Shown: piece by piece, positions 1 through 64,000 of the stretch
How the letters are laid out: every line of letters begins with the position of its first letter
How positions within the stretch are numbered: position 1 is the stretch's first letter
Assembly (NCBI RefSeq): GCF_007833215.1
Contig: NZ_CP042239.1
Location: 1,178,001-1,242,000 of the forward strand
Length of the DNA: 64,000 nucleotides
Direction: 5' to 3'
Source of the DNA: Sphingomonas suaedae
GTDB taxonomy: Bacteria; Pseudomonadota; Alphaproteobacteria; Sphingomonadales; Sphingomonadaceae
Notes under the pieces: model-generated
What the model saw: only the letters and a program-made list of their open reading frames with translations
What the model was told of the DNA's origin: nothing
Database searches by the model: none
Program-made: the position numbers and the translations under genes

Positions 1-319
1 ACACGCCGGGACCGGCGGCGAGCGCGCGGACGCGCTCCTGCGTCAGCGGCGCACCACGCGGGGTCATCGCCAGCATCGGGCGGTCATAGCCGACGCTGTC
101 GCAGGCGGCGGCGAGGATGTCGGGCTTGAGCACCATCCCCGCCCCGCCCCCCGCCGGCGTGTCGTCGACGGTACGGTGCTTGTCGGTGGCGAAGTCGCGA
201 ATCTGGACGGTGTCGAGGCTCCATTTCCGCTCATTCAGCGCGCGTCCGGCGATGGACGCGCCAAGTGGCCCCGGAAACATGTCCGGGTAGAGGGTCAGGA
301 CGGTGGCGGCGAAGGTCAT
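1..319 (-). CDS. trmD: tRNA (guanine-N1)-methyltransferase TrmD, N-terminal part (runs off the left edge)
   Basis: TrmD is a SAM-dependent SPOUT methyltransferase that makes m1G37 in tRNAs with G36-G37 and prevents +1 frameshifting; it is usually essential. The translated minus strand starts [15 protein letters not shown] and carries the glycine-rich [13 protein letters not shown] segment at about residues 50-62, typical of TrmD. About 106 codons are present; the C-terminal part of the protein lies outside the window. The ATG at 319 overlaps the TGA of the upstream toxin gene (ATGA, 316-319). No strong Shine-Dalgarno precedes it, so translation is probably coupled. The usual upstream partner rimM is absent; a VapBC pair takes its place. 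Confidence 0.93.
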
Positions 320-699
320 CGGGTCCAGTTTTCGCACCTGAGGCCGGGGATATCGGCAAAATCGGCTTCGTTGTTGGTGACGAGTATGAGGTTGAGCGAA
401 AGGGCGTGGGCGGCGATCAGCCGGTCGAAACTGCCACGTTTGAACGGAATTTGCGCATAGGTGCGTGCGGCGTCCCGGTCGAATTCGAGAAGCGGAGCCG
501 CCTCGTAAAGGGCATCGGCAGCCGCGCGTGCTGCCGAGTTGGCTCCCACTAGGCCGCGTTCCAATTCTGCAAAGACGATGGCTGAAATGCCGACCGTTCC
601 CACATCCTGCAATGCCAGGCGCTGAGCCGACGGACTGGTGAGATCAGCCAGAATGTAGATGCAGATATTGGCGTCGAGCAGGTAGCGCAGATCAGTCAC
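316..699 (-). CDS. VapC-type PIN-domain ribonuclease toxin
   Basis: A 127-residue PIN-domain protein. Visible acidic residues fit the family active site: D9 in LLDAN, E45 in FAELERG, D92 in [10 protein letters not shown], and D113 after VTNNEADF. VapC toxins are metal-dependent RNases that cut tRNA or rRNA and are held inactive by the cognate antitoxin. The start overlaps the 3' end of the antitoxin gene by 8 bp, and the stop overlaps the trmD start by 4 bp, so antitoxin, toxin and trmD form one coupled unit. The full-length domain suggests an intact toxin. The RNA target is unknown. Confidence 0.88.
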
Positions 700-964
700 C
701 CTTGATCCGCTTCAAACCCCAGTCGAGTTCACGCTCCTCGAAGATGCGATCCTCGGGCGGGATCGGCTTCAACCAGGGAATCTTTCCGGCGAATTTACTG
801 ATGTCGATCTTCTTCGGTGTCTCGGCGACCGGTTCGACGATGAAATTGCCGCGCTCCTCGCGCACCTTCATTTCCATGCCTTCCTTGATGCCAAGCGCCT
901 TGGGCAGCCGCAGGGCGACCGAATTGCCCGACTTGAACGTCTTTGCGCGATATTCGTCGCCCAT
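692..964 (-). CDS. VapB/AbrB-type antitoxin
   Basis: About 90 residues. The N-terminus ([20 protein letters not shown]) is the swapped-hairpin AbrB/MazE-like DNA-binding fold; the C-terminal half ([21 protein letters not shown]) is the likely toxin-wrapping tail. I chose the ATG at 964 because GGGAGG lies 5 nt upstream (970-975); an in-frame GTG at 967 is the alternative. Antitoxins of this class repress their own operon together with the toxin, and a matching repeat lies just upstream at 976-996. It is the first gene of antitoxin-toxin-trmD. Confidence 0.85.
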
Positions 965-975
965 CACGGCCTCCC

Positions 976-996
976 GTATATACGCGATGTATATAC
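976..996 (-). promoter_or_regulatory. Putative VapB operator: two copies of GTATATAC
   Basis: Two identical 8-bp self-palindromes, GTATATAC, at 976-983 and 989-996, separated by GCGAT. The array sits directly before the antitoxin ribosome-binding site, where VapBC complexes normally bind to autoregulate. It is strikingly AT-rich against the GC-rich surroundings. It may also overlap the promoter of the divergent flavoprotein gene. Confidence 0.6.
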
Positions 997-1041
997 ATAG
1001 CCTTCGTTGACTTCAAGGAACGAACTCGCCCCCGCCGCGCT

Positions 1042-1959
1042 ATGGCGGTCATGGAAGACTGTATCATCGTCGGCGCGGGGCCGGCCGGGCTGACGGCGGC
1101 GATCTATCTGGCGCGCTATCATTTGTCGATCCGGCTGTTCGACTGCGGGTCGAGCCGCGCGGCGCTGATCCCGCGCACGCACAACCATGCCGGCTATCCC
1201 GAGGGGATCGAGGGGGTCGAGCTGCTGCGGCGGATGCTGGCGCAGGCAGAGAAATATGGCGCGGTGCGCGAGCCGGCCAAGGTGACGCGGATCGAGCCGA
1301 AGGACGAGGGTTTCATCGTCCATGCGGGCGAGCGCAGCTTCCCGGCGCGATCGGTGCTGCTGGCGACGGGCGTGGTCAATCACCGGCCCGAGGGGATTGC
1401 GGATGCGGTGCACGATCCGGCGCTCGCCGCCGGGCTGCTGCGCTATTGCCCGGTGTGCGACGGATATGAGGTCACCGACAAGCGCGTCGGGGTGATCGGC
1501 ACCGGCGATCACGGGATGCGCGAGGCACTGTTCCTGCGCGGCTTTACCCGTGATGTGACGCTGATCGCGCCGGATGTGGAGCATCGGCTGGACGATGCCT
1601 GCGTCGCCAGGCTGGAAGAAGCCGGGATCGCGCGGGTCGACGGGCCGTGCGGCGGCTATGCCATTCAGGGCGACCAGCTGGTGGTGCAGACGGCCGACGG
1701 GCCGCTTGCGTTCGACAGTGTGTACCCGGCGCTGGGATCGCGCATCCGGTCCGATCTGGCGGTCGCGGCGGGCGCGGCGGCGACCGAGGAGGGATGCCTC
1801 GAGGTGGACGATCACCAGCGCACGTCGATCCCCGGGCTGTTCGCTGCGGGGGATGTGGTGCTTGGACTGGACCAGATCAGCAACGCGATGGGTCAGGCCG
1901 GGGTCGCGTCAACGACGATCCGCAACATGCTGAGCGAGCAGCGGGCGATTTGGCGGTAG
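1042..1959 (+). CDS. Thioredoxin-reductase-like NAD(P)/FAD-dependent oxidoreductase
   Basis: About 305 residues. FAD-binding GxGxxG ([18 protein letters not shown]) is at the N-terminus. A redox-active CPVC motif (Cys136, Cys139, followed by DGYE) lies in the NAD(P)-binding half after the two-domain switch, and a second Rossmann stretch begins [10 protein letters not shown]. The C-terminal [20 protein letters not shown] is the family FAD motif. This class-II pyridine nucleotide-disulfide reductase architecture resembles TrxB, but the protein partner cannot be named. The start is uncertain: ATG at 1042 or 1051, neither with a clear Shine-Dalgarno. It is divergent from vapB-vapC-trmD. Confidence 0.85.
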
Positions 1960-2048
1960 GCTCGCGGGGAAGTTGACAAGGTTACGGGCAACGCGCGCGT
2001 TCGAAAAATAGGATTCGCGCGACAACGCTATCGCTGAACGGGAATATT

Positions 2049-2360
2049 TCATCCGTAATAGCAAACGCCATACATCGTACCCACGGGACCAGACCATTTG
2101 CAGACCGGAAACTCGTAAAAATTATAGTCCCTCGTTCCGAGTCCTGGTGTTGAATATTGTTCGGGACATGCCGAACTGAATTGCTCCTCCCAGCACGACT
2201 CAACCGACGAATATGCCGCATTCTGCCAGTTTAATCCGCAGTAATCATGGAGATACCTCGCGTATGAATCGCAAAACGTCTCCTCTTGCGCCTGCGCTTT
2301 GGAGGAGATTAGTGCTGAAGATAATAAAACTGCAACGGCAACTGCTGCGTGCTTGCGCAT
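2049..2360 (-). CDS. Small secreted cysteine-rich protein, function unknown
   Basis: 103 residues with a clear signal peptide (MRKHAAVAVAVLLSSALISS...AQA) followed by a short mature domain with six cysteines, rich in Tyr, Trp and Ser, ending in GVCYYG. The even cysteine number suggests three disulfides in the periplasm or outside the cell. GGGAG about 8 nt upstream of the ATG supports it as a real gene. Base composition is noticeably more AT-rich than in the neighbours, and the upstream 2361-2480 stretch is also AT-rich, hinting at acquisition. No family recognised. Confidence 0.65.
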   Translation of the reverse strand: MRKHAAVAVAVLLSSALISSKAQAQEETFCDSYARYLHDYCGLNWQNAAYSSVESCWEEQFSSACPEQYSTPGLGTRDYNFYEFPVCKWSGPVGTMYGVCYYG

Positions 2361-2627
2361 TGAAAATCTCCCGACTCAATATTCTTGTTGATGTGGCAGA
2401 ATAATCTGCTCTATGCGATTTGCTTATAGCAATTATGTTCATTTTGGATTGAGTGCGAGCGACAGATTTTGTGCAAAAGGCGTTTTTGGCCGGCGAGCCG
2501 AAGACTGCTTGTTTCAGGCTATCGCACAACGATCAACGAATGCCTGACGCTGATTGCAGTCCATCGAATAGCAACGGCCGCCGCAATGGGATCGCTAGCC
2601 GACAGGCCGTTTTTGTTGCGCGTGCCC

Positions 2628-4127
2628 TCAGTCCGGCCGCGGCGCAAACCTTAGCGCCTGGATCGCGGGCGGGTTGGTCGGGCTGAGCAGGATCTGGCCG
2701 TCCAGCTTCCCCTTGGCACAGTTCCAGCGGAAGGCGGTGGTGAGGTTGCCGGTCGGGAAGAGCGGTTCGGCGGTGGGGCAGTCGCCGACCAGCCCCTTGA
2801 TCCGCGCGAATTCCGTCCGCCAATGCGCGGCGTCGCGGTCCATCAGGAAGTTCATCGCGAGCTTGCCGTCGAGCGGCTTGAGTTCGCCGGCGGCATAGGC
2901 GGCGCGGGCGGCGTCCTGCATCTGCGCCAGCAGCGGGTTGAGCGGGAGTTCCCGGGGCTGCGCCGCCCCTGCCCGCGCCAAGGCCCAGAGCGACTGCCAG
3001 ACCGGCACGGCGGGGGCGGTATAGGTCTTGTTGGTGAACGCGAAGGCGGCGATGCCACGCTCGGGGGCGAGCACGACGAAGCTGCCATAGCCGGGGAAGC
3101 CGCCGCCATGCGCGAGGGTGAGGCCGAGATCGCAATCGGGCGTCACCCGCATCCCCATGCCATAGGCGACGGCATGGACGCATTTGTCCCCTTCCGGCGC
3201 GCCGCGGCGGGGGCCGATCTGGACGAAGTTGAGGCCCTGCGCCAGCTCGCGCACGGTGGCGCGCTTGACGGGGCCGGCCTCCGCCCCGTCGCGCGGCGGC
3301 CAGGCGGAGAGCAGGAAGCCGATCCACTTCGCATAATCCTTCGCGGTGGTGATGACCCCGCCCATCGCCCCGAACGCACCGTCGCGCATTTCCGGCTCCG
3401 CGACCCATTGATCGTCCTGCCAGCGATAGCCGAGCGCGAGCTTGTCGCGCGGTACCGTCGCGATGTCATAGGTCGTCGCGGCCATGCCGAGCGGCTGCAT
3501 GATCGTGCGGCGGATATAGTCCTGATAGGGCTGGCCCGAGACGTTGGTGACGATCCGGCCGAGCAGCGCATAGCCGAAGTTGGAATACTCGTGGCTCATT
3601 TGGCCCGTGCGGCTCCACGGCACACCGGCGGCGATCATCTTGGTGAAGTCGGCCTCGCTCAGCACCTGTTGCCGGTCGCCCCAGGGGTCGTCGGTGACCA
3701 TGCCCGAGACGTGGGCGAGCAGGTCGCGAATGCGGATGCGCGGGCTGTCGCTGGTCGGGTATGCCCAGCCGCGCATTTCGGGGACGTGCTGTTCCGCGAG
3801 GTCGTCGAGCCGCAGCTTGCCGTCGTCGCGCAGTTTGAGGATCGCGAGCGCGGTGAATGCCTTGCTCATCGATGCGATGCGGAAGCGGGTGTCGAGCGTG
3901 ACCGGCGCGCCGCCTGGCGTCTGGGTGCCGACTGTGGCGGACATGACAGGCTTGCCGTCCTTGATCACCATATAGACCATGCTTGGGCTCGGGTTCTGAT
4001 CGCGATAGCTGGCGAAAAGCGCGTCGATCTCCGCGGTCTGGGCGGCGGGGATCTGCTTGGCCGGCGCCTGCGCGAGGGCAGGCAGCGGGGCGAGCAGGGC
4101 GAGCGACAGGGCGGCGCGGAGCATCAT
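2628..4127 (-). CDS. Serine hydrolase, beta-lactamase/D-aminopeptidase (class C-like) family
   Basis: About 499 residues with an N-terminal signal peptide (MLRAALSLALLAPLPALAQA). The catalytic SxxK (SMSK, near residues 86-89) follows RIA, and YSN (near 181-183) provides the YxN element. A later AHGGGFPGYGS segment matches the HGG-type third motif. This penicillin-binding-fold family includes esterases, D-aminopeptidases and class C beta-lactamases. The extra C-terminal region makes it longer than AmpC, so a peptidase or esterase role is more likely than true beta-lactamase activity. The ATG at 4127 is preferred over an in-frame TTG at 4136. Confidence 0.85.
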   Translation of the reverse strand: MMLRAALSLALLAPLPALAQAPAKQIPAAQTAEIDALFASYRDQNPSPSMVYMVIKDGKPVMSATVGTQTPGGAPVTLDTRFRIASMSKAFTALAILKLRDDGKLRLDDLAEQHVPEMRGWAYPTSDSPRIRIRDLLAHVSGMVTDDPWGDRQQVLSEADFTKMIAAGVPWSRTGQMSHEYSNFGYALLGRIVTNVSGQPYQDYIRRTIMQPLGMAATTYDIATVPRDKLALGYRWQDDQWVAEPEMRDGAFGAMGGVITTAKDYAKWIGFLLSAWPPRDGAEAGPVKRATVRELAQGLNFVQIGPRRGAPEGDKCVHAVAYGMGMRVTPDCDLGLTLAHGGGFPGYGSFVVLAPERGIAAFAFTNKTYTAPAVPVWQSLWALARAGAAQPRELPLNPLLAQMQDAARAAYAAGELKPLDGKLAMNFLMDRDAAHWRTEFARIKGLVGDCPTAEPLFPTGNLTTAFRWNCAKGKLDGQILLSPTNPPAIQALRFAPRPD

Positions 4128-4195
4128 GTTTGCCAAGCAATCAGGAAAACGCGGCGCGGGGAAGCCTCAATCGCCGGTCTCAGAACGAATGCGAT

Positions 4196-4211
4196 ATAAA
4201 GAATTCTTTAT
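4196..4211. promoter_or_regulatory. Perfect 16-bp palindrome between divergent transcripts
   Basis: ATAAAGAATTCTTTAT is a perfect palindrome. It lies about 70 bp upstream of the hydrolase gene (minus strand) and about 75 bp before the cobalamin riboswitch (plus strand). It is AT-rich in a GC-rich region and has operator-like symmetry. The binding protein is unknown. Confidence 0.4.
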
Positions 4212-4284
4212 GTCTTGCCGCCGCGGACTCACGCGCCTATTGGGCCGGGCGAGGATCGGGGGCAACCCCGCCCCTCGATGATCG

Positions 4285-4480
4285 CGCCGGTGCCCCGCAA
4301 GGGGCTTAAAACGGGAATGCGGTGCGGACGGGTCGACCGTCCAACTCCGCGGCTGTCCCTGCAACTGTAAGCGGCGAGCGCGATGCACTGGTTCCCCGTC
4401 GAGGGAACAGCCACTGGGCCATGCGGCCCGGGAAGGCCGTGCATCACGCCCTGACCCGCGAGCCAGGAGACCTGCCAGCG
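4285..4480 (+). ncRNA. Cobalamin (AdoCbl) riboswitch in the btuB leader
   Basis: The stretch carries conserved cobalamin aptamer elements in order: a GGTGCC-type 5' strand at 4289-4294, the TTAAAACGGGAAT segment, GCGGCTGTCCCTGCAACTGTAAGCGGCG-like core (split here at 4349-4378), CCACTGG...CCCGGGAAGGC (4411-4437), and the 3' strand GAGCCAGGAGACCTGCC (4459-4475). It precedes btuB by 200 nt on the same strand. B12 binding is expected to lower btuB expression. The 3' expression platform is not obvious; hairpins at 4550-4567 and 4636-4649 are candidates, the latter close to the GGGGG ribosome-binding site. Confidence 0.93.
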
Positions 4481-4549
4481 CACCGGTCGCTCTTGCCTTG
4501 GTCCAGGGGATGGCCACGGCACGGTATTTCTCCGTCTGAGCGACGACCC

Positions 4550-4567
4550 AAGCGGCCGGGGCCGCTT
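4550..4567 (+). other. Strong hairpin in the btuB leader (possible expression platform)
   Basis: AAGCGGCC-GG-GGCCGCTT forms an 8-bp stem with a minimal loop between the aptamer and btuB. There is no downstream U-run, so it does not look like a canonical intrinsic terminator. It may be part of the switching region of the riboswitch. Confidence 0.35.
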
Positions 4568-4679
4568 CGGTGCGTGCGTCAGGCGACTTCTAGCGCCCGT
4601 CTGTCACAACGCACCGGCCGTTCGCGGAGGCGGATGGCAGGCCCCTGCCCTCGCTCGTTCAGGCGCCGGGGGAATATCC

Positions 4680-6611
4680 ATGTTGAAGACCGGTTTCGTT
4701 TCACTGATCGCCATCGCCGCGGCATCGCCCGCGCTCGCCAATTCCGATACCGCCGACGGTGCGGACGTGGTCGTCACCGCCTCGCGCTCCGGCGAGGACG
4801 TGCCGGTGGAGGACATCCCCGCCTCGATCACCGTGATCGACGCGCAGGCGCTGGAGGATCGCCAGACGCGGATCGTGTCCGACGTCCTGCGCGACGTTCC
4901 CGGCGTCGCGGTCAATCGCACCGGCGGGATCGGCAGCCTGACCCAGATCCGCATTCGCGGGACCGAGGCGAACCATGTGCTGGTGCTGGTCGATGGGATC
5001 GAGGTCGCCGATCCCTATCAGGGCGAATATGATTTCGGCACGCTGATCGCCGATCCGGCGGCGCGGATCGAGGTGCTGCGCGGGCAGCAAAGCTCGCTCT
5101 ACGGATCGGACGCGATCGGCGGGGTGATCCACTATATCACTTTGTCGGGCGCCGAGGCTCCGGGGTTCACCGCGCGCGCTGAGGCCGGGTCGTTCGGCAC
5201 GGTCAGCGCAGCGGCACGCGCGGCTGGCGCATCGGACGCGTTCGACTATGCGCTGACCGCCAGCTGGCTGCACAGCGACGGCATCCCCACCGCGCGCGGC
5301 GGCAGCCGCAAGGTCGGCGCGGACAGCGTCGGCGCGAGCGCGAAGCTCAACTGGCGCCCGACCGAGACGTTCAAGCTGACCGGCGTGCTGCGCTACAGCC
5401 ATACCGATGCCGAGACGAACAACACCGATGGCGATCCGACCAGCCCGACCTTCGGCCTGACGATCGACAGCCCGAGCGTGTATTTCGTCAACGACGCGAT
5501 CTACGGGCTGGTCAGCGCCGAGCTGACCGCGCTCGACGGGCGCTGGACCAATACGCTGACCGGGCAATTCTCGGACACCGAGCGCACCAGCTATTCGCCG
5601 TTCGGGGTCGATTATGGCGACAAGGGCCAGCGCTACAAGGGATCGTTCGTCTCAAGCCTGCGCTTCGGCAGCGATGCGGTGAGTCACCGCGTGACGGGCG
5701 CGGTCGATGTCGAGCGAGAGGATTATCGCAACACCACGCCATCCAGCGGATCGCCGTTCGACGCGTTCACCGGCAAGCGCAGCACCACCAATGTCGGGCT
5801 GGTCGGCCAGTATGAGCTGACCGCGGGCGGGCTCGCGCTGGGCGGGTCGGTCCGCCATGACGACAATAACCGTTTCGCCAATGCCACGACCTGGCGCGTG
5901 CAGGGCGGCTATCGCCTCGCCACGGGCACGCGGCTTCGGGCCGCCTATGGCACCGGGGTGAAGAACCCCGGCTATTACGAGCTCTATGGCTATTCGGACG
6001 GCCGCTATATCGGCAATCCCAACCTCAAGCCCGAAAAGTCGAAGGGCTGGGAGGCCGGGGTCGATCAGGAGCTGCTCGACGGCAAGGTCAGCTTCGGCGC
6101 GACCTATTTCGCCACCGTGCTGACCGACGAAATCTATACCAGCTACCCTGCGCCGACGTTCGTCGCGACCCCGGCCAACCGTGCGACCGAGTCCAGGCAG
6201 CACGGCGTCGAGCTGTTCGCGAGCGCGCGCCCGATCCCGCAGCTGCGGCTCGACGCGAGCTACACGCATCTCGACGCGAAGGAGAATGGCGTCGAGGAGG
6301 TGCGGCGCCCCGGCGATATCGCCAGCTTCAACGCGACCTTCGCGAGCGCGGACGAGCGGTTCTCCACCACGCTGACGGTGCGGCACAACGGTCGCTTCGT
6401 CGATGTCGCCTATACCGACCCGAGCTACGCGCCGGTGCGCGTGTCGATGAAGCCCTACACGCTGGTCAACCTCGCCGCGCGCTATCGCGTGACCGAGAGC
6501 ATCCAGCTGTTCGGGCGCGTCGAGAACCTGTTCGACGTCGATTACGAGGAAATCTTCGGTACCGCGACCTCCGGGATCGGTGCCTATGGCGGCGTGCGCG
6601 TAGCGTTCTGA
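4680..6611 (+). CDS. btuB: TonB-dependent vitamin B12 outer-membrane receptor BtuB
   Basis: 643 residues. Signal peptide (about 1-20), then a plug domain beginning ADVVVTASRSGEDVPVEDIP with the typical IRIRGTEANHVLVLVDGIEVADP and VLRGQQSSLYGSDAIGGVI blocks at about residues 95-155. A 22-strand-type barrel follows and ends in a C-terminal phenylalanine (GGVRVAF). Substrate assignment rests on the cobalamin riboswitch in its leader and the neighbouring btuF and btuCD genes. It imports cobalamins across the outer membrane with TonB-ExbBD energy. GGGGG 7-11 nt upstream supports the start at 4680. Confidence 0.93.
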   Translation: MLKTGFVSLIAIAAASPALANSDTADGADVVVTASRSGEDVPVEDIPASITVIDAQALEDRQTRIVSDVLRDVPGVAVNRTGGIGSLTQIRIRGTEANHVLVLVDGIEVADPYQGEYDFGTLIADPAARIEVLRGQQSSLYGSDAIGGVIHYITLSGAEAPGFTARAEAGSFGTVSAAARAAGASDAFDYALTASWLHSDGIPTARGGSRKVGADSVGASAKLNWRPTETFKLTGVLRYSHTDAETNNTDGDPTSPTFGLTIDSPSVYFVNDAIYGLVSAELTALDGRWTNTLTGQFSDTERTSYSPFGVDYGDKGQRYKGSFVSSLRFGSDAVSHRVTGAVDVEREDYRNTTPSSGSPFDAFTGKRSTTNVGLVGQYELTAGGLALGGSVRHDDNNRFANATTWRVQGGYRLATGTRLRAAYGTGVKNPGYYELYGYSDGRYIGNPNLKPEKSKGWEAGVDQELLDGKVSFGATYFATVLTDEIYTSYPAPTFVATPANRATESRQHGVELFASARPIPQLRLDASYTHLDAKENGVEEVRRPGDIASFNATFASADERFSTTLTVRHNGRFVDVAYTDPSYAPVRVSMKPYTLVNLAARYRVTESIQLFGRVENLFDVDYEEIFGTATSGIGAYGGVRVAF

Positions 6612-6619
6612 TGCACGTC

Positions 6620-6642
6620 GGCAGCCTCGTCAGCGGGCTGCC
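6620..6642. terminator. Possible bidirectional hairpin between btuB and btuF
   Basis: GGCAGCC (6620-6626) pairs with GGCTGCC (6636-6642) just after the btuB stop, in the convergent gap between btuB and btuF. A second GC-rich inverted repeat follows near 6655-6672. No U-run is present, so termination is only a guess. Confidence 0.3.
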
Positions 6643-6697
6643 TTGGGCGGCGTCGCCGGTTCCGGCCGGCGGCGCCGTTGCGCCCTTGCGGCGGCGG

Positions 6698-7537
6698 TCA
6701 GCGGTGGCGGGCGATCTGTACCGCGATGCTCTGCGCCGCCTGCACATAGGCGGGGCCCGCGCAGACGGTCCATGCCTCGGGGAGGCGGATGCGGGGGATG
6801 TTGCGCAGCGCCGGGTGGTGCAGCATTTCCGTCCCCTGATCGGTCACCGTGTCGCTGGCGCTGTCAACGATCAGGAAATCGGGCTTTGCCGCGACCATCT
6901 CCTCGATGCTGACCTGTGCGAGCGGCGGCTTGCCGAGCTTCGCGGCGAGGTTCACCAGCCCGGCGCGGCGCATCAGGTCGTCGACCAATGTGCCGGTGCC
7001 GGTCATGAAGCCGCGCCGCTGGTAGAAGGCCGCCACCCGGCCGCGCCCGGTTCGCGGGATCGCGGCAAGATCGGCCTGCATCCGCGCGATCAGTGCCGCG
7101 CCCCGCGCGGGATGACCGAGCGCGGCGGCGGTTTCGCGGATCGACAGATAGAGTTCGTCGACCGAGTTGGCGAAACGGAAATCGAGCGTCGGATAGCCCT
7201 GGCGTGCGATCAAAGCGGCGGCGGGGCCCGCGGGCATCCCGACGACCAGATCGGGTTGGATCGCGAGGATCTGTTCACCCGAACTCGACAGGCGCGGCAG
7301 GCCGCGCGCGCGCTCCGCCGCCGCCGACATCCAGGGATCGGTGGCATTGTGGGTCAGCCCCGCGATTTGCGCGCGGTCGGCGAGCGCGACGATGAGCTGG
7401 TCCGCGCAGAGATTGAACGAGACCACGCGCTTGGGAGCCGCGGGCGCGGCGTCCCGGGTTGCGGGACGCGCCCCCCATGCGGCGGCACCGACGCCGAGTG
7501 CGATCATGCCGAGCGTTGCGAAGCCAAGACGAGCCAT
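6698..7537 (-). CDS. btuF: Periplasmic cobalamin-binding protein BtuF-like
   Basis: About 279 residues from the ATG at 7537 (GGAAG lies 5 nt upstream); an alternative ATG is at 7549. The N-terminal segment LGFATLGMIALGVGAAAWGA is a signal sequence or anchor. The rest is a class III periplasmic-binding-protein fold (KRVVSFNLCADQLIVALADRAQIAGLTH near the start, IQPDLVVGMP in the middle, CAGPAYVQAAQ near the end), as in BtuF/FhuD. It is convergent to btuB and divergent from btuCD, so the context supports B12 delivery to BtuCD. Confidence 0.85.
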   Translation of the reverse strand: MARLGFATLGMIALGVGAAAWGARPATRDAAPAAPKRVVSFNLCADQLIVALADRAQIAGLTHNATDPWMSAAAERARGLPRLSSSGEQILAIQPDLVVGMPAGPAAALIARQGYPTLDFRFANSVDELYLSIRETAAALGHPARGAALIARMQADLAAIPRTGRGRVAAFYQRRGFMTGTGTLVDDLMRRAGLVNLAAKLGKPPLAQVSIEEMVAAKPDFLIVDSASDTVTDQGTEMLHHPALRNIPRIRLPEAWTVCAGPAYVQAAQSIAVQIARHR

Positions 7538-7562
7538 GGCCGCTTCCATAGCCGAGCGGCGC

Positions 7563-7587
7563 GTGCCAGCAAGCGCTTGCGAGGCAC
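7563..7587. promoter_or_regulatory. Nested palindrome in the btuF/btuC divergent gap
   Basis: A perfect 10-bp core CAAGCGCTTG (7570-7579) is flanked by GTGCC (7563-7567) and GGCAC (7583-7587), giving a near-symmetric 25-bp element. It fills most of the roughly 53-bp gap between the btuF and btuC starts. It could be an operator acting on both genes or a leader hairpin for btuC. Confidence 0.5.
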
Positions 7588-7590
7588 AGC

Positions 7591-8589
7591 ATGACATCGA
7601 GCCGCCATCTTTCGACGCTGATCGTCGCCCTGTCCGCGCTGGCGCTGTGCGCCGCGCTGGCATCGCTGCTGCTCGGGCCGGTCGATCTTGGCCTCCCCCG
7701 CCTCTTCGCCGCGCTGTCGGGGCGCGGTGACCCCGTCGCGACGGCGATCCTGTTCGAACTGCGGCTGCCGCGCACGCTGCTGAGCCTTGCGGTGGGGGCA
7801 ATGCTCGGTCTTGCCGGAGCGGTGCTGCAGGGGTTCCTGCGCAATCCGCTCGCAGAACCCGCGGTGCTCGGCACGTCGAGTTCGGCGTCGCTGGGTGCGG
7901 TCGCCGCGCTCTATTTCGGGCTTGCCGCCGTTCACCCCGCGGTGCTGCCGTTGCTCGCGATCCTGAGCGCGCTGCTGTCGCTCGTGCTGCTGTTCGCGCT
8001 GGCGGGGCGGTCGGAAAGCGCGCTCACCCTGATCCTTGCGGGGATCGCCGTCTCGACGCTGGCTGGCGCCGGGATCAGCCTTGCGCTCAACCTGTCGCCC
8101 AATCCGTTCGCGGCGATGGAGATCATGACGTGGCTGCTCGGCAGTCTCGAGAACCGGTCGTTCGAGCATGTCGCCATCGCCCTGCCCTGCATCGCGGTCG
8201 GCGCGGCGCTGCTGCTGTGGAACGGGCGCGCGCTCGATGCGCTGACGTTGGGGGAGGATGGCGCTGCGGCGCTGGGCGTCGATCTGCGCCGTGTGCGGAT
8301 GCGGCTGCTGCTCGGCACCGCGATCGGCGTCGGCGGCGCGGTGGCGGTGTCGGGCGCCATCGGCTTTATCGGGCTGATCGTGCCGCATCTCGTGCGCCCG
8401 CTCACCGACCGCAGCCCATCGGCGATCCTGATTCCCTCGGCGATCGGAGGCGCGGCGCTGCTCACCCTCGCCGACCTCGGCGTCCGCATCGCGCCGACCA
8501 CCAACGAGCTCAAGCTGGGCGTGGTCACCGCGTTCCTCGGCGTCCCCGTCTTCCTGCTCCATCTGATGCGGGAGCGGCGGCTATGGTGA
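7591..8589 (+). CDS. btuC: B12 ABC transporter permease BtuC (FecCD family)
   Basis: 332 residues, almost entirely hydrophobic with about 8-10 transmembrane helices. Family blocks are visible: LRLPRTLLSLAVGAMLGLAG near residues 50-70, NPLAEPAVLGTSSSASLGA near 85-105, and GAIGFIGLIVPHLVRPL near 255-272, the last being the ATPase-contact region. It moves cobalamin through the inner membrane with BtuD. The last 7 bp overlap the start of btuD. Confidence 0.9.
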   Translation: MTSSRHLSTLIVALSALALCAALASLLLGPVDLGLPRLFAALSGRGDPVATAILFELRLPRTLLSLAVGAMLGLAGAVLQGFLRNPLAEPAVLGTSSSASLGAVAALYFGLAAVHPAVLPLLAILSALLSLVLLFALAGRSESALTLILAGIAVSTLAGAGISLALNLSPNPFAAMEIMTWLLGSLENRSFEHVAIALPCIAVGAALLLWNGRALDALTLGEDGAAALGVDLRRVRMRLLLGTAIGVGGAVAVSGAIGFIGLIVPHLVRPLTDRSPSAILIPSAIGGAALLTLADLGVRIAPTTNELKLGVVTAFLGVPVFLLHLMRERRLW

Positions 8590-9356
8590 CCGTTACCGTC
8601 GAAGGTCTGAGCGTCGCGTTGGGCAAGCGCACCGTGGTCCGCGACGCCAGCTTCACGGTGTCGCCCGGGACGCTGACCGGCATCGTCGGCCCCAATGGCG
8701 CAGGCAAGTCGACGCTGGCGCGCGCGATGCTCGCGCTGGTGTCGGCGCAGGGGCGCGTGCTGGTCGATGACGCGGATGCGGCGACGATGCCGCGCGCCGA
8801 ACTGGCGCGGCGGATCGCCTATCTGCCGCAGGGCCAGACGCTGCACTGGCCGCTGACGGTCGAGCGGCTGGTCGGCCTTGGTCGGCTACCCCACCTCGCA
8901 CCGATGTCGCGGCTCGGGGAAGCCGATGCCGCCGCGATCGAGCGCGCGATGGACCGCGCCGACGTGCTGCCGCTGCGCCACCGGATCGCCACCGAACTCT
9001 CCGGCGGCGAGCGCGCCCGCGTGCTGCTCGCCCGCGCGCTGGCGGTCGAGGCACCCGCGCTGATCGCCGACGAGCCGCTCGCCAGCCTCGATCCCGGGCA
9101 CCAGATCGACGTGATGGAGTTGCTGGGCGAGGAGGCGCGTGCCGGGCGCACGGTGGTCGCCGTACTCCACGACCTGACCATGGCGGCGCGCTATTGCGAC
9201 CGGATCATCCTGATCGACGGCGGCCGGATCGTCGCCGACGGCGCGCCCGGCGTCGTGCTCACGGCCGACAATCTGCGCGCGGTCTATGGTATCGAGGTGC
9301 GGATCGAGGAGCATGATGGCCGCCCCGCGATCGTGCCGCTGGGGCGGAGTCGCTGA
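8583..9356 (+). CDS. btuD: B12 ABC transporter ATPase BtuD
   Basis: 257 residues. Walker A GPNGAGKST at 36-44, Q-loop in AYLPQGQ, signature LSGGERARV near 139, Walker B ALIADEPLASLD near 158-169, and the switch His in VLHDLT. The start ATG at 8583 lies inside the end of btuC (7-bp overlap), indicating coupled expression. It powers BtuC. A typical short iron/B12-type ATPase. Confidence 0.92.
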   Translation: MVTVTVEGLSVALGKRTVVRDASFTVSPGTLTGIVGPNGAGKSTLARAMLALVSAQGRVLVDDADAATMPRAELARRIAYLPQGQTLHWPLTVERLVGLGRLPHLAPMSRLGEADAAAIERAMDRADVLPLRHRIATELSGGERARVLLARALAVEAPALIADEPLASLDPGHQIDVMELLGEEARAGRTVVAVLHDLTMAARYCDRIILIDGGRIVADGAPGVVLTADNLRAVYGIEVRIEEHDGRPAIVPLGRSR

Positions 9357-9452
9357 TAGGGGGACGGAGCACGAAGCCGCCGTTCAGCTTGCGCCCCCTT
9401 GTGAATACTCGCGTCGTAAGCAACGCTGCGCGGTTCGGGCAAGGGAGATGTC

Positions 9453-9734
9453 ATGCTGGACTTCGTGTGGTTGGATGCCCGGCAGAGCGCGTGCATCGCG
9501 CAATTGAATGAGCACGACGTGTCAGAGTTGCAGCAAGAGCTTTTCATCCTACGGTCGAAAACAGGGGTTCACATCGACCCCTACTCGGACACGCGACTTG
9601 CTCCCGATCATGCAAGACTACTTTCCGAGGCCATCAGGTCTAGCGGCCGCGAAAGCCCAAACATCCAAAGGTTTCTCGAGGCGTTGGATGAGAGCGTTCG
9701 ATCAGATCGGTGGATATTGGCCGTCGGAGACTGA
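9453..9734 (+). CDS. Small hypothetical protein (93 aa)
   Basis: 93 residues, soluble, predicted mostly helical, with no signal peptide or recognised motif (MLDFVWLDARQSACIAQLNE...). AAGGGAGA lies about 7 nt upstream of the ATG, a good ribosome-binding site. Composition is less GC-rich than flanking genes. It stands alone between btuD and the convergent acs gene. Function unknown; reality is supported mainly by the Shine-Dalgarno and moderate codon use. Confidence 0.5.
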   Translation: MLDFVWLDARQSACIAQLNEHDVSELQQELFILRSKTGVHIDPYSDTRLAPDHARLLSEAIRSSGRESPNIQRFLEALDESVRSDRWILAVGD

Positions 9735-9863
9735 TCCGCATGGCAGCGGCTGTTCGCTTTTCAATCACTTCCCGCCGCCCCGTCATCGCCGCCTTCCTCG
9801 CAAAGAAGTGAGACGCTCCGCCCACGCGCTGTCGACGTTCATCCTTCAGGCACGCCCCCGCCC

Positions 9864-11810
<1,947 letters not shown>

Positions 11811-11974
11811 CACGCTCTCCTGTTCGCCTCATATCTTCGCGACCCCATAGCGCATCTGGCGCGACGAACCATTCCGACAGAAGTCGTAGATCGCGAACGA
11901 GGGTTGCCTAGACGCAAATCGGCCTGAACCAAAGCGCCTCTCGGCACGTTCAACGGGGCAAAGGAGATCATCCA

Positions 11975-12160
11975 ATGCCCGTCGAACCGCCGATCCCCGC
12001 CGAACCGTCCGTCCCCCCGCCCGAAGCGCCCCCGACGCCGCAGCCCGGCCAGCCGGAACCTGCGACGCCGGAGATCAGTCCTCCGCCGCCCGACATCGAC
12101 GTGCCCGCCCCTCAGCCAGGAGGTGAGCCGCCGGCGACGCCGATCCAGCCGACAGCATAA
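11975..12160 (+). CDS. Small proline-rich protein (61 aa)
   Basis: 61 residues, about 40 per cent proline with Glu, Ala and Gln, no hydrophobic core and no signal peptide (MPVEPPIPAEPSVPP...). AAGGAGA about 9 nt upstream of the ATG is a textbook ribosome-binding site, which argues for real translation. It is probably intrinsically disordered. It is convergent with the secreted protein gene ending at 12165. Function unknown. Confidence 0.6.
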   Translation: MPVEPPIPAEPSVPPPEAPPTPQPGQPEPATPEISPPPPDIDVPAPQPGGEPPATPIQPTA

Positions 12161-12164
12161 GGGG

Positions 12165-13043
12165 TCAGCTGCCAGCGGTCAGGTCAACGATCTTGTCGCG
12201 GTCATAGCGCATGACGCCCTCGATCGCCGGAAAGCGGCCGATGGGCATGCCGAAGTAATTGGGCAGCTTACCGACCGGCTTGAGCCTCGCCTGACGTACC
12301 GGTAGCGATTGCAGGCGCGCGTCTACCGTGTCGCCGGCGACAGGCAGGCGATATTCCAGCGCGATCGGGCTCGGCTTCGCATTGTCGCCGGGTTCGCGCT
12401 TGGGCATTTCCTGTGACACGAAGCGGCCGAGATCGGTGATCTCGCCCGCCTTCACATCGAACTTGACGCTTCCCATGCAGAAACAGCTGCCGAAGGCGCC
12501 GCCGCCGGGCAGCACCGACATCACGCCATATACGCGATAGGTTCCGGGCGTCAGTTCGTGAACATAGGTCGAGACCTTGTCGTCGCCCGCCCCCTTGGCG
12601 AAGCGGTTCAGCGGGCCGACCGACACGCCGGTCAGCAGGCCGAAGGGGGTGAATTCGAAATTCTCCTCGGTCGGCTCTACCGGCTCCTTGGGAAGTTCGG
12701 GCTTCGGCGACCCCTTGGGCATCTTGTCGTAGGCGGCCTTGGCCTTGTCGTAGGATGCCTTCTTCTTCACATATTTCTCGCGCGCCTCGACCAGCGCATC
12801 GGCGCGCAATTCGTCATATTTCGCCTGATCCTCGGCGCTCGGCACGCGCATCAGCTGGAGCGGGATGGCGGCGTCGGAGCGCAGCATGACATAGGCCTTG
12901 GCAGGGTCCAGCGTGACGGCGGGCTTGTCCTTGACGGGCGCGGCCTCGACAAACACGACCTTTTCCTTCTTCGCGGCGGGCGCCGCCATCGCCGCACCCG
13001 TGGCCAGCAGCGCCACAGCGGCGGTCATCGTCAGCATCTTCAC
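12165..13043 (-). CDS. Secreted protein of unknown function
   Basis: 292 residues with a signal peptide (MKMLTMTAAVALLATGAAMAAPA). A lysine-rich, charged helical segment (about residues 75-130, with repeated EKYVKKKASYDKAKAAYDK) may form a coiled coil. A C-terminal beta-rich part contains GSCFCMG and mentions no known catalytic motif. Its start overlaps the stop of the upstream 213-residue gene by ATGA, so the two secreted proteins are co-translated and may work together. Family not recognised. Confidence 0.75.
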   Translation of the reverse strand: MKMLTMTAAVALLATGAAMAAPAAKKEKVVFVEAAPVKDKPAVTLDPAKAYVMLRSDAAIPLQLMRVPSAEDQAKYDELRADALVEAREKYVKKKASYDKAKAAYDKMPKGSPKPELPKEPVEPTEENFEFTPFGLLTGVSVGPLNRFAKGAGDDKVSTYVHELTPGTYRVYGVMSVLPGGGAFGSCFCMGSVKFDVKAGEITDLGRFVSQEMPKREPGDNAKPSPIALEYRLPVAGDTVDARLQSLPVRQARLKPVGKLPNYFGMPIGRFPAIEGVMRYDRDKIVDLTAGS

Positions 13044-13681
13044 AGGCCCAGCTCCTCACCCTGCGGTTGCGCGGTCGCGGCCACCAGCGCCTGCCGCTTG
13101 AGATAGTCGAACCGGCGGCTCTCCGGCATGTCGGACAGCCCTTCCTCGAAATGAAATTCCTGCCACAGCTCCTTGGACAGCCCGTAGCGGGCATAGCCCT
13201 TGAAATTCATGCACTGGCGCATGTTCACCCGACGCAACCGACGTTTCTCCGCCGATCCGAAGATCGCCATCGCCATCGCGGTGCCGATCGCCCCGCCAAC
13301 GGCGCCCGCCATCGTACCGGCATAGGGATAGGGTGGCTGGGTATAGCTGATCCCGCTCGCTAGCCCGCGGGCATAGCCATCGCATTCGACGATGTCGGCA
13401 TAAGCAGTCTCGAAGTCGGTCCCGGACCGGACGAAGTAATAATATTTGTCGTAATTGTCCGGGTCGGTCGCGGACGGCGTGAAGTCGAGCTTGGGCATCT
13501 CGACCGCCGCAGCGTCTCCGGCCTCCGCCGGTAATCGCCCGAATGGCGAGCCGCTATCCTCGAGATAGACCGGCGTCGCCTGTCCCTGGGCCTGCTCCTG
13601 CGCCGTCGCGATGCCCGGCAGCACCAGCGCAGCCGCCGTCAGCGCGGCGCACGCGCGCCGAGCCACACCGTGATATTCCAT
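13040..13681 (-). CDS. Secreted protein with glycine-zipper-like segment, unknown function
   Basis: 213 residues. Signal peptide (ACAALTAAALVLPGIATAQ). The central stretch GTMAGAVGGAIGTAMAMAIFG (about residues 120-140) is a glycine-rich hydrophobic segment similar to glycine-zipper domains of outer-membrane-associated proteins, followed by basic RRLRRVNMRQCMNFKGYARYGL. Two cysteines flank it. Coupled by ATGA to the following secreted protein. Function unknown; envelope-associated by inference. Confidence 0.72.
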   Translation of the reverse strand: MEYHGVARRACAALTAAALVLPGIATAQEQAQGQATPVYLEDSGSPFGRLPAEAGDAAAVEMPKLDFTPSATDPDNYDKYYYFVRSGTDFETAYADIVECDGYARGLASGISYTQPPYPYAGTMAGAVGGAIGTAMAMAIFGSAEKRRLRRVNMRQCMNFKGYARYGLSKELWQEFHFEEGLSDMPESRRFDYLKRQALVAATAQPQGEELGL

Positions 13682-13828
13682 GGATACCCCTCCATTTCAG
13701 TGATGGTCCGCCGACTCGGCGGATCACCTGCCCCGCGGCGGAGATTATCGCCGGCGATACGGCAGGCAAGCGGGATCGATGGAGCGGCAGGCGATGCCGC
13801 GCGTTATCGATGCGAAGGAGAGTGAACC

Positions 13829-14029
13829 ATGAGCGACACCGACCGCGACCCCCATCCCGACAGCCTGCCCGGCGCCGACCACGACAGCCACAGCGACCTC
13901 GAACGCGCGGTCAGCGGCACCAACCGCGATATCGAGAATGTCCAGGACGACACCCCGCCCGAAGGGGTGGACGGTGCCGTTGGCGGCACCGGCGGCGTCA
14001 CGAAAAATCAGGACGATAGCGCGCAATGA
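13829..14029 (+). CDS. Small acidic hydrophilic protein (66 aa)
   Basis: 66 residues, rich in Asp, Gly, Asn and Ser, no hydrophobic core (MSDTDRDPHPDSLPGADHDS...). AAGGAGA 9 nt upstream of the ATG supports translation. Likely disordered. It lies 16 bp before a second small hydrophilic protein gene, so they are probably an operon. Function unknown. Confidence 0.62.
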   Translation: MSDTDRDPHPDSLPGADHDSHSDLERAVSGTNRDIENVQDDTPPEGVDGAVGGTGGVTKNQDDSAQ

Positions 14030-14045
14030 TCGAGAGGACAGGGCA

Positions 14046-14219
14046 ATGAGCACCCCCGATACGGGACAACCCAACAAGCCCGGTGGCGATCGCGAGGCGG
14101 ATGGAACGCCCCGCGACGCCGAAGACCGGCAAGCGGTCCGCAATCAGGGCAGCGTGACGCCCGAGGATTATCCCGAGGAGTCCAACGGCAAACCGGGCGT
14201 TCCCCCGCCGCCCGACTGA
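14046..14219 (+). CDS. Small hydrophilic, disordered protein (57 aa)
   Basis: 57 residues (MSTPDTGQPNKPGGDREADG...PGVPPPPD), rich in Pro, Asp, Glu, Gly and Asn, no predicted fold. GAGAGGACAGGG precedes the ATG. It follows the 66-residue gene at a 16-bp gap and shares its character. It is convergent with gatB. Function unknown; possibly a stress-related disordered protein by analogy only. Confidence 0.58.
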   Translation: MSTPDTGQPNKPGGDREADGTPRDAEDRQAVRNQGSVTPEDYPEESNGKPGVPPPPD

Positions 14220-14235
14220 TCGCGCCCCGTAAGCG

Positions 14236-15696
14236 CTAGCCGTCCAGCGCCTTTCTGAGCAGGTCGTTGACCACGCCGGGATTGGCCTTGCCCGCCATCG
14301 CCTTCATCGTCTGGCCGACGAAGAAGCCGAACAATTTGTCCTTCCCGCCGCGATAATCGGCGACCTTGTCGGCATTCGCCTCCAGCACCTTGGCGATTTC
14401 CGCCTCGATCGCGCCGGTATCGGAGGTCTGCTTGAGTCCGCGCTCCTCGACGATCTTTGCAGGATCGTCGCCTGTCTCCAGCATGATCTCGAACACCTGC
14501 TTGGCGAGGCTGCCGGACAACGTACCGTCGGCGACCAGGCCCAGCAGCTCAGCCGCCTGAGCGGGCGAAACCGGGCTGTGCTCGATATCCTTGCCGAGCC
14601 GATTGAGCGCGCCGAACAGTTCCGACGTCACCCAGTTCGCCGCCGCCGGCCCCTTCGCCCCGGCCTCCAGCAGCGCATCGAAATAGCGCGCGGATTCGAC
14701 TTCGGCGGTCAGCACGCCCGCATTATAGGGAGTAATGCCGAGCGCGACGTAGCGCGCCCGCTTGGCATCGGGCAGTTCTGGCAGCGACTTGCGGCAATCG
14801 TCGAGGAAGGCGTCGTCCAGCTCCAGCGGGAGCAGGTCGGGATCGGGGAAGTAGCGGTAATCATGCGCATCTTCCTTCGACCGCATCGACCGCGTCTCGC
14901 CGCGATCCGGGTCGAACAGGCGGGTTTCCTGCACGATCGTGCCGCCGCTCTCCAGCACCTCGATCTGGCGCTTCGCCTCGATCTCCACCGTCTGCATGAC
15001 GAAGCGGACCGAGTTGACGTTCTTGGTCTCGGTCCGCGTGCCGAACTCCGCGCCGGGCTTGCGCACGCTGACGTTCACGTCGGCGCGCATCGATCCCTGG
15101 TCCATATTGCCGTCGCACGAGCCGACATAGCGCAGGATCGAGCGCAGCTTGGCGAGATACGCCCCGGCTTCGGCGGGCGAGCGCATGTCGGGCTTGGACA
15201 CGATCTCCATCAGCGCAACGCCGCTGCGGTTGAGGTCCACATAGGACAGGCGCGGATGCTGGTCGTGCATCAGCTTGCCGGCATCCTGCTCGACATGGAT
15301 ACGCTCGACGCCGATAACCTTGGTCTCGCCGTCCACGTCGATCTCGACCGCGCCCTCGCCGACCAGCGGGTGGTAGAGCTGGCTGATCTGATAGCCCTGC
15401 GGCAGATCGGCGAAGTAGTTCTTGCGGTCGAAGCGCGACCATTTGTTGATTTTCGCATCAATCGCCATGCCGGTGCGCACCGCCTGGCGGATGCACTCGC
15501 GGTTCGGAACCGGCAGCATCCCCGGCATCGCGGCGTCGACCAGGGAGACCTGCGTATTCGGCTCCGCCCCGAACGCGGTCGCCGCGCCCGAGAACAGCTT
15601 GGCGTTGGACGTGACCTGCGCATGGACCTCCAGGCCGATCACGACCTCCCACTCACCGGTTTCGCCTTTGATGCGGTATGCAGTTGCGTCAGCCAT
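14236..15696 (-). CDS. gatB: Asp-tRNA(Asn)/Glu-tRNA(Gln) amidotransferase subunit B
   Basis: 486 residues, normal length. Starts [27 protein letters not shown] and contains the cradle-domain block [35 protein letters not shown]..., then the C-terminal YqeY-like tail (about residues 330-486) that binds tRNA. GatB is the kinase subunit that phosphorylates misacylated Glu/Asp-tRNA before amidation. The ATG overlaps the stop of a VapC-type toxin gene by 8 bp and has only a weak Shine-Dalgarno, so translation is likely coupled to the toxin. Normally gatB directly follows gatA. Confidence 0.96.
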
Positions 15697-16102
15697 GTTC
15701 GGTCTCTGGTGTAAGGAAGGTCAGTTCCGGAAAATAGGATGCCAGCCGCTGGTCGCGCGTCATCAACGTCGCGCCCAACACCGTTGCATGCGCGCCGATA
15801 AGGAAATCCGGCAAGATTGTCGAACGCGGACCACCGCGACGGCGATATTCGCGAAACGCGGCGGCGGCGCGCAGCGCCACGGGCGGGGTGAGGTCGAGGA
15901 TTTCAATGCCAAGCTGGCCCATGTCATCGACCAGCGCGTTGGGTTGCTGCACGCCGACCGCGACTTCTGACACGACGATCAGATTAGCGCCAAGTCCGAC
16001 GTCATTGGCATAGCGATCGAACAGACGCGCGGCCCAGCCCCGGTCCACCGAGGAGGGCTGGTTCATCAGATCGATCACGGCATTGCTGTCCAGAAAAATC
16101 AC
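15689..16102 (-). CDS. VapC-type PIN-domain toxin inside the gat operon
   Basis: 137 residues. PIN active-site acids are visible at D5 (FLDSNAVID), E46 (VVSEVAVG), D99 ([11 protein letters not shown]) and D117 (MTRDQRL). A second, clearly different VapC from the one before trmD. Its start overlaps the antitoxin stop by ATGA and its 3' end overlaps the gatB start by 8 bp. It is expected to be an RNase neutralised by the upstream antitoxin. Domain looks intact. Confidence 0.88.
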
Positions 16103-16395
16103 GGCAGCGGTTCGTCGCCGCGCAGGAACTCCATGATCTCGTCGGTCGCCTTTCCGGTGCTTTGCCGGGCACGGACTTCCGCCAGTACCTTCATCAACCG
16201 CGCGCGGCGCTCGTCCGGCGTTTCGGTCGGTTCGGACGGCGCGGGCAGCACCACCGCCTCACCGCGATCATTGATCCCCACCTGCACCGGTTTGCCCGGC
16301 TGCAGGCCGAGACGGTCGCGCACATCCTTGGGGATCAGCACCTGACCCTTGCTGGTCATGTTGGTAACGGTGCGAAGATCGATCGGCGCGTTCAT
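16099..16395 (-). CDS. AbrB/SpoVT-type antitoxin inside the gat operon
   Basis: 98 residues. The N-terminal TVTNMTSKGQVLIPKDVRDRLGLQPG is the AbrB-like DNA-binding fold (TSKGQVxIPKxxRxxLG). The C-terminal half is a charged helix (ETPDERRARLMKVLAEVRARQ) ending [13 protein letters not shown], the probable toxin-binding tail. It is 50 bp downstream of gatA and coupled to the toxin. A perfect inverted repeat lies just upstream (16408-16426) and would suit autoregulation. TGGAG about 8 nt before the ATG. Confidence 0.86.
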   Translation of the reverse strand: MNAPIDLRTVTNMTSKGQVLIPKDVRDRLGLQPGKPVQVGINDRGEAVVLPAPSEPTETPDERRARLMKVLAEVRARQSTGKATDEIMEFLRGDEPLP

Positions 16396-16407
16396 GGCGA
16401 TGCTCCA

Positions 16408-16426
16408 GTGTTACCGGAGGTAACAC
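16408..16426 (-). promoter_or_regulatory. Putative antitoxin operator: GTGTTACC-GGA-GGTAACAC
   Basis: Perfect 8-bp inverted repeat with a 3-nt centre, 12 bp upstream of the antitoxin ATG, in the 50-bp gap after gatA. Placement and symmetry fit VapBC autoregulation. A further GGTAAC half-site occurs inside the antitoxin gene near 16363. It could also be transcribed as a small hairpin between gatA and the antitoxin. Confidence 0.6.
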
Positions 16427-16445
16427 CGGGCGTCCGGCGTTTCAA

Positions 16446-17930
16446 TCACCACCACTGCTCCGGCCGCGCCGTGAATCCCGCGCGCTGCTCGATCGCGAGG
16501 CTCGCGTTCAGCACGCCCTGCTCGTCGAGCGGCTTGCCGATGATCTGCAGGCCGAGCGGCAGCCCGTCCTTGTCCAGCCCGCCGGGCACCGACATCGCGG
16601 GGATGCCTGCCAGCGAGGACGGCACGGTGAACACGTCGTTCAAATACATCGCCAGCGGATCGGCCGATTTCTCGCCCAGCGCGAATGCGGCGCTCGGCGC
16701 GGTCGGGGTCAGCAGCAGGTCGCAGTGCAGCCATGCCCGCTCGAAGTCGCGCGCGATCAGCGTGCGGACCTTCTGCGCCTGGGTGTAATAGGCGTCGTAA
16801 TAGCCCGCCGAGAGCACATAGGTGCCGATCAGGATGCGGCGCTGCACCTCCGGGCCGAAGCCCGCGGCGCGGGTCGCGGCGTACATGTCCTGCAACCCCG
16901 CCCCATCGGGCAGGTCGCGCTGGCCATAGCGCACGCCATCATAGCGGGCGAGGTTGGACGACGCCTCCGCCGGGGCGATGATGTAGTAAGCTGGCAGCGC
17001 GTATTTCGTGTGCGGAAGCGAGACCTCGACGATCTCCGCGCCTGCATCCTTCAGCCAGTCGATGCCCTGCTGCCACAGCGCCTCGATCTCGCTCGGCATG
17101 CCGTCGACGCGATATTCTTTGGGGATGCCGACCTTCTTGCCGCGCAGGTCGGGGTTCAGCCCCTGCTCCCAGTTGGGCACGTCGAGCTTGAGCGAGGTCG
17201 CGTCCTTGGCGTCGAAGCCCGCCATCGCCTCCAGCATGATCGCGCAGTCGCGCACGTCGCGCGCCATCGGCCCCGCCTGGTCGAGCGACGAGGCGAACGC
17301 CACCACGCCCCAGCGCGAGCAGCGGCCATAGGTCGGCTTGATGCCCGAAATGCCGGTGAATGCCGCAGGCTGGCGGATCGATCCGCCGGTATCGGTGCCG
17401 GTCGCCGCCGGGCACAGCCGCGCCGCGATCGCCGAGGACGAACCGCCCGACGAACCGCCGGGTGCGAGCGGGGCATTGCCGCCATCCTTGCGCCGCCACG
17501 GGCTGATCACATTGCCGAAATAGCTGGTCTCGTTCGACGACCCCATCGCGAACTGGTCGAGGTTCAGCTTGCCCAGCATCCCCGCGCCCGCGTCCCACAA
17601 TTTCTGCGAGACGGTCGATTCATAGACCGGCTTGAACCCCTCCAGCATATGGCTGGCGGCGGTGGTCTGCACGCCCTTGGTGCAGAACAGGTCCTTCATG
17701 CCGATCGGCACGCCGGCCAAGGGCTTCAGCGTTTCGCCAGCGGCGCGCGCGGCATCGGCTTCACGCGCGGCGGCCAGCGCATGTTCGGGCGTTTCGACGA
17801 TGAAGGCGTTGAGCGCCTTGGCCGCGCTCACCTTGACGATGAAGGCGTCGGCGACTTCCTTGGCCGAAAACTCGCCGGTGCGGATGCCGTCACGCAGCGC
17901 GGCGACGCCGAGAGTGGTGACGTCGGTCAT
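16446..17930 (-). CDS. gatA: Asp-tRNA(Asn)/Glu-tRNA(Gln) amidotransferase subunit A
   Basis: 494 residues. Amidase-signature catalytic triad is readable: Lys79 (PIGMKDLF), cis-Ser near 160 ([10 protein letters not shown]) and nucleophile Ser184 ([11 protein letters not shown]), with the same spacing as in characterised GatA. It hydrolyses glutamine and feeds ammonia to GatB. The start overlaps the gatC stop by one base (TAATG). The 3' neighbour is a VapBC pair rather than gatB. Confidence 0.97.
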
Positions 17931-18217
17931 TATTCGATCACCTTGGGCACGGTGAAAAAGCCATGCTCGGCAAGCGGCGCATTGGCCAGCACCGCGTCGC
18001 GCATGTCGCCGTCGTTCACGACGTCGTCGCGCAGGCGCAGCGTGTTGGGGATCACGGCGGTCATCGGCTCGACGGACGAGGTATCGACCTCCCCCAGCTG
18101 CTCGATCCAGCCGAGGATGTTGTTGAGCTCAGGCGCGAGCCGCTCGGCGTCGGCATCGCTGATCGCGATGCGCGCAAGGCTCGCGACCTTCTTCACGGTG
18201 GCGGTATCTACGGACAT
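17930..18217 (-). CDS. gatC: Asp-tRNA(Asn)/Glu-tRNA(Gln) amidotransferase subunit C
   Basis: 95 residues, normal length. [41 protein letters not shown] is the GatC helical start, followed by the extended [13 protein letters not shown]...[10 protein letters not shown] and the C-terminal FFTVPKVIE. GatC clamps GatA to GatB. First gene of gatC-gatA-[antitoxin-toxin]-gatB; the promoter must lie in the 43-bp gap or within the end of the upstream gene. Confidence 0.95.
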
Positions 18218-18260
18218 AAGCGCGCGCCTAGCAGCGACGCCCCTGTTTCAGCAAGCGGGG

Positions 18261-20036
18261 TTATTCGAACGGATCGCCGACCGGCACGCCGCCGACGAAG
18301 ACCTGGCGGCGCTGGACCGGGCGGACCTCGATTTCGCCCGCGTCAAGCCCGGCGGCCGCTGCACGCACATCCGATGCGGTCTCTGTTGAAGATTTCGCAG
18401 CTTCGGCCGCATCAGCCCATTTTCCGTTCGCAATCACATATCGCCGCACCGCATCGGTGCCCCCGTAGCGCGCATTCCCCACTACTTGCATCTTGGCGAC
18501 GGGCGTATCGCTGGGCGTAGATTGGCTGGTGAACTGCGAGTGAGCGAGGAGCACCGCCTCCTTGCCTCCCGGCAGGAAGGCCAGCGTGCAACGTTCGGCT
18601 CGGCACTCCCAGGTTTCCGCAATCGCTTGACGCAGTTCCGCAGGCAGCGGCGTTCCCGCCGGCAGGATGCGAAGCGTCTTGTCGAGCGACTCTTCCCGAA
18701 CCGCCTGTGTTCCGTCCGGCGCATCCCAGCGATACCTGGCGGTTGCCGCTTCGGTCGCCCCCTTGCGGATCGCCTCGTTCTTCGACGCTTTAAAGCGCTC
18801 CAATGCCTTTCGACCCGGCTCACCGAAGTCAAACGCCAAGGCGCGCCAGTCGAACTTGTCCGGTGCAACCTTCCCCGACTCCAGCCGCGCGACCTGGTCG
18901 CGGGTCGAAATCGCGTTGAAGCTCACCAGCGGCGTCGCCAGCAGCAGTGCGACGCCGCACACGATCATCGCCAGATACAGGTTGGCCGACCGCACCCGCT
19001 CCGCCCACGCGCCGCGCCCGCGGATCACGCTGACCAGATACGCCACCGCCACCACCGTTGCGATGACGACGAAGGTCAGCCCCCAGAGCCGCTCCGGCGT
19101 ATAACCATATTGCCCAATGCGCAGCCCCGTTGAGACCTGCGCGATCACCACCAGCGGCAGGATCGCCACCGCCAGCACCAGCGCCGCCCAGCGCAGCACG
19201 CGGTTGCGCGGCGCATCATCGCCGCCGTTCCCGATCACCGCATTCACCAGCAGCAGCGCGCCGACCGCGCACGCCAGCAGGATCGGCGTGGTCGACTTGG
19301 TCGCCTCCCATAGCGGCTGCAACCCGGTGAACGGCAGCGCGATCAGGAACAGCCCCAGCCCCACCGCCAGCACCGGCGCGAGCACGCCCAGCACCAGCAT
19401 CGCGACAGTCTGGAGCAACCCAACGATCCGCCGCTGTTCGCGCAGCAGCGCCAGCCCCAGCCCGAACGCCAACCCGACCAGCGGTCGCCAGAACCACTCC
19501 TTCCGCAGCAGGTCCGAAAGCAGCTCGATCCCGATCAGATCGAACAGCGCGGCCAGCAGCCAGGACAGCAGCATGACGACCACGACGAACGCCCAGCCAA
19601 GGCACCACAGCACCGCGTTGGTCCAGGCATGGTCGTGCGCCAAAGGATAGGAGATCGGCCGAAACCCGCCCTCGCGCCCCGCCTGAAACAGCGGTGCGGC
19701 AATTCCGATGGCGAGGGCCAGGCACACGAGCCGCCACCCCTCGCTCGAGCTCCACCCCGATGTCGCGCCGTTGAAATAGAGGATCAGCGCCGCGACCGCC
19801 CCGCATCCCAGCGCGAATGCCGCCGACCGGATCAGGTCGGCGCGGATCACCACGAACCCGAACACGATCGCCGAGACGCTGACGAAACTCAGCAGCGCCA
19901 GCCGCCCCGCGCCGATCTGCGCCTGATATCCCGTGCCGATGATCCAGTGCGCGATCAGCCCGGTAACCAGCCCCAGCGCCGCCAGTATCGCCGGAAGCAG
20001 CGGCCAGCGTTCGTCCCCGCCCTCGATTCGCGTCAT
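18261..20036 (-). CDS. DUF4153 family multi-pass membrane protein
   Basis: 591 residues. The first roughly 390 residues hold about ten to twelve hydrophobic helices with an aromatic/arginine-rich loop (GYTPERLWGLTFVVIATVVAVAYL) that is typical of DUF4153. The last 200 residues are soluble and contain an ATARYRWDAPDG stretch, probably outside the membrane. The function of the family is unknown. Same strand as gatC but 43 bp upstream, so possibly co-transcribed with the gat operon. Confidence 0.8.
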   Translation of the reverse strand: MTRIEGGDERWPLLPAILAALGLVTGLIAHWIIGTGYQAQIGAGRLALLSFVSVSAIVFGFVVIRADLIRSAAFALGCGAVAALILYFNGATSGWSSSEGWRLVCLALAIGIAAPLFQAGREGGFRPISYPLAHDHAWTNAVLWCLGWAFVVVVMLLSWLLAALFDLIGIELLSDLLRKEWFWRPLVGLAFGLGLALLREQRRIVGLLQTVAMLVLGVLAPVLAVGLGLFLIALPFTGLQPLWEATKSTTPILLACAVGALLLVNAVIGNGGDDAPRNRVLRWAALVLAVAILPLVVIAQVSTGLRIGQYGYTPERLWGLTFVVIATVVAVAYLVSVIRGRGAWAERVRSANLYLAMIVCGVALLLATPLVSFNAISTRDQVARLESGKVAPDKFDWRALAFDFGEPGRKALERFKASKNEAIRKGATEAATARYRWDAPDGTQAVREESLDKTLRILPAGTPLPAELRQAIAETWECRAERCTLAFLPGGKEAVLLAHSQFTSQSTPSDTPVAKMQVVGNARYGGTDAVRRYVIANGKWADAAEAAKSSTETASDVRAAAAGLDAGEIEVRPVQRRQVFVGGVPVGDPFE

Positions 20037-20179
20037 CCTGCCCAGCTCCCACCCGCACGATCCTTGCGGCAGCCGGTTCTACTTCGCCCCCTCAACCGCG
20101 TCGAGTGCCGGGCAAAGCCCCTTTGCCCTTCCCCATTTCCCCGCTAGCCTCCCCCCCCACATCAAAAAAAGGACCGGCT

Positions 20180-21478
20180 ATGCGGCATATCGCGGTGATC
20201 GGATCGGGGCCGGCGGGCTATTACACCGCAGAAGCGTGCCAGAAGCAGTTCGGGGAGGATGTCCGGGTCGATATTATCGATCGCCTGCCCGTCCCTTTCG
20301 GCCTGATCCGCAGCGGCGTAGCGCCCGATCATCAGTCGATCAAAGGGGTCTCGCGCCGGTACGAGGCGGTGGCGCTGACCGACACGGTCCGCTTCGTCGG
20401 TAATGTAACGGTGGGCAGCGACGTCACCATCCCCGAACTGATGGACCTTTATGACGCCGTGGTGCTGGCGACCGGCGCCCCCTCCGACCGGCCGCTGGAG
20501 GTTCCAGGCGCCGACCTGCCCGGCGTCACCGGCTCCGCCGCATTCGTCGGCTGGTATAACGGCCATCCCGACTTCGCCGACCTCGCCCCGCCGCTCGAAG
20601 GACCCGGTGCAGTGGTGATCGGCAACGGCAATGTCGCGCTCGACGTCGCGCGCATCCTCGCCAAGACGCGCGCCGAGTTCGCCGGATCGGACATCGTCAG
20701 CCACGCGCTCGACGCGCTGACGGGATCGGGGATTGAGACGATCACCCTGCTCGGCCGCCGCGGTCCGCATCAGATCGCGATGACGCCCAAGGAGCTTGGC
20801 GAACTCGGCGAGCTCCAGCGCGCCGCCCCGGTGGTCGATGCCGCCGATTTCCCCCCCGATCTCGACGATGCTTTGCTCGAGCCCGGCCTGCGCAAATCGG
20901 TGACGCATCTGCGCAACTTCGCCGCCGCCAGCGTCGACAAGCCGGTGCACATCGTCTTCGACTTCTTCGCCATGCCGCTGCGGATCGAGGGGGAGGGCCG
21001 CGTCGAGCGGGTGATCGTCGAGCGCACCCGGCTGGACGAGCGCGGCGCGGCGGTTGGGACGGGCGAAACCTATGCGATCCCGGCGGGCCTCGTCGTCTCA
21101 TGCATCGGATACCGCACCCCCCGGATCGAGGGGGTGCCCTATGACGACCGCGCCGGTCGCTTCGCCAATGACGAAGGGCGCGTGCTGCCGGGCCTCTATG
21201 CCGTCGGCTGGGCGCGGCGCGGCCCCACCGGCACGATCGGCACCAACCGCCCCGACGGCTTCGCCATCGCCGAAAAGATCGCCGAAGATATCCCGCACGG
21301 CACCGGCAAGGGCGGTCGTCCCGCGCTCGATGCGCTGCTCGCATCGCGAAATGTCGATGTCGTCACCTTCCGCGACTGGCAAAAGATCGACGCGGCCGAA
21401 ATCGCCGCCGCCCGCGCCGATTCCCCGCGTGAGAAGTTTACCAGCGTGACCGAAATGCTCGACGCGCGCGGGGCATAA
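20180..21478 (+). CDS. Ferredoxin-NADP(+) reductase, adrenodoxin-reductase/FprA type
   Basis: 432 residues. FAD site HIAVIGSGPAGYYTAEAC at the N-terminus, then PFGLIRSGVAPDH, the adrenodoxin-reductase hallmark. NADP site VVIGNGNVALDVARIL near residue 155, and ITLLGRRGPHQIAMTPKEL. C-terminal GWARRGPTGTIGTNRPDGF holds the second FAD/NADP contact. It passes electrons between NADPH and ferredoxin. The start at 20180 was chosen because homology begins at MRHIAVIG; upstream codons are low-complexity. Confidence 0.92.
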   Translation: MRHIAVIGSGPAGYYTAEACQKQFGEDVRVDIIDRLPVPFGLIRSGVAPDHQSIKGVSRRYEAVALTDTVRFVGNVTVGSDVTIPELMDLYDAVVLATGAPSDRPLEVPGADLPGVTGSAAFVGWYNGHPDFADLAPPLEGPGAVVIGNGNVALDVARILAKTRAEFAGSDIVSHALDALTGSGIETITLLGRRGPHQIAMTPKELGELGELQRAAPVVDAADFPPDLDDALLEPGLRKSVTHLRNFAAASVDKPVHIVFDFFAMPLRIEGEGRVERVIVERTRLDERGAAVGTGETYAIPAGLVVSCIGYRTPRIEGVPYDDRAGRFANDEGRVLPGLYAVGWARRGPTGTIGTNRPDGFAIAEKIAEDIPHGTGKGGRPALDALLASRNVDVVTFRDWQKIDAAEIAAARADSPREKFTSVTEMLDARGA

Positions 21479-21496
21479 AAAAGCGCGCAGGGGCGC

Positions 21497-21525
21497 TTGC
21501 AAGGCCGGATTGCGCCGGTTATAGG
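21497..21525 (+). promoter_or_regulatory. Candidate sigma-70-type promoter for tRNA-Pro
   Basis: TTGCAA (21497-21502) and TATAGG (21520-21525) with a 17-bp spacer, about 60 bp before the tRNA gene. It is preceded by a small hairpin AAGCGC...GCGCTT (21481-21498) that overlaps the -35. Motif match only. Confidence 0.4.
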
Positions 21526-21587
21526 CCCGCCTCCAAGCGGCGCGGTCTGCCCACCCGGGGCCTTTGACAAGGACTTCGTCGCTCAGT

Positions 21588-21664
21588 CGGGGAATAGCTC
21601 AGCCTGGTAGAGCACTGCCTTCGGGAGGCAGGGGCCGGAGGTTCGAATCCTCTTTCCCCGACCA
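21588..21664 (+). tRNA. tRNA-Pro (anticodon CGG)
   Basis: A full cloverleaf can be folded: acceptor CGGGGAA/TTCCCCG, D stem GCTC/GAGC, anticodon stem CTGCC/GGCAG with loop TTCGGGA (anticodon CGG), T arm GGAGG-TTCGAAT-CCTCT, and an encoded CCA at 21662-21664. It decodes CCG proline codons. G36 followed by G37 makes it a predicted TrmD substrate. It is 174 bp before an AT-richer SUKH gene, a typical tRNA-flanking cargo position, but no integrase or attachment repeat is seen. Confidence 0.96.
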
Positions 21665-21837
21665 TATTTCACCATATGCTGATGCAGCGGCATCGCGACT
21701 AGCGCCCGGTCACCGGCCCCGCCATTCGCGCGCGAAAACGTCGCTGAGCCACTGCTAAAGACCGGATGTCGGGAGCTGGGTGGAAAGCGGACATTCCGCT
21801 CTTCCAGGACCCCAACCCGAGGCGCTACATAGGCGAG

Positions 21838-22293
21838 ATGAGCTTGGATCGCTTCATCGCGCTTTGGACACATCCGGATTATGCTCCCGATCCGGTTTCT
21901 GAAGGCGAGCTGGAACGCGCCGAGGATCGACTAAACACACGACTACCGACCGATTACCGCACCGCTGTTCTCCAAGCCGGACTGCCGCGCCCAAACATTG
22001 AACTACTCGATGCGATCGTTGATCGAGAGCTCGACCTTAGGGACGTGAGCGAGTTCCTCAGTCCGGCGGAGCTTGTGTCTGTCACTCAGGACTGGCGCGC
22101 TTTAGGTTTACCTAACGACTTTATTGCCTTCGCTACCGACTGCATGGGCAATCTATTCTGCTTTCCCATAGCTGCTGAAGCTGGGGAACCAGCCCCGGTC
22201 ATCTTTTTTAATCATGACGACGGGACCGTGGACGTGATCGCTCCGTCATTCGCCCTATGGATCGAGGAGTTCTGCGGAGTGGCGCCGCATTGA
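21838..22293 (+). CDS. SMI1/KNR4 (SUKH) family protein, possible orphan immunity protein
   Basis: About 151 residues from ATG 21838; an ATG at 21766 is also in frame. The family core is visible: EGELERAEDRLNTRLPTDYRTAVLQAGLP near the start, then CMGNLFCFPI and VIFFNHDDGTVDVIAPSFALWIEEF at the end. SUKH proteins are often immunity proteins for polymorphic or nuclease toxins, but no toxin gene is adjacent. Composition is less GC-rich than the neighbours, and it sits just after a tRNA gene, which suggests transfer. Confidence 0.72.
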   Translation: MSLDRFIALWTHPDYAPDPVSEGELERAEDRLNTRLPTDYRTAVLQAGLPRPNIELLDAIVDRELDLRDVSEFLSPAELVSVTQDWRALGLPNDFIAFATDCMGNLFCFPIAAEAGEPAPVIFFNHDDGTVDVIAPSFALWIEEFCGVAPH

Positions 22294-22457
22294 TGGAACG
22301 TCCGCAAGTGGGTCGAGAACGGTCAGGCAGCTATCAAACTCAATAGCTGCCCTTCCCCTTGCAAGCCCGTCCAAATTGCTGGCCGCCTTCGGTCTTCCTC
22401 GAAATCGAAATATGCTGTGGATCGTGGCTGAGGCGCCTTCGCCCGAATACGGCAACC

Positions 22458-23813
22458 CTACAGTCCCTCGCCCCCCACCCAATGCGCGTTGGACAGCCGC
22501 CGTGCGACGTCCCAGGTCTGGCGGCGGATGTCGGGGACCGCGACGATTTCCCAGAACGCCCCGCGCGTCATCGGGCCCAGCGCGAACAGCCGCCGGTTCG
22601 CAGTCCCGTCCGCGCCGATCACCTCGCCCGCACCATTGACGTCGATCCCCAGATGCGCGGCGTCCGGCCGGATCGCTCCGTCCTCACGCAACGCGACCAG
22701 CAACGGATCGTCGGTGCGGTTGAGGTCGCCCAGCGGCCCGGTGCAATTGACCACCCGGCGCACCCGCATCACCGCTTCGCCATGGCTCCCGCGCGGGCGC
22801 CAGCGCACCGCGACCGCGCCATCCTGCGCGGCAAAGCCCAGCGTCTTGCCCGCCACGACTTCCAGCTGCCCCCGCGCCTGCATCGCATCCAGCCGGTCGG
22901 CCACCTGCGGCGCCAACCGGTGGCGATGCACGTCCCACCAGGGGCGCAGATGGCGCAGGAACCGCCCCCGCTCCGCCTCGCTCGCATTGGCCCACATCGG
23001 CTGGGTAAAGGGGCGCAGTTCGTCCACCGCATTGCGCCATCCGATCGCCTCGGCACGCGTCCGCACCCGGCGCACCAGCGCCGACGCCACCGTCGCGGGC
23101 CGTTCCTCGATTCGCTGCCAAGCCCCGCCCGCCGCGTGCCGCCGCGGCAGCAGCCCGCGCCGCGACAGCGCGACAATCTTCCCGCCAAAACCCCGCGCCT
23201 CCAGCATCAGCGCGACATCGACCATCGTCAGCCCGGTGCCGATCACCAGCACCGTGTCGGCATCGTCCAGCCCGTCGCCGATATCGCCCGCCCATGGATC
23301 GCCCTTGTAGAGATCGCCGGGCAACGTCGCCGGATCGAGCCCCGGCGGATCATGCGGCGGCAGATTGCCCACCGCCAGCACCGCCGCGTCGGCCTCCAAC
23401 TTCTCGCCATCCGCCAACGCCAGCGTCACGCCGTCGACGCGCTCGTCCAGCCGCGTGACCTCGCCACGCCTCACGGTCAGCCGCCCGCCGCTCCCCGCCA
23501 CCGCCGCGTCGAGCAGTTCGCGCAGATACTCGCCATAGGTCACCCGCGCCGCAAAGGCGTGCGCTGCATCGGCCACCCCGCGCTCCGCGAGCCAGCGCGC
23601 GAAATGCCCGGGATCGTCGGGAAAGGCGCTCATATTCCCCGCACGCACATTGAGCACATGGCTGGGATGCGCCGCGCCATAGGCCAGCCCCAGCCCCGGC
23701 GCCCCCGCCCGTTCGATCAGCGTCGCGCGCGGACCCTTGTGCCGCAACAGGTTGATCGCCTGCAACGTGCCCGAAAACCCCGCACCGACGATGGCGACAT
23801 GCTCGATCCGCAT
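22458..23813 (-). CDS. FAD/NAD(P)-binding protein (FAD-NAD(P)-binding superfamily)
   Basis: About 451 residues. N-terminal Rossmann motif HVAIVGAGFSGTLQAINLL, a substrate-side LGLAYGAAHPSHVLNVRAGNMS, and a second nucleotide-binding motif VLVIGTGLTMVDVALML near residue 170. VVNCTGPLGDLNRTDDPLL is typical of uncharacterised FAD-NAD(P) proteins resembling hydroxylases or lysine/ornithine monooxygenases. Substrate unknown. The start was placed at 23813 where homology begins; the DUF6356 gene ends 4 bp upstream, so the two are likely co-transcribed. Confidence 0.82.
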   Translation of the reverse strand: MRIEHVAIVGAGFSGTLQAINLLRHKGPRATLIERAGAPGLGLAYGAAHPSHVLNVRAGNMSAFPDDPGHFARWLAERGVADAAHAFAARVTYGEYLRELLDAAVAGSGGRLTVRRGEVTRLDERVDGVTLALADGEKLEADAAVLAVGNLPPHDPPGLDPATLPGDLYKGDPWAGDIGDGLDDADTVLVIGTGLTMVDVALMLEARGFGGKIVALSRRGLLPRRHAAGGAWQRIEERPATVASALVRRVRTRAEAIGWRNAVDELRPFTQPMWANASEAERGRFLRHLRPWWDVHRHRLAPQVADRLDAMQARGQLEVVAGKTLGFAAQDGAVAVRWRPRGSHGEAVMRVRRVVNCTGPLGDLNRTDDPLLVALREDGAIRPDAAHLGIDVNGAGEVIGADGTANRRLFALGPMTRGAFWEIVAVPDIRRQTWDVARRLSNAHWVGGEGL

Positions 23814-23817
23814 ATCC

Positions 23818-24084
23818 TCAAATCTCGTAGTCGAGCTGCCATTCCGGCGCCTCGAATGCAGGTCGCTGCTCGGCAAAGGCCGGCTGGCGCGCCTTCATCG
23901 TGCCGTAGAGCGACTTCACGGTATCGCTGGCGGTGCGGATGAACAGCGCGGGCAGGAACGCGTGGACGATGCACGCCAGCCCCCCGATCACCATCCGCAC
24001 GCCGAACCCGGCCGCCGTCGCGAAATGCTCGGCGTAACTTTCGCCGACATCGCGCGGGTGATCGATGAACAGACGTTTGAACAT
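23818..24084 (-). CDS. DUF6356 family small membrane protein
   Basis: 88 residues. MFKRLFIDHPRDVGESYAEHF is followed by a hydrophobic segment with GLACIVHAFLPALFI and a soluble tail rich in aromatic residues. The family is common in sphingomonads and of unknown function. It is immediately upstream of the FAD/NAD(P)-binding protein gene. Confidence 0.75.
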   Translation of the reverse strand: MFKRLFIDHPRDVGESYAEHFATAAGFGVRMVIGGLACIVHAFLPALFIRTASDTVKSLYGTMKARQPAFAEQRPAFEAPEWQLDYEI

Positions 24085-24106
24085 GCGCTACTCCTAAGGG
24101 CAAGCC

Positions 24107-24212
24107 GTCATCCCCGCGAAAGCGGGGACCCATCTCCAACGCGTTCCTCTAGCCACGCGAGCGCGGTCGACGAACGGACAGGAAGGTGGGCCCCCGCGTT
24201 CGCGGGGATGAC
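24107..24212. repeat. Inverted pair of REP-like GC-rich palindromes
   Basis: GTCATCCCCGCGAAAGCGGGGA (24107-24128, read as two arms around CGCGAAAGCG) and its inverted relative CCCCCGCGTTCGCGGGGATGAC (24191-24212) flank a 60-bp spacer in the gap between the DUF6356 gene and hutC. Each copy is itself a hairpin. This is the layout of REP/BIME elements found between genes in sphingomonads. Confidence 0.8.
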
Positions 24213-24232
24213 GATCCTGATTGCGCGACGAC

Positions 24233-24928
24233 CTAGCCACGCGGCGTGAAATCCTCGACCAGCTGGTAATGCTCGCCCGGAAAAATCTGGCGCGCGAACG
24301 TCACCGGCGCCTTGCCGCGCCAGGTCCAGCGCTCGACCTGCAAACAGGCCGCGCCCTCGGCCAGCTTCAGCCGCCCCGCCGCTTCCGCACTCGCCCCCAC
24401 CGCCGCGATCCGGTGCCGCGCATCGGTCCAGGGAACATGGGCGAGCAACCAGCTGCCCGGCGCGGTCGCGGAGAAGTCCGCCTCCGCCGCTTCGGGCGCG
24501 GCCGCCAGGTCCAGCCAGCGCTCCTCCCAGCCGAATGGCGCGCGCCCGGCATGATGCACGCCCGTCAGCACCAGCCAGCCGCTGCCAGAGCCCCGCACCG
24601 GAAATCCCGGCGGCGCGCGACGGTGCAGGTTCACCGTCAGCAATTCCCAGCGATAGACCTCGCCCCGCCCCGCGATCAGCGCGGCGATATCGGGCACCCC
24701 CACCACGGGCGCGCGGATCGACGGCGGCGCGACGAAGCTCCCCGCACGCCGCTTGCGCTCGATCAACCCTTCGCGCGCCAGGCGGCTGAGCGCCTTGTTC
24801 GCCGTCGCGCGGGCGCAGCGATAGGCCTCCATCAGCTCATGCTCGGTCGGTACGCGCGTGCCCGGCGCCCATTCGCCCGAGCGGATGCGCCCCTCGATCT
24901 CGCCCCGGATGCGCGCCTCGATGCTCAT
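24233..24928 (-). CDS. hutC: Histidine utilisation repressor HutC (GntR family)
   Basis: About 231 residues. N-terminal GntR winged helix (RIRGEIEGRIRSGEWAPGTRVPTEHELMEAYRCARATANKALSRLAREGLI), then the UTRA effector domain (VNLHRRAPPGFPV... to VERWTWRGKAPVTFARQIFPGEHYQL). It represses hut genes until urocanate binds. The ATG at 24928 overlaps the hutF TGA (ATGA). A HutC-type palindrome lies at 26275-26288 between the two hut arms. Confidence 0.93.
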   Translation of the reverse strand: MSIEARIRGEIEGRIRSGEWAPGTRVPTEHELMEAYRCARATANKALSRLAREGLIERKRRAGSFVAPPSIRAPVVGVPDIAALIAGRGEVYRWELLTVNLHRRAPPGFPVRGSGSGWLVLTGVHHAGRAPFGWEERWLDLAAAPEAAEADFSATAPGSWLLAHVPWTDARHRIAAVGASAEAAGRLKLAEGAACLQVERWTWRGKAPVTFARQIFPGEHYQLVEDFTPRG

Positions 24929-26268
24929 GCCAGCAGATCCTTCAGCGCCACGCCATAGCGCGCCTCGATCGCCGCGCGGTACCGGTGCCGCCCACCCTCG
25001 ACCTGCTTCACGCCCCCGCGCCACACGCAGTCGACCGGGCGGCGGCTGGCAAAGATCCAGCTGTCGATCAGCGCATCTCCCGACCGGCCTCCGAATGCGG
25101 GATCGCTGCGATCGAGCGACACGATATCCGCCTGACGCCCGACCGCTAGGCCCGTCTCGACCCCCAGCGATCGCCCGCCCCCCGCCACCGCCGCCGCGAA
25201 CAGCCGCGCGCCGGTCGCCGGTCGCGCATCGCTCGCCAGCAGGTTCCGGCCCCGTCGCGACAGGCGCTGGCCATATTCGAGCAACCGCAACTCCTCCGCC
25301 GCATCGATCCGCACGTTGGAATCGCTACCGACCCCGAACGCCCCGTTCGCCGCCAGATAGTCGATGGCGGGGAACAGGCCATCCCCCAGATTGGCCTCGG
25401 TAATCGGGCACAATCCGGCCACCGCGCCCCGCGCCGCGATGTCGGCAATCTCGTCCGCGTCGACATGCGTCGCATGGATCAGCGTCCAGCGCGCATCGAC
25501 CGGCGCGGCGTCGAGCAGCCAGCGGACCGGACGCCGCCCGCTCCACGCCACGCAATCCTCCACTTCCTTCACCTGTTCGGCGCTATGGATATGCACCGGC
25601 CCGCCCTTTGCGATGGGCAACAAAGCACTCAGCTCTTCCGGCGTCACCGCGCGCAGGCTGTGCGGCGCGATGCCGATCACGCCATTCCGTGGCAGCTTCG
25701 CCCGCGCCCGCTCGACCAGATCGGCAAAGCCATCAACGTCGTTGACGAACCGCGCCTGTGCCGCCCCCGGCGCCTGCCCGCCGAACCCACCATGCGCGTA
25801 GAAAACCGGCAACAGCGTCAGCCCGATCCCCGCCGTCTCCGCCGCCGCCGCGATCCGACCGCTCATCTCGGCGGGGTCGGCATAGCGCGACCCGTCGGGC
25901 GCGTGGTGGAGATAGTGAAACTCGCCGACCCGCGTGAACCCGCTTTCCAGCATCTCGGCATAGGCCAGCGCGGCGATCGCCTCGCAATGCTCCGGCCCGA
26001 TCCGCCGCACGAAGCGGTACATCAACTCGCGCCACGACCAGAAATCGTCGCCCTGGCCCCCGCGCGCCTCGGTCAGCCCCGCCATCGCACGCTGAAAGGC
26101 GTGACTGTGCAGATTGGGCAGGCCCGGCAGCGCAGCGAAATGCAGCTCGTCCTGCGGCGCCGGATCGACCCCCGTCTCGACCGCGGCGATCCGCCCACCC
26201 GCAAGCGTCAGCCGGATGCGCTCCGCCCAGCCAGTCTCCAGCAACGCAGTCTCGAACCAAAGCGCCAT
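24925..26268 (-). CDS. hutF: Formimidoylglutamate deiminase HutF
   Basis: About 447 residues. Amidohydrolase fold with metal-binding [20 protein letters not shown] (HxH near residue 56), later [12 protein letters not shown] and [12 protein letters not shown], and the metal Asp in [15 protein letters not shown]. It converts N-formimidoyl-L-glutamate to N-formylglutamate, which HutG then cleaves, so the locus uses the five-step HutF-HutG route. The start at 26268 ([10 protein letters not shown]) lies 7 bp from the operator palindrome. Coupled to hutC. Confidence 0.94.
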
Positions 26269-26274
26269 GCCGAA

Positions 26275-26288
26275 TATGTCTAGACATA
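26275..26288. promoter_or_regulatory. HutC operator in the hutF/hutI divergent region
   Basis: TATGTCTAGACATA is a perfect 14-bp palindrome containing GTCTAGAC, which fits the GT-N-TA-N-AC consensus known for the HutC subfamily of GntR regulators. It lies 7 bp before hutF and 27 bp before the preferred hutI start, so one site could control both arms. Confidence 0.8.
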
Positions 26289-26315
26289 ATGGCCGCACTG
26301 TCCAACACTAAACGC

Positions 26316-27509
26316 ATGGCGACTCCTGCGGACAAACTCTGGCGCAACGCCCGCCTCGCGACGATGACCGGCGACGGGCTAGGCGTCGTCGAGCAGGGCG
26401 CCGTCGCGGCGACCGGCAATACGATCAGCTATGTCGGCCCCGCCACCGACGCTCCCGATGCGGCCGAGATCATCGATTGCGGAGGCCGCTGGATCACCCC
26501 CGGCCTGATCGACTGCCACACCCATCTCGTCCACGCAGGCAGCCGCGCAAAGGAGTTCGAGGCGCGGCTCGAGGGCGCGACCTATGAAGAGATCGCACGC
26601 GCCGGCGGCGGCATCCTCTCAACCGTCACCGCCACCCGCGCCGCGAGCGAAGACGATCTGATCGCCACCGCCCTCCCCCGCCTCGACCAGTTCATCGCCG
26701 AAGGCGTTACCACGGTCGAGATCAAGTCCGGCTACGGCCTCACCCTCGAAGACGAACTCAAGATGCTCCGCGCTGCCCGCCGCCTCGGCGAGGTCCGCGA
26801 CGTCCGTGTCCGCACCACATTGCTCGCCGCCCACGCAGTCCCCCCAGAGTATAAGGGCGATGCCGAGGGCTATGTCGACCTCGTCTGCCAAACCATCATC
26901 CCCGCCGCCGTCGGCGTCGCCGACGCCGTCGACGCCTTTTGCGAGGGCATCGGCTTCACCGCGCAGCAGACCGACCGTGTCCTCGCCGCTGCGGTCGCTC
27001 ACGGCCTGCCGGTCAAGCTCCACGCCGAACAGCTGTCCAATCTCTCCGGCGCCACGCTCGCCGCCCGCCACGGCGCCCTCTCCGCCGATCATCTCGAGCA
27101 TCTCGACGCTGCCGGGATCGCGGCAATGGCCGCGAACGGCACCGTCGCCACGCTCCTCCCCGGCGCCTTCTACTTCACGCGCGAGGAACGCCGCCCGCCG
27201 GTACAGGCGCTACGCGACGCAAACGTGCCCATCGCAATCGCCACCGATTGCAACCCCGGCACCTCGCCGATGGCGTCGCTCCTGCTCGCCGCGAACATGG
27301 GCGCGACCTTCTTCCGCCTCACCGTGGCCGAATGCCTGCGCGGCATCACCCTCAACGCCGCCCGCGCGCTGGGCGCGCACGCCCGGATCGGCAGCCTCGA
27401 ACAAGGCAAGGCGGCGGACCTCGCCATCTGGAACATCGCCGACCCGGCCGAGCTGGTCTACCGCATCGCCGCCAACCCCCTTCATGCACGAGTGTACGCA
27501 GGTCTATGA
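26316..27509 (+). CDS. hutI: Imidazolonepropionase HutI
   Basis: About 397 residues from ATG 26316; an ATG at 26289 is in frame but abuts the operator. Amidohydrolase metal site [13 protein letters not shown] near residue 70, substrate loop [31 protein letters not shown] near 240, and [12 protein letters not shown] near 305. It hydrolyses imidazolone propionate to formimidoylglutamate. No clear Shine-Dalgarno precedes either start. Its TGA overlaps the hutH ATG (ATGA). Confidence 0.95.
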
Positions 27510-28999
27510 TCGTCCCCGGCAACACGCCCCTCAGCACGTGGAACGCCATCTATCGCGGCGAACCCGCCCCGCTCGACCCGTCATGCCATGACAAGGTCGC
27601 CGCCAGCGCCCAGGCGGTGCAGGACATTCTCGCCCGGCACGAGCCCGTCTATGGCATCAACACCGGCTTCGGTAAGCTCGCCAGCGTCCGCATCGGCGAC
27701 GACGATCTCGAAACGCTCCAGCGCAACATCGTCCTCAGCCACGCCGCAGGCGTCGGCGATCCGATGCCCGCCCCCATCGTCCGCCTGATGATAGCGCTCA
27801 AGCTCGCCAGCCTCGCGCAGGGCCATTCAGGCGTGAAGCCCGAGACGATCGCGATGCTTCAGGACATGCTCGATCGCGGCATAACCCCGATCATCCCGGC
27901 ACAGGGATCGGTCGGCGCCAGCGGCGATCTCGCCCCGCTCGCCCATCTCGCCGCCGCGATGATCGGCGTGGGAGAGGTCGAAATGGGCCCGCGCCGCATC
28001 CCCGCGCGCACGATGCTGGGCGGCCTGACGCTCGGCCCCAAGGAAGGGCTCGCCCTCCTCAACGGCACCCAGTTCAGCACCGCCTATGCCCTTGCCGCCC
28101 TGTTCGAGACCGAGAAGCTGTTCCGCGCCGCGCTCGTCACCGGCGCGCTGTCCACCGAAGCGGCAAAAGGCTCCGACACCCCCTTCGACCCCCGCATCCA
28201 CGCGGTGCGCGGCCATCCCGGGCAGATCGAGGTCGCCGCAGCGCTCGCGGGCCTGATGGAGGGGTCCGCCATCCGCGCCTCGCACCGCGAGGGCGACGAG
28301 CGGGTGCAGGACCCCTATTGCCTGCGCTGCCAGCCGCAGGTGATGGGCGCCTGCCTCACGCTGATCCGTCAGGCCGCCGACACGCTTGCCGTCGAGGCGA
28401 ACGGAGTCACCGACAACCCCCTCATCTTCACCGATACGGGTGAAGCCCTCTCCGGCGGCAACTTCCACGCCGAACCCGTCGCCTTCGCCGCCGACATGCT
28501 CGCGCTGGCGATCTGCGAGATCGGCAGCCTCGCCGAGCGCCGCATCGCCATGCTCGTCGATCCCGCCTGCTCGGGCCTTCCCGCCTTCCTCACGCCGCGC
28601 CCCGGCCTCAACTCGGGCTTCATGATCCCCCAGGTCACTGCCGCCGCCCTGGTCAGCGAGAACAAGCAGCGCGCGCACCCCGCCAGCGTCGACTCCATCC
28701 CGACCAGCGCCAATCAGGAGGATCATGTCTCGATGGCGGGCCATGGCGCGCGCCGCCTGCTCGACATGACCGCGAACCTCGCCAACATCCTCGGCATCGA
28801 ATATCTCGCCGCCGTGCAGGGCTGCGACTTCCACGCCCCGCTCGCCTCCAGCGCCCCGCTCGAAGCCGCCCGCGCGCTGCTGCGCGAACAGGTCCCGCAT
28901 CTGGAGGACGACCGCTACTTCGCCCCCGACATGGCGCTGGCGACCGCACTCGTCACCAGCGGCGCGCTGGGCGAAGGCCTGCCGGGGGTGGAAGCATGA
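27506..28999 (+). CDS. hutH: Histidine ammonia-lyase HutH
   Basis: 497 residues. The Ala138-Ser139-Gly140 triad in [14 protein letters not shown] forms the MIO cofactor. Conserved [22 protein letters not shown] and the C-terminal [15 protein letters not shown] are present. It deaminates histidine to urocanate, the first step of the pathway. Coupled to hutI; followed by a 145-bp gap holding a large inverted repeat before hutG. Confidence 0.97.
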
Positions 29000-29016
29000 G
29001 GGCCGAGCACTTCCTT

Positions 29017-29125
29017 AGCCCCTCCCCTTCAGGGGAGGGGTTGGGGTGGGGCCTATCCTTTTGGCAATCGGGCTCGGTGAGACTGATACGCCCCACCCCC
29101 AACCCCTCCCCTGAAGGGGAGGGGC
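29017..29125. repeat. Inverted repeat pair between hutH and hutG (GCCCCTCCCC element)
   Basis: Two arms, each itself a hairpin around CCCCTCCCCTTCAGGGGAGGGG, face each other: 29018-29052 and 29090-29125. The spacer contains TCGGGCTCGGTGAGACT. The same arm and spacer motif recur at 31592-31650, in inverted order. An extended BIME-like element that can fold into a long stem in the hut mRNA. Confidence 0.85.
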
Positions 29126-29144
29126 CTAGAAGGGTGCGCCTCCC

Positions 29145-29938
29145 ATGATCGTCACCGTCCGCAACGATGGCCCGCTGATCGTCAGCATCCCCCATGCCGG
29201 CCTCGAAATCCCGGAGGATATCGCCCCCGCGCTGATCTCCCCCGCCCGCGCACGCCACGACGCCGATCTCTATGTCGACCAGCTCTACGCCTTCGCCTTC
29301 AAGCTGGGCGCGACGCTGATCCGCACCACCACCTCGCGCACGGTGATCGACGTCAACCGCGATCCCAGCGGCCAGACGCTTTATCCAGGCCAGTTCACCA
29401 CCGGCCTGTGCCCGCGTGTCACCTTCGACGGCGACCCGCTCTATCATCCGGGCCAGGAACCCGACGAAACCGAGATCGCCCGCCGCCGCGCCGCCTGGTT
29501 CGACCCCTATCACGCGGCCCTCACCGCCGAGATCGATCGCCTGCGCGACCTCCACCCGGCCATCGTCCTCTACGAAGCGCATTCGATCCGCAGCGTGGTG
29601 CCCAAATTGTTCGACGGCCGCCTGCCCGAATTTAACATCGGCACCAACAGCGGCCAGTCCTGCGCCCCCGAACTCGCGCACTCCATCGCCGCGATCTGCG
29701 CCGAACAGCAGCGCAGCCACGTCATCGACGGCCGCTTCAAGGGGGGCTGGACCACGCGCAATTACGGCGAGCCCGATAAGGGCGTCCACGCCATCCAGAT
29801 GGAGCTGGCGATGCGCACCTATCTCACCGAGGTCCCCGCCGCCGACTGGCCCCCGCGTTACGACGACCTCCACGCCGCACAGGCTCAGGCGACCCTCCGC
29901 CCGATCCTCTCCGCCGCTATCGACTTCGCGAGAACCCA

Positions 29939-29942
<4 letters not shown>
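29145..29942 (+). CDS. hutG: N-formylglutamate deformylase HutG
   Basis: 265 residues of the N-formylglutamate amidohydrolase family: [36 protein letters not shown], and [28 protein letters not shown]. These hold the metal-binding His and Glu residues. It releases formate and glutamate, the last step. Its TGA overlaps the hutU ATG (ATGA). The upstream gap is filled by the inverted repeat. Confidence 0.94.
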
Positions 29943-31591
<1,649 letters not shown>

Positions 31592-31594
<3 letters not shown>

Positions 31595-31748
31595 CCCCTC
31601 CCCTTCAGGGGAGGGGTTGGGGTGGAGCAGCCAAGTCTCACCGAGCCCGACGCAACAAATCCTCCCCGGCACGGGGAGGGGGACCGCGCCTGAAGGGCGC
31701 GGTGGAGGGGGCCCGAGGCAAGGGAACCCGATGCCTCGAGCCCCCTCC
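31592..31748. repeat. Mosaic of GC-rich palindromic repeats after hutU
   Basis: From the hutU stop: a CCCCTCCCCTTCAGGGGAGGGG arm (31595-31616), the module AGTCTCACCGAGCCCGA (inverse of the one in the hutH-hutG repeat), then AATCCTCCCCGGCACGGGGAGGGGG (about 31658-31683, two arms) and a GGTGGAGGGGGCCCGAGGCAA stretch. The second half matches the repeat between gspF and gspE at 38217-38350. Modules are shuffled between copies. Confidence 0.8.
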
Positions 31749-31784
31749 AATTCGCCACATGCGCCCGGGCCAGCAACAGACTCC
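31747..31784 (-). pseudogene. 38-bp duplicated fragment of the merC 3' end
   Basis: Positions 31747-31784 match 32314-32351, inside the 3' end of the MerC-family gene, at 33 of 38 bases in the same orientation. On the minus strand it still reads AHVANWRG in one frame. It has no start or context of its own and sits between repeat modules, so it looks like a remnant of a duplication. Confidence 0.5.
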
Positions 31785-31790
31785 TTCTTC

Positions 31791-31897
31791 GTCATCCCGG
31801 CCCTGTGCCGGGGTCCACCAACCCGCACACCCCGAACCCAAAGCCTCTTGCCCCACGCCTGCCGACGGGTGGATCCCGGAACAAGTCCGGGATGACG
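31791..31897. repeat. Inverted pair of GTCATCCCGG repeats
   Basis: GTCATCCCGGCCCTGTGCCGGGGTCCACC-type copy (31791-31819) and its inverted relative GGTGGATCCCGGAACAAGTCC...GATGAC (31869-31897), each a hairpin, with a 50-bp spacer. Another REP-like family. It occupies the gap before the hypothetical gene at 31946. Confidence 0.75.
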
Positions 31898-31945
31898 GAC
31901 GTGCGGCAAAGCCACCCGTTGCGTGGCATCGCCCAATGGTGAAGA

Positions 31946-32296
31946 ATGATGCCAATGCACGTCACAATCCTGGAAGGCCTCACGCCGATCGGCACCGCGT
32001 TTCTGAACGCGCTCGACCCAGCGATGGGGATCGCAATGGGAAAGTTCGAGCCAACCTCGGCCTATGTCCCGGATCGCCACGCGAACATGGTCGATGGCGA
32101 CTATATCGCAGACCGGAGCGAGACTTTGCGGGTGGAGAGGACAGACGGGATTAGCATAGTTTGTCGTGCGATTTCGATTCAGGACTGGTCCGAGCTGGGT
32201 GAGCGAGAGCTACACCTTCTCGAAATCTCCGAACCCTCGTATGAAGCGCTTGTCGGCGAACACTCGGCCTTTCGAGCCTATTGGGGAAAAGACTGA
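31946..32296 (+). CDS. Hypothetical protein (about 116 aa)
   Basis: Soluble 113-116 residue protein with no signal peptide or known motif (MHVTILEGLTPIGTAFLNALDP...). ATGs at 31946, 31949 and 31955 are all in frame; GGTGAAG just upstream fits the second best. Composition is less GC-rich than the surroundings. Its last 19 bp overlap the convergent MerC-family gene. Not recognised. Confidence 0.55.
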   Translation: MMPMHVTILEGLTPIGTAFLNALDPAMGIAMGKFEPTSAYVPDRHANMVDGDYIADRSETLRVERTDGISIVCRAISIQDWSELGERELHLLEISEPSYEALVGEHSAFRAYWGKD

Positions 32297-32682
32297 AGCG
32301 GTCGCCGCCCCCGCCAGTTCGCCACATGCGCCCCGGCAAGCAACAAGCTCCCCGCCACCGTCACGCCCGTCTCGACCGCCGCCCAGTCCTCGAACGCCAG
32401 CCCCGCCGCCAGTAGCAACAGCCCGGAAATCCCGGCGAACAGCGGCGCCACGGCGCGATGCCGCCGCCATCCCTCCATCAGCGCAAACGCACTCGTCGGC
32501 ACCGCGAACGCCAGCACGCCAAGATGAAAGCCCTCGCCCAGATCAAGCCGCCCCGCCAGCGCGGGCAGCCCCGCGATCAGCAGCGGCAGGACAAGGCAAT
32601 GGACCAGGCACAGCGCCGACGCGCCGACCGCAAACCCGTCGAACCACCGCGCTATACTCATCCGCATCCACGCACACTCCAT
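32278..32682 (-). CDS. MerC-domain membrane protein
   Basis: Up to 134 residues, four hydrophobic helices. The cysteine pair in GASALCLVHCLVLPLLIAG near the N-terminus is the MerC-type metal-binding site. MerC proteins import mercury, but chromosomal versions in sphingomonads lack mer genes and are often in zinc-related contexts. Alternative starts at 32667 and 32661 exist. An inverted repeat lies 13 bp upstream. No mer genes are nearby, so mercury resistance is unlikely. Confidence 0.8.
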   Translation of the reverse strand: MECAWMRMSIARWFDGFAVGASALCLVHCLVLPLLIAGLPALAGRLDLGEGFHLGVLAFAVPTSAFALMEGWRRHRAVAPLFAGISGLLLLAAGLAFEDWAAVETGVTVAGSLLLAGAHVANWRGRRPLQSFPQ

Positions 32683-32695
32683 CGCTCGCGGCGCA

Positions 32696-32714
32696 GATGA
32701 TACTTTATATCATC
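32696..32714 (-). promoter_or_regulatory. Operator-like inverted repeat GATGATA-CTTTA-TATCATC
   Basis: Perfect 7-bp arms around a 5-bp AT-rich centre, placed 13 bp before the MerC-family gene start. Size and symmetry resemble Fur/Zur-family boxes, but the sequence is not a canonical one. Metal-dependent control of the membrane protein is an inference. The following 32715-32903 holds no gene that I can support. Confidence 0.55.
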
Positions 32715-32903
32715 AATTGCAAGGGGCGACCGGGCAAAACCAGCCTTGCAATGTTGGAATTCAACTGATGCAATGCAGAACTCGGCAGTCCGAACGGCCG
32801 CCCGCTCTTTGAACCGGTCGATCCATCTGCAATTGCGGCAATGCGCGCGTTCGATCGCGGAACTTCCACCCCCGCCGAACCCGCCGATAGTGTAAAGCCA
32901 GTG

Positions 32904-33782
32904 TCAACTTCGGACCGCGAACGCCGGAGCCTCGGGCGGCACCGCCGCGTTGCGCCAGCGTGCCACCGGCACCGTCTCAACCCCGTTCTCCACCGTCCAC
33001 CGCCGCTGGATCAGCGTTGCGCCCTGTTGCGCGGTGTCGCCGATCGTCGCGCGTACCCGCACCCAGAAGGTGCTGGACCTGAACCCCGTCCCCGGCGGCT
33101 GACTGATCTTCAGGTCGGAAAGGTCGCGCAGCGTCACCTGCCCGTTGCGCTTGCGGATCGCGACCAGCCGCTGCGCCGCGACCGGATCGTCGAACAGGAA
33201 CGCCAGCAACTCCTCGTCCGCCGCATTCAGGTTGATCGTCGTCTTGCCGGGCAAAGCCGTGACCATCCGCTCCAGCCGCGCGATCGCCGCCGGATCGGCA
33301 CCGGGCAACAGGCGGATCGGGCGGATATCGGTCACCGGCCCCTGGCTGCGGACATAGGCGATCGCCTCGACCGTCTGCTGCTCGTCCAGCCCGGCGATCG
33401 CCGCCAGCTTCTGGAACAGGATCACCGGCACCGCGTCGCCGCTGCGCAGCGAATTGACGTTGAACCGCCCCTCGGCGTCGCTCACCGCGAGGTCGAACGT
33501 TCCGCCGTCGATCGCCGCCCCGCTCGCCCCGATCGATGCCCAGGCTTCGCCCGCATGATCGACGTCCGGCGCCGCCAGTGCGTCGCGCTGCAACGCCGCA
33601 ATGGCGGACAGCTCGCCGCCGCGCACGATCGCCGCCGCCCGCGCCGCCTCCCGACTGCGCAGGGCGCGGTCGAGCGCCAGTTCCTCACGCCCGATCATCA
33701 GCAGCACCAGCCCGCTCGCGATCGCGACGAACATCAGCACGTTGATCAGGATCATGCCCTGCTCGTCGTCGCGCCGCGTCAT
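32904..33782 (-). CDS. gspK: Type II secretion minor pseudopilin GspK
   Basis: 292 residues. Starts MTRRDDEQGMILINVLMFVAIASGLVLLMIG: a prepilin cleavage site after G9 and an N-terminal membrane helix; the +5 residue is not Glu, as is usual for GspK. The large helical insertion typical of GspK follows, with NVNSLRSGD and a helix-hairpin-helix-like INLNAADEELLAFL. GspK caps the pseudopilus tip with GspI and GspJ. Its ATG overlaps the gspJ stop (ATGA). Confidence 0.9.
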   Translation of the reverse strand: MTRRDDEQGMILINVLMFVAIASGLVLLMIGREELALDRALRSREAARAAAIVRGGELSAIAALQRDALAAPDVDHAGEAWASIGASGAAIDGGTFDLAVSDAEGRFNVNSLRSGDAVPVILFQKLAAIAGLDEQQTVEAIAYVRSQGPVTDIRPIRLLPGADPAAIARLERMVTALPGKTTINLNAADEELLAFLFDDPVAAQRLVAIRKRNGQVTLRDLSDLKISQPPGTGFRSSTFWVRVRATIGDTAQQGATLIQRRWTVENGVETVPVARWRNAAVPPEAPAFAVRS

Positions 33783-34399
33783 GGCGTGTCATCCTCGGGC
33801 CGGACCGGCAGCGCGACGACCCGGCGCAGGCTCCCCTGCGGCCCGCGCGCACCGGTCACCTGCATCTCGACCTGCACCGCGCGCGGCCACTCCGCCTTGC
33901 GCTCCTCGCTCGGCGGCCAGCGGTCGATCCAGCGTTGCCCGTCCAGAAAGCGCCAGCGCACCCCCGTCACCCCGTCGATCAGCAGCTGCGGCTGCGGCGC
34001 CGCGCGCACCAGCGCCCCGCCCGCCGCCTGATAGCGCAGCGGCACCGGCGTTCCGCCCATCCCCGCCGCGATCCGGGTAAAGGCGATCCCGGCGCCCCCG
34101 CCGCTCACCTCACCCCGCGCAATCTGGTCGAGGTCGCTCTGGATCACGAACATCGCGCGCTGCAGCGTCGCGGTGCGGTCGAGCCGCCCTTCGGTGCGCG
34201 CCTGCACCCCCATCACGCTCTCGAGCAGCGCCAGGCCCGCAACCGCGATCAGCGCGAACAGGCCGAGCGAGATGATGAGTTCGAGAAGGGTGAATCCCGC
34301 GTCATTCGTTGGGGTTCGGCACCGGCCCGCTCCCCCACAGGATATCAAAGCTGGCTGGCCCGGTGGCGGAGCGGGCCGATGCCGCTCACCGTCGTTCAC
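33779..34399 (-). CDS. gspJ: Type II secretion minor pseudopilin GspJ
   Basis: 206 residues with prepilin motif DAG-FTLLELIISLGLFALIAVAGLALLESV; cleavage by a prepilin peptidase after G35. The leader is long (about 35 residues) but no in-frame start lies closer. GspJ forms the tip complex with GspI and GspK. It overlaps the PBP-activator-like gene upstream (ATGA, 34396-34399) and gspK downstream. Confidence 0.88.
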   Translation of the reverse strand: MNDGERHRPAPPPGQPALISCGGAGRCRTPTNDAGFTLLELIISLGLFALIAVAGLALLESVMGVQARTEGRLDRTATLQRAMFVIQSDLDQIARGEVSGGGAGIAFTRIAAGMGGTPVPLRYQAAGGALVRAAPQPQLLIDGVTGVRWRFLDGQRWIDRWPPSEERKAEWPRAVQVEMQVTGARGPQGSLRRVVALPVRPEDDTP

Positions 34400-35454
34400 G
34401 CCCCCAGGCTCACCGCAACAGGCTCATAGCCTTGTGGACCCGCGACCAGGATCGACAGCTCGCGCGCCACGCTGCCATCGCTGCGGAACCGCACATTGCC
34501 GGTCACGCACGGATAATTTGTCTCCGCCAGCAACGCCGTCTCGTCCAACGATCCCTTGGCGCGCAGGATCTTGACGATCCCGCCGGCGTCATAGGCCAGC
34601 GCCGACAGGGCCCCCGGCGTTCCTCCATGCCGCGAGCGAAACTCGCCCGCAAAGCGTCCGAACGCCGCCGGATCGGGGCTGGCGATCCACGCCCCGTCCA
34701 GCGCCTCGAGCGATGCGGGGCGATGGTCCAGCGCCTGCACCGTGCCGAGCAGCTGAATGCCCGTCGCCTTCAGGTTCCGCGCCGCCGCCAGCACCGCCGC
34801 GCCGCTGCCGGGCAGCAGCACCGCGTCGGGCGCGTCCCCGGCCTCCGGCAAAGGCTGGCCGTCGGTCACCGTCAGCACCCGGACGTCGATCCCGATCTCG
34901 CCCTGCGCCTTCCCCGCCGCCAGCGCCGCTGCCGCGCTCCACGGCGAGGTATCATCGATCACCACGATGCTCCGGACCCCGCGCGACCGGGCATAGCGCA
35001 GGATCGCGCTGGTCACCTGTGCCGGGGTGATGCCGAACACGAAGCTGCCCGGCGCGCCCACCACCGCATTGTTGGTAAAGGCGATCACCGGCACCCGCCG
35101 CGCGACCTCGGCGCTCACCGCCGTCAGCTCCTCCGCCGTCACCGGCCCCAGGATCATCGCAGCTTTGGCCTTCAACGCATTGCGCGCCGCCAGCACCGCC
35201 CCCTCGGGCGTCCCGCCGGTGTCGTAGGCGGTGAGTTCCGGCCCAGAATCCGCGAGCAACACCGCCTGCCTCATGCTAAGGCCCAGCGCGGCGCGCGGCC
35301 CGCTCAGCGGCAGCAGCAACGCCACCGGCCGCTTGTCACGCTTGACCTTGTCGGCCGCGAAGACGGAGGAACTTGCGAGCAATGCCGACGGCGCCATCAA
35401 CCCTGATCCTAACAGAGTCAGCGCTTCGCGACGGCGAATCGGCTGTGGCGGCAT
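34396..35454 (-). CDS. Periplasmic PBP-activator/LppC-like type I ligand-binding protein
   Basis: About 352 residues from ATG 35454 (AGGA 9 nt upstream); 35463 and GTG 35475 are alternatives. An RRR-EALTLLGSGLM...SVFA signal may be Tat-type. The body is a periplasmic-binding-protein type I fold (VALLLPLSGPRAALGLSMRQAVLLADSG, ILGPVTAEELTAVS, SIVVIDDTSPW), as in LpoA/LppC. In a secretion locus it may help the machine cross peptidoglycan. Coupled to gspJ. Its 5' end overlaps the divergent gspN gene. Confidence 0.7.
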   Translation of the reverse strand: MPPQPIRRREALTLLGSGLMAPSALLASSSVFAADKVKRDKRPVALLLPLSGPRAALGLSMRQAVLLADSGPELTAYDTGGTPEGAVLAARNALKAKAAMILGPVTAEELTAVSAEVARRVPVIAFTNNAVVGAPGSFVFGITPAQVTSAILRYARSRGVRSIVVIDDTSPWSAAAALAAGKAQGEIGIDVRVLTVTDGQPLPEAGDAPDAVLLPGSGAAVLAAARNLKATGIQLLGTVQALDHRPASLEALDGAWIASPDPAAFGRFAGEFRSRHGGTPGALSALAYDAGGIVKILRAKGSLDETALLAETNYPCVTGNVRFRSDGSVARELSILVAGPQGYEPVAVSLGA

Positions 35455-36158
35455 CAAAGGCATCCTGGTCGGCACGGCGGCGTCTTACCGTCTTCGTCGT
35501 GCTCGGCATAGCCGCTTATGCCCTGGCGATGATCGCGACGATGCCCGCCAGCGTCGTGGTCAAGAACCGCCCCTGGCGCACCGGCGTCGCCGGAACCGTG
35601 TGGAATGGCGAGGTCGGCGTCGCGGGCGGCAGCAAGTTCGAATGGCACTGGGCGCCTTTGCGCTCGCTCACCAGCCTCGGCTTCGCCGCGGACTGGACCG
35701 CGACCGGACCCGACACCGACATGGGCGGTCGCGCGCTCGCGGGCCTGTCCAGCATGATCCTCGACAAGGTCAGCGGCAGCAGCCACGCCTCGCTGCTCCA
35801 GGCGCTCCAGCCCAACCTGCCCTTCACCTGCGACTTGGTGATGCAGATCGAGTTCGACCGGATCGCGGTCGGCGGATCGAACCAGGGCATCGACGGCCGC
35901 CTCACCACCGACGCCGGCACGTGCACGCCCAAGGGCGGCGGCGCGCCCGTCCCGGTCCCGCCCTTGATGCTGACATCGGAAAAGATTGGCACGGCGACCC
36001 AGATCCGCCTCACCCCCCGCGCGCAGCGGCGCCAGGTCCTGCTCGACGCGACGCTCGCCGAGAGCGGCGTGCTGACCCTGCGGATGACCCCGGACGGCGC
36101 GCGCGTCCTGCCCTTCGCGGGATTGCCGGGAGGAGCGACGATCAACGGAGAACTTTAG
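35382..36158 (+). CDS. gspN: Type II secretion protein GspN
   Basis: About 258 residues: short cytoplasmic tail, one membrane helix (RRRLTVFVVLGIAAYALAMIATMPASVVV) and a periplasmic domain with the family WRTGVAGTVWNGEVGVAGG and FAADWTATGPD stretches. GspN is an accessory inner-membrane component. GGAGGA lies 11 nt before the ATG. If this start is right, it overlaps the divergent PBP-activator-like gene head-to-head by about 73 bp; a GTG at 35445 would remove most of the overlap. Confidence 0.85.
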   Translation: MPTAPSTLILTESALRDGESAVAASKASWSARRRLTVFVVLGIAAYALAMIATMPASVVVKNRPWRTGVAGTVWNGEVGVAGGSKFEWHWAPLRSLTSLGFAADWTATGPDTDMGGRALAGLSSMILDKVSGSSHASLLQALQPNLPFTCDLVMQIEFDRIAVGGSNQGIDGRLTTDAGTCTPKGGGAPVPVPPLMLTSEKIGTATQIRLTPRAQRRQVLLDATLAESGVLTLRMTPDGARVLPFAGLPGGATINGEL

Positions 36159-36160
36159 GC

Positions 36161-36988
36161 ATGAAGATCCTGTTCGTCTCGGCCCTGCTCGCACTGCTTG
36201 GCGCCGCTGCTCCGGACGAAAATCCTGCGCCCCCGCGTGTCACCAGCTACAAGACCGTGGGGCAAACCAGCCTCGCCGCGCATATCTTCAGCCCCGCCAA
36301 TCGCCGGAGTCCTGCTCCCGCCATCCTGCTGTTTCACGGTGGCGGGTGGCAGGTCGGCGAGCCGCAATGGACCTACGGCGCGGCGAAGTTGCTGCGAGCC
36401 GATGGCCTTGTTGCGATTTCGATCGAATATCGCCTCTCCCGTGGCACGGTCACCCCGGGCGACGCCGTAGCGGACGCGTGTGACGCCTTCGCCTGGGTCC
36501 GCCGCAACGCCGCCGAACTGGGCGTCGACCCGACCCGCATCGGGGGATATGGGGTCAGCGCGGGCGGTCATCTCGTCGCAGCGGCGGGGCTCGGCGCCTG
36601 CGGCGACGTGCGCGGGCCGGACGTCATGCTGCTATGGTCGCCCGCGCTCGATCTCGAACGCGACGGGTGGTTCGGCAAGCTGATGCAGGGCCGTGACGTC
36701 GCCGCGATCTCCCCGCTCCGGCTGGCCGTTGCGGGCGGTCCCCCGACCGTCATCATCCAGGGCGAGCGCGACACGCTGACGCCGCTATCGGGCGCAAACG
36801 CCTTTTGCGCGCGCCTCACGGCCAAGGGCGGCACCTGCCAGCTCAAGACCTATCCGGGCCTCGGCCACCTGCTCACGCGCAACCTGGCCAATCAGGAGAG
36901 CGATTTCGACATCGACCCAAATGCGGACAAGGATGGCGATGCCACGATCGCGGCATTCCTTCGGGCGCAGGGATATATCGCGAAGTAA
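36161..36988 (+). CDS. Secreted alpha/beta hydrolase (esterase, HSL/BD-FAE-like)
   Basis: 275 residues with a signal peptide (MKILFVSALLALLGAAAP). Oxyanion motif LLFHGGGWQVG, nucleophile elbow GGYGVSAGGH (Ser near residue 135), a catalytic Asp in VIIQGERDTLTP and His in YPGLGHLLT complete the triad. It hydrolyses an ester of unknown nature. Located 2 bp after gspN, so it may be expressed with the secretion system and could be cargo. Confidence 0.85.
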   Translation: MKILFVSALLALLGAAAPDENPAPPRVTSYKTVGQTSLAAHIFSPANRRSPAPAILLFHGGGWQVGEPQWTYGAAKLLRADGLVAISIEYRLSRGTVTPGDAVADACDAFAWVRRNAAELGVDPTRIGGYGVSAGGHLVAAAGLGACGDVRGPDVMLLWSPALDLERDGWFGKLMQGRDVAAISPLRLAVAGGPPTVIIQGERDTLTPLSGANAFCARLTAKGGTCQLKTYPGLGHLLTRNLANQESDFDIDPNADKDGDATIAAFLRAQGYIAK

Positions 36989-36992
36989 CCCG

Positions 36993-38216
36993 CTACAGCG
37001 TCACCAGATCGTTGAGGTTGATGATCGGCAGCAGGATCGCAAGCACCATCATCAGCACGATCCCGCCCATCAGCAGCAGCACCATCGGCTCAACCAGCGC
37101 GACCAGCGCGGTGGTCACCGCGTCCAGTTCGCGATCCAGCTCGTCGGCGGCGCGCGACAGTGCGGGGCCGAGCTTGCCCGATGCCTCGCCCGACGCGACG
37201 ATCGCGGTCAGCATCAGCGGGAATACCCCCGCCTCGCTCATCGCGGCGCGCAGGCTGATGCCTTCGCGCACGCGCGCCGCGACGTGCATCGCCCGCGCCC
37301 GCACCCACAGATTCGGGGTCACCGCCGCCGCCGCATGAAGCGCCTCGACCAGCGGCACCGCGCTTTCGACCAGCGTCGCAAGGCTCCCGGCAAAACGCGC
37401 GGCATTGTGCTGGCGTGAAAAGCGCTTGAACGGCCAGCGCTCGGTGAACCCGCGATGGACCTTCAACCGGTTGGCGGGAATCGCCGCCCAGCGGTTGAAC
37501 GCGAAGAACGCAACCAGTCCCGCAAGCAGGATGTACAGCCCCCAGCTCTGCAGGAACCCCGACACGGCGATCAGCACGCGCGTCAGCAGCGGCAGATCGG
37601 TCCCGCGCGACACGAACACATTTACGATGTCGGGGATCACATAAACCAGCAGCAGCACGATCACGCCGAGCGACACCGTCGCCAGCAACCCGGGATAGAG
37701 CAACGCCAGCTGCAGCTTCTGCGCATTGGCCTGTCGGTTCTCGACGAAATGGGCGAGATGGGCGAGCACTTCGGTCAACCGACCCGACGCCTCCCCCGCC
37801 GCCACCGACGCGCGATAGAATTCGGGAAAGGTCTTCGGGTGCGTGCCCAGTGCATGGGCAAAGCTACGCCCGTCCAGGATCGCGCCGCGCACGTCGAGCA
37901 GGATGCCCGATACGCGCTGCGTCTCCGACTGGCTCGCCGCGAGCCGCAGCGCCTCCTCGACCGGGATGTCCGAACCCACCAGCGTCGAGATCTGCCGCGT
38001 CGCGGTCGCCAGTTCGCGCGCGCTCATCCCCGAACGGCCGATCTTGGGAAGCTGGATGCTGCCGATCGACCGCCGCTCCCCCGCTGCCTCGACGGCGAGC
38101 GGCAGCAGCCCCTGATCGCGCAGCATCGCGCGGGCGGCAGCGGGGCTGGACGCCTCGACCACGCCCTTCTTCTGCGCGCCCGCCCGGTCGGCAGCGCGAT
38201 AGGTGAAGGCAGGCAC
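36993..38216 (-). CDS. gspF: Type II secretion inner-membrane platform protein GspF
   Basis: About 407 residues from a GTG at 38216 ([22 protein letters not shown]), the normal GspF length; longer in-frame extensions run into the repeat. The two GspF cytoplasmic domains each precede a membrane helix (LLATVSLGVIVLLLVYVIPDI and VLLLMGGIVLMMVLAILLPIINLNDL at the end). GGGGAGGA, 4 nt before the GTG, is supplied by the GC-rich repeat at 38217-38350. Downstream of gspE on the same strand. Confidence 0.92.
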   Translation of the reverse strand: MPAFTYRAADRAGAQKKGVVEASSPAAARAMLRDQGLLPLAVEAAGERRSIGSIQLPKIGRSGMSARELATATRQISTLVGSDIPVEEALRLAASQSETQRVSGILLDVRGAILDGRSFAHALGTHPKTFPEFYRASVAAGEASGRLTEVLAHLAHFVENRQANAQKLQLALLYPGLLATVSLGVIVLLLVYVIPDIVNVFVSRGTDLPLLTRVLIAVSGFLQSWGLYILLAGLVAFFAFNRWAAIPANRLKVHRGFTERWPFKRFSRQHNAARFAGSLATLVESAVPLVEALHAAAAVTPNLWVRARAMHVAARVREGISLRAAMSEAGVFPLMLTAIVASGEASGKLGPALSRAADELDRELDAVTTALVALVEPMVLLLMGGIVLMMVLAILLPIINLNDLVTL

Positions 38217-38350
38217 TAAATCCTCCCCGGAACGGGGAGGGGGACCATGCGCAGCATGATAGAGGGGGCCCAAGGCAAAGGAGTCCGGCGCCTAGCCCCC
38301 CCTCCACCACGCCCTGCGGGCGCGGTCCCCCTCCCCGTTCCGGGGAGGAT
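38217..38350. repeat. GC-rich palindromic repeat between gspE and gspF
   Basis: AATCCTCCCCGGAACGGGGAGGGGGACC at 38219-38246 (two arms) and its inverted copy CCCCCTCCCCGTTCCGGGGAGGATT at 38327-38352 flank about 85 bp. The internal GGAGGGGGCCC-type motifs match the copy at 31658-31710. It abuts the gspF start and provides its ribosome-binding site. Confidence 0.85.
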
Positions 38351-38361
38351 TTGCGAATCCC

Positions 38362-39837
38362 TCACGCCTCGTCCCTCACCACCCGCGCGACTTCCTCGAC
38401 CGTCGTCACCCCGGCGCGAACCTTGTCCACGCCATCGTCGAGCAGCGAGGGATTGTCGCGCCGCGCGTGCGCCTCGATCTCCGCCTCGGACGCGCCATTG
38501 TGGATCATCGCCTGAAAGGTCTCGTCGACCGCGACGACCTCGTACAGGCCCGCACGTCCGCGATAGCCATCGCCATGGCAGTCGTCGCAGCCCACCGCAC
38601 GCCAGACCTTCTTGCCCGGCTTGAGCGCGCCGCCCAGCAGCAGCGAATCGCCCTCGCTCGCCACATCCTGGCGCCGACAGCTCGAGCACAGCCGCCGTAC
38701 CAGCCGCTGCGCCGCGACCCCGACCAGCATCGGCGCGAGCAGGTACCGCTCGACCCCCATGTCGATCAGCCGCGTGACCGATCCGACCGCACTGTTGGTG
38801 TGCAGCGTCGACAGCACGAAATGCCCCGTCATCGCCGACCTTACCGCGACCTCGGCGGTTTCCTGATCGCGGATCTCGCCGACCATGATGACATCGGGGT
38901 CCTGGCGCAGGATCGCGCGCAGCCCGCGTGCGAAGGTCATGCCGGTGCGCGCATTGACCTGGGTCTGCGCGACGCCCGCCAGCTCATATTCGATGGGGTC
39001 TTCCACCGTCATGATGTTGCGCTTGCGATCGTTCAGCCGCTGGAGCGCGGCATAGAGGCTGGTCGTCTTGCCCGAGCCCGTAGGCCCGGTGACCAGCAAC
39101 ATGCCGTGCGGCCGCTCAAGCAACCGCGCGAACACCTCGCGGTCGCGCGCGCTCATCCCCAACGCTTCCATGTCGAGCTTGAGCGAGCCCTTCTCGAGCA
39201 GACGCATCACCACCCGCTCGCCATGCTGGGTCGGGATGGTCGAGACACGCGCGTCGACATCGTGCCCGCCGATGCGCAATGTCACGCGGCCGTCCTGCGG
39301 CACGCGCTTCTCGGCGATGTCGAGCTTCGCCATCACCTTGATGCGGCTGACCAGCAGCGGCGCGAGCTCGCGGCGCGGTTCGAGCTTGTCGCGCAGCACC
39401 CCGTCGATGCGGAAGCGGACGACGACGCGCTTCTCCTGCGTCTCGACATGCACGTCCGACGCGCCTTCCTTCACCGCCTCGAGCAGCAGCGCGTTGATCA
39501 GGCGGATGACCGGCGAATCGTCGCGCGAATCGAGCAGGTCGTCGACCGCCGCCGCGCTGTCCGCCAGCGCCGCCAGGTCCATGCCGCCCAAGTCGAACTC
39601 GGCCGCCGCGCCCGCGCTGCCTGAATAGCTCGCTGCCAGCGCCTGATCGAAGTCGGCATCCGCCACCGGCACGAACCGCACGCCCGGCGCGATCCGCTGG
39701 ACCTCGAGCAGCGCGTCGAGCGCCGCGTCGGAGCGATGCACGCAGTCCAGCCCGCCGGGTCCCATGCGCAGCACCACGCCATGATTGCGCGCATAGCCAT
39801 AGGGCAGGTTCGCGACGTCGGGCGTCACCGCATTCAC
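38362..39837 (-). CDS. gspE: Type II secretion ATPase GspE
   Basis: 491 residues, GTG start. Walker A TGPTGSGKTTSLYAAL (near residue 250), Asp box MTVEDPIEYELAGVAQTQVN, Walker B DPDVIMVGEIRD, and a C-terminal four-cysteine zinc element (CSSCRR... CDDCHG). It powers pseudopilus assembly at the inner membrane together with GspL and GspF. The start overlaps the gspM stop by GTGA. Confidence 0.95.
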   Translation of the reverse strand: MNAVTPDVANLPYGYARNHGVVLRMGPGGLDCVHRSDAALDALLEVQRIAPGVRFVPVADADFDQALAASYSGSAGAAAEFDLGGMDLAALADSAAAVDDLLDSRDDSPVIRLINALLLEAVKEGASDVHVETQEKRVVVRFRIDGVLRDKLEPRRELAPLLVSRIKVMAKLDIAEKRVPQDGRVTLRIGGHDVDARVSTIPTQHGERVVMRLLEKGSLKLDMEALGMSARDREVFARLLERPHGMLLVTGPTGSGKTTSLYAALQRLNDRKRNIMTVEDPIEYELAGVAQTQVNARTGMTFARGLRAILRQDPDVIMVGEIRDQETAEVAVRSAMTGHFVLSTLHTNSAVGSVTRLIDMGVERYLLAPMLVGVAAQRLVRRLCSSCRRQDVASEGDSLLLGGALKPGKKVWRAVGCDDCHGDGYRGRAGLYEVVAVDETFQAMIHNGASEAEIEAHARRDNPSLLDDGVDKVRAGVTTVEEVARVVRDEA

Positions 39838-40334
39838 TGGCCGAACTCCACACTGGTCGTGACGCGACCCGGGGCGCCGCCCCGGGTCATCTCGACCCGG
39901 CGGGCGCGCAGCACGGTGGTGCGCTCGACATTGCCGATCCAGCCGATCACGGTTTCATAGGGCGCCTCGGCGACCTGCGCCATTACCCCGGCCCCGCCCG
40001 GCGCGAGCGTGGCGACCAGCCCCACCTCACGCGCGGCGACGCCCGCTGCATCGATCGGCGCGCCCGCGCGCTGCTGCGGCTGGCTGCCCGGAGGTGCCAG
40101 CACGCCCGCCGCGCGCACCCGCGCCGCCAGCGTCTCGCGCGCCCGGATATCGGCGATGGCATCGGCACGCGCGGTCTGCAGCGGCTTCACGATCCCGAAC
40201 ACGAGGACAAGGACCGCGAGCAGCCCGCCCAGGATACCGACCAGCCAGCGTTCACGGCTGCTCAGCCCCGCCCACCATAGCGACATGCGCGACGACAGGC
40301 TGTCGAGCGCGGAAATGCGAACGACCCGGATCAT
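39834..40334 (-). CDS. gspM: Type II secretion protein GspM
   Basis: 166 residues: short cytoplasmic stretch with SLWWAGLSSRERWLVGIL, one membrane helix (LLAVLVLVFGIVKPL), then a periplasmic ferredoxin-like domain. GspM links GspL to the pseudopilus. Its ATG overlaps the gspL stop by ATGA (40331-40334) and its stop overlaps the gspE GTG, so L-M-E are tightly coupled. Confidence 0.9.
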   Translation of the reverse strand: MIRVVRISALDSLSSRMSLWWAGLSSRERWLVGILGGLLAVLVLVFGIVKPLQTARADAIADIRARETLAARVRAAGVLAPPGSQPQQRAGAPIDAAGVAAREVGLVATLAPGGAGVMAQVAEAPYETVIGWIGNVERTTVLRARRVEMTRGGAPGRVTTSVEFGQ

Positions 40335-41425
40335 GCCGCGATGCTCACGCGGATCGCGCCATCGGCACCGGCGGATACCTGCCCGGCCACGCCCGCCGCC
40401 TGCAACGCCGCGCGGACCCGCCCGGCCAGATCGCCGGCGCCCGGCTCTATCTCCAGCACCAGCGCACTCCCCTCATACCGCATCGCCCGCGCCGTCACGG
40501 CGCTCGACAGCGGTGCCAGCGCCCGCGAAAGCTGGGTGACGGCGGGCACGAACCCGCCCGGTGCCGCGCCGGGGGCGGGCAACAGTTCGACCACCGTCTG
40601 TTCCAGATCGCCATTGAGCGGCGTTCCCGGCGCTGCCTGCGCGACGGCGGTGCGCACATCCTCCGCACGGCGCTCGGCAATCACGCGCAACATCACGGCA
40701 TCGGCTGCCGCGATCACCGTGTGCGCGGCGATCCCCGCCGCCGCGATCCACCCAAACCGCTTGAGCCAGCTGCTGCGTGCCGCGCTGGCGCGCCGCGCAT
40801 AGATGCCCTGCCGGAGGTCGAGCGCGGGGCGCATCAGCCGCTCGGCCAGCCCCCCGCCGCCGCCCGCATAAGGCTGTTGCGGGAGTTCGCCGATCGGCGT
40901 CGCGCCCATATTCCAGATGCGCGGGCGCCCCGCCGCTTCCCAGGCCGGGCCGATCAGCGCGGCGGGCGCGGCAAAGCCGGTCGCATCGCCACTGCGCACG
41001 ACCACGCGTCCATCGCCCGCTTCGGCGCACCATTCGCCCGGTCCCGGCACCGGCAGCGCCAGCGCATCGGGGACCAATGCGGCATGGCCAAGGCCCGCGA
41101 CCTCCGCCGCCTCGACCCATTCGACCATCCGGGTGTGGCGGACCACCGCGACCAGATATTTCTTCGGCGCGATCTCCTCGCCGATCGCCAGATGCACCGA
41201 TTCGATCGGATCGGCGATCTTGTCCTCGATCGCGAAGGGCAGCGCCTCGATCCGCTTCGCCCGCGACGCCAGCGGCAGGTCGACGGCCAGCACCAGCACC
41301 GATTCGCCCGGCACCAGCATGGTTGCAGGGCCGTCGGGGTCGGCTATGATCGGCCGTCCGCCCGCCAGCGTCCACACGCCGCCGGACGGCTCGTCCGCGA
41401 ACTCCGAAATGGGTTGGCCCGTCAT
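40331..41425 (-). CDS. gspL: Type II secretion protein GspL
   Basis: About 364 residues from ATG 41425. The first 230 residues are the actin-like cytoplasmic domain (VLVLAVDLPLASRAKRIEALPFAIEDKIADP), then a membrane helix (WIAAAGIAAHTVIAAADAVML) and a periplasmic domain ending DLAGRVRAALQAAGV. GspL recruits GspE. It is divergent from gspG with only 24 bp between the start codons. Longer forms starting at 41473 would overlap gspG. Confidence 0.88.
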   Translation of the reverse strand: MTGQPISEFADEPSGGVWTLAGGRPIIADPDGPATMLVPGESVLVLAVDLPLASRAKRIEALPFAIEDKIADPIESVHLAIGEEIAPKKYLVAVVRHTRMVEWVEAAEVAGLGHAALVPDALALPVPGPGEWCAEAGDGRVVVRSGDATGFAAPAALIGPAWEAAGRPRIWNMGATPIGELPQQPYAGGGGGLAERLMRPALDLRQGIYARRASAARSSWLKRFGWIAAAGIAAHTVIAAADAVMLRVIAERRAEDVRTAVAQAAPGTPLNGDLEQTVVELLPAPGAAPGGFVPAVTQLSRALAPLSSAVTARAMRYEGSALVLEIEPGAGDLAGRVRAALQAAGVAGQVSAGADGAIRVSIAA

Positions 41426-41449
41426 GCTTTGAGGAGTCCCGGCTGTAAC

Positions 41450-41986
41450 ATGGCTTTCACGATGAACCCGCATGGGGCCGCGATGCGCACAGTTTTAAAA
41501 CAATTCAATGACACCGTGACAGTCGATGTCGCGAAGAGCAAGCACGCGAAGGGCAAGGGTCGGCCCGTGCCAACGGGCGAGGCCGGGCTCACCCTGCTGG
41601 AAATGATCGTGGTGCTCGTCATCATCGCCATCGTCGCCGGGCTGGTGACGATGAATGTCGTCGGCCGCCCCGATCAGGCGCGCGTGACGACCACCAAGAC
41701 CAATCTCGTGACGCTGTCGAGCGCGCTCACCACCTATCGCCTCGACAATGGCCAGTATCCGTCGACGACGCAGGGGCTGAAAGCGCTGGTCGAAAAGCCG
41801 ACGACCCCGCCCCTCCCCACAGCCTGGCCGGATGGCGGATATGTCCGGATCGATCCGGTCGATGCCTGGGGCAACCCCTATGTCTATGAATCCACCGGCT
41901 CCAGCTTCACGCTGAAATCGCTCGGCCGGGACGGAAAGCCCGGGGGCGAGGGTCTCGACGCCGATCTCGACTCGCGGGATCGGTAG
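41450..41986 (+). CDS. gspG: Type II secretion major pseudopilin GspG
   Basis: Up to 178 residues. Prepilin motif EAG-LTLLEMIVVLVIIAIVAGLVTMNVVG with Glu at +5, then the GspG core: TTTKTNLVTLSSALTTYRLDNGQYPSTTQGLKALVEKP, DAWGNPYVYESTG and DGKPGGEGLDADL. The last holds the calcium-binding loop. ATGs at 41450, 41462 and 41483 are possible. First gene of gspG-H-I-C-D. Confidence 0.95.
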   Translation: MAFTMNPHGAAMRTVLKQFNDTVTVDVAKSKHAKGKGRPVPTGEAGLTLLEMIVVLVIIAIVAGLVTMNVVGRPDQARVTTTKTNLVTLSSALTTYRLDNGQYPSTTQGLKALVEKPTTPPLPTAWPDGGYVRIDPVDAWGNPYVYESTGSSFTLKSLGRDGKPGGEGLDADLDSRDR

Positions 41987-41991
41987 AGTCG

Positions 41992-42474
41992 GTGCCGGGG
42001 GGGACAAGCAGGAGATGCGCTGATCAGGGCATGACCCTGATCGAGATGCTGATCGTGCTCGTCATCATCGGCGTCGTCGCGGGCGGGGTCGCGCTCGGCG
42101 TCGGCGCCGCCACCCGCGCACCCTCGGTCGAAACCGAAGCGCGCCGCCTGGCGCTCCGGCTGCAGGCGGCAGCCGACGATGCGATGATCGGGGATCGCAT
42201 CATCGCCTTCACAGTGGAGAAGCACGGCTATGGCTTTGCCGCGGTCGGCCGCGACGGAACCATGACCCCCCTGTCGGATGGCCTCGCTTTTCACCGCCTG
42301 CCCGGTGGCATCGCGGTCGCACTGGACGTGGCGCCCCCGGTGATGATGGGCGTCGATGGATCGGGCAAGCCGCTCAACGCGACCATCAGCAATGGCGAAC
42401 AGGTCTGGACCGTCCGCTACGACGGCATGACCGCCACCGCGCAGCGCGCACAGGCCGGGACCCAGCCCTCGTGA
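41992..42474 (+). CDS. gspH: Type II secretion minor pseudopilin GspH
   Basis: 160 residues from a GTG at 41992. Prepilin motif DQG-MTLIEMLIVLVIIGVVAGGVALGVG (cleavage after G13, Glu at +5) followed by a beta-rich domain with DRIIAFTVEKHGYGFAAVG. GspH is a minor pseudopilin near the tip. Its TGA overlaps the gspI GTG (GTGA). Confidence 0.9.
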   Translation: MPGGTSRRCADQGMTLIEMLIVLVIIGVVAGGVALGVGAATRAPSVETEARRLALRLQAAADDAMIGDRIIAFTVEKHGYGFAAVGRDGTMTPLSDGLAFHRLPGGIAVALDVAPPVMMGVDGSGKPLNATISNGEQVWTVRYDGMTATAQRAQAGTQPS

Positions 42475-42827
42475 AGGACGACGCGGGCTTCTCGCTGATC
42501 GAGGCGCTGGTCGCGCTCGCGGTGCTCGCTATCGCCAGCGTGGGCCTCATCCGCGCGGTGGAGAGCCATGTCGATTCGACCCGCGGGCTCGAACGCCGCG
42601 CCGTCGCGATGTGGGTCGCCGAAAACCGCCTCGCCGAGCTCCAGGTCGCAGACCCTGCCGCTGCGCAGAAGCAGGTCGAACTGCTCGGTGAGCAATGGCA
42701 GGTACAGGTCGTCCGCGCCCGCACCGAAGATAGGGCGATCGACAAGGTCCGCGTCGACGTAACTCCCGCAGGCGAGCGTTCGCCCCTTGCATCGCTCGAC
42801 GGCTTCGTCGAGGGCGGCGGAGCATGA
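42471..42827 (+). CDS. gspI: Type II secretion minor pseudopilin GspI
   Basis: 118 residues, GTG start. Prepilin motif DAG-FSLIEALVALAVLAIASVGLIRAVESH immediately after a short leader, then WVAENRLAELQV, typical of GspI. It starts tip assembly with GspJ and GspK. Overlaps gspH and gspC by 4 bp each. Confidence 0.92.
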   Translation: MKDDAGFSLIEALVALAVLAIASVGLIRAVESHVDSTRGLERRAVAMWVAENRLAELQVADPAAAQKQVELLGEQWQVQVVRARTEDRAIDKVRVDVTPAGERSPLASLDGFVEGGGA

Positions 42828-43600
42828 TCCGATTCCCGGACCTCTCGCCGCGCCAGGCGCGCACTGCGCTCGATATCTTCGCGGCGGCGGCGATCGTATC
42901 AGTCGCGATCGCGCTTGCGGGCCTGACCTGGCGGATCGCCGGCCATGCCAGCACCGGCGCGGTCACCGTTCCCTCGGGCGCGCGTCCCGCCGCCACGACC
43001 GCCGATCTCGCCCCTGCGCTCGCCTTTGCCCCGTTCGGCAAGGGTGCGATCACCGACGCGTCCCAGCCGACCGGCCTTCCGCTGAAGCTCAAGGGCGTGT
43101 TCGCCGCCGTGCCCGCCGCGCTCTCGGTCGCCTATATCGAAGTCGGCGGCGAAACCGCGAAGCCATTCCGCATCGGTGAGGCACCGGGCGGCGGAACGAT
43201 CGAGGGGATCCTGCGCGACCGCGTGATCCTGCGCGTCGGCGGCAACATCGAATATCTCGCCTTTCCCGATCCCACGCTGACCCCCGAGCAACAGGCGAGC
43301 GCCGCCGCGCCCCCGGCCCAGTCCGCTGCCGCCGCGCCCGCGACCACCCCCGCTCCTCCTCCGGCAGCTGCGGCCGCGCTCGCGGGCATGACCCCCGCTC
43401 CGGGCGGCGGGATGCAGGTCGGCGCCAATGCCCCGCCCGGGCTTCAGTCGGGCGACGTCATCACTTCGATCAACGGCGCCCCGCTGACCGGACAGGCCAG
43501 CGCCGCCGCCGCCTTCGCCGCTGCCCAGGGCCGCAGCTCCGTCCAAGTCCAGATCACCCGCGATGGAAAGCCCGTGACGCTGACCATCCCGACCCGCTAG
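42824..43600 (+). CDS. gspC: Type II secretion protein GspC with PDZ domain
   Basis: 258 residues. One membrane helix (IFAAAAIVSVAIALAGLTW), a periplasmic HR domain (PLKLKGVFAAVPAALSVAYIEVGGETAKPFRIGE... RVILRVGGNIEYLAF), an Ala/Pro-rich linker (about residues 160-195) and a C-terminal PDZ domain (GLQSGDVITSINGAPLTGQASAAAAFAAA). GspC connects the inner platform to secretin GspD. Followed by gspD. Confidence 0.92.
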   Translation: MIRFPDLSPRQARTALDIFAAAAIVSVAIALAGLTWRIAGHASTGAVTVPSGARPAATTADLAPALAFAPFGKGAITDASQPTGLPLKLKGVFAAVPAALSVAYIEVGGETAKPFRIGEAPGGGTIEGILRDRVILRVGGNIEYLAFPDPTLTPEQQASAAAPPAQSAAAAPATTPAPPPAAAAALAGMTPAPGGGMQVGANAPPGLQSGDVITSINGAPLTGQASAAAAFAAAQGRSSVQVQITRDGKPVTLTIPTR

Positions 43601-43619
43601 GTATCCAACCGTGCCGCAC

Positions 43620-45680
43620 ATGATCCGCAAGACCGCAGCCAAAGTCTCTCTGGCCCTCGCGCTGGCCGCCATGACTGCGCAGCCCGTGCTCGCGCAGCAG
43701 ACCGAGGCCGCCGACATCGTCGTCAACATGCGCGGGGTCGAGATCGCCGATGTCGCGGACCAGATCTCGCGCCTCACCGGGCGCACGCTCATCCTCGACC
43801 CGTCGGTCAAGGGCAGCGTCACCGTCACGTCGGCGACCCCGCTCTCTCCCAGCGGCGTGTGGGAGCTGTTCCAGTCGGTGCTGCGCGCGAACGGCTTTGC
43901 GGCGGTCCGCTCGGGCCGCGCCTGGCGGATCGTGCCGGCGGGCAACGCCGTGCGCGACGGGGGCGTCCCCTCGCGCGCCGCATCGGGTCAGGAACTGGTG
44001 ACGCGGATGATCCGCCTCGCCAACGTGCCCAGCGCCGAGGCCGCCCGCGTCGTCCGCCCGCTCGTCGCCAGCTTCGGCAGCGTCGAGCCGCTGGCCCAGC
44101 CCAACGCCGTCGTCGTCACCGACTATGCCGACAATGTCCGCCGGGTGGAGGCAATCCTGCGCTCGCTCGACGGCAGCGGCAGCGGCATGACCTTCGCCAC
44201 GATCACGCTGCGCAACGGCAGCGCACCCGAAGTCGCGCAGGCGCTCCAGACGGTGCTCGGCGATGCCGCAGCGGGCGGCGCGCGCGTCGCGGCGGATGCG
44301 CGCAGCAACACGATCATCGTGCGCGGCTCGCCCGCCGCCGTCGCCGACGCGCGCCGCATGGCCGCGTCGCTCGACGCGCCGGGCGGCGCGACGCCGATGA
44401 CGCGCGTCTTCCGCCTCAACTATGCCGACGCCGAATCGGTGACCGAAGTGCTGCGCGGCGTGCTGGGACAGGAATCGACCACCACCAACCCTGTCGCGCG
44501 CAGCCTGTCCGGATCGCGCAGCAATCCGCGCAGCCCCAGCGGCGTACTCGGCGGCCTCATCGCCTCGGGCGGCACCAGCCCCGCCCAGACCGCCGCAGCC
44601 GCCGCCGCGGGCGCCGCTCAGGCGCAGCAGACCCAGCTCGGCCAGCAACAGGAGGCGACGCCGCAGGGCTTCTCGACCCCCGAGATCACCGTCCAGCCCT
44701 CGCCCGACATCAACGCCGTCGTCGTCCGCGGCACGCCCAGCGCCATCGCCGCGATTGAACAGCTCATCATCGATCTCGACGTCCGCCGCCCCCAAGTGCT
44801 GATCGAAGCCGCCATCGCCGAAATCACCGGCGACGAGGCCGAAGCGCTCGCGGTGCAACTCGGCACGAGCGGCGCGGCGCTCAATCAGATTGAGGGCGCC
44901 GCCACGTCGTTCAGCAGCAGCCCGACCCAGCCGTCGCTCAGCGCCATTCTCAGCGCGCTGGACGTGCCGATGGCCGCCGCCCTCGGGCCGGGCCTTACCG
45001 CCAATCTCGCGATCGGCGACAATTTCTCGATCCTTGTCCAGGCGCTTGGCACCTCGTCCAAGTCCAACCTGCTCTCGACACCGCAGATCACGACGCTCGA
45101 CAACAAGGTCGGCGAATTCGTTGTCGCGCAGGAAGTGCCGTTCATCACCGGCTCGATCCTCACCGACTCCAGCGACGTCACCCCCTATACCTCGGTCGAG
45201 CGCAAGGATGTCGGCATCACCCTGAAGGTGCTCCCCCGCATCAATGCGGGTGACACGATCCGCCTCGAAGTGGTCCAGGAAGCGTCCTCGATCGCCACGA
45301 CGCAGCTCTCCCAGGCGACCGACCTGATCACCAATCGCCGCGCGATCAACACCACCGTGCTCGCCGACAATGGCCAGACGATCGTGCTGGGCGGCCTCAC
45401 CTCCGACGATTACGGTCAGGTAAAGAGCCAGGTGCCGATCCTGGGTGACATCCCGATCCTGGGCGAACTCTTCAAGAGCCGCCGCGAGAGCCGCCAGAAG
45501 CGGACGCTGTTCATCTTCCTCAAGCCCACCATCCTGCGCAACGGTGAGGATGCAGCCGCGATCGCCAAGGCCAAATATGCCCGGCTGCGCGCCGAGGAAC
45601 TCGATCTCGACAGCCCAAGCAACCTGCTGCTCAAACCGCTCCAGCCGCGCCTGACGCTGGAGATTGACGGGATTTACTGA
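43620..45680 (+). CDS. gspD: Type II secretion secretin GspD
   Basis: About 686 residues from ATG 43620; GTG 43611 is in frame. Signal peptide, N0 domain (VNMRGVEIADVADQISRLTGRTLILDP), three N-domains (VRPLVASFGS, ATITLRNGSAPEVAQAL, VFRLNYADAESVTEVLRGVL), a Ser/Ala/Gln-rich linker, and the secretin core with VPFITGS and QVPILGDIPILGELFKSRRE. It forms the outer-membrane channel. No pilotin gene is visible nearby. Confidence 0.96.
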   Translation: MIRKTAAKVSLALALAAMTAQPVLAQQTEAADIVVNMRGVEIADVADQISRLTGRTLILDPSVKGSVTVTSATPLSPSGVWELFQSVLRANGFAAVRSGRAWRIVPAGNAVRDGGVPSRAASGQELVTRMIRLANVPSAEAARVVRPLVASFGSVEPLAQPNAVVVTDYADNVRRVEAILRSLDGSGSGMTFATITLRNGSAPEVAQALQTVLGDAAAGGARVAADARSNTIIVRGSPAAVADARRMAASLDAPGGATPMTRVFRLNYADAESVTEVLRGVLGQESTTTNPVARSLSGSRSNPRSPSGVLGGLIASGGTSPAQTAAAAAAGAAQAQQTQLGQQQEATPQGFSTPEITVQPSPDINAVVVRGTPSAIAAIEQLIIDLDVRRPQVLIEAAIAEITGDEAEALAVQLGTSGAALNQIEGAATSFSSSPTQPSLSAILSALDVPMAAALGPGLTANLAIGDNFSILVQALGTSSKSNLLSTPQITTLDNKVGEFVVAQEVPFITGSILTDSSDVTPYTSVERKDVGITLKVLPRINAGDTIRLEVVQEASSIATTQLSQATDLITNRRAINTTVLADNGQTIVLGGLTSDDYGQVKSQVPILGDIPILGELFKSRRESRQKRTLFIFLKPTILRNGEDAAAIAKAKYARLRAEELDLDSPSNLLLKPLQPRLTLEIDGIY

Positions 45681-45786
45681 CCCACCAGCCCTGCTACGCA
45701 ACTCTCAGATTCTGTTTGAAGAAATCAGCGCCTAAAATAGAGTGATGCTGACGAGCATCGTTGGTGATGTGCGTGGGGGTGCGCAT

Positions 45787-46968
45787 ATGCGTCTGTTGAG
45801 TTTTGTATTGCTCGTCTCGTTTCTGCCCGCCGCAACTTCGGCACAGAATAATCAGGCTTCCGCTCAGACCGAAATCAAGGCGTTGCTCGAACGGGTTCGT
45901 GCGCCGATGTATGCCGCATCCGGCGCGGCGGTTCCCGGCAAGACCGCAACCTATTCCATCTCGGGAACGGGTTGCAGCACGCGTCTGGAGGTGAGCTATC
46001 CTTCGCACCAGATTGGCACCACCTCGCACCCGGCCCGGGCCGAGACGACGAACTTCTCCTGGGGGCAGGTACGATCGACTCGATTGTCCAACGGTGATCA
46101 ATATGTCGTGGTGGTCGCCCCGGGCCTGCCCGAGCGTGGCCGGTTCCTCTACGGCGGCACTGCGGCGGCAGCGTTAAAGGCTGCCATCGACCGTCTCGTG
46201 CGCGTATGTGGAGGAACGACGAGCACACAGATGGCCGCAGCACCGCCACCGCCCTCTCCGCCCGCCCCCCCGGCCCAACCGGCGATCAAGGTCGAAACAG
46301 TGCCGGGCAAGGGCTATGCGGCGGTCGTGGAGACCTTCCCCGTCGCGCAGCTTACATCAGTCAGCGACCGCGTCAGCGCACTCGCCAAGCAACGCTGCGG
46401 TCGCCTCTCGGCCCGCATGGGCCGATACAAATATTTCACCAGTACCGACGCTCAGGGCCGCGCGGCGCTGACCGAATATCGGGCGAGCTTCAGCTGTTAC
46501 GACCCGGCGACCGATCCTTATGAACGCGCGCCCGCCGACTGGAAGCCAAACGCGCAGGATGAGGCCGATCTGACCGCCTTTGTCCAACGCTATATGGGCC
46601 TGCTCGATCGCAGCGATTACGTCGCCGGTATGCCGATGATGGAACCGATCCTGGAGATCGAAAAGGACGAATGGCTCAGCGTCCCCAATATGCTCAAACA
46701 GCATTCCGGCGGCAAAGGCAGCTGGAATCTGCAAACGCTCGGCTGGGTCAACAATCCCGAAGGCGCATCGCATCCGGGCCGCTACGCCTTCGTCAAGGTG
46801 ACCGGAACCTATCCGAAGATCGCGGCCTATTGCGGGATGCTGGTGATTTATCGCCAGCGACCGGGCTCTTACCTCATCACCCAGCAGAATCTGAGCGTGA
46901 TCCCGGAAAGCTGGATCACCAGCGGACGCACGACCCGCACGGAGGCGTTGAAAACCTGCGATCAATAG
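45787..46968 (+). CDS. Secreted protein of unknown function, possible DUF4019-like C-terminus
   Basis: About 393 residues from ATG 45787. Signal peptide (MRLLSFVLLVSFLPAATSA), an N-terminal domain, a proline-rich linker (PPPPSPPAPPAQP near residues 150-165) and a C-terminal domain (TAFVQRYMGLLDRSDYVAGMPMMEP... YCGMLVIYRQRPGSYLITQQN) faintly like DUF4019. Six or so cysteines. Codon use is slightly less GC-rich than the gsp genes. It lies between gspD and the LMC-like trio; function unknown, possibly secreted cargo. Confidence 0.7.
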   Translation: MRLLSFVLLVSFLPAATSAQNNQASAQTEIKALLERVRAPMYAASGAAVPGKTATYSISGTGCSTRLEVSYPSHQIGTTSHPARAETTNFSWGQVRSTRLSNGDQYVVVVAPGLPERGRFLYGGTAAAALKAAIDRLVRVCGGTTSTQMAAAPPPPSPPAPPAQPAIKVETVPGKGYAAVVETFPVAQLTSVSDRVSALAKQRCGRLSARMGRYKYFTSTDAQGRAALTEYRASFSCYDPATDPYERAPADWKPNAQDEADLTAFVQRYMGLLDRSDYVAGMPMMEPILEIEKDEWLSVPNMLKQHSGGKGSWNLQTLGWVNNPEGASHPGRYAFVKVTGTYPKIAAYCGMLVIYRQRPGSYLITQQNLSVIPESWITSGRTTRTEALKTCDQ

Positions 46969-46981
46969 GACGGAGCGGGGC

Positions 46982-47467
46982 CTATTCGACCGATGGCTCT
47001 GCGTCGCCCATCGCAACCCGCACCCGCTCGCGCCCCCGCGTGAAGAACGCCGCGTCAATCGCCAGGCTTTCCAGCCGCCAGCCATCAACGCTCTCGCCGA
47101 TCTTCAGCGTCCGTGCGCTCCCGTCGGCGATCCTCACCAGCGCGACCGCGTCGCGGTTCAGCCGCCCCGCTATGCCGGTCAGCGCGGGCGCGTCGGCCGG
47201 AGGCGCGTCGCCCTCCGCTAACGCGAACAAACGGCGTTCATAGACAGCGCCAATGGCGGGCTGCGGCGGTGGCGCGACGGTCCCGATCGCCTGACCGCCG
47301 CCGATGCGCGGGGTCAGCGGATAGGGATAGAGCGCCGCCACCGGCACAGCGACCGCCAGGATTGCCGCACCGATCAGGATGCGCGCCTGTCCCGCCTCGA
47401 GAGTCGGATTCAGCCCCGCTGAATCGCGGCGCCGGTTCAGCGCAGTTGAGACAATCTTCAACGCCAT
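46982..47467 (-). CDS. GspC/PilP-like protein (second copy, no PDZ)
   Basis: 161 residues. One membrane helix (ILIGAAILAVAVPVAALYPYPL) and a periplasmic HR-like domain (AIGAVYERRLFALAEG... ALTGIAGRLNRDAVALVRIADGSARTLKIGESVDGWRLESL) resembling GspC but lacking the PDZ domain. Third gene of a minus-strand trio with GspM- and GspL-like proteins; overlaps the GspM-like gene by 10 bp. Role is inferred from fold and neighbours. Confidence 0.6.
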   Translation of the reverse strand: MALKIVSTALNRRRDSAGLNPTLEAGQARILIGAAILAVAVPVAALYPYPLTPRIGGGQAIGTVAPPPQPAIGAVYERRLFALAEGDAPPADAPALTGIAGRLNRDAVALVRIADGSARTLKIGESVDGWRLESLAIDAAFFTRGRERVRVAMGDAEPSVE

Positions 47468-47925
47468 GCCGCCACCATCTCCCCCTCGATCCGCACGCCG
47501 CCATCGGCAATCGGCGTCGCGCGCCATTCGCGAAAGCGGATCAACGGGGCGTCCCGCTCGATCCCGTCGACCAGCGCAATTACCGCCTTGTCCGGTCCCG
47601 ACAGGCGCACGCGCACGCCCGCCAGGCCCGGCCCGGGGTCGGTCGCGCTCAGCGCTTCGACCAGCACCCCGGCTCCTGCCGCCGCAGTGCGGATGCGCGC
47701 CGCCATGGCGCGGGTCGCGGCCATGCGCGTATCGGCACGCAATGCAGCACCGGCAGCAGCAATCGGCGATTGGGGTGCAGGGGGCGCCTCGAGCCGCGCC
47801 GCGAGGTTCGCGCGGGTCTGGCGCGCGCTCACCAGCCTGGTGACGGACTCGGCCATAGGCTGCGCGAGCAAAAGCCAGCACAGCGCCCCGCCAACCAGCC
47901 CGACCGCGATACTCCCGATCCTCAT
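47458..47925 (-). CDS. GspM/PilO-like protein (second copy)
   Basis: 155 residues: one N-terminal membrane helix (MRIGSIAVGLVGGALCWLLLAQPM), a short coiled region (VTRLVSARQTRANLAARLEAP) and a ferredoxin-like periplasmic domain (VLVEALSATDPGPGLAGVRVRLSGPDKAVIALVDGIERDAPLIRFREW), the usual GspM/PilO layout. Coupled to the upstream PilN/GspL-like gene (ATGA). Confidence 0.6.
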   Translation of the reverse strand: MRIGSIAVGLVGGALCWLLLAQPMAESVTRLVSARQTRANLAARLEAPPAPQSPIAAAGAALRADTRMAATRAMAARIRTAAAGAGVLVEALSATDPGPGLAGVRVRLSGPDKAVIALVDGIERDAPLIRFREWRATPIADGGVRIEGEMVAAWR

Positions 47926-48434
47926 CGCAGCGTCCGCATCGTGACCACGACCCGGCCATCCCCCGTCCGTCGTTGCGCGCTCTCGCGCATCGCCACGAAC
48001 AGCGGGTCGCGACGGAGCGCGGCGCGCAACGGATCTGGATCGTTGGTGGTGATCTCAATTCGCAAGACCCCGTCGGCGGCCCGCGTCACCGACGCCAACC
48101 GCGCGTCATCGGGGAGCACCCGCGCAATCCGGTCCAGCGTTGCCGATAGCGTCGGACGTCGCACCGTGTCGCGAAACAGCATCGCAGCACGCCGCTCCGC
48201 GCCTTCGGACTCAAACCGCGCCTGCCCCTGCGCACGCAGCGCTTCTGTGCCCCGCTCCACCTCGGCGCGTATCCATCCGGCTCCGGCTATGGTCAGCAGT
48301 GGGCCAAGGGCGACCAGGCCCGTCAACGCAGCCGCAAAGCGAAGATCGACGGGGGGAAGCGATAGCCGCATCGACCTCGCCGCCGCACCGCGACGGGCAA
48401 TCGAGTCGAGCAGGCTGTGGCGCGGCGGCGTCAT
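47922..48434 (-). CDS. GspL/PilN-like protein (second copy, no actin-like domain)
   Basis: 170 residues. Short cytoplasmic stretch, one membrane helix (AALTGLVALGPLLTIAGAGWI), a helical segment and a periplasmic ferredoxin-like domain (TLSATLDRIARVLPDDARLASVTRAADGVLRIEI). This matches the membrane and periplasmic half of GspL or PilN without the cytoplasmic part. First gene of the trio, divergent from phoX. Confidence 0.6.
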   Translation of the reverse strand: MTPPRHSLLDSIARRGAAARSMRLSLPPVDLRFAAALTGLVALGPLLTIAGAGWIRAEVERGTEALRAQGQARFESEGAERRAAMLFRDTVRRPTLSATLDRIARVLPDDARLASVTRAADGVLRIEITTNDPDPLRAALRRDPLFVAMRESAQRRTGDGRVVVTMRTLR

Positions 48435-48471
48435 CGCGCGCCCTCTAGCCGAGACGCCCCAGCCTGCCCAG

Positions 48472-48489
48472 CTGTCATAAATTCGCCGT
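48472..48489 (+). promoter_or_regulatory. Weak Pho-box candidate before phoX
   Basis: CTGTCAT (48472-48478) is a perfect Pho half-box followed by a 4-bp AAAT spacer, but the second half TCGCCGT (48483-48489) is poor. It lies about 110 bp upstream of phoX, in the region shared with the divergent PilN-like gene. Phosphate regulation is suggested, not shown. Confidence 0.35.
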
Positions 48490-48597
48490 GCAATCGCAAC
48501 ATGTTCGTCAGCGCAATTGCATCACCCTGTAAGCGAGCACGGTCACATGCCGCCCTGAACCGCGTCCAACCATGGATTCGGTCCAGGGGACAGAGAT

Positions 48598-51084
48598 ATG
48601 ACCGAACTGACCGCGCACGGCTTTGCCTACACCGACGGCGACGTCGATACCAATACCAGCAGCAACCCGTCGCTCAATGCGATGATCCAGCAACGCTATT
48701 CGCGCCGCGCGACGCTGCGCTCCGGCGCCGCGGCGGCATCGGCGGCTGTGTTCGGTGGCGCGATCCTGGCCGGCTGCGACAGCGCCAACGCCGACGGCGA
48801 CTTCTTTCCGGTCATCGTCTCGGTCGGGTCGTCGGGCGCGACCAGCTCGGGCCGGGTCGTCACGCTGACCGGCAATGCCACCGATGCGGGCACGATCACC
48901 TCGTCCTGGACCCAGATTTCGGGACCCACGGTGACGTTGACTGGCGCGAGCAGCGCGACGGCCACATTCATCGCCCCGGCGGTCAGCGGTCCCACCAATC
49001 TGCAATTCGAATATCGCGCCACCGACAATGCCGGGCAGACGTCGGTCGGCACCACCACCGTCGCCATCTCGCCAGCCGCGCTTGGGTTCACTTCGCTCGC
49101 GAAGAACAAGAACGACATCGTTACGGTTCCGGCCGGCTACACCGTGACCGTGCTGACCCGTCTCGGCGATCCGATCGCTTCCGGCGCCCCGGCGTACAAG
49201 AATGACGGCACCGACACCGATTTCGCCAGCCGCATCGGCGATCATGGCGATGCGCTCTACTGGTACGGCCTGTCGGCCTCCGGTGCGCGCGACGACAAAA
49301 GCTCGACGCGCGGCCTGCTCGTCCAGAATCACGAAAACCTCAACGTCCAGTATCTCCATCCGAATGGCCCCACCAGCACGGGCGGCGTGCGTCCGGAAGC
49401 AGAGGCGATCAAGGAGATCGAAGCGCATGGCGTGTCGGTGACCGAAATCGTCGAAGGCGCAAACCGCGCCTGGACCTATGTCCAGAACTCGACCTTCAAC
49501 CGCCGGATCACTCCGAACACGCCGATGGTCATCAACGGCCCGGTCCGTGGTTCGGCGATGCTGCGTACCCCCTTCTCGTCGGACGGCACTGCTGGCCGCG
49601 GAACGATCAACAATTGCGCCAACGGCCATAGCGGGTGGGGCACGAACCTGACCTGTGAGGAGAATTGGGCCGGATATTTCCGTCGCAGCGGCGACGACGC
49701 ACTGCGCACCCCGCGTGAAGTCACCGGTTTGCGCCGCTATGGCGTCACCAGCAGCACCGGCAGCTATGGTTGGTCGACCGTCGTGGCCGCCGACGCGACC
49801 GACACCCGCTTCCGCCGCTGGGATGCGCGCGCGACCGCGGGTGGCACCGCCGCGACCGACTGGCGCAATGAGCCCAACCAGTTCGGCTGGGTGGTCGAGA
49901 TCGACCCCTATGACAAGACGAAGGCCCCCCGCAAACGCACCGCGCTGGGCCGACTGGGACATGAGGGCGCGTGGCTCGGCAATCTAGCCTCGGGCAAGAA
50001 GGTCGCGGTTTATCTGGGCGATGACTCACGCGGCGAATATTTCTACAAATTCGTATCGGACGCCGCGTGGAACCCGGCCGATGCGCAGGCGGCGGATCGC
50101 CTCGCCATCGGCGACAAATATCTCGACGCTGGCACGCTCCATGTCGCGAAGTTCAACGCCGATGGCACGGGCGTGTGGGTGCCGCTGGTGTTCGGATCGG
50201 TCCCCAACCGCCCCGCGACCGGGTCCGACGCGGAATATGTCTTCGCTGATCAGGCCGACATTCTCGTCCACCCGCGCCTTGCTGGCGACGCGGTCGGCGC
50301 GACCCGGATGGATCGTCCCGAATGGACCGCGACCAACCCGGTGAACGGCGACATCTACCTGACGCTTACCAACAACAACGCATCGGTTCGCCCGCTGGGC
50401 GGCACCGACGCCGCGAACCCGCGCCACTATAACGACCCCAAGGGCGCGTCGAACCAGTATGGCAATCCGAACGGCCACATTCTGCGCCTGCGCGAGAATG
50501 CGTCCGATCCGGCAGCCACCGGCTTTGTCTGGGACATCTATCTGTTCGGCGCGGACTCTGCGGACGCGGACAGCGACGTCAATCTATCAGGCCTCACCGC
50601 GTCGAACGACTTCTCCAGCCCCGACGGCCTGTGGTTCTCCCGCCCGACCAACCCGGGCGGTCAGGTCAAGCCGCTACTGTGGATCCAGACCGACGATGGC
50701 GCGCTGACCGACCGCACCAACAACCAGATGCTCGTCGCCATTCCGGGAACGGTGGGCGATGGCGGATCGGTGACGATCACCAACCGCGGCTCGGGCGGCG
50801 CGACGGCGACCCAGACCACCCGCCGCGGCGCGCCGGCGACGGACGCCACCCTCAAGCGTTTCCTGGTCGGTCCGGTTGGCTGCGAGATCACCGGCGTCGA
50901 CAGCACGCCGGATGGACGCGCGCTGTTCGTCGGGATCCAGCATCCCGGTGAAGATGGCACCGCCGCCGCCCCGGACAGCAGCTGGCCTGCGACGCAGGCG
51001 ACCGGCACCGCCCCCGCCGGAACGCGCCCGCGTTCCTCGGTGGTCGTCATCACCAAGAATGATGGCGGCGTCGTCGGCCTCTGA
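48598..51084 (+). CDS. phoX: PhoX-family alkaline phosphatase, predicted Tat lipoprotein
   Basis: 828 residues, longer than usual. Residues about 30-62 hold a twin-arginine motif (YSRRATLR) and a lipobox-like ILAGC, so it may be exported by Tat and lipidated. An Ig/PKD-like beta domain (about 70-155, SVGSSGATSSGRVVTLTGNATDAGTITSSW... FEYRATDN) precedes the PhoX domain, in which LLVQNHENLNVQYL, TCEENWAGYF, LGRLGHEGAWLG and FSSPDGLWFSRP are characteristic. PhoX enzymes use iron and calcium to release phosphate. A strong terminator follows. Confidence 0.88.
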   Translation: MTELTAHGFAYTDGDVDTNTSSNPSLNAMIQQRYSRRATLRSGAAAASAAVFGGAILAGCDSANADGDFFPVIVSVGSSGATSSGRVVTLTGNATDAGTITSSWTQISGPTVTLTGASSATATFIAPAVSGPTNLQFEYRATDNAGQTSVGTTTVAISPAALGFTSLAKNKNDIVTVPAGYTVTVLTRLGDPIASGAPAYKNDGTDTDFASRIGDHGDALYWYGLSASGARDDKSSTRGLLVQNHENLNVQYLHPNGPTSTGGVRPEAEAIKEIEAHGVSVTEIVEGANRAWTYVQNSTFNRRITPNTPMVINGPVRGSAMLRTPFSSDGTAGRGTINNCANGHSGWGTNLTCEENWAGYFRRSGDDALRTPREVTGLRRYGVTSSTGSYGWSTVVAADATDTRFRRWDARATAGGTAATDWRNEPNQFGWVVEIDPYDKTKAPRKRTALGRLGHEGAWLGNLASGKKVAVYLGDDSRGEYFYKFVSDAAWNPADAQAADRLAIGDKYLDAGTLHVAKFNADGTGVWVPLVFGSVPNRPATGSDAEYVFADQADILVHPRLAGDAVGATRMDRPEWTATNPVNGDIYLTLTNNNASVRPLGGTDAANPRHYNDPKGASNQYGNPNGHILRLRENASDPAATGFVWDIYLFGADSADADSDVNLSGLTASNDFSSPDGLWFSRPTNPGGQVKPLLWIQTDDGALTDRTNNQMLVAIPGTVGDGGSVTITNRGSGGATATQTTRRGAPATDATLKRFLVGPVGCEITGVDSTPDGRALFVGIQHPGEDGTAAAPDSSWPATQATGTAPAGTRPRSSVVVITKNDGGVVGL

Positions 51085-51103
51085 AGAGTGAACCCCCACT
51101 CAT

Positions 51104-51137
51104 GGGAGGCGGGCCTAAGCCTGCCTCCCAATTTTTT
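51104..51137 (+). terminator. Intrinsic terminator after phoX
   Basis: GGGAGGC-G-GGC-CTAA-GCC-T-GCCTCCC (51104-51129) forms a strong stem, followed by AATTTTTT (51130-51137), 20 bp after the phoX stop. Good match to a rho-independent terminator for the plus strand. Confidence 0.9.
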
Positions 51138-51146
51138 GGGTGGAGA

Positions 51147-51497
51147 TCAGTCCGCGTCGGTACGGCTCACGATATTCGCGGTGCCGTCCTTGGTGATCGA
51201 GATCAGATGCGGGTTGCGGTCGTCGCACGTCGCCCGCCAGGTCGGGTCGCCGCCGCGATCCTCGACCCGCTCACTTGCGGTCACCGACTGACAGCTCAGG
51301 CCGGCATCGCGCACCGCGCGGAGGAATACGCCTTCGCGCGCGCGCAGATTGAGCGCGAGCACCTCGGCCTGATAATTGGTCGTATCCTCGACCGTATTTT
51401 CGACGGCCTGGTTCGCCGTCACATTGCTGGCGGTCTGCCCGCCACCGCATCCGGCCAGCAGGCCCGCCGTCGCAAGTACCAGAATCATCTGTCGCAT
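51147..51497 (-). CDS. Small lipoprotein, function unknown
   Basis: 116 residues. MRQMILVLATAGLLAGCGGG has a clear lipobox (LLAGC), so Cys17 is probably lipidated. The mature part has two further cysteines (LSCQSV and ATCDD), Asn/Thr-rich at its start and ending IVSRTDAD. No known domain. It is 35 bp downstream of a TetR gene on the same strand. Confidence 0.72.
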   Translation of the reverse strand: MRQMILVLATAGLLAGCGGGQTASNVTANQAVENTVEDTTNYQAEVLALNLRAREGVFLRAVRDAGLSCQSVTASERVEDRGGDPTWRATCDDRNPHLISITKDGTANIVSRTDAD

Positions 51498-51532
51498 CTA
51501 AGCACCTCCATCGGCGGCTATAACGCCGATCG

Positions 51533-52174
51533 TCACGCCTTCGATCCAATCATTTTGAGAAACAGTCGCGTCGCCCGCTCGACTCGCTTGCGGATCGCCT
51601 CCGGTCCAGGAAGCGGATCGAGGCCCAATTTGAGCCCAAGGTCCGACACCCCCTTCCACAGCCCGCACAGGTCCTGTGCGGCCAGATAGGGATCGTCCAC
51701 CTCGACCTCGCCCCGCGCCGCCGCCTCGGACAGTACTTCGGCCAGCCGCCCGAAGCACAAGGCAGGTCCCGCCTCGTAAAAGCGGCGCGCCAGATCGGGG
51801 ATCTGCGCGATTTCGTGCATCAGCACCCGGTCGACCGCGACATGGTCCTTGCTGAACATGAAATTCAGCAGCCCGACGCCATAGGCGTTGAGCTGTTCCT
51901 CAAGATTGCGCTGCCCGGCGATCTCTTCGTCGAACACCGCCGCCATTCGCGCACTCTCCGCGCGCATGACCTCCTCGAACAGCGTCTCCTTGTCGCCGAA
52001 CCGGCTATAGACGGTCACCTTCGACACCTCCGCCGCCTGCGCGATGTCCTCAATCGTCGCGGCGTGGAAGCCGCGCGTGAAGAACGCCGTACGCGCGGCC
52101 TCGATGATCGCGGCATATTTGGCGGGGTCGCGCGGCCGACCCGCGCGACGCGGTTCCTCGGCCGCACTGGCCAA
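51533..52174 (-). CDS. TetR/AcrR-family transcriptional regulator
   Basis: 213 residues. N-terminal helix-turn-helix (AAIIEAARTAFFTRGFHAATIEDIAQAAEVSKVTVYSRFGDKETLFEEVM) followed by an all-helical ligand domain. The start is a TTG at 52174 with GAGGA about 7 nt upstream; no closer ATG fits the domain. It follows the two amidohydrolase genes at a 14-bp gap, so it may be expressed with them. Ligand unknown. Confidence 0.86.
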   Translation of the reverse strand: MASAAEEPRRAGRPRDPAKYAAIIEAARTAFFTRGFHAATIEDIAQAAEVSKVTVYSRFGDKETLFEEVMRAESARMAAVFDEEIAGQRNLEEQLNAYGVGLLNFMFSKDHVAVDRVLMHEIAQIPDLARRFYEAGPALCFGRLAEVLSEAAARGEVEVDDPYLAAQDLCGLWKGVSDLGLKLGLDPLPGPEAIRKRVERATRLFLKMIGSKA

Positions 52175-52188
52175 TTTCAGGTCCTCGG

Positions 52189-53490
52189 TCAGCGCTCATA
52201 CGCCTTGGGCAAGGCGCCTTCCTTCGGATCGAAATAGCGTTTGCGCAGCAAATCCTGCCGCGTCTCGACCGGCTGCTCGACGCCGTCGATGAACACCCGC
52301 ACCGCCGCCGTGCCGATTTCCAGCGGATCGCCGTCCCACAGCACGATGTCGCCGCGCCGTCCGGGCCGCAGCGACCCGAACTCGCCGCCCATTCCCATCG
52401 CCTCGGCAGGCTTCGAGCTGATCGTCGCGAACGCCTGCCCCCAGTCGAGGCCCGACGCGCCGGGCACCTTGGTCAGCGCGACCAGGTTGCCGGCATATTG
52501 CTTCACCAGCCGCGCCTGACGCGCCTCATTGTCGTTGATCGTGCCGATGCCCACGGTGACGCCCGCCGCCTGCATCCGCCCGATATTCGACTGGGTGGCC
52601 GCCAGCTGCTCGAACGAGGCGGGCAGATCGGCCAACGCGCTCGCCAGTACCGGCACCTTCGCCGCGGCAATCTGGCGCGCGACGGTCCAGCCCTCCTCGG
52701 CCCCAACCAGCACCAGCTTGAGTGCTGGGACCTCGCGCTTGAGGTCGAGCATCACCAGAATGTCCGACGCGCGCTCGACATGCACCAGCAGCGGTACCTG
52801 CCCCGTCACCACCGGCTGCAACGCCAGCGCGTCGGCGCGGGTCAGCAGCGCGTCCTTGCCGCGATCGGCGAAGCTCGCCGGGTTGCGCGCATAGTCGCGC
52901 GCCTCGAACAGCGCGTTACGGAACAGCGCGATGGCCGCCGGACGACTGCCGCCCGCGCGCCGCGCGCCGGTTTCGCCATATTCCATGAACTGGAAGGCGC
53001 GCGGCTTGCTCACCGCGTCCATGTCCGCGCCCAGATCGATCACCGCGCCCTGCCCGGCAAAGATCGATCCGCGCGCCTCCGGCGCCACTACCGCGCGGGT
53101 TACCCCCTCGGCGCGGTTAAGCGTGATCGCGCTCGTCTTCGGATTGACGGCCGGGGAAATGTCGAGCGCCGCGTTGAACGGCGAGCTGCTCGCCGCGCTA
53201 TCGTCGGTTTCGCTCACCCCATCGACCTCGACGATGCCCAGGCGGGTAAAGCCGGCAAAGATGCCCGGCGTGACCCAGCGGCCTTCGGCATCGATCACCG
53301 GCACCCCGGCCGGAACCGTCACGCCCGGTCCGGCGGCGACCACGCGCCCGTCGCGAACGAGCACCGTGCCGCCCTCGACCGGGGCCGATCCGTCGCCGAT
53401 CACCAGCTTCGCATTGGTGACCGCGACCGTCTGTGCCGCGGCGGGAAGGGCGGTGCCGAACGCCGCTGCTGCCATCAGGAGCTTCTTCAT
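52189..53490 (-). CDS. Secreted amidohydrolase-like protein lacking the HxH metal motif
   Basis: 433 residues with a signal peptide (MKKLLMAAAAFGTALPAAA). The amidohydrolase frame is clear (AVTNAKLVIGDGSAPVEGGTVLVRDGRVVAAG... and the C-terminal LRPGRRGDIVLWDGDPLEIG). But at the usual HxH position it reads VTPGIFAGFTRLGI, with no histidines. LLVHVERASDI keeps one possible ligand. It is therefore probably not a canonical metal hydrolase. Overlaps the catalytic partner gene by ATGA (53487-53490). Confidence 0.85.
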   Translation of the reverse strand: MKKLLMAAAAFGTALPAAAQTVAVTNAKLVIGDGSAPVEGGTVLVRDGRVVAAGPGVTVPAGVPVIDAEGRWVTPGIFAGFTRLGIVEVDGVSETDDSAASSSPFNAALDISPAVNPKTSAITLNRAEGVTRAVVAPEARGSIFAGQGAVIDLGADMDAVSKPRAFQFMEYGETGARRAGGSRPAAIALFRNALFEARDYARNPASFADRGKDALLTRADALALQPVVTGQVPLLVHVERASDILVMLDLKREVPALKLVLVGAEEGWTVARQIAAAKVPVLASALADLPASFEQLAATQSNIGRMQAAGVTVGIGTINDNEARQARLVKQYAGNLVALTKVPGASGLDWGQAFATISSKPAEAMGMGGEFGSLRPGRRGDIVLWDGDPLEIGTAAVRVFIDGVEQPVETRQDLLRKRYFDPKEGALPKAYER

Positions 53491-54908
53491 TTCACGTCTC
53501 CCGATCCGGGCTGGCCAAGCTCGAAATCGGACACCGGCCGCAATTTGGGATTATGCATGTCGTACAGCAAGGCGCCGTCGATCCACACTTTCTCGGGCCG
53601 GGTGTAGACGCTGAACGGATTGCCGTTCCACAGCACCACGTCCGCCATCTTGCCCGGCTTCAGGCTGCCGGTGACCGCGTCGATGCCCAGCGCCTTTGCC
53701 GGGGTGATCGCCGCCCATTTCCACGCAATTTCCTCGGGGATGACGAAGCCCGCGCGCTTCGCCGCGGCGCGCACCTTCGAAATTTCCTGATTGAGCCGCT
53801 GGATGCCGTTGGCGTCGTCCGAATGAATCATCCCGCACGCGCCCTCGCGCTCCAGGATCGCCAGATTCTCCTCGATCGCGTCGTAGGATTCCATCTTGAA
53901 GCCCCACCAGTCCGCCCAGACCGCAGCGCAGGTGCCGCGTTCCTTCAATAGATCGGCAATCTTGTACGCTTCCACCGCATGGTGGAACGTCCCCACCTTG
54001 TACCCGAACTCCTTGGCCATATCGAGGACGATGGCCATCTCGTCGGCGCGATAGCAATGGTTGTGGACGATGATCTCGCCCGCCAGAACGCCGCGCAGCG
54101 TCTCCATCGCCATGTCGCGCGCGGGCGCCTCGCCGCCATTTTCCTCATAGCGGTCCCAGCGGCGCTTATATTCGACCGCTTTGGCCCAAGTGCCGCGATC
54201 AAGCGCGATATTGCCCATGCGGGTCGACGGCATCCGCCCCCGGCCGCCATAGACGCGCTTCGGGTTCTCACCGCACGCCATTTTGAGGCCATAGGGCGCG
54301 CCGGGGAACTTCATTCCCTGCATGGTGCGCGCATAGACATTTTTCAGCGTCACGCTGCGTCCGCCGAACAGGTTTGCCGAGCCGGGCAGGATCTGGAGCG
54401 TCGTGACACCGCCATTGGCCAGCGCGCGGCTGAACCCCGGGTCCTGCGGCCAGACGCTATGCTCCGCCCACACTTCGGGCGTGACCGGCCCGGTAATCTC
54501 GTTGCCGTCCGAATGCGCCTGCACCCCGGGGCTGGGATAGTCTCCCAGATGGCTGTGGACGTCGATCACGCCAGGCGTCACATATTTGCCCGCCCCGTCG
54601 ATCACCACCGCACCTTCAGGCGCATCGATGCTCGGCCCCACCTCGACGATCTTGCCGTCGCGGAACAGCACCGCGCCGCGCTCGATCCGTCCGCCTTCAC
54701 CGTCCAGGATCGTCACATTGGTCAACAGCGTCGGCACGCCTGGATAGGCTTTGTAAGTCGAAGGATAGGGATTGCGGTCATATCCCTTGCCCACGCCCGG
54801 GCCGCTTTTCGCCGGAGCGGCAGATGCCGATCTGGGCTTGTCCCCTGCATTGGCGGTACATGCCGCCAGACTGGCCGCCGCTGCCGCGCCGATGATGATC
54901 CGGATCAA
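53487..54908 (-). CDS. Amidohydrolase lipoprotein (imidazolonepropionase-like)
   Basis: About 473 residues from a TTG at 54908 (AGGGAG lies about 9 nt upstream). The N-terminus IRIIIGAAAAASLAACTANAGD has a lipobox-like LAAC, so it is probably a periplasmic lipoprotein. The metal site is intact: VIDVHSHLGDYPSPG (HxH), VHNHCYRADEM, GTFHHAVEAYK and GMIHSDDANG. It forms a two-gene unit with the degenerate paralogue. Substrate unknown; peptide or imide hydrolysis is possible. Confidence 0.87.
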   Translation of the reverse strand: MIRIIIGAAAAASLAACTANAGDKPRSASAAPAKSGPGVGKGYDRNPYPSTYKAYPGVPTLLTNVTILDGEGGRIERGAVLFRDGKIVEVGPSIDAPEGAVVIDGAGKYVTPGVIDVHSHLGDYPSPGVQAHSDGNEITGPVTPEVWAEHSVWPQDPGFSRALANGGVTTLQILPGSANLFGGRSVTLKNVYARTMQGMKFPGAPYGLKMACGENPKRVYGGRGRMPSTRMGNIALDRGTWAKAVEYKRRWDRYEENGGEAPARDMAMETLRGVLAGEIIVHNHCYRADEMAIVLDMAKEFGYKVGTFHHAVEAYKIADLLKERGTCAAVWADWWGFKMESYDAIEENLAILEREGACGMIHSDDANGIQRLNQEISKVRAAAKRAGFVIPEEIAWKWAAITPAKALGIDAVTGSLKPGKMADVVLWNGNPFSVYTRPEKVWIDGALLYDMHNPKLRPVSDFELGQPGSGDVK

Positions 54909-55014
54909 CTCGTCTGTCTCCCTGAATGGTGATGCGCGGTCGCTTCGCCGCAGCTTTGTGGCGACGTTAGGGATGAAAAGCGTTGCGCGCAATTTGCCGA
55001 TTTGCTCCAAGGGG

Positions 55015-55707
55015 ATGAAGCAGTTGCGGGGGATTGCGGCAATGACGGCTACGGGCGCAAGCGCCGCCGCGCGCGACGGTGCCGCTGCGTTTGGCGATCC
55101 GGCGCAAGTCGATGCCGCCCAGCGCGCGATCCGCGCCGATCCGACGATCCAGTTCGACCTCCCCTGGTTAGAGATCAAGCGCAACCCGCCCCCGCGCTGG
55201 CTGACCGAGTTGTTCGAGTGGTTCAACAACGCGATCGAATGGGTCGGCGGCGGGTGGCGGGTGCTGATGTGGGTGGCAATCGCCCTGGTGGTGATCGCCC
55301 TCGTCTTTGCGCTCTTTTCGCCCGCCCGCGAATGGCTCGCGACGCGCCTCGCCCGGCGGGGCGATGTCTCAGCGGCAGCTCCCGCCTGGGCGCCTGAAGC
55401 TGCAGTCGCCCGTGCGCTGCTGGTCGAGGCCGACCGGCTGGCGGGCGAAGGGAACTATGACGCAGCCGTTCGTCTGCTCCTCCATCGCAGCATCGAGGAT
55501 ATCGAGAAATGGCGCGGCGATCCGCTGCGCCCCTCCCTCACCAGTCGCGACATCGCCCGGATCGACCGGCTGCCCGATGCTGCGCGCGCCGTGTTCGGCC
55601 GAATCGTCGCGGATGTGGAACGCAGCCTGTTCGCGGGCCAGCCGCTCGTCCGCACCGATTGGGAGCGCGCTCGCGCCGATTATGCCGGCTTTGCCCTCGC
55701 CCGATGA
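55015..55707 (+). CDS. DUF4129-domain membrane protein
   Basis: About 230 residues from ATG 55015; 55042 is also possible. One membrane helix (GWRVLMWVAIALVVIALVFALFSPARE) separates a short N-terminal part (ADPTIQFDLPWLEIKRNPPPRWLTELFEWF) from the DUF4129 domain (ALLVEADRLAGEGNYDAAVRLLLHRSIEDIEKW), which is a helical domain linked with MoxR clusters. First gene of the MoxR operon; its TGA overlaps the next ATG. Confidence 0.82.
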   Translation: MKQLRGIAAMTATGASAAARDGAAAFGDPAQVDAAQRAIRADPTIQFDLPWLEIKRNPPPRWLTELFEWFNNAIEWVGGGWRVLMWVAIALVVIALVFALFSPAREWLATRLARRGDVSAAAPAWAPEAAVARALLVEADRLAGEGNYDAAVRLLLHRSIEDIEKWRGDPLRPSLTSRDIARIDRLPDAARAVFGRIVADVERSLFAGQPLVRTDWERARADYAGFALAR

Positions 55708-56896
55708 CCGCAACCTCCGCCAACCCGTTCCGCACCCGCACGGTGCTGATCCTGATCGCCGCGGGCGTGATCTTCGCGCTCGGCTTTCTGCTGGTCAGCG
55801 CCTATGGCGATCGCGTCGATCGTCAGCGCAGCAACATCCCCAGCCCCACCTCGCGCTTCGCCACGGGTTATTACGGCCTCACCCGCCTGATCGAGCTTTC
55901 CGGCGGCAGCGTCACGCTGTCGGCGGACGCGATGAACCGCCCCGCGCGCGGCATCCTGATCCTGACGCCCCATCGCGCCACCACGCGGGAGCAAATGGCC
56001 GCGGCGCTCGAGGATGCTGCGAGCGAAACCGCGCCGGTCCTGATCGTCCTTCCCAAATGGATCTCGTTTCCGCAGCCACAACGCCCCACCCGGGAGCAGC
56101 GCACCGCCTATCTGCCCACCGAGCGGATCGAGGAGATTCTCGCGCCGCTCGCCGCCGCACGCGTCGCGCGGGAAAAACCCGGCAAGCTCGACGTCACGAC
56201 CAGCCTGCCGATACCGGATTTCAAGCCTGTCGACGCGATCCAGACCATCACGGGCGCAAAAATCTATCCACTGATCAAGTCCGCCGGCGGCGCGACGGTG
56301 CTGGGCGAGGTGCCGGGCACCCACACCTACATCCTGTCTGACCCCGATCTGCTCAACAATCGCGGTCTCGCGCAACGCGCCAATGCCCGTGCGGCAATCG
56401 CGATGCTCGCCGCGCTCGACCCCGATGCGCCCGGGACGGTGATCTTCGACACGATGCTCCCCTTTGGGGCCGGCGACCGCAACGTCACGCAGCTGATGTT
56501 CGAACCGCCCTTTGCCGGGGTCAGCGTCGCGCTCGCCATCGCCGCGCTGCTGGCCGGGTTCGCGACGCTGATGCGCTTCGGCCCCGTCCGGCGCGAGCCG
56601 CGCGGCATCCCGCTGGGCAAGGCGGCGCTGATCGAGAATATCGTCAGCCTCGCCCGCCGTGCCAAAAGGACCCGCGAGGGCGGCGGCGCCTATGCCGATG
56701 CGATCCGCGACTGGGCCGCGCGCCGCCTGGCGCTGCCCCGCACCTTGAAGGGCGAAGCGCTCGACACGCATCTCGACGCGCTGAAAACCACGACACCCTA
56801 TGCCGAATGGGCGACGCGCGTCCGCACCGCGACCAGCGAGGCGGACCTGCTCCACGCGGCACAGAAACTCGACGATTGGCGAAAGGAAGTGAAGGC

Positions 56897-56900
<4 letters not shown>
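55704..56900 (+). CDS. DUF4350-domain membrane protein
   Basis: 398 residues. N-terminal helix ([22 protein letters not shown]), then a periplasmic region beginning [24 protein letters not shown] (GATase-like fold of DUF4350), a second helix ([18 protein letters not shown]) and a C-terminal cytoplasmic tail. Typical partner of MoxR-DUF58 operons. Coupled at both ends by ATGA. Confidence 0.82.
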
Positions 56901-57849
<949 letters not shown>

Positions 57850-57853
<4 letters not shown>

Positions 57854-59094
57854 TCGTGCCGACCCAGCGTGCGGTCGCGCTCGCGCTTGCGGCGGCGCCG
57901 CTGGCGTTGCTGCTCGGCGCGCTGCGTCCCGAAGGCTGGCTGCTGGGGGTGGCCTGGGCGCTCGGGATCGCGGTGCTGGTCCTGCTCGACGGGTTGCTCG
58001 CCCGCCGCATCGTGCGCGCCGATCTTGCGCTTGCTGCACCCGCCACCGCCGAAGTCGGCGACCGGGTAACGCTGACCGGCGCCACCCCGGGCCTCGCCTA
58101 TGCGGTCGAAGCCACACCGCCGCTCGATCCAGCCGACGCGCCCCTCGCCTTCACCGCCGCCCGGCGCGGCACCGCGCGCATCGTGCGGCTCTGGGCGCGT
58201 GTCGCCGGGCCGCTCGGCCTCGCCTGGCGCCAGCGCAGCGCCGCGCAGGATGGCGAAGTCCGCATTCTCCCCGATCTGCGCCCCGTACGCGAACAGGGGA
58301 TGCGGCAGTTTCTGCGCAGCCGTCAGTTCGGCGCGCGCATCCGTCCCGAAAGCGGCGACGGCACCGAATTTCAGTCGCTCACCGATTTCCAGCCGGGCAT
58401 GGAACGTCGCGCAATCGACTGGAAGTCCTCCGCCCGCCATCTCTCGCTCCTGGCCCGCGAATATCGCACCGAGCGGGACAACAGCGTGGTCTTCGCGGTC
58501 GATTGCGGACGCGCGATGAGCGATCCGGTCGACGGACTCCCGCGCATCGACCGCGCCGTCTCGGCCGCCTTGCTCGCCGCCTTTGTCGCCCTCAAGTCCG
58601 GCGACACGGTCCGCCTGTTCGGCTTTGCCGGCCGCCCGGTCGCCGATTCGGGCAGCGTCAACGGCGCGCGTGGCTTTGCGACGCTACACCGCACCGCTGC
58701 CGAACTCGATTACGGAAATCGGGAAAGCAACTACACCCTGTCGCTCGTCAGCCTCGACCAGCGGCTGCAACGGCGCAGCCTGGTCATTCTGTTCACCGAG
58801 TTCACCGATCCGACCAGCGCCGAACTGATGCTCGCCGCCGCCGCGCGGATGCACAAGCGCCACCGGCTGCTGTTCGTGCTGTTCCACGATGTCGAACTCG
58901 ACCGCGTCGTCGATGCGCGCCCGCAAAGCGCGGACGATATCGTCCGCGCCAATGTCGCCCATGCGCTGCTGCGTGAACGGAGGATCGTCATCGAACGCCT
59001 CAAACGCCTCGGAATCGACGTGCTGGAGGCGAATCCCGACGATCTCGCTCTGGCCCTCGCCGAGCGCTATGTCCGGGACCGCGAGCGCCCATGA
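57850..59094 (+). CDS. DUF58-domain protein (VWA-like)
   Basis: 414 residues from a TTG at 57850. Two N-terminal membrane helices ([16 protein letters not shown] and [23 protein letters not shown]), then the family core [29 protein letters not shown] and a VWA-like domain with [13 protein letters not shown], a degenerate MIDAS. It is the usual MoxR partner. Coupled to moxR (TTGA) and to the SpoIIM-like gene (ATGA). Confidence 0.88.
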
Positions 59095-60092
59095 CCGCCT
59101 CCAACCCCGTCTTTGGCGTCAGCCAGTTCCGCAGCGAGCGCGAAGCCGATTGGAAGCGGCTCGAAGCGCTGCTCGATCTTGTCGAGAAAAAATCGCCCCG
59201 CCGCCTGACCAATGACGATCTGGTCGAACTCCCGCGACTCTACCGCTCGACCCTCTCGGCGCTGTCGATTGCCCGCGACACCTCGCTCGACGGGTCGATG
59301 ATCGCCTATCTGGAGAGCCTGTCCACACGGGCCTATTTCATCCTCTATGGCTGCCGCGACTCCTTCTGGCGCCAGATCGGCGACTTCTTCGCCCAGGGCT
59401 GGCCCGCCGCGGTGCGCGGTCTTTTTGCCGAGACGCTGCTGATCGCCGCGCTGTTTCTCGGCAGCGCGCTGGCGGGATATCTGCTCGTCCTGTCCGATCC
59501 CGCCTGGTTCGGCGCGATCGTACCGTCCGAACTCGCCAGCGGCCGCGACATGAACGCCAGCATCGAGACGCTGCGCGAATCGATCTACGGCAAGCCCGAA
59601 CGCGGCGGACTCGAAGTCTTCGCGACGATGCTGTTCACGCATAACAGCCAGATCTCGATCATGGCCTTCGCGCTCGGCTTCGCCTTCGGCATCCCCACCG
59701 TCCTGCTGATCGCCAGCAACGGCATCCTGATCGGCGCCTTCTATGCCGCGTTCGTGCCCAAAGGGCTGGGGGTCGGCTTTACCGGCTGGCTGATGATTCA
59801 CGGCTCGACCGAACTGTTCGCGATCGTCCTGGCGGGCGCCGCGGGCCTGCATATCGGCCGCGCCGTCGCCTTTCCTGGCCCCCGCAGCCGGCTTGCCGCC
59901 GCCGGAGAGGCAGGGCGGCGCGGCGCGCTGGTGATGATCGGCGTGGTGATTATGCTACTCGCCGCAGGACTGTTGGAGGGGTTCGCGCGCCAGCTCATCA
60001 CCGCCGATGCCGCACGTTTTGCCATCGCCGCGTCGATGTTCGCCCTGTGGGTCGGCTATTTTGCGCTCGCCGGGCGCCGTCGCAATGGCTGA
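59091..60092 (+). CDS. SpoIIM-like multi-pass membrane protein
   Basis: 333 residues. N-terminal cytoplasmic helical part, then about five membrane helices. TSTRAYFILYG-like LSTRAYFILYGCRDSF, MLFTHNSQISIMAFALGFAFGIPTVLLIASNGILIGAF and GSTELFAIVLAGAAGLHIG are characteristic of the SpoIIM family. In proteobacteria it is a MoxR-cluster member of unknown role, not a sporulation protein. 8-bp overlap with the RDD gene. Confidence 0.85.
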   Translation: MTASNPVFGVSQFRSEREADWKRLEALLDLVEKKSPRRLTNDDLVELPRLYRSTLSALSIARDTSLDGSMIAYLESLSTRAYFILYGCRDSFWRQIGDFFAQGWPAAVRGLFAETLLIAALFLGSALAGYLLVLSDPAWFGAIVPSELASGRDMNASIETLRESIYGKPERGGLEVFATMLFTHNSQISIMAFALGFAFGIPTVLLIASNGILIGAFYAAFVPKGLGVGFTGWLMIHGSTELFAIVLAGAAGLHIGRAVAFPGPRSRLAAAGEAGRRGALVMIGVVIMLLAAGLLEGFARQLITADAARFAIAASMFALWVGYFALAGRRRNG

Positions 60093-60942
60093 GCGCTCCT
60101 CCCGGCGGGTGCGCGAGATGGTGACGCCGGAGGGGGCGGTGCTTCACCTGCGCCTCGCAAGTGCCGCAGCGCGCGCTGGCGCCTTCACCATCGACGCGAC
60201 GATCATGCTCGTGACGCTGATCGGCCTGACCTTTCTGGCCGTCTGGCTGCTCAGCAATCGCGCGACCGACAGCGCCGCCCAGATCATCTGGTTGCTCGGT
60301 TTCTTCCTGCTGCGAAACTTCTATTTCACCCTGTTTGAAAGCGGCACTCGCGCGGCGACGCTGGGCAAGCGTATCCTGAAGCTGCGCGTCGTCGCGCGCG
60401 ATGGCGGGCGCCTCACCGGCGGCGCAATCCTCGCGCGCAACCTGATGCGTGAGGTCGAGATATTCCTCCCCCTCCTCTTCCTCATCGCCGCGCAGGTCCA
60501 GGGGTTCAGCAATCGCTGGCTCACCTTGTTCGGCTTTGGCTGGACCGCGATCTTCATGCTGATGCCGCTGTTCAACCGCGACCGGCTGCGCGCGGGCGAT
60601 CTGCTCGCAGGAACCTGGGTCGTCGAAAATGAGCGGCCTCGGATTGCGCCCGATCTGCTCGCCGATACCCGGGTCGAACAGCTCGATCGTTATGCGTTCA
60701 CCCCCGAGGAACTCGAAGCCTATGGCCAGTTCGAGATCCAGCGGCTTGCCGACGTGCTCCACCGCGACGATCCGGACACGATCACCACCGTTGCGGGCGT
60801 CATCCGGCGCAAGATCGGGCGCCCCGATGATGGCGACGACCGCGGGTTCCTTGACGCCTATTATGCCGCCGCGCGCCTGCATCTCGAACGACGGCTGTTG
60901 TTCGGCAAGCGCAAGCGCGACAAGTTCGATTCGGAAGGTTAG
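60085..60942 (+). CDS. RDD-family membrane protein
   Basis: 285 residues. The RDD signature appears as ARAGAFTIDATIMLVTLIGLTF (Arg, Asp, Asp pattern) and RAATLGKRILKLRVVARDGGRLT; three to four membrane helices, then a soluble C-terminal tail (FTPEELEAYGQFEIQRLADVLHR). Function of the family is uncertain, with some members linked to ion transport. End of the MoxR operon. Confidence 0.83.
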   Translation: MAERSSRRVREMVTPEGAVLHLRLASAAARAGAFTIDATIMLVTLIGLTFLAVWLLSNRATDSAAQIIWLLGFFLLRNFYFTLFESGTRAATLGKRILKLRVVARDGGRLTGGAILARNLMREVEIFLPLLFLIAAQVQGFSNRWLTLFGFGWTAIFMLMPLFNRDRLRAGDLLAGTWVVENERPRIAPDLLADTRVEQLDRYAFTPEELEAYGQFEIQRLADVLHRDDPDTITTVAGVIRRKIGRPDDGDDRGFLDAYYAAARLHLERRLLFGKRKRDKFDSEG

Positions 60943-60951
60943 GAAGCGCGC

Positions 60952-61431
60952 ATGACCGACACGAAATCCGACATTCCCGGCGTCATCGCCCCGCCGCCGC
61001 TGATCTTCCTGGGCTATTTGCTCGCGGGCCTCGCGCTCGAATTTCTGGTGGTCCGGACGCAGGGGCTCGACATGCCCGGTTCGCTGCGCTGGACAGTCGT
61101 TACGCTGTTCCTGATCGCGGGGATCGCCAGTGTCGTCGCCGCGCTGGCCCGCTTTCGCGCCGCCGGAACCCCCGCCCCGCCCTGGCAGCCCGCCACCGCC
61201 TTTGTCGCGCAGGGAATCTATCGCTTCACCCGCAACCCCATGTATCTCGGCATGACGCTGATCTATCTCGGCCTCGCCGTCGCCGCCAACGCGCCCGTTG
61301 TCCTGTGGCTTCTGCTCCCGCTGATCGTGACGATCCATTACGGGGTGATCGTGCGTGAGGAGCGCTACATGGCCGACAAGTTCGGCGTGCCGTACATCAA
61401 TTACACGCACAACGTCCCGCGCTGGCTCTGA
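60952..61431 (+). CDS. Isoprenylcysteine carboxylmethyltransferase-family membrane protein
   Basis: 159 residues with four hydrophobic helices. The ICMT/PEMT signature is visible: IYRFTRNPMYLGMTLIYLGLA and the C-terminal REERYMADKFGVPYINYTHNVPRWL. Such proteins use SAM, but the substrate in bacteria is unknown. It follows the RDD gene by 9 bp, so it may belong to the same transcript. Confidence 0.85.
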   Translation: MTDTKSDIPGVIAPPPLIFLGYLLAGLALEFLVVRTQGLDMPGSLRWTVVTLFLIAGIASVVAALARFRAAGTPAPPWQPATAFVAQGIYRFTRNPMYLGMTLIYLGLAVAANAPVVLWLLLPLIVTIHYGVIVREERYMADKFGVPYINYTHNVPRWL

Positions 61432-61442
61432 CCCGCGCCGCG

Positions 61443-62087
61443 ATGACGGAAATCCCAACTCCGCCACACCGCGCCCGCGATCCCGGCAAGCGGCTGTTCC
61501 AGTATCTCGCCGAGTGGGGCGGGGTGAACTGGGTGAACTGCCCCAGTTGCGGCGGCCCCGCGCGTGATACCCACAGGCGGATCACCTGCATCCAATGCGG
61601 CTATGCGTTCGGCGCGAAAGAACAGCGCATTCGCAAGGGGCAACTCCTCATGCTTCAAAAAGGCAGCCCCGCCTGCGCGAAGTGCAAGGCGCCGATCCCC
61701 GGGCGCGGACGTGCGCTGCGCCCGGACGGCGACGACGCGACGCCAATGGCGCAGGTCAAATGCCCGACCTGCGGCCATCGTGGCGCCTATCGCGCCTATG
61801 CCGGTCGCTCGACCCTCTACTGGAGCCGCGGCCTGCCCTATCGTCGCGCGCCCTATCTGCGGCGCCCGATCGGCAACTACACGCTCTGGGTCTATAATCT
61901 GGACCATCTCGACGCGCTCGAATCCTGGCTCGGCGCCACGTTACGCGAACGCCCGGACAAGCGCGGACTGACGATGATGGCGCGCCTTCCGCGCTGGATG
62001 AAGGCCGCATCGGCCCGACCCAAGGTGCTTCAGGCGCTCGCCGAGATGCGCGAGGAAGCCGAGCGCGTCGGCATCACCCGGGATTAG
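61443..62087 (+). CDS. Zinc-ribbon protein of unknown function
   Basis: 214 residues with two CxxC pairs in each of two clusters: C33-C36 with C49-C52, and C78-C81 with C107-C110, so two zinc ribbons are likely. A C-terminal part (RRPIGNYTLWVYNLDHLDALESWLGATLRERP) has conserved aromatic residues. No enzyme motif. Probably cytoplasmic. Family known only as zinc-ribbon proteins; function not inferred. Confidence 0.75.
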   Translation: MTEIPTPPHRARDPGKRLFQYLAEWGGVNWVNCPSCGGPARDTHRRITCIQCGYAFGAKEQRIRKGQLLMLQKGSPACAKCKAPIPGRGRALRPDGDDATPMAQVKCPTCGHRGAYRAYAGRSTLYWSRGLPYRRAPYLRRPIGNYTLWVYNLDHLDALESWLGATLRERPDKRGLTMMARLPRWMKAASARPKVLQALAEMREEAERVGITRD

Positions 62088-62090
62088 CGT

Positions 62091-62501
62091 TCAGCCCTCG
62101 CGTTTGCCGAAGAAATGCTCGACGATATGTTCGGCGATCCGTGCCGGGCGTAGCGTCTGTGCATCGATGCAGCACCAGCTCGACTTGACCTCGGCCAGCA
62201 CTTCGTCGCCGCGCCGAATGATCGTTTCGTAAAAGGCGCGGACGCCCTGCACCTTCTCAAGCAGCACCGTCGCGACGACCTCATCGTTCAGAAAGGCGGG
62301 CTTGCGATAGGTGATCTCATGCTTGAGCGCGACCCACAGATGGTTCGCGACTTCCTCGGCCGGCCCCAGCTTCTGCCAATGGCTCAAAACGGCTTCCTGC
62401 ACCCATTTCAGATAGCTGGCGTTATTGACGTGACCCATGAAGTCGATGTCTGCGGGATCGACGGGAATTGGCACTTCGAACGGGGTGGCTGCGCGGGTCA
62501 T
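62091..62501 (-). CDS. Acyl-CoA thioesterase (4HBT/YbgC-type hot-dog)
   Basis: 136 residues. Hot-dog fold with catalytic-loop DIDFMGHVNNASYLKWVQEAV (Asp near residue 18), and LKHEITYRKPAFLNDEVVATVLLEKVQG. Hydrolyses acyl-CoAs of unspecified chain length. The start was placed at 62501 where homology begins; earlier codons in this frame are unlikely. Convergent with the zinc-ribbon gene, 3 bp apart. Confidence 0.88.
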   Translation of the reverse strand: MTRAATPFEVPIPVDPADIDFMGHVNNASYLKWVQEAVLSHWQKLGPAEEVANHLWVALKHEITYRKPAFLNDEVVATVLLEKVQGVRAFYETIIRRGDEVLAEVKSSWCCIDAQTLRPARIAEHIVEHFFGKREG

Positions 62502-62634
62502 GGACCTCACCTTAACGTAAAGCGGCTGCGAATGCGAGTGGCAATCGGTTCCGTGGACGATCGCGCACCGCCCCATTGATCCGCCTTTCGAATTCACGGT
62601 ATGGCGTTCGCCAACGATATTTCAGGAGGATGCC

Positions 62635-63762
62635 ATGACCCAGCCGATCCCCGCCCAGGCGCGCCAGATGTTCTCGACCGTTACCGAGGATGGCGGCCTC
62701 GAACTCACGCTGCGCGACGTCTCCGTTCCGGGGCCCGATGGCGACGAGGTGCTGATCCGGATCGAGGCGACACCGATCAACCCGTCGGACCTGGCGGTGA
62801 TGCTCAGCGTCGCCGATTCCAACACCTTCACCCCCTTGGGCTATGGCGCGCGCGCCGAAATTCCTGAGGCGTTGCGCCGCCATGTCGCCCCGCGCGTCGG
62901 CAAGCCGCTCCCGTTGGGCAATGAGGGCGCCGGTACCGTCGTCGCGGCGGGCAGCGACCCCGCAGCGCAGACGCTGATCGGCCGCACCGTCGCGGTCGCG
63001 GGGGGCGGCTGCTACACCCAATATCGCATTGCCCGCGCACGCGATTGCCTCGTCCTGCCCGAAGATGTGACCGCCGAGGAAGCCGCCTCGTCCTTCGTCA
63101 ACCCGATGACCGCGCTCGGCATGGTCGGCACGATGCGGCGTGAGGGCTATAAGGGGCTCGTCCACACCGCCGCAGCCTCGAACCTCGGCCAGATGCTGGT
63201 CAAGCTCACGCTCTCCGAGGGCGTTCCGCTGGTCAATATCGTCCGCAGCCAGGCCCAGGCGCTGCTGCTCCGCGATCTCGGCGCGACCCATGTCGTCGAC
63301 AGCAGCGCATCCGATTTCATGGCCCAGCTTACCGACGCCATCGCAGAGACTCAGGCATTTCTCGCCTTCGACGCGATCGGCGGGGGCAAGCTGGCGGGCC
63401 AGATCCTGACCGCAATGGAGGCTGCCGCGGTCCGCACCAATCCGGCCAACGGCCCCTATGGCTCCACGACGATGAAGCAAGTCTATATCTATGGCGGCCT
63501 CAGCACCGCCCCGACCGAACTCAACCGCGGCTTCGGGATGATCTGGGGCGTCGGCGGCTGGCTGCTTACCCCTTATCTCGCCAAGGCGGGAATGGAGGAG
63601 GTGATGCGGATGCGCGCCAAAGTCGCTGCCGAAATCCGCACCACCTTTGCCAGCAGCTACAGCAACCGGATCAGTCTTGAAGACGCGGTCCAGCCCGCCA
63701 CCATCTCCGCCTATAATCGTCGCGCGACCGGCGAGAAATATCTGATCCTTCCGCAACTTTGA
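62635..63762 (+). CDS. Zinc-binding-dehydrogenase-type (MDR) oxidoreductase
   Basis: 375 residues of the medium-chain dehydrogenase/reductase superfamily. GroES-like N-terminal half (VLIRIEATPINPSDLAVMLS, GNEGAGTVVAAGSD) and a Rossmann half with NPMTALGMVGTMRREGYKGLVHTAAASNLGQML. No catalytic zinc cysteines are apparent, so it is more like a quinone reductase or enoyl reductase. AGGAGG about 8 nt before the ATG. Substrate unknown. Confidence 0.86.
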   Translation: MTQPIPAQARQMFSTVTEDGGLELTLRDVSVPGPDGDEVLIRIEATPINPSDLAVMLSVADSNTFTPLGYGARAEIPEALRRHVAPRVGKPLPLGNEGAGTVVAAGSDPAAQTLIGRTVAVAGGGCYTQYRIARARDCLVLPEDVTAEEAASSFVNPMTALGMVGTMRREGYKGLVHTAAASNLGQMLVKLTLSEGVPLVNIVRSQAQALLLRDLGATHVVDSSASDFMAQLTDAIAETQAFLAFDAIGGGKLAGQILTAMEAAAVRTNPANGPYGSTTMKQVYIYGGLSTAPTELNRGFGMIWGVGGWLLTPYLAKAGMEEVMRMRAKVAAEIRTTFASSYSNRISLEDAVQPATISAYNRRATGEKYLILPQL

Positions 63763-63810
63763 TCGCGTTTCGGGAAACCGTGCGTTCCCACATCGCCATT
63801 TGAACAAGTC

Positions 63811-63840
63811 GGGGGCGTCGCGCATTATCGTGGCGCCCCC
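63811..63840 (+). terminator. Possible terminator hairpin after the MDR gene
   Basis: GGGGGCG (63811-63817) and CGCCCCC (63834-63840) form a 7-bp stem about 50 bp after the MDR stop. There is no U-run, so this is a weak call. Confidence 0.35.
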
Positions 63841-63862
63841 GTAACGCATTTTGGAGACTTCC

Positions 63863-64000
63863 ATGCGCCTCATCCTCGCCTCGCTGCTCGCCGCCACCGC
63901 CATTGCCACCCCGATCGTCGCGCAGCAGATGCCCGGCTCCAAAAACACCGCCGCGATCACCGGCGGCACCTATACCGCCGATGCCAACCACACGCTGGTG
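63863..64000 (+). CDS. YceI-family periplasmic protein, N-terminal part (runs off the right edge)
   Basis: The first 46 codons. Signal peptide MRLILASLLAATAIATPIVAQ, then ITGGTYTADANHTLV, which matches the opening strand of YceI lipocalin-like proteins (GTYxxDxxHTxV). TGGAG precedes the ATG by about 7 nt. YceI proteins bind polyisoprenoids in the periplasm. The rest lies beyond the window. Confidence 0.8.
   Translation, partial: MRLILASLLAATAIATPIVAQQMPGSKNTAAITGGTYTADANHTLV

Follow-up and report, generated by a model that had tools for sequence, protein, structure and literature searches.

A VapBC toxin–antitoxin pair among the occupants of an insertion hotspot between gatA and gatB in Sphingomonadaceae

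How does a toxin–antitoxin pair come to lie inside an operon of essential subunits, and does it matter to the gene behind it? The question is raised by a 64,000-nucleotide stretch of the Sphingomonas suaedae genome (the window), in which open reading frames and Pfam matches give the minus-strand order gatC-gatA-vapB-vapC-gatB. The three genes of the gatCAB operon, for the Asp-tRNA(Asn)/Glu-tRNA(Gln) amidotransferase, are intact and keep the known order and common strand, but a cassette parts gatA from gatB. The genes gatC (17930..18217; TIGR00135), gatA (16446..17930; TIGR00132) and gatB (14236..15696; TIGR00133) all score above their cut-offs. Between them lie vapB (16099..16395, minus strand; PF04014, 32.5 bits; TIGR01439 above cut-off), encoding an AbrB/MazE-fold antitoxin of 98 aa, and vapC (15689..16102, minus strand; PF01850, 39.7 bits against a cut-off of 23.6), which has a GTG start and encodes a PIN-domain toxin of 137 aa. 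The Pfam families GatC, Amidase (GatA), MazE_antitoxin, PIN and GatB_N/GatB_Yqey are likewise matched above cut-off, and the complete antitoxin–toxin pair claimed by the original prediction is therefore present. The reading frames of vapB and vapC share 4 nt, and the vapC stop overlaps the gatB start by exactly the 8 nt predicted, within ATGGCTGA (15689..15696, minus strand). A Sphingomonas MAG (L010, GatA 97% identical) and a more distant Sphingomonadaceae MAG (L011, GatA 71%) share both this order and the 8-nt overlap, so an assembly error is an unlikely source of the arrangement.

The pair has the features of a VapBC module: a PIN toxin with four acids, a small upstream gene that overlaps it and encodes a predicted DNA-binding antitoxin, and an operator-like palindrome. 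The acids D5, E46, D99 and D117, which we take to be the four acidic active-site residues of a PIN-domain toxin, are invariant in an alignment of 13 VapCs encoded between gatA and gatB (gat-slot VapCs). The AlphaFold model of VapC (pLDDT 87.7) finds as its top PDB matches the VapC toxins of R. felis VapBC2 (3zvk), Mtb VapBC15 (4chg) and F-plasmid VapBC (9h6a). The palindrome, GTGTTACC-N3-GGTAACAC (16408..16426), is the perfect 19-bp inverted repeat of the original prediction, located 12 bp before vapB; in a search of the window that tolerates as many as 2 mismatches it occurs once, against 0.00 expected in 100 shuffles, and its role as the VapBC operator is putative. Of 282 fetched loci, 15 have the exact motif (spacer of 2–3), all of them gat-slot vapBC loci from 7 genomes. 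VapBC type II modules thus share with this pair the gene order, the 4-nt overlap, the fold, the PIN acids and a palindrome ahead of the antitoxin gene. What sets the pair apart is its place inside an essential operon, where it overlaps the following gene; in addition, no PDB chain matches this VapC by sequence at E<=1e-3, and 25.6 bits against a curated 80 leave it outside the named subgroup of the NCBIfam equivalog NF047959 (TA_toxin_VapC).

Comparison with relatives reveals that the junction itself is unusual. In 51 of 100 resolved Sphingomonadaceae genomes, the window's among them, more than 250 nt separate gatA from gatB, versus 1 of 50 for gatC|gatA, counted at loci whose fetched stretch included gatC (Fisher p 8.5e-11). 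Such a gap is seen in 1 of 19 resolved genomes from other families of the order, the other 18 having a spacing of -16 to +17 nt, and the trmD|rplS junction stays between -10 and +6 nt in all 29 measured of 30 genus loci. In G015 and G030, two of the closest relatives, gatB begins 1 nt after gatA. The cargo includes many glycosyltransferases, acyltransferases and ORFs without family assignment; 23 of 40 scanned cargo ORFs match surface-polysaccharide-type families, the gene calls being rough (open frame plus codon-position GC) and some gaps above 250 nt yielding none. Accessory-gene hotspots between core genes are a known concept, and the pattern at gatA|gatB, where the core genes stay while the cargo between them changes from surface-polysaccharide-type genes to a toxin–antitoxin pair, fits it. 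The present case differs in lying within an operon of essential subunits, with no integrase match among the 40 scanned ORFs (13 match nothing) and no tRNA gene within the gap of the 51 loci, which rejects a tRNA gene as the integration site. A tRNA-Leu gene lies beyond gatB in 6 of these 51 loci.

The VapBC in the window is one occupant of this Sphingomonadaceae insertion hotspot. The search for vapBC between gatA and gatB in other genomes, suggested with the original prediction, returned 11 of 100: 6 of 35 genus genomes, the window's among them, and 5 of 65 family genomes taken one per genus. Other cargo, or nothing, is commoner in the gap. The prediction had named as counter-evidence that most relatives lack the insertion with no effect on gatB expression; the former is indeed seen: among 35 resolved same-genus genomes, 29 lack a VapC of the gat-slot family at this place, the count being of that family alone. 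The pair had also been described as spliced into the operon; vapBC is there, but the slot looks to have been filled, emptied or exchanged repeatedly, not by a single insertion event. No description of this arrangement was found in the papers searched.

The toxin is closely tied to its place. A single-query search of 61 genomes gave 6 matches at E<=4.3e-17 (the window's own included), all in the gat slot, and 2 weak ones elsewhere. The A1 profile, circular with respect to the sequences that belong to it, was used only for the absence of other strong copies and found no strong extra copy in 79 family genomes; its next matches in the family (E 1.9e-8 or weaker) have no gat gene within 1.5 kb, and none of 4 matches at E<=1e-8 in 56 class genomes outside Sphingomonadaceae has gatB within that distance. 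One of these 4 (L284) has an amidase-like match on the other strand, at 29% identity. Among the matches listed, 78 other homologous loci (L012-L089) show none of the gat genes in the stretches of flank examined. Of the 8 gat-slot rows in the VapC tree, 7 belong to a single 72-row group (support 87) with 0 of 78 rows from other places, a statistic of only 8 loci with a crude background of 18/56 pairs; the VapC of L011 lies outside the group, its placement not resolved by the tree. Comparison with relatives on 80 plasmid records (all <60% identity) showed no recent plasmid source, and a recent plasmid-borne arrival was rejected. Gat-slot VapCs are 35–55% identical in all pairs except one (85%), GatB being 77–93% identical, and the VapC of G009 is only 49–53% identical to those of G005/G035 although GatB is 90–93% identical. 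Because VapC identity rises with GatB identity (rho 0.44), fast vertical evolution may explain part of the divergence. Judged by these sequence comparisons, gat-slot VapBC is a single fast-diverging, slot-tied family.

The history of that family is read from a gatA/gatB tree of 96 genomes, from which G004, G012, G013, G028, G044, G071, G077, G088, G116, G123 and G127 were dropped or left unresolved; it superseded a tree with long GatA tails, in which the length filter left 1 of 11 vapBC rows. Placing the 11 vapBC rows on this tree takes 10 changes against a shuffled mean of 10.6, and vapBC is thus spread over the tree like shuffled labels; only 11 of 93 inner branches are starred, and these force only 4 changes. 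Close relatives carry two VapB/operator types. A sliding comparison of gatA and gatB finds no drop in identity next to the junction such as would mark an exchange, swapping having been examined with one genome per species.

The effect on gatB is suggested by its initiation region. In the window, Shine-Dalgarno (SD) duplex energies are -2.9 for gatB, -6.9 for gatA, -5.6 for vapB, -2.4 for gatC and -2.1 for vapC; the gatB SD is weak, as claimed, but unremarkable by itself because those of gatC and vapC are equally weak. In relatives with a tight junction the gatB SD falls in the 3' end of gatA (TGGTGGTRA), and its median energy is -7.8 in junctions <=50 nt (n=27) versus -3.0 with vapBC (n=11; p 2.4e-5). 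To judge by these sequences, insertion at gatA|gatB takes away the SD that the gatA end gives gatB, and gatB is therefore probably coupled to vapC translation. The claimed dependence of GatB on the toxin–antitoxin unit thus stands by inference only. No gatB promoter within vapC, another finding named as adverse, was seen, on weak evidence from a scan of the sigma-70 type only.

We favour, with some confidence, the view that gatA|gatB of Sphingomonadaceae is a cassette slot in an essential operon, with the VapBC version in the window, gatB translationally linked to vapC, and cassettes gained, lost and perhaps swapped. In type II toxin–antitoxin systems the antitoxin–toxin complex represses its own promoter; by analogy, vapB would probably be transcribed in two ways, through read-through out of gatCA and from a palindrome promoter kept in check by the VapB–VapC complex. 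vapB, vapC and gatB are chained by stop/start overlaps, and ribosomes finishing vapC would most likely restart at gatB, because the insertion takes away the gatA-end SD. A single translational unit would then yield both the toxin and the essential subunit GatB, and GatB would tend to fall where vapC is disrupted. The simplest route for gain, loss and possible swapping would be homologous recombination in the conserved flanking genes, gatA and gatB.

The parallel with trmD drawn in the original prediction is borne out: a second VapBC (window 316..967) lies directly before trmD, whose gene exits the window at its left end, and both positions recur in relatives. The proposed search found such a pair, of a VapBC family differing from the gat-slot one, before trmD in 12 of 28 genus genomes, with a 4-nt overlap in 12 of 15 genus loci that have an upstream VapC1 match. 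A PIN/AbrB pair overlapping an essential tRNA-enzyme gene, by 4 nt at trmD in these 12 genomes, is common to both places, whereas the VapC family differs; cargo at trmD was surveyed in part. It is conceivable, though we hold it doubtful, that sphingomonad VapBC lineages specialise in anchoring to essential tRNA-enzyme genes (gatB, trmD) and capture gene initiation by start overlap, the toxin not being cheaply lost or silenced and alleles being swapped via flank recombination.

A plainer reading is that the insertion is only tolerated: the junction is permissive, gatB keeps enough initiation or its own promoter, and VapBC has no effect on GatB. Many unrelated cargos are tolerated; those that lie on the opposite strand, as in G002, G004 and G023, are not coupled to gatB, so gatB can live without coupling. 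gatB SDs are similarly weak with other, non-vapBC inserts (median -3.5, n=62), so SD loss accompanies insertion in general, and a stop/start overlap is easily formed, since 73 of 89 non-vapBC gatB genes already begin ATGA. We nevertheless regard this reading as rather unlikely: an overlap with gatB of 8 or 4 nt is kept in 13 of 13 gat-slot vapBC loci despite the divergence of VapC in nearly all pairs, and the 4-nt overlap recurs at trmD. Far less probable is a functional partnership, with VapC cleaving the tRNA-Gln or tRNA-Asn species that GatCAB handles, and with toxin and amidotransferase kept in balance by their co-expression. Some VapCs do cut tRNA-Gln, and place-tied VapC families stand beside two tRNA-enzyme genes. 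However, the glycosyltransferases, acyltransferases and unassigned ORFs commoner in the slot have no evident tRNA role, most relatives lack vapBC there, the 78 other homologous loci listed show no gat gene in their examined flanks, and five further VapCs of the genome precede genes matching the UDG, GlmS-type, CobT, M17 peptidase and thymidine kinase families; the tRNA- or GatCAB-linked purpose floated in the original prediction is accordingly not supported.

Old vertical inheritance is a rival on history, not mechanism: a single vapBC entry in the family ancestor, followed by fast evolution and many losses or overwritings. It would account for the occurrence of vapBC, with the same architecture, across several genera as well as in the distant L011, for the 72-row group free of rows from other places, and for possible scars in G006 and G020, where gatB starts ATGGCTGA without vapC. 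Against it stand the position of L011 outside that group, the two VapB/operator types among close relatives, and the label scattered as if shuffled; we consider such a history possible but the less probable one.

Why chromosomal toxin–antitoxin pairs persist is a long-standing question, and here one slot is empty, filled with other cargo or occupied by fast-diverging VapBC alleles in close relatives, so that a direct test of whether overlap with an essential gene retains a toxin is possible. A core translation operon can also host cassettes, here of surface-polysaccharide-type and toxin genes, and this bears on the interpretation of operon conservation and GatB expression in Sphingomonadaceae.

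On the minus strand of the window (C1:1178001-1242000, within a 4.15-Mb single-contig genome), gene calls and family profiles place gatC, gatA, vapB, vapC and gatB in that order, with overlaps of 1 nt between gatC and gatA, 4 nt between vapB and vapC, and 8 nt between vapC and gatB (ATGGCTGA). The palindrome GTGTTACC-N3-GGTAACAC lies 12 bp upstream of vapB and occurs once in the window; the gene order, the 8-nt overlap and an inverted repeat before the antitoxin had been described correctly in the original prediction. The nearest named relative at the gat locus is a Sphingomonas MAG (L010; GatA, 97%), which is the basis for assigning the genome to Sphingomonas and hence to Sphingomonadaceae. 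The 3' end of gatB (14236-14700) is less conserved than its first two thirds, mostly at 76-85% DNA identity across four close relatives.

The gap between the gatA stop and the gatB start was measured across relatives. Among 37 genomes of the genus, window included, 35 were resolved, with gaps of <=50 nt in 8, 51-250 nt in 9 and >250 nt in 18, and the family, sampled as one genome per genus (69 of 78 found genomes examined, 65 resolved), gave 19, 13 and 33, respectively. In contrast, outside the family but within the order (21/24 genomes examined, 19 resolved), gaps were <=50 nt in 18, 51-250 nt in none and >250 nt in one; in a further genome (G047), gatA was not found within ~5 kb. Two control junctions were measured: gatC|gatA exceeds 250 nt in 1 and spans 60-249 nt in 11 of the 50 loci, from genus and family, in which the fetched stretch included gatC, and trmD|rplS measures -10 to +6 nt in 29/29 measured among 30 genus loci. 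Thus, wide gaps characterise the gatA|gatB junction in Sphingomonadaceae. Two of the three nearest genomes by GatB (G015, G030) have an empty slot, with gatB 1 nt past gatA, and the third (G026) has a 145-nt gap without vapBC. A tRNA-Leu gene lies past the gatB 3' end in 6/51 wide-gap loci (L108, L127, L178, L174, L170, L172).

When genomes with vapBC alone are excluded, 49 ORFs of at least 110 aa are called in the gaps, 40 of which were compared with Pfam. Glycosyltransferase, acyltransferase, hexapeptide-transferase, FkbM-methyltransferase or flippase families, which are usually read as surface polysaccharide functions, account for 23 of the 40; the remaining matches are Methyltransf_24 (1), Trypco2 (1) and the vapBC of G089 (2), and 13 ORFs had no Pfam match. 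Where cargo shares the strand of the gat genes, its ends often overlap gatA or gatB; opposite-strand cargo occurs in G002, G004, G023 and others. In G089, vapBC lies behind a stretch that by eye resembles a small protein of G025 and G033; therefore, insertions may stack. At six loci (L133, L134, L135, L129, L197, L208), two or more called ORFs separate gatA from gatB; several of these ORFs lie on the opposite strand and many belong to polysaccharide-type families, so that another route of gatB expression is probable there.

vapBC occupies the slot in 6/35 resolved genus genomes and 5/65 resolved family genomes, as well as in two named MAGs, L010 and the more distant L011. With the window VapC as a single query against 61 genomes, all six strong hits (E<=4.3e-17, own included) fall in the gat slot and two weak hits fall outside it; thus, within these genomes the family is tied to the slot. 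Its wider relatives sit elsewhere among the matches listed, since no gat gene was found in the fetched flanks of 78 other homologous loci from many taxa. GatA and GatB are conserved, and gat-slot VapCs are strongly diverged, sharing 35-55% identity in every pair except one, but with D5, E46, D99 and D117 invariant, as would be expected of a working nuclease; the predicted structure adopts a PIN fold whose best matches among solved structures are VapC toxins. The vapC/gatB overlap is 8 nt in 9/11 loci and 4 nt in 2/11, and again 8 nt in L010 and L011. The exact putative operator motif occurs in 15/282 fetched loci, every one a gat-slot vapBC (7 genomes); the other such loci carry, by eye, GGTAATAC/GTATTACC-type repeats. 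Operator type seems by eye to match VapB type, which would fit binding of the putative operator by VapB.

On a tree of the GatA and GatB ends (96 genomes, 11 vapBC rows), the vapBC label requires 10 changes, compared with an average of 10.6 for shuffled labels, and the starred branches (11/93) force at least 4. GatB is 90-93% identical among G005, G035 and G009; the VapCs of G005 and G035 are 85% alike, and that of G009 is 49-53% identical to both. We infer that vapBC has been gained, lost and exchanged, for which the simplest route would be homologous recombination through gatA and gatB; no mark of recombination was found in sequence identity along these flanks, and fast vertical evolution with many losses instead of exchange is a possible account. 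The gatB starts of G006 and G020, which read ATGGCTGA where vapC is absent, may be scars.

At junctions of <=50 nt, the position expected for the gatB Shine-Dalgarno (SD) sequence falls within the gatA end, which often reads TGGTGGTAAG. The median SD duplex energy of gatB is -7.8 at such junctions (27 genomes) versus -3.0 with vapBC (11 genomes; p 2.4e-5). Since the SD is also weak behind other inserts (median -3.5, 62 genomes), its loss is a consequence of insertion itself and is not specific to vapBC. Insertion would deprive gatB of the SD in the gatA end, and because the SD is weak and the stop/start overlap constant, gatB is likely translated here by termination-reinitiation from vapC.

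The second VapBC pair (316-967) lies directly upstream of trmD. Of 30 genus trmD loci fetched (L237-L266), 28 include 1.4 kb or more of upstream sequence; the start codon of trmD was taken to be the conserved ATG/GTG that lies 18 nt into the longest frame (in G031, an ATG 3 nt later). VapC of this family (VapC1) overlaps the trmD start by 4 nt in 12/28 loci, window included, with 41-50% identity between the window copy and the 11 relatives; three further genus loci have a VapC1 match near trmD. Both placements described in the original prediction recur in other genomes. G002 and G023 have a second match farther upstream. In L258, L261 and L262 (G034, G024, G018), a tail that by eye resembles the end of vapC in other genomes precedes trmD, with no VapC1 match found, and is possibly the scar of a lost module. 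Although rimM and trmD are usually paired, rimM lies far away (G000:C1:664562-664777); the pairing is therefore broken in this genome.

VapBC in this genome tends to sit within host operons, tRNA-related or not, because 7/8 of its PIN loci (L001-L008) run into a co-directional host gene at -8 to +17 nt, compared with 18/56 adjacent gene pairs in the window, counted from crude gene calls. The remaining locus, on the other strand, is flanked by genes that by eye read as imuB and dnaE2. The host genes are trmD, gatB and family matches to UDG, CobT, thymidine kinase, M17 peptidase and SIS/glutamine-amidotransferase (GlmS-like). The idea of a tRNA-related purpose is not needed. VapC-mt11 cleaves tRNA-Gln, according to PMC6459853.

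No description of the gatA|gatB slot was found in the literature searched, which included PMC2701414 and lacked most subscription papers. vapBC may be anchored to an essential gene. The vapBC insertion is real, and the two sites, before gatB and trmD, stand as predicted; however, the feature is more general, in that vapBC is one occupant, of toxin-antitoxin type, of a cassette slot within an essential operon.
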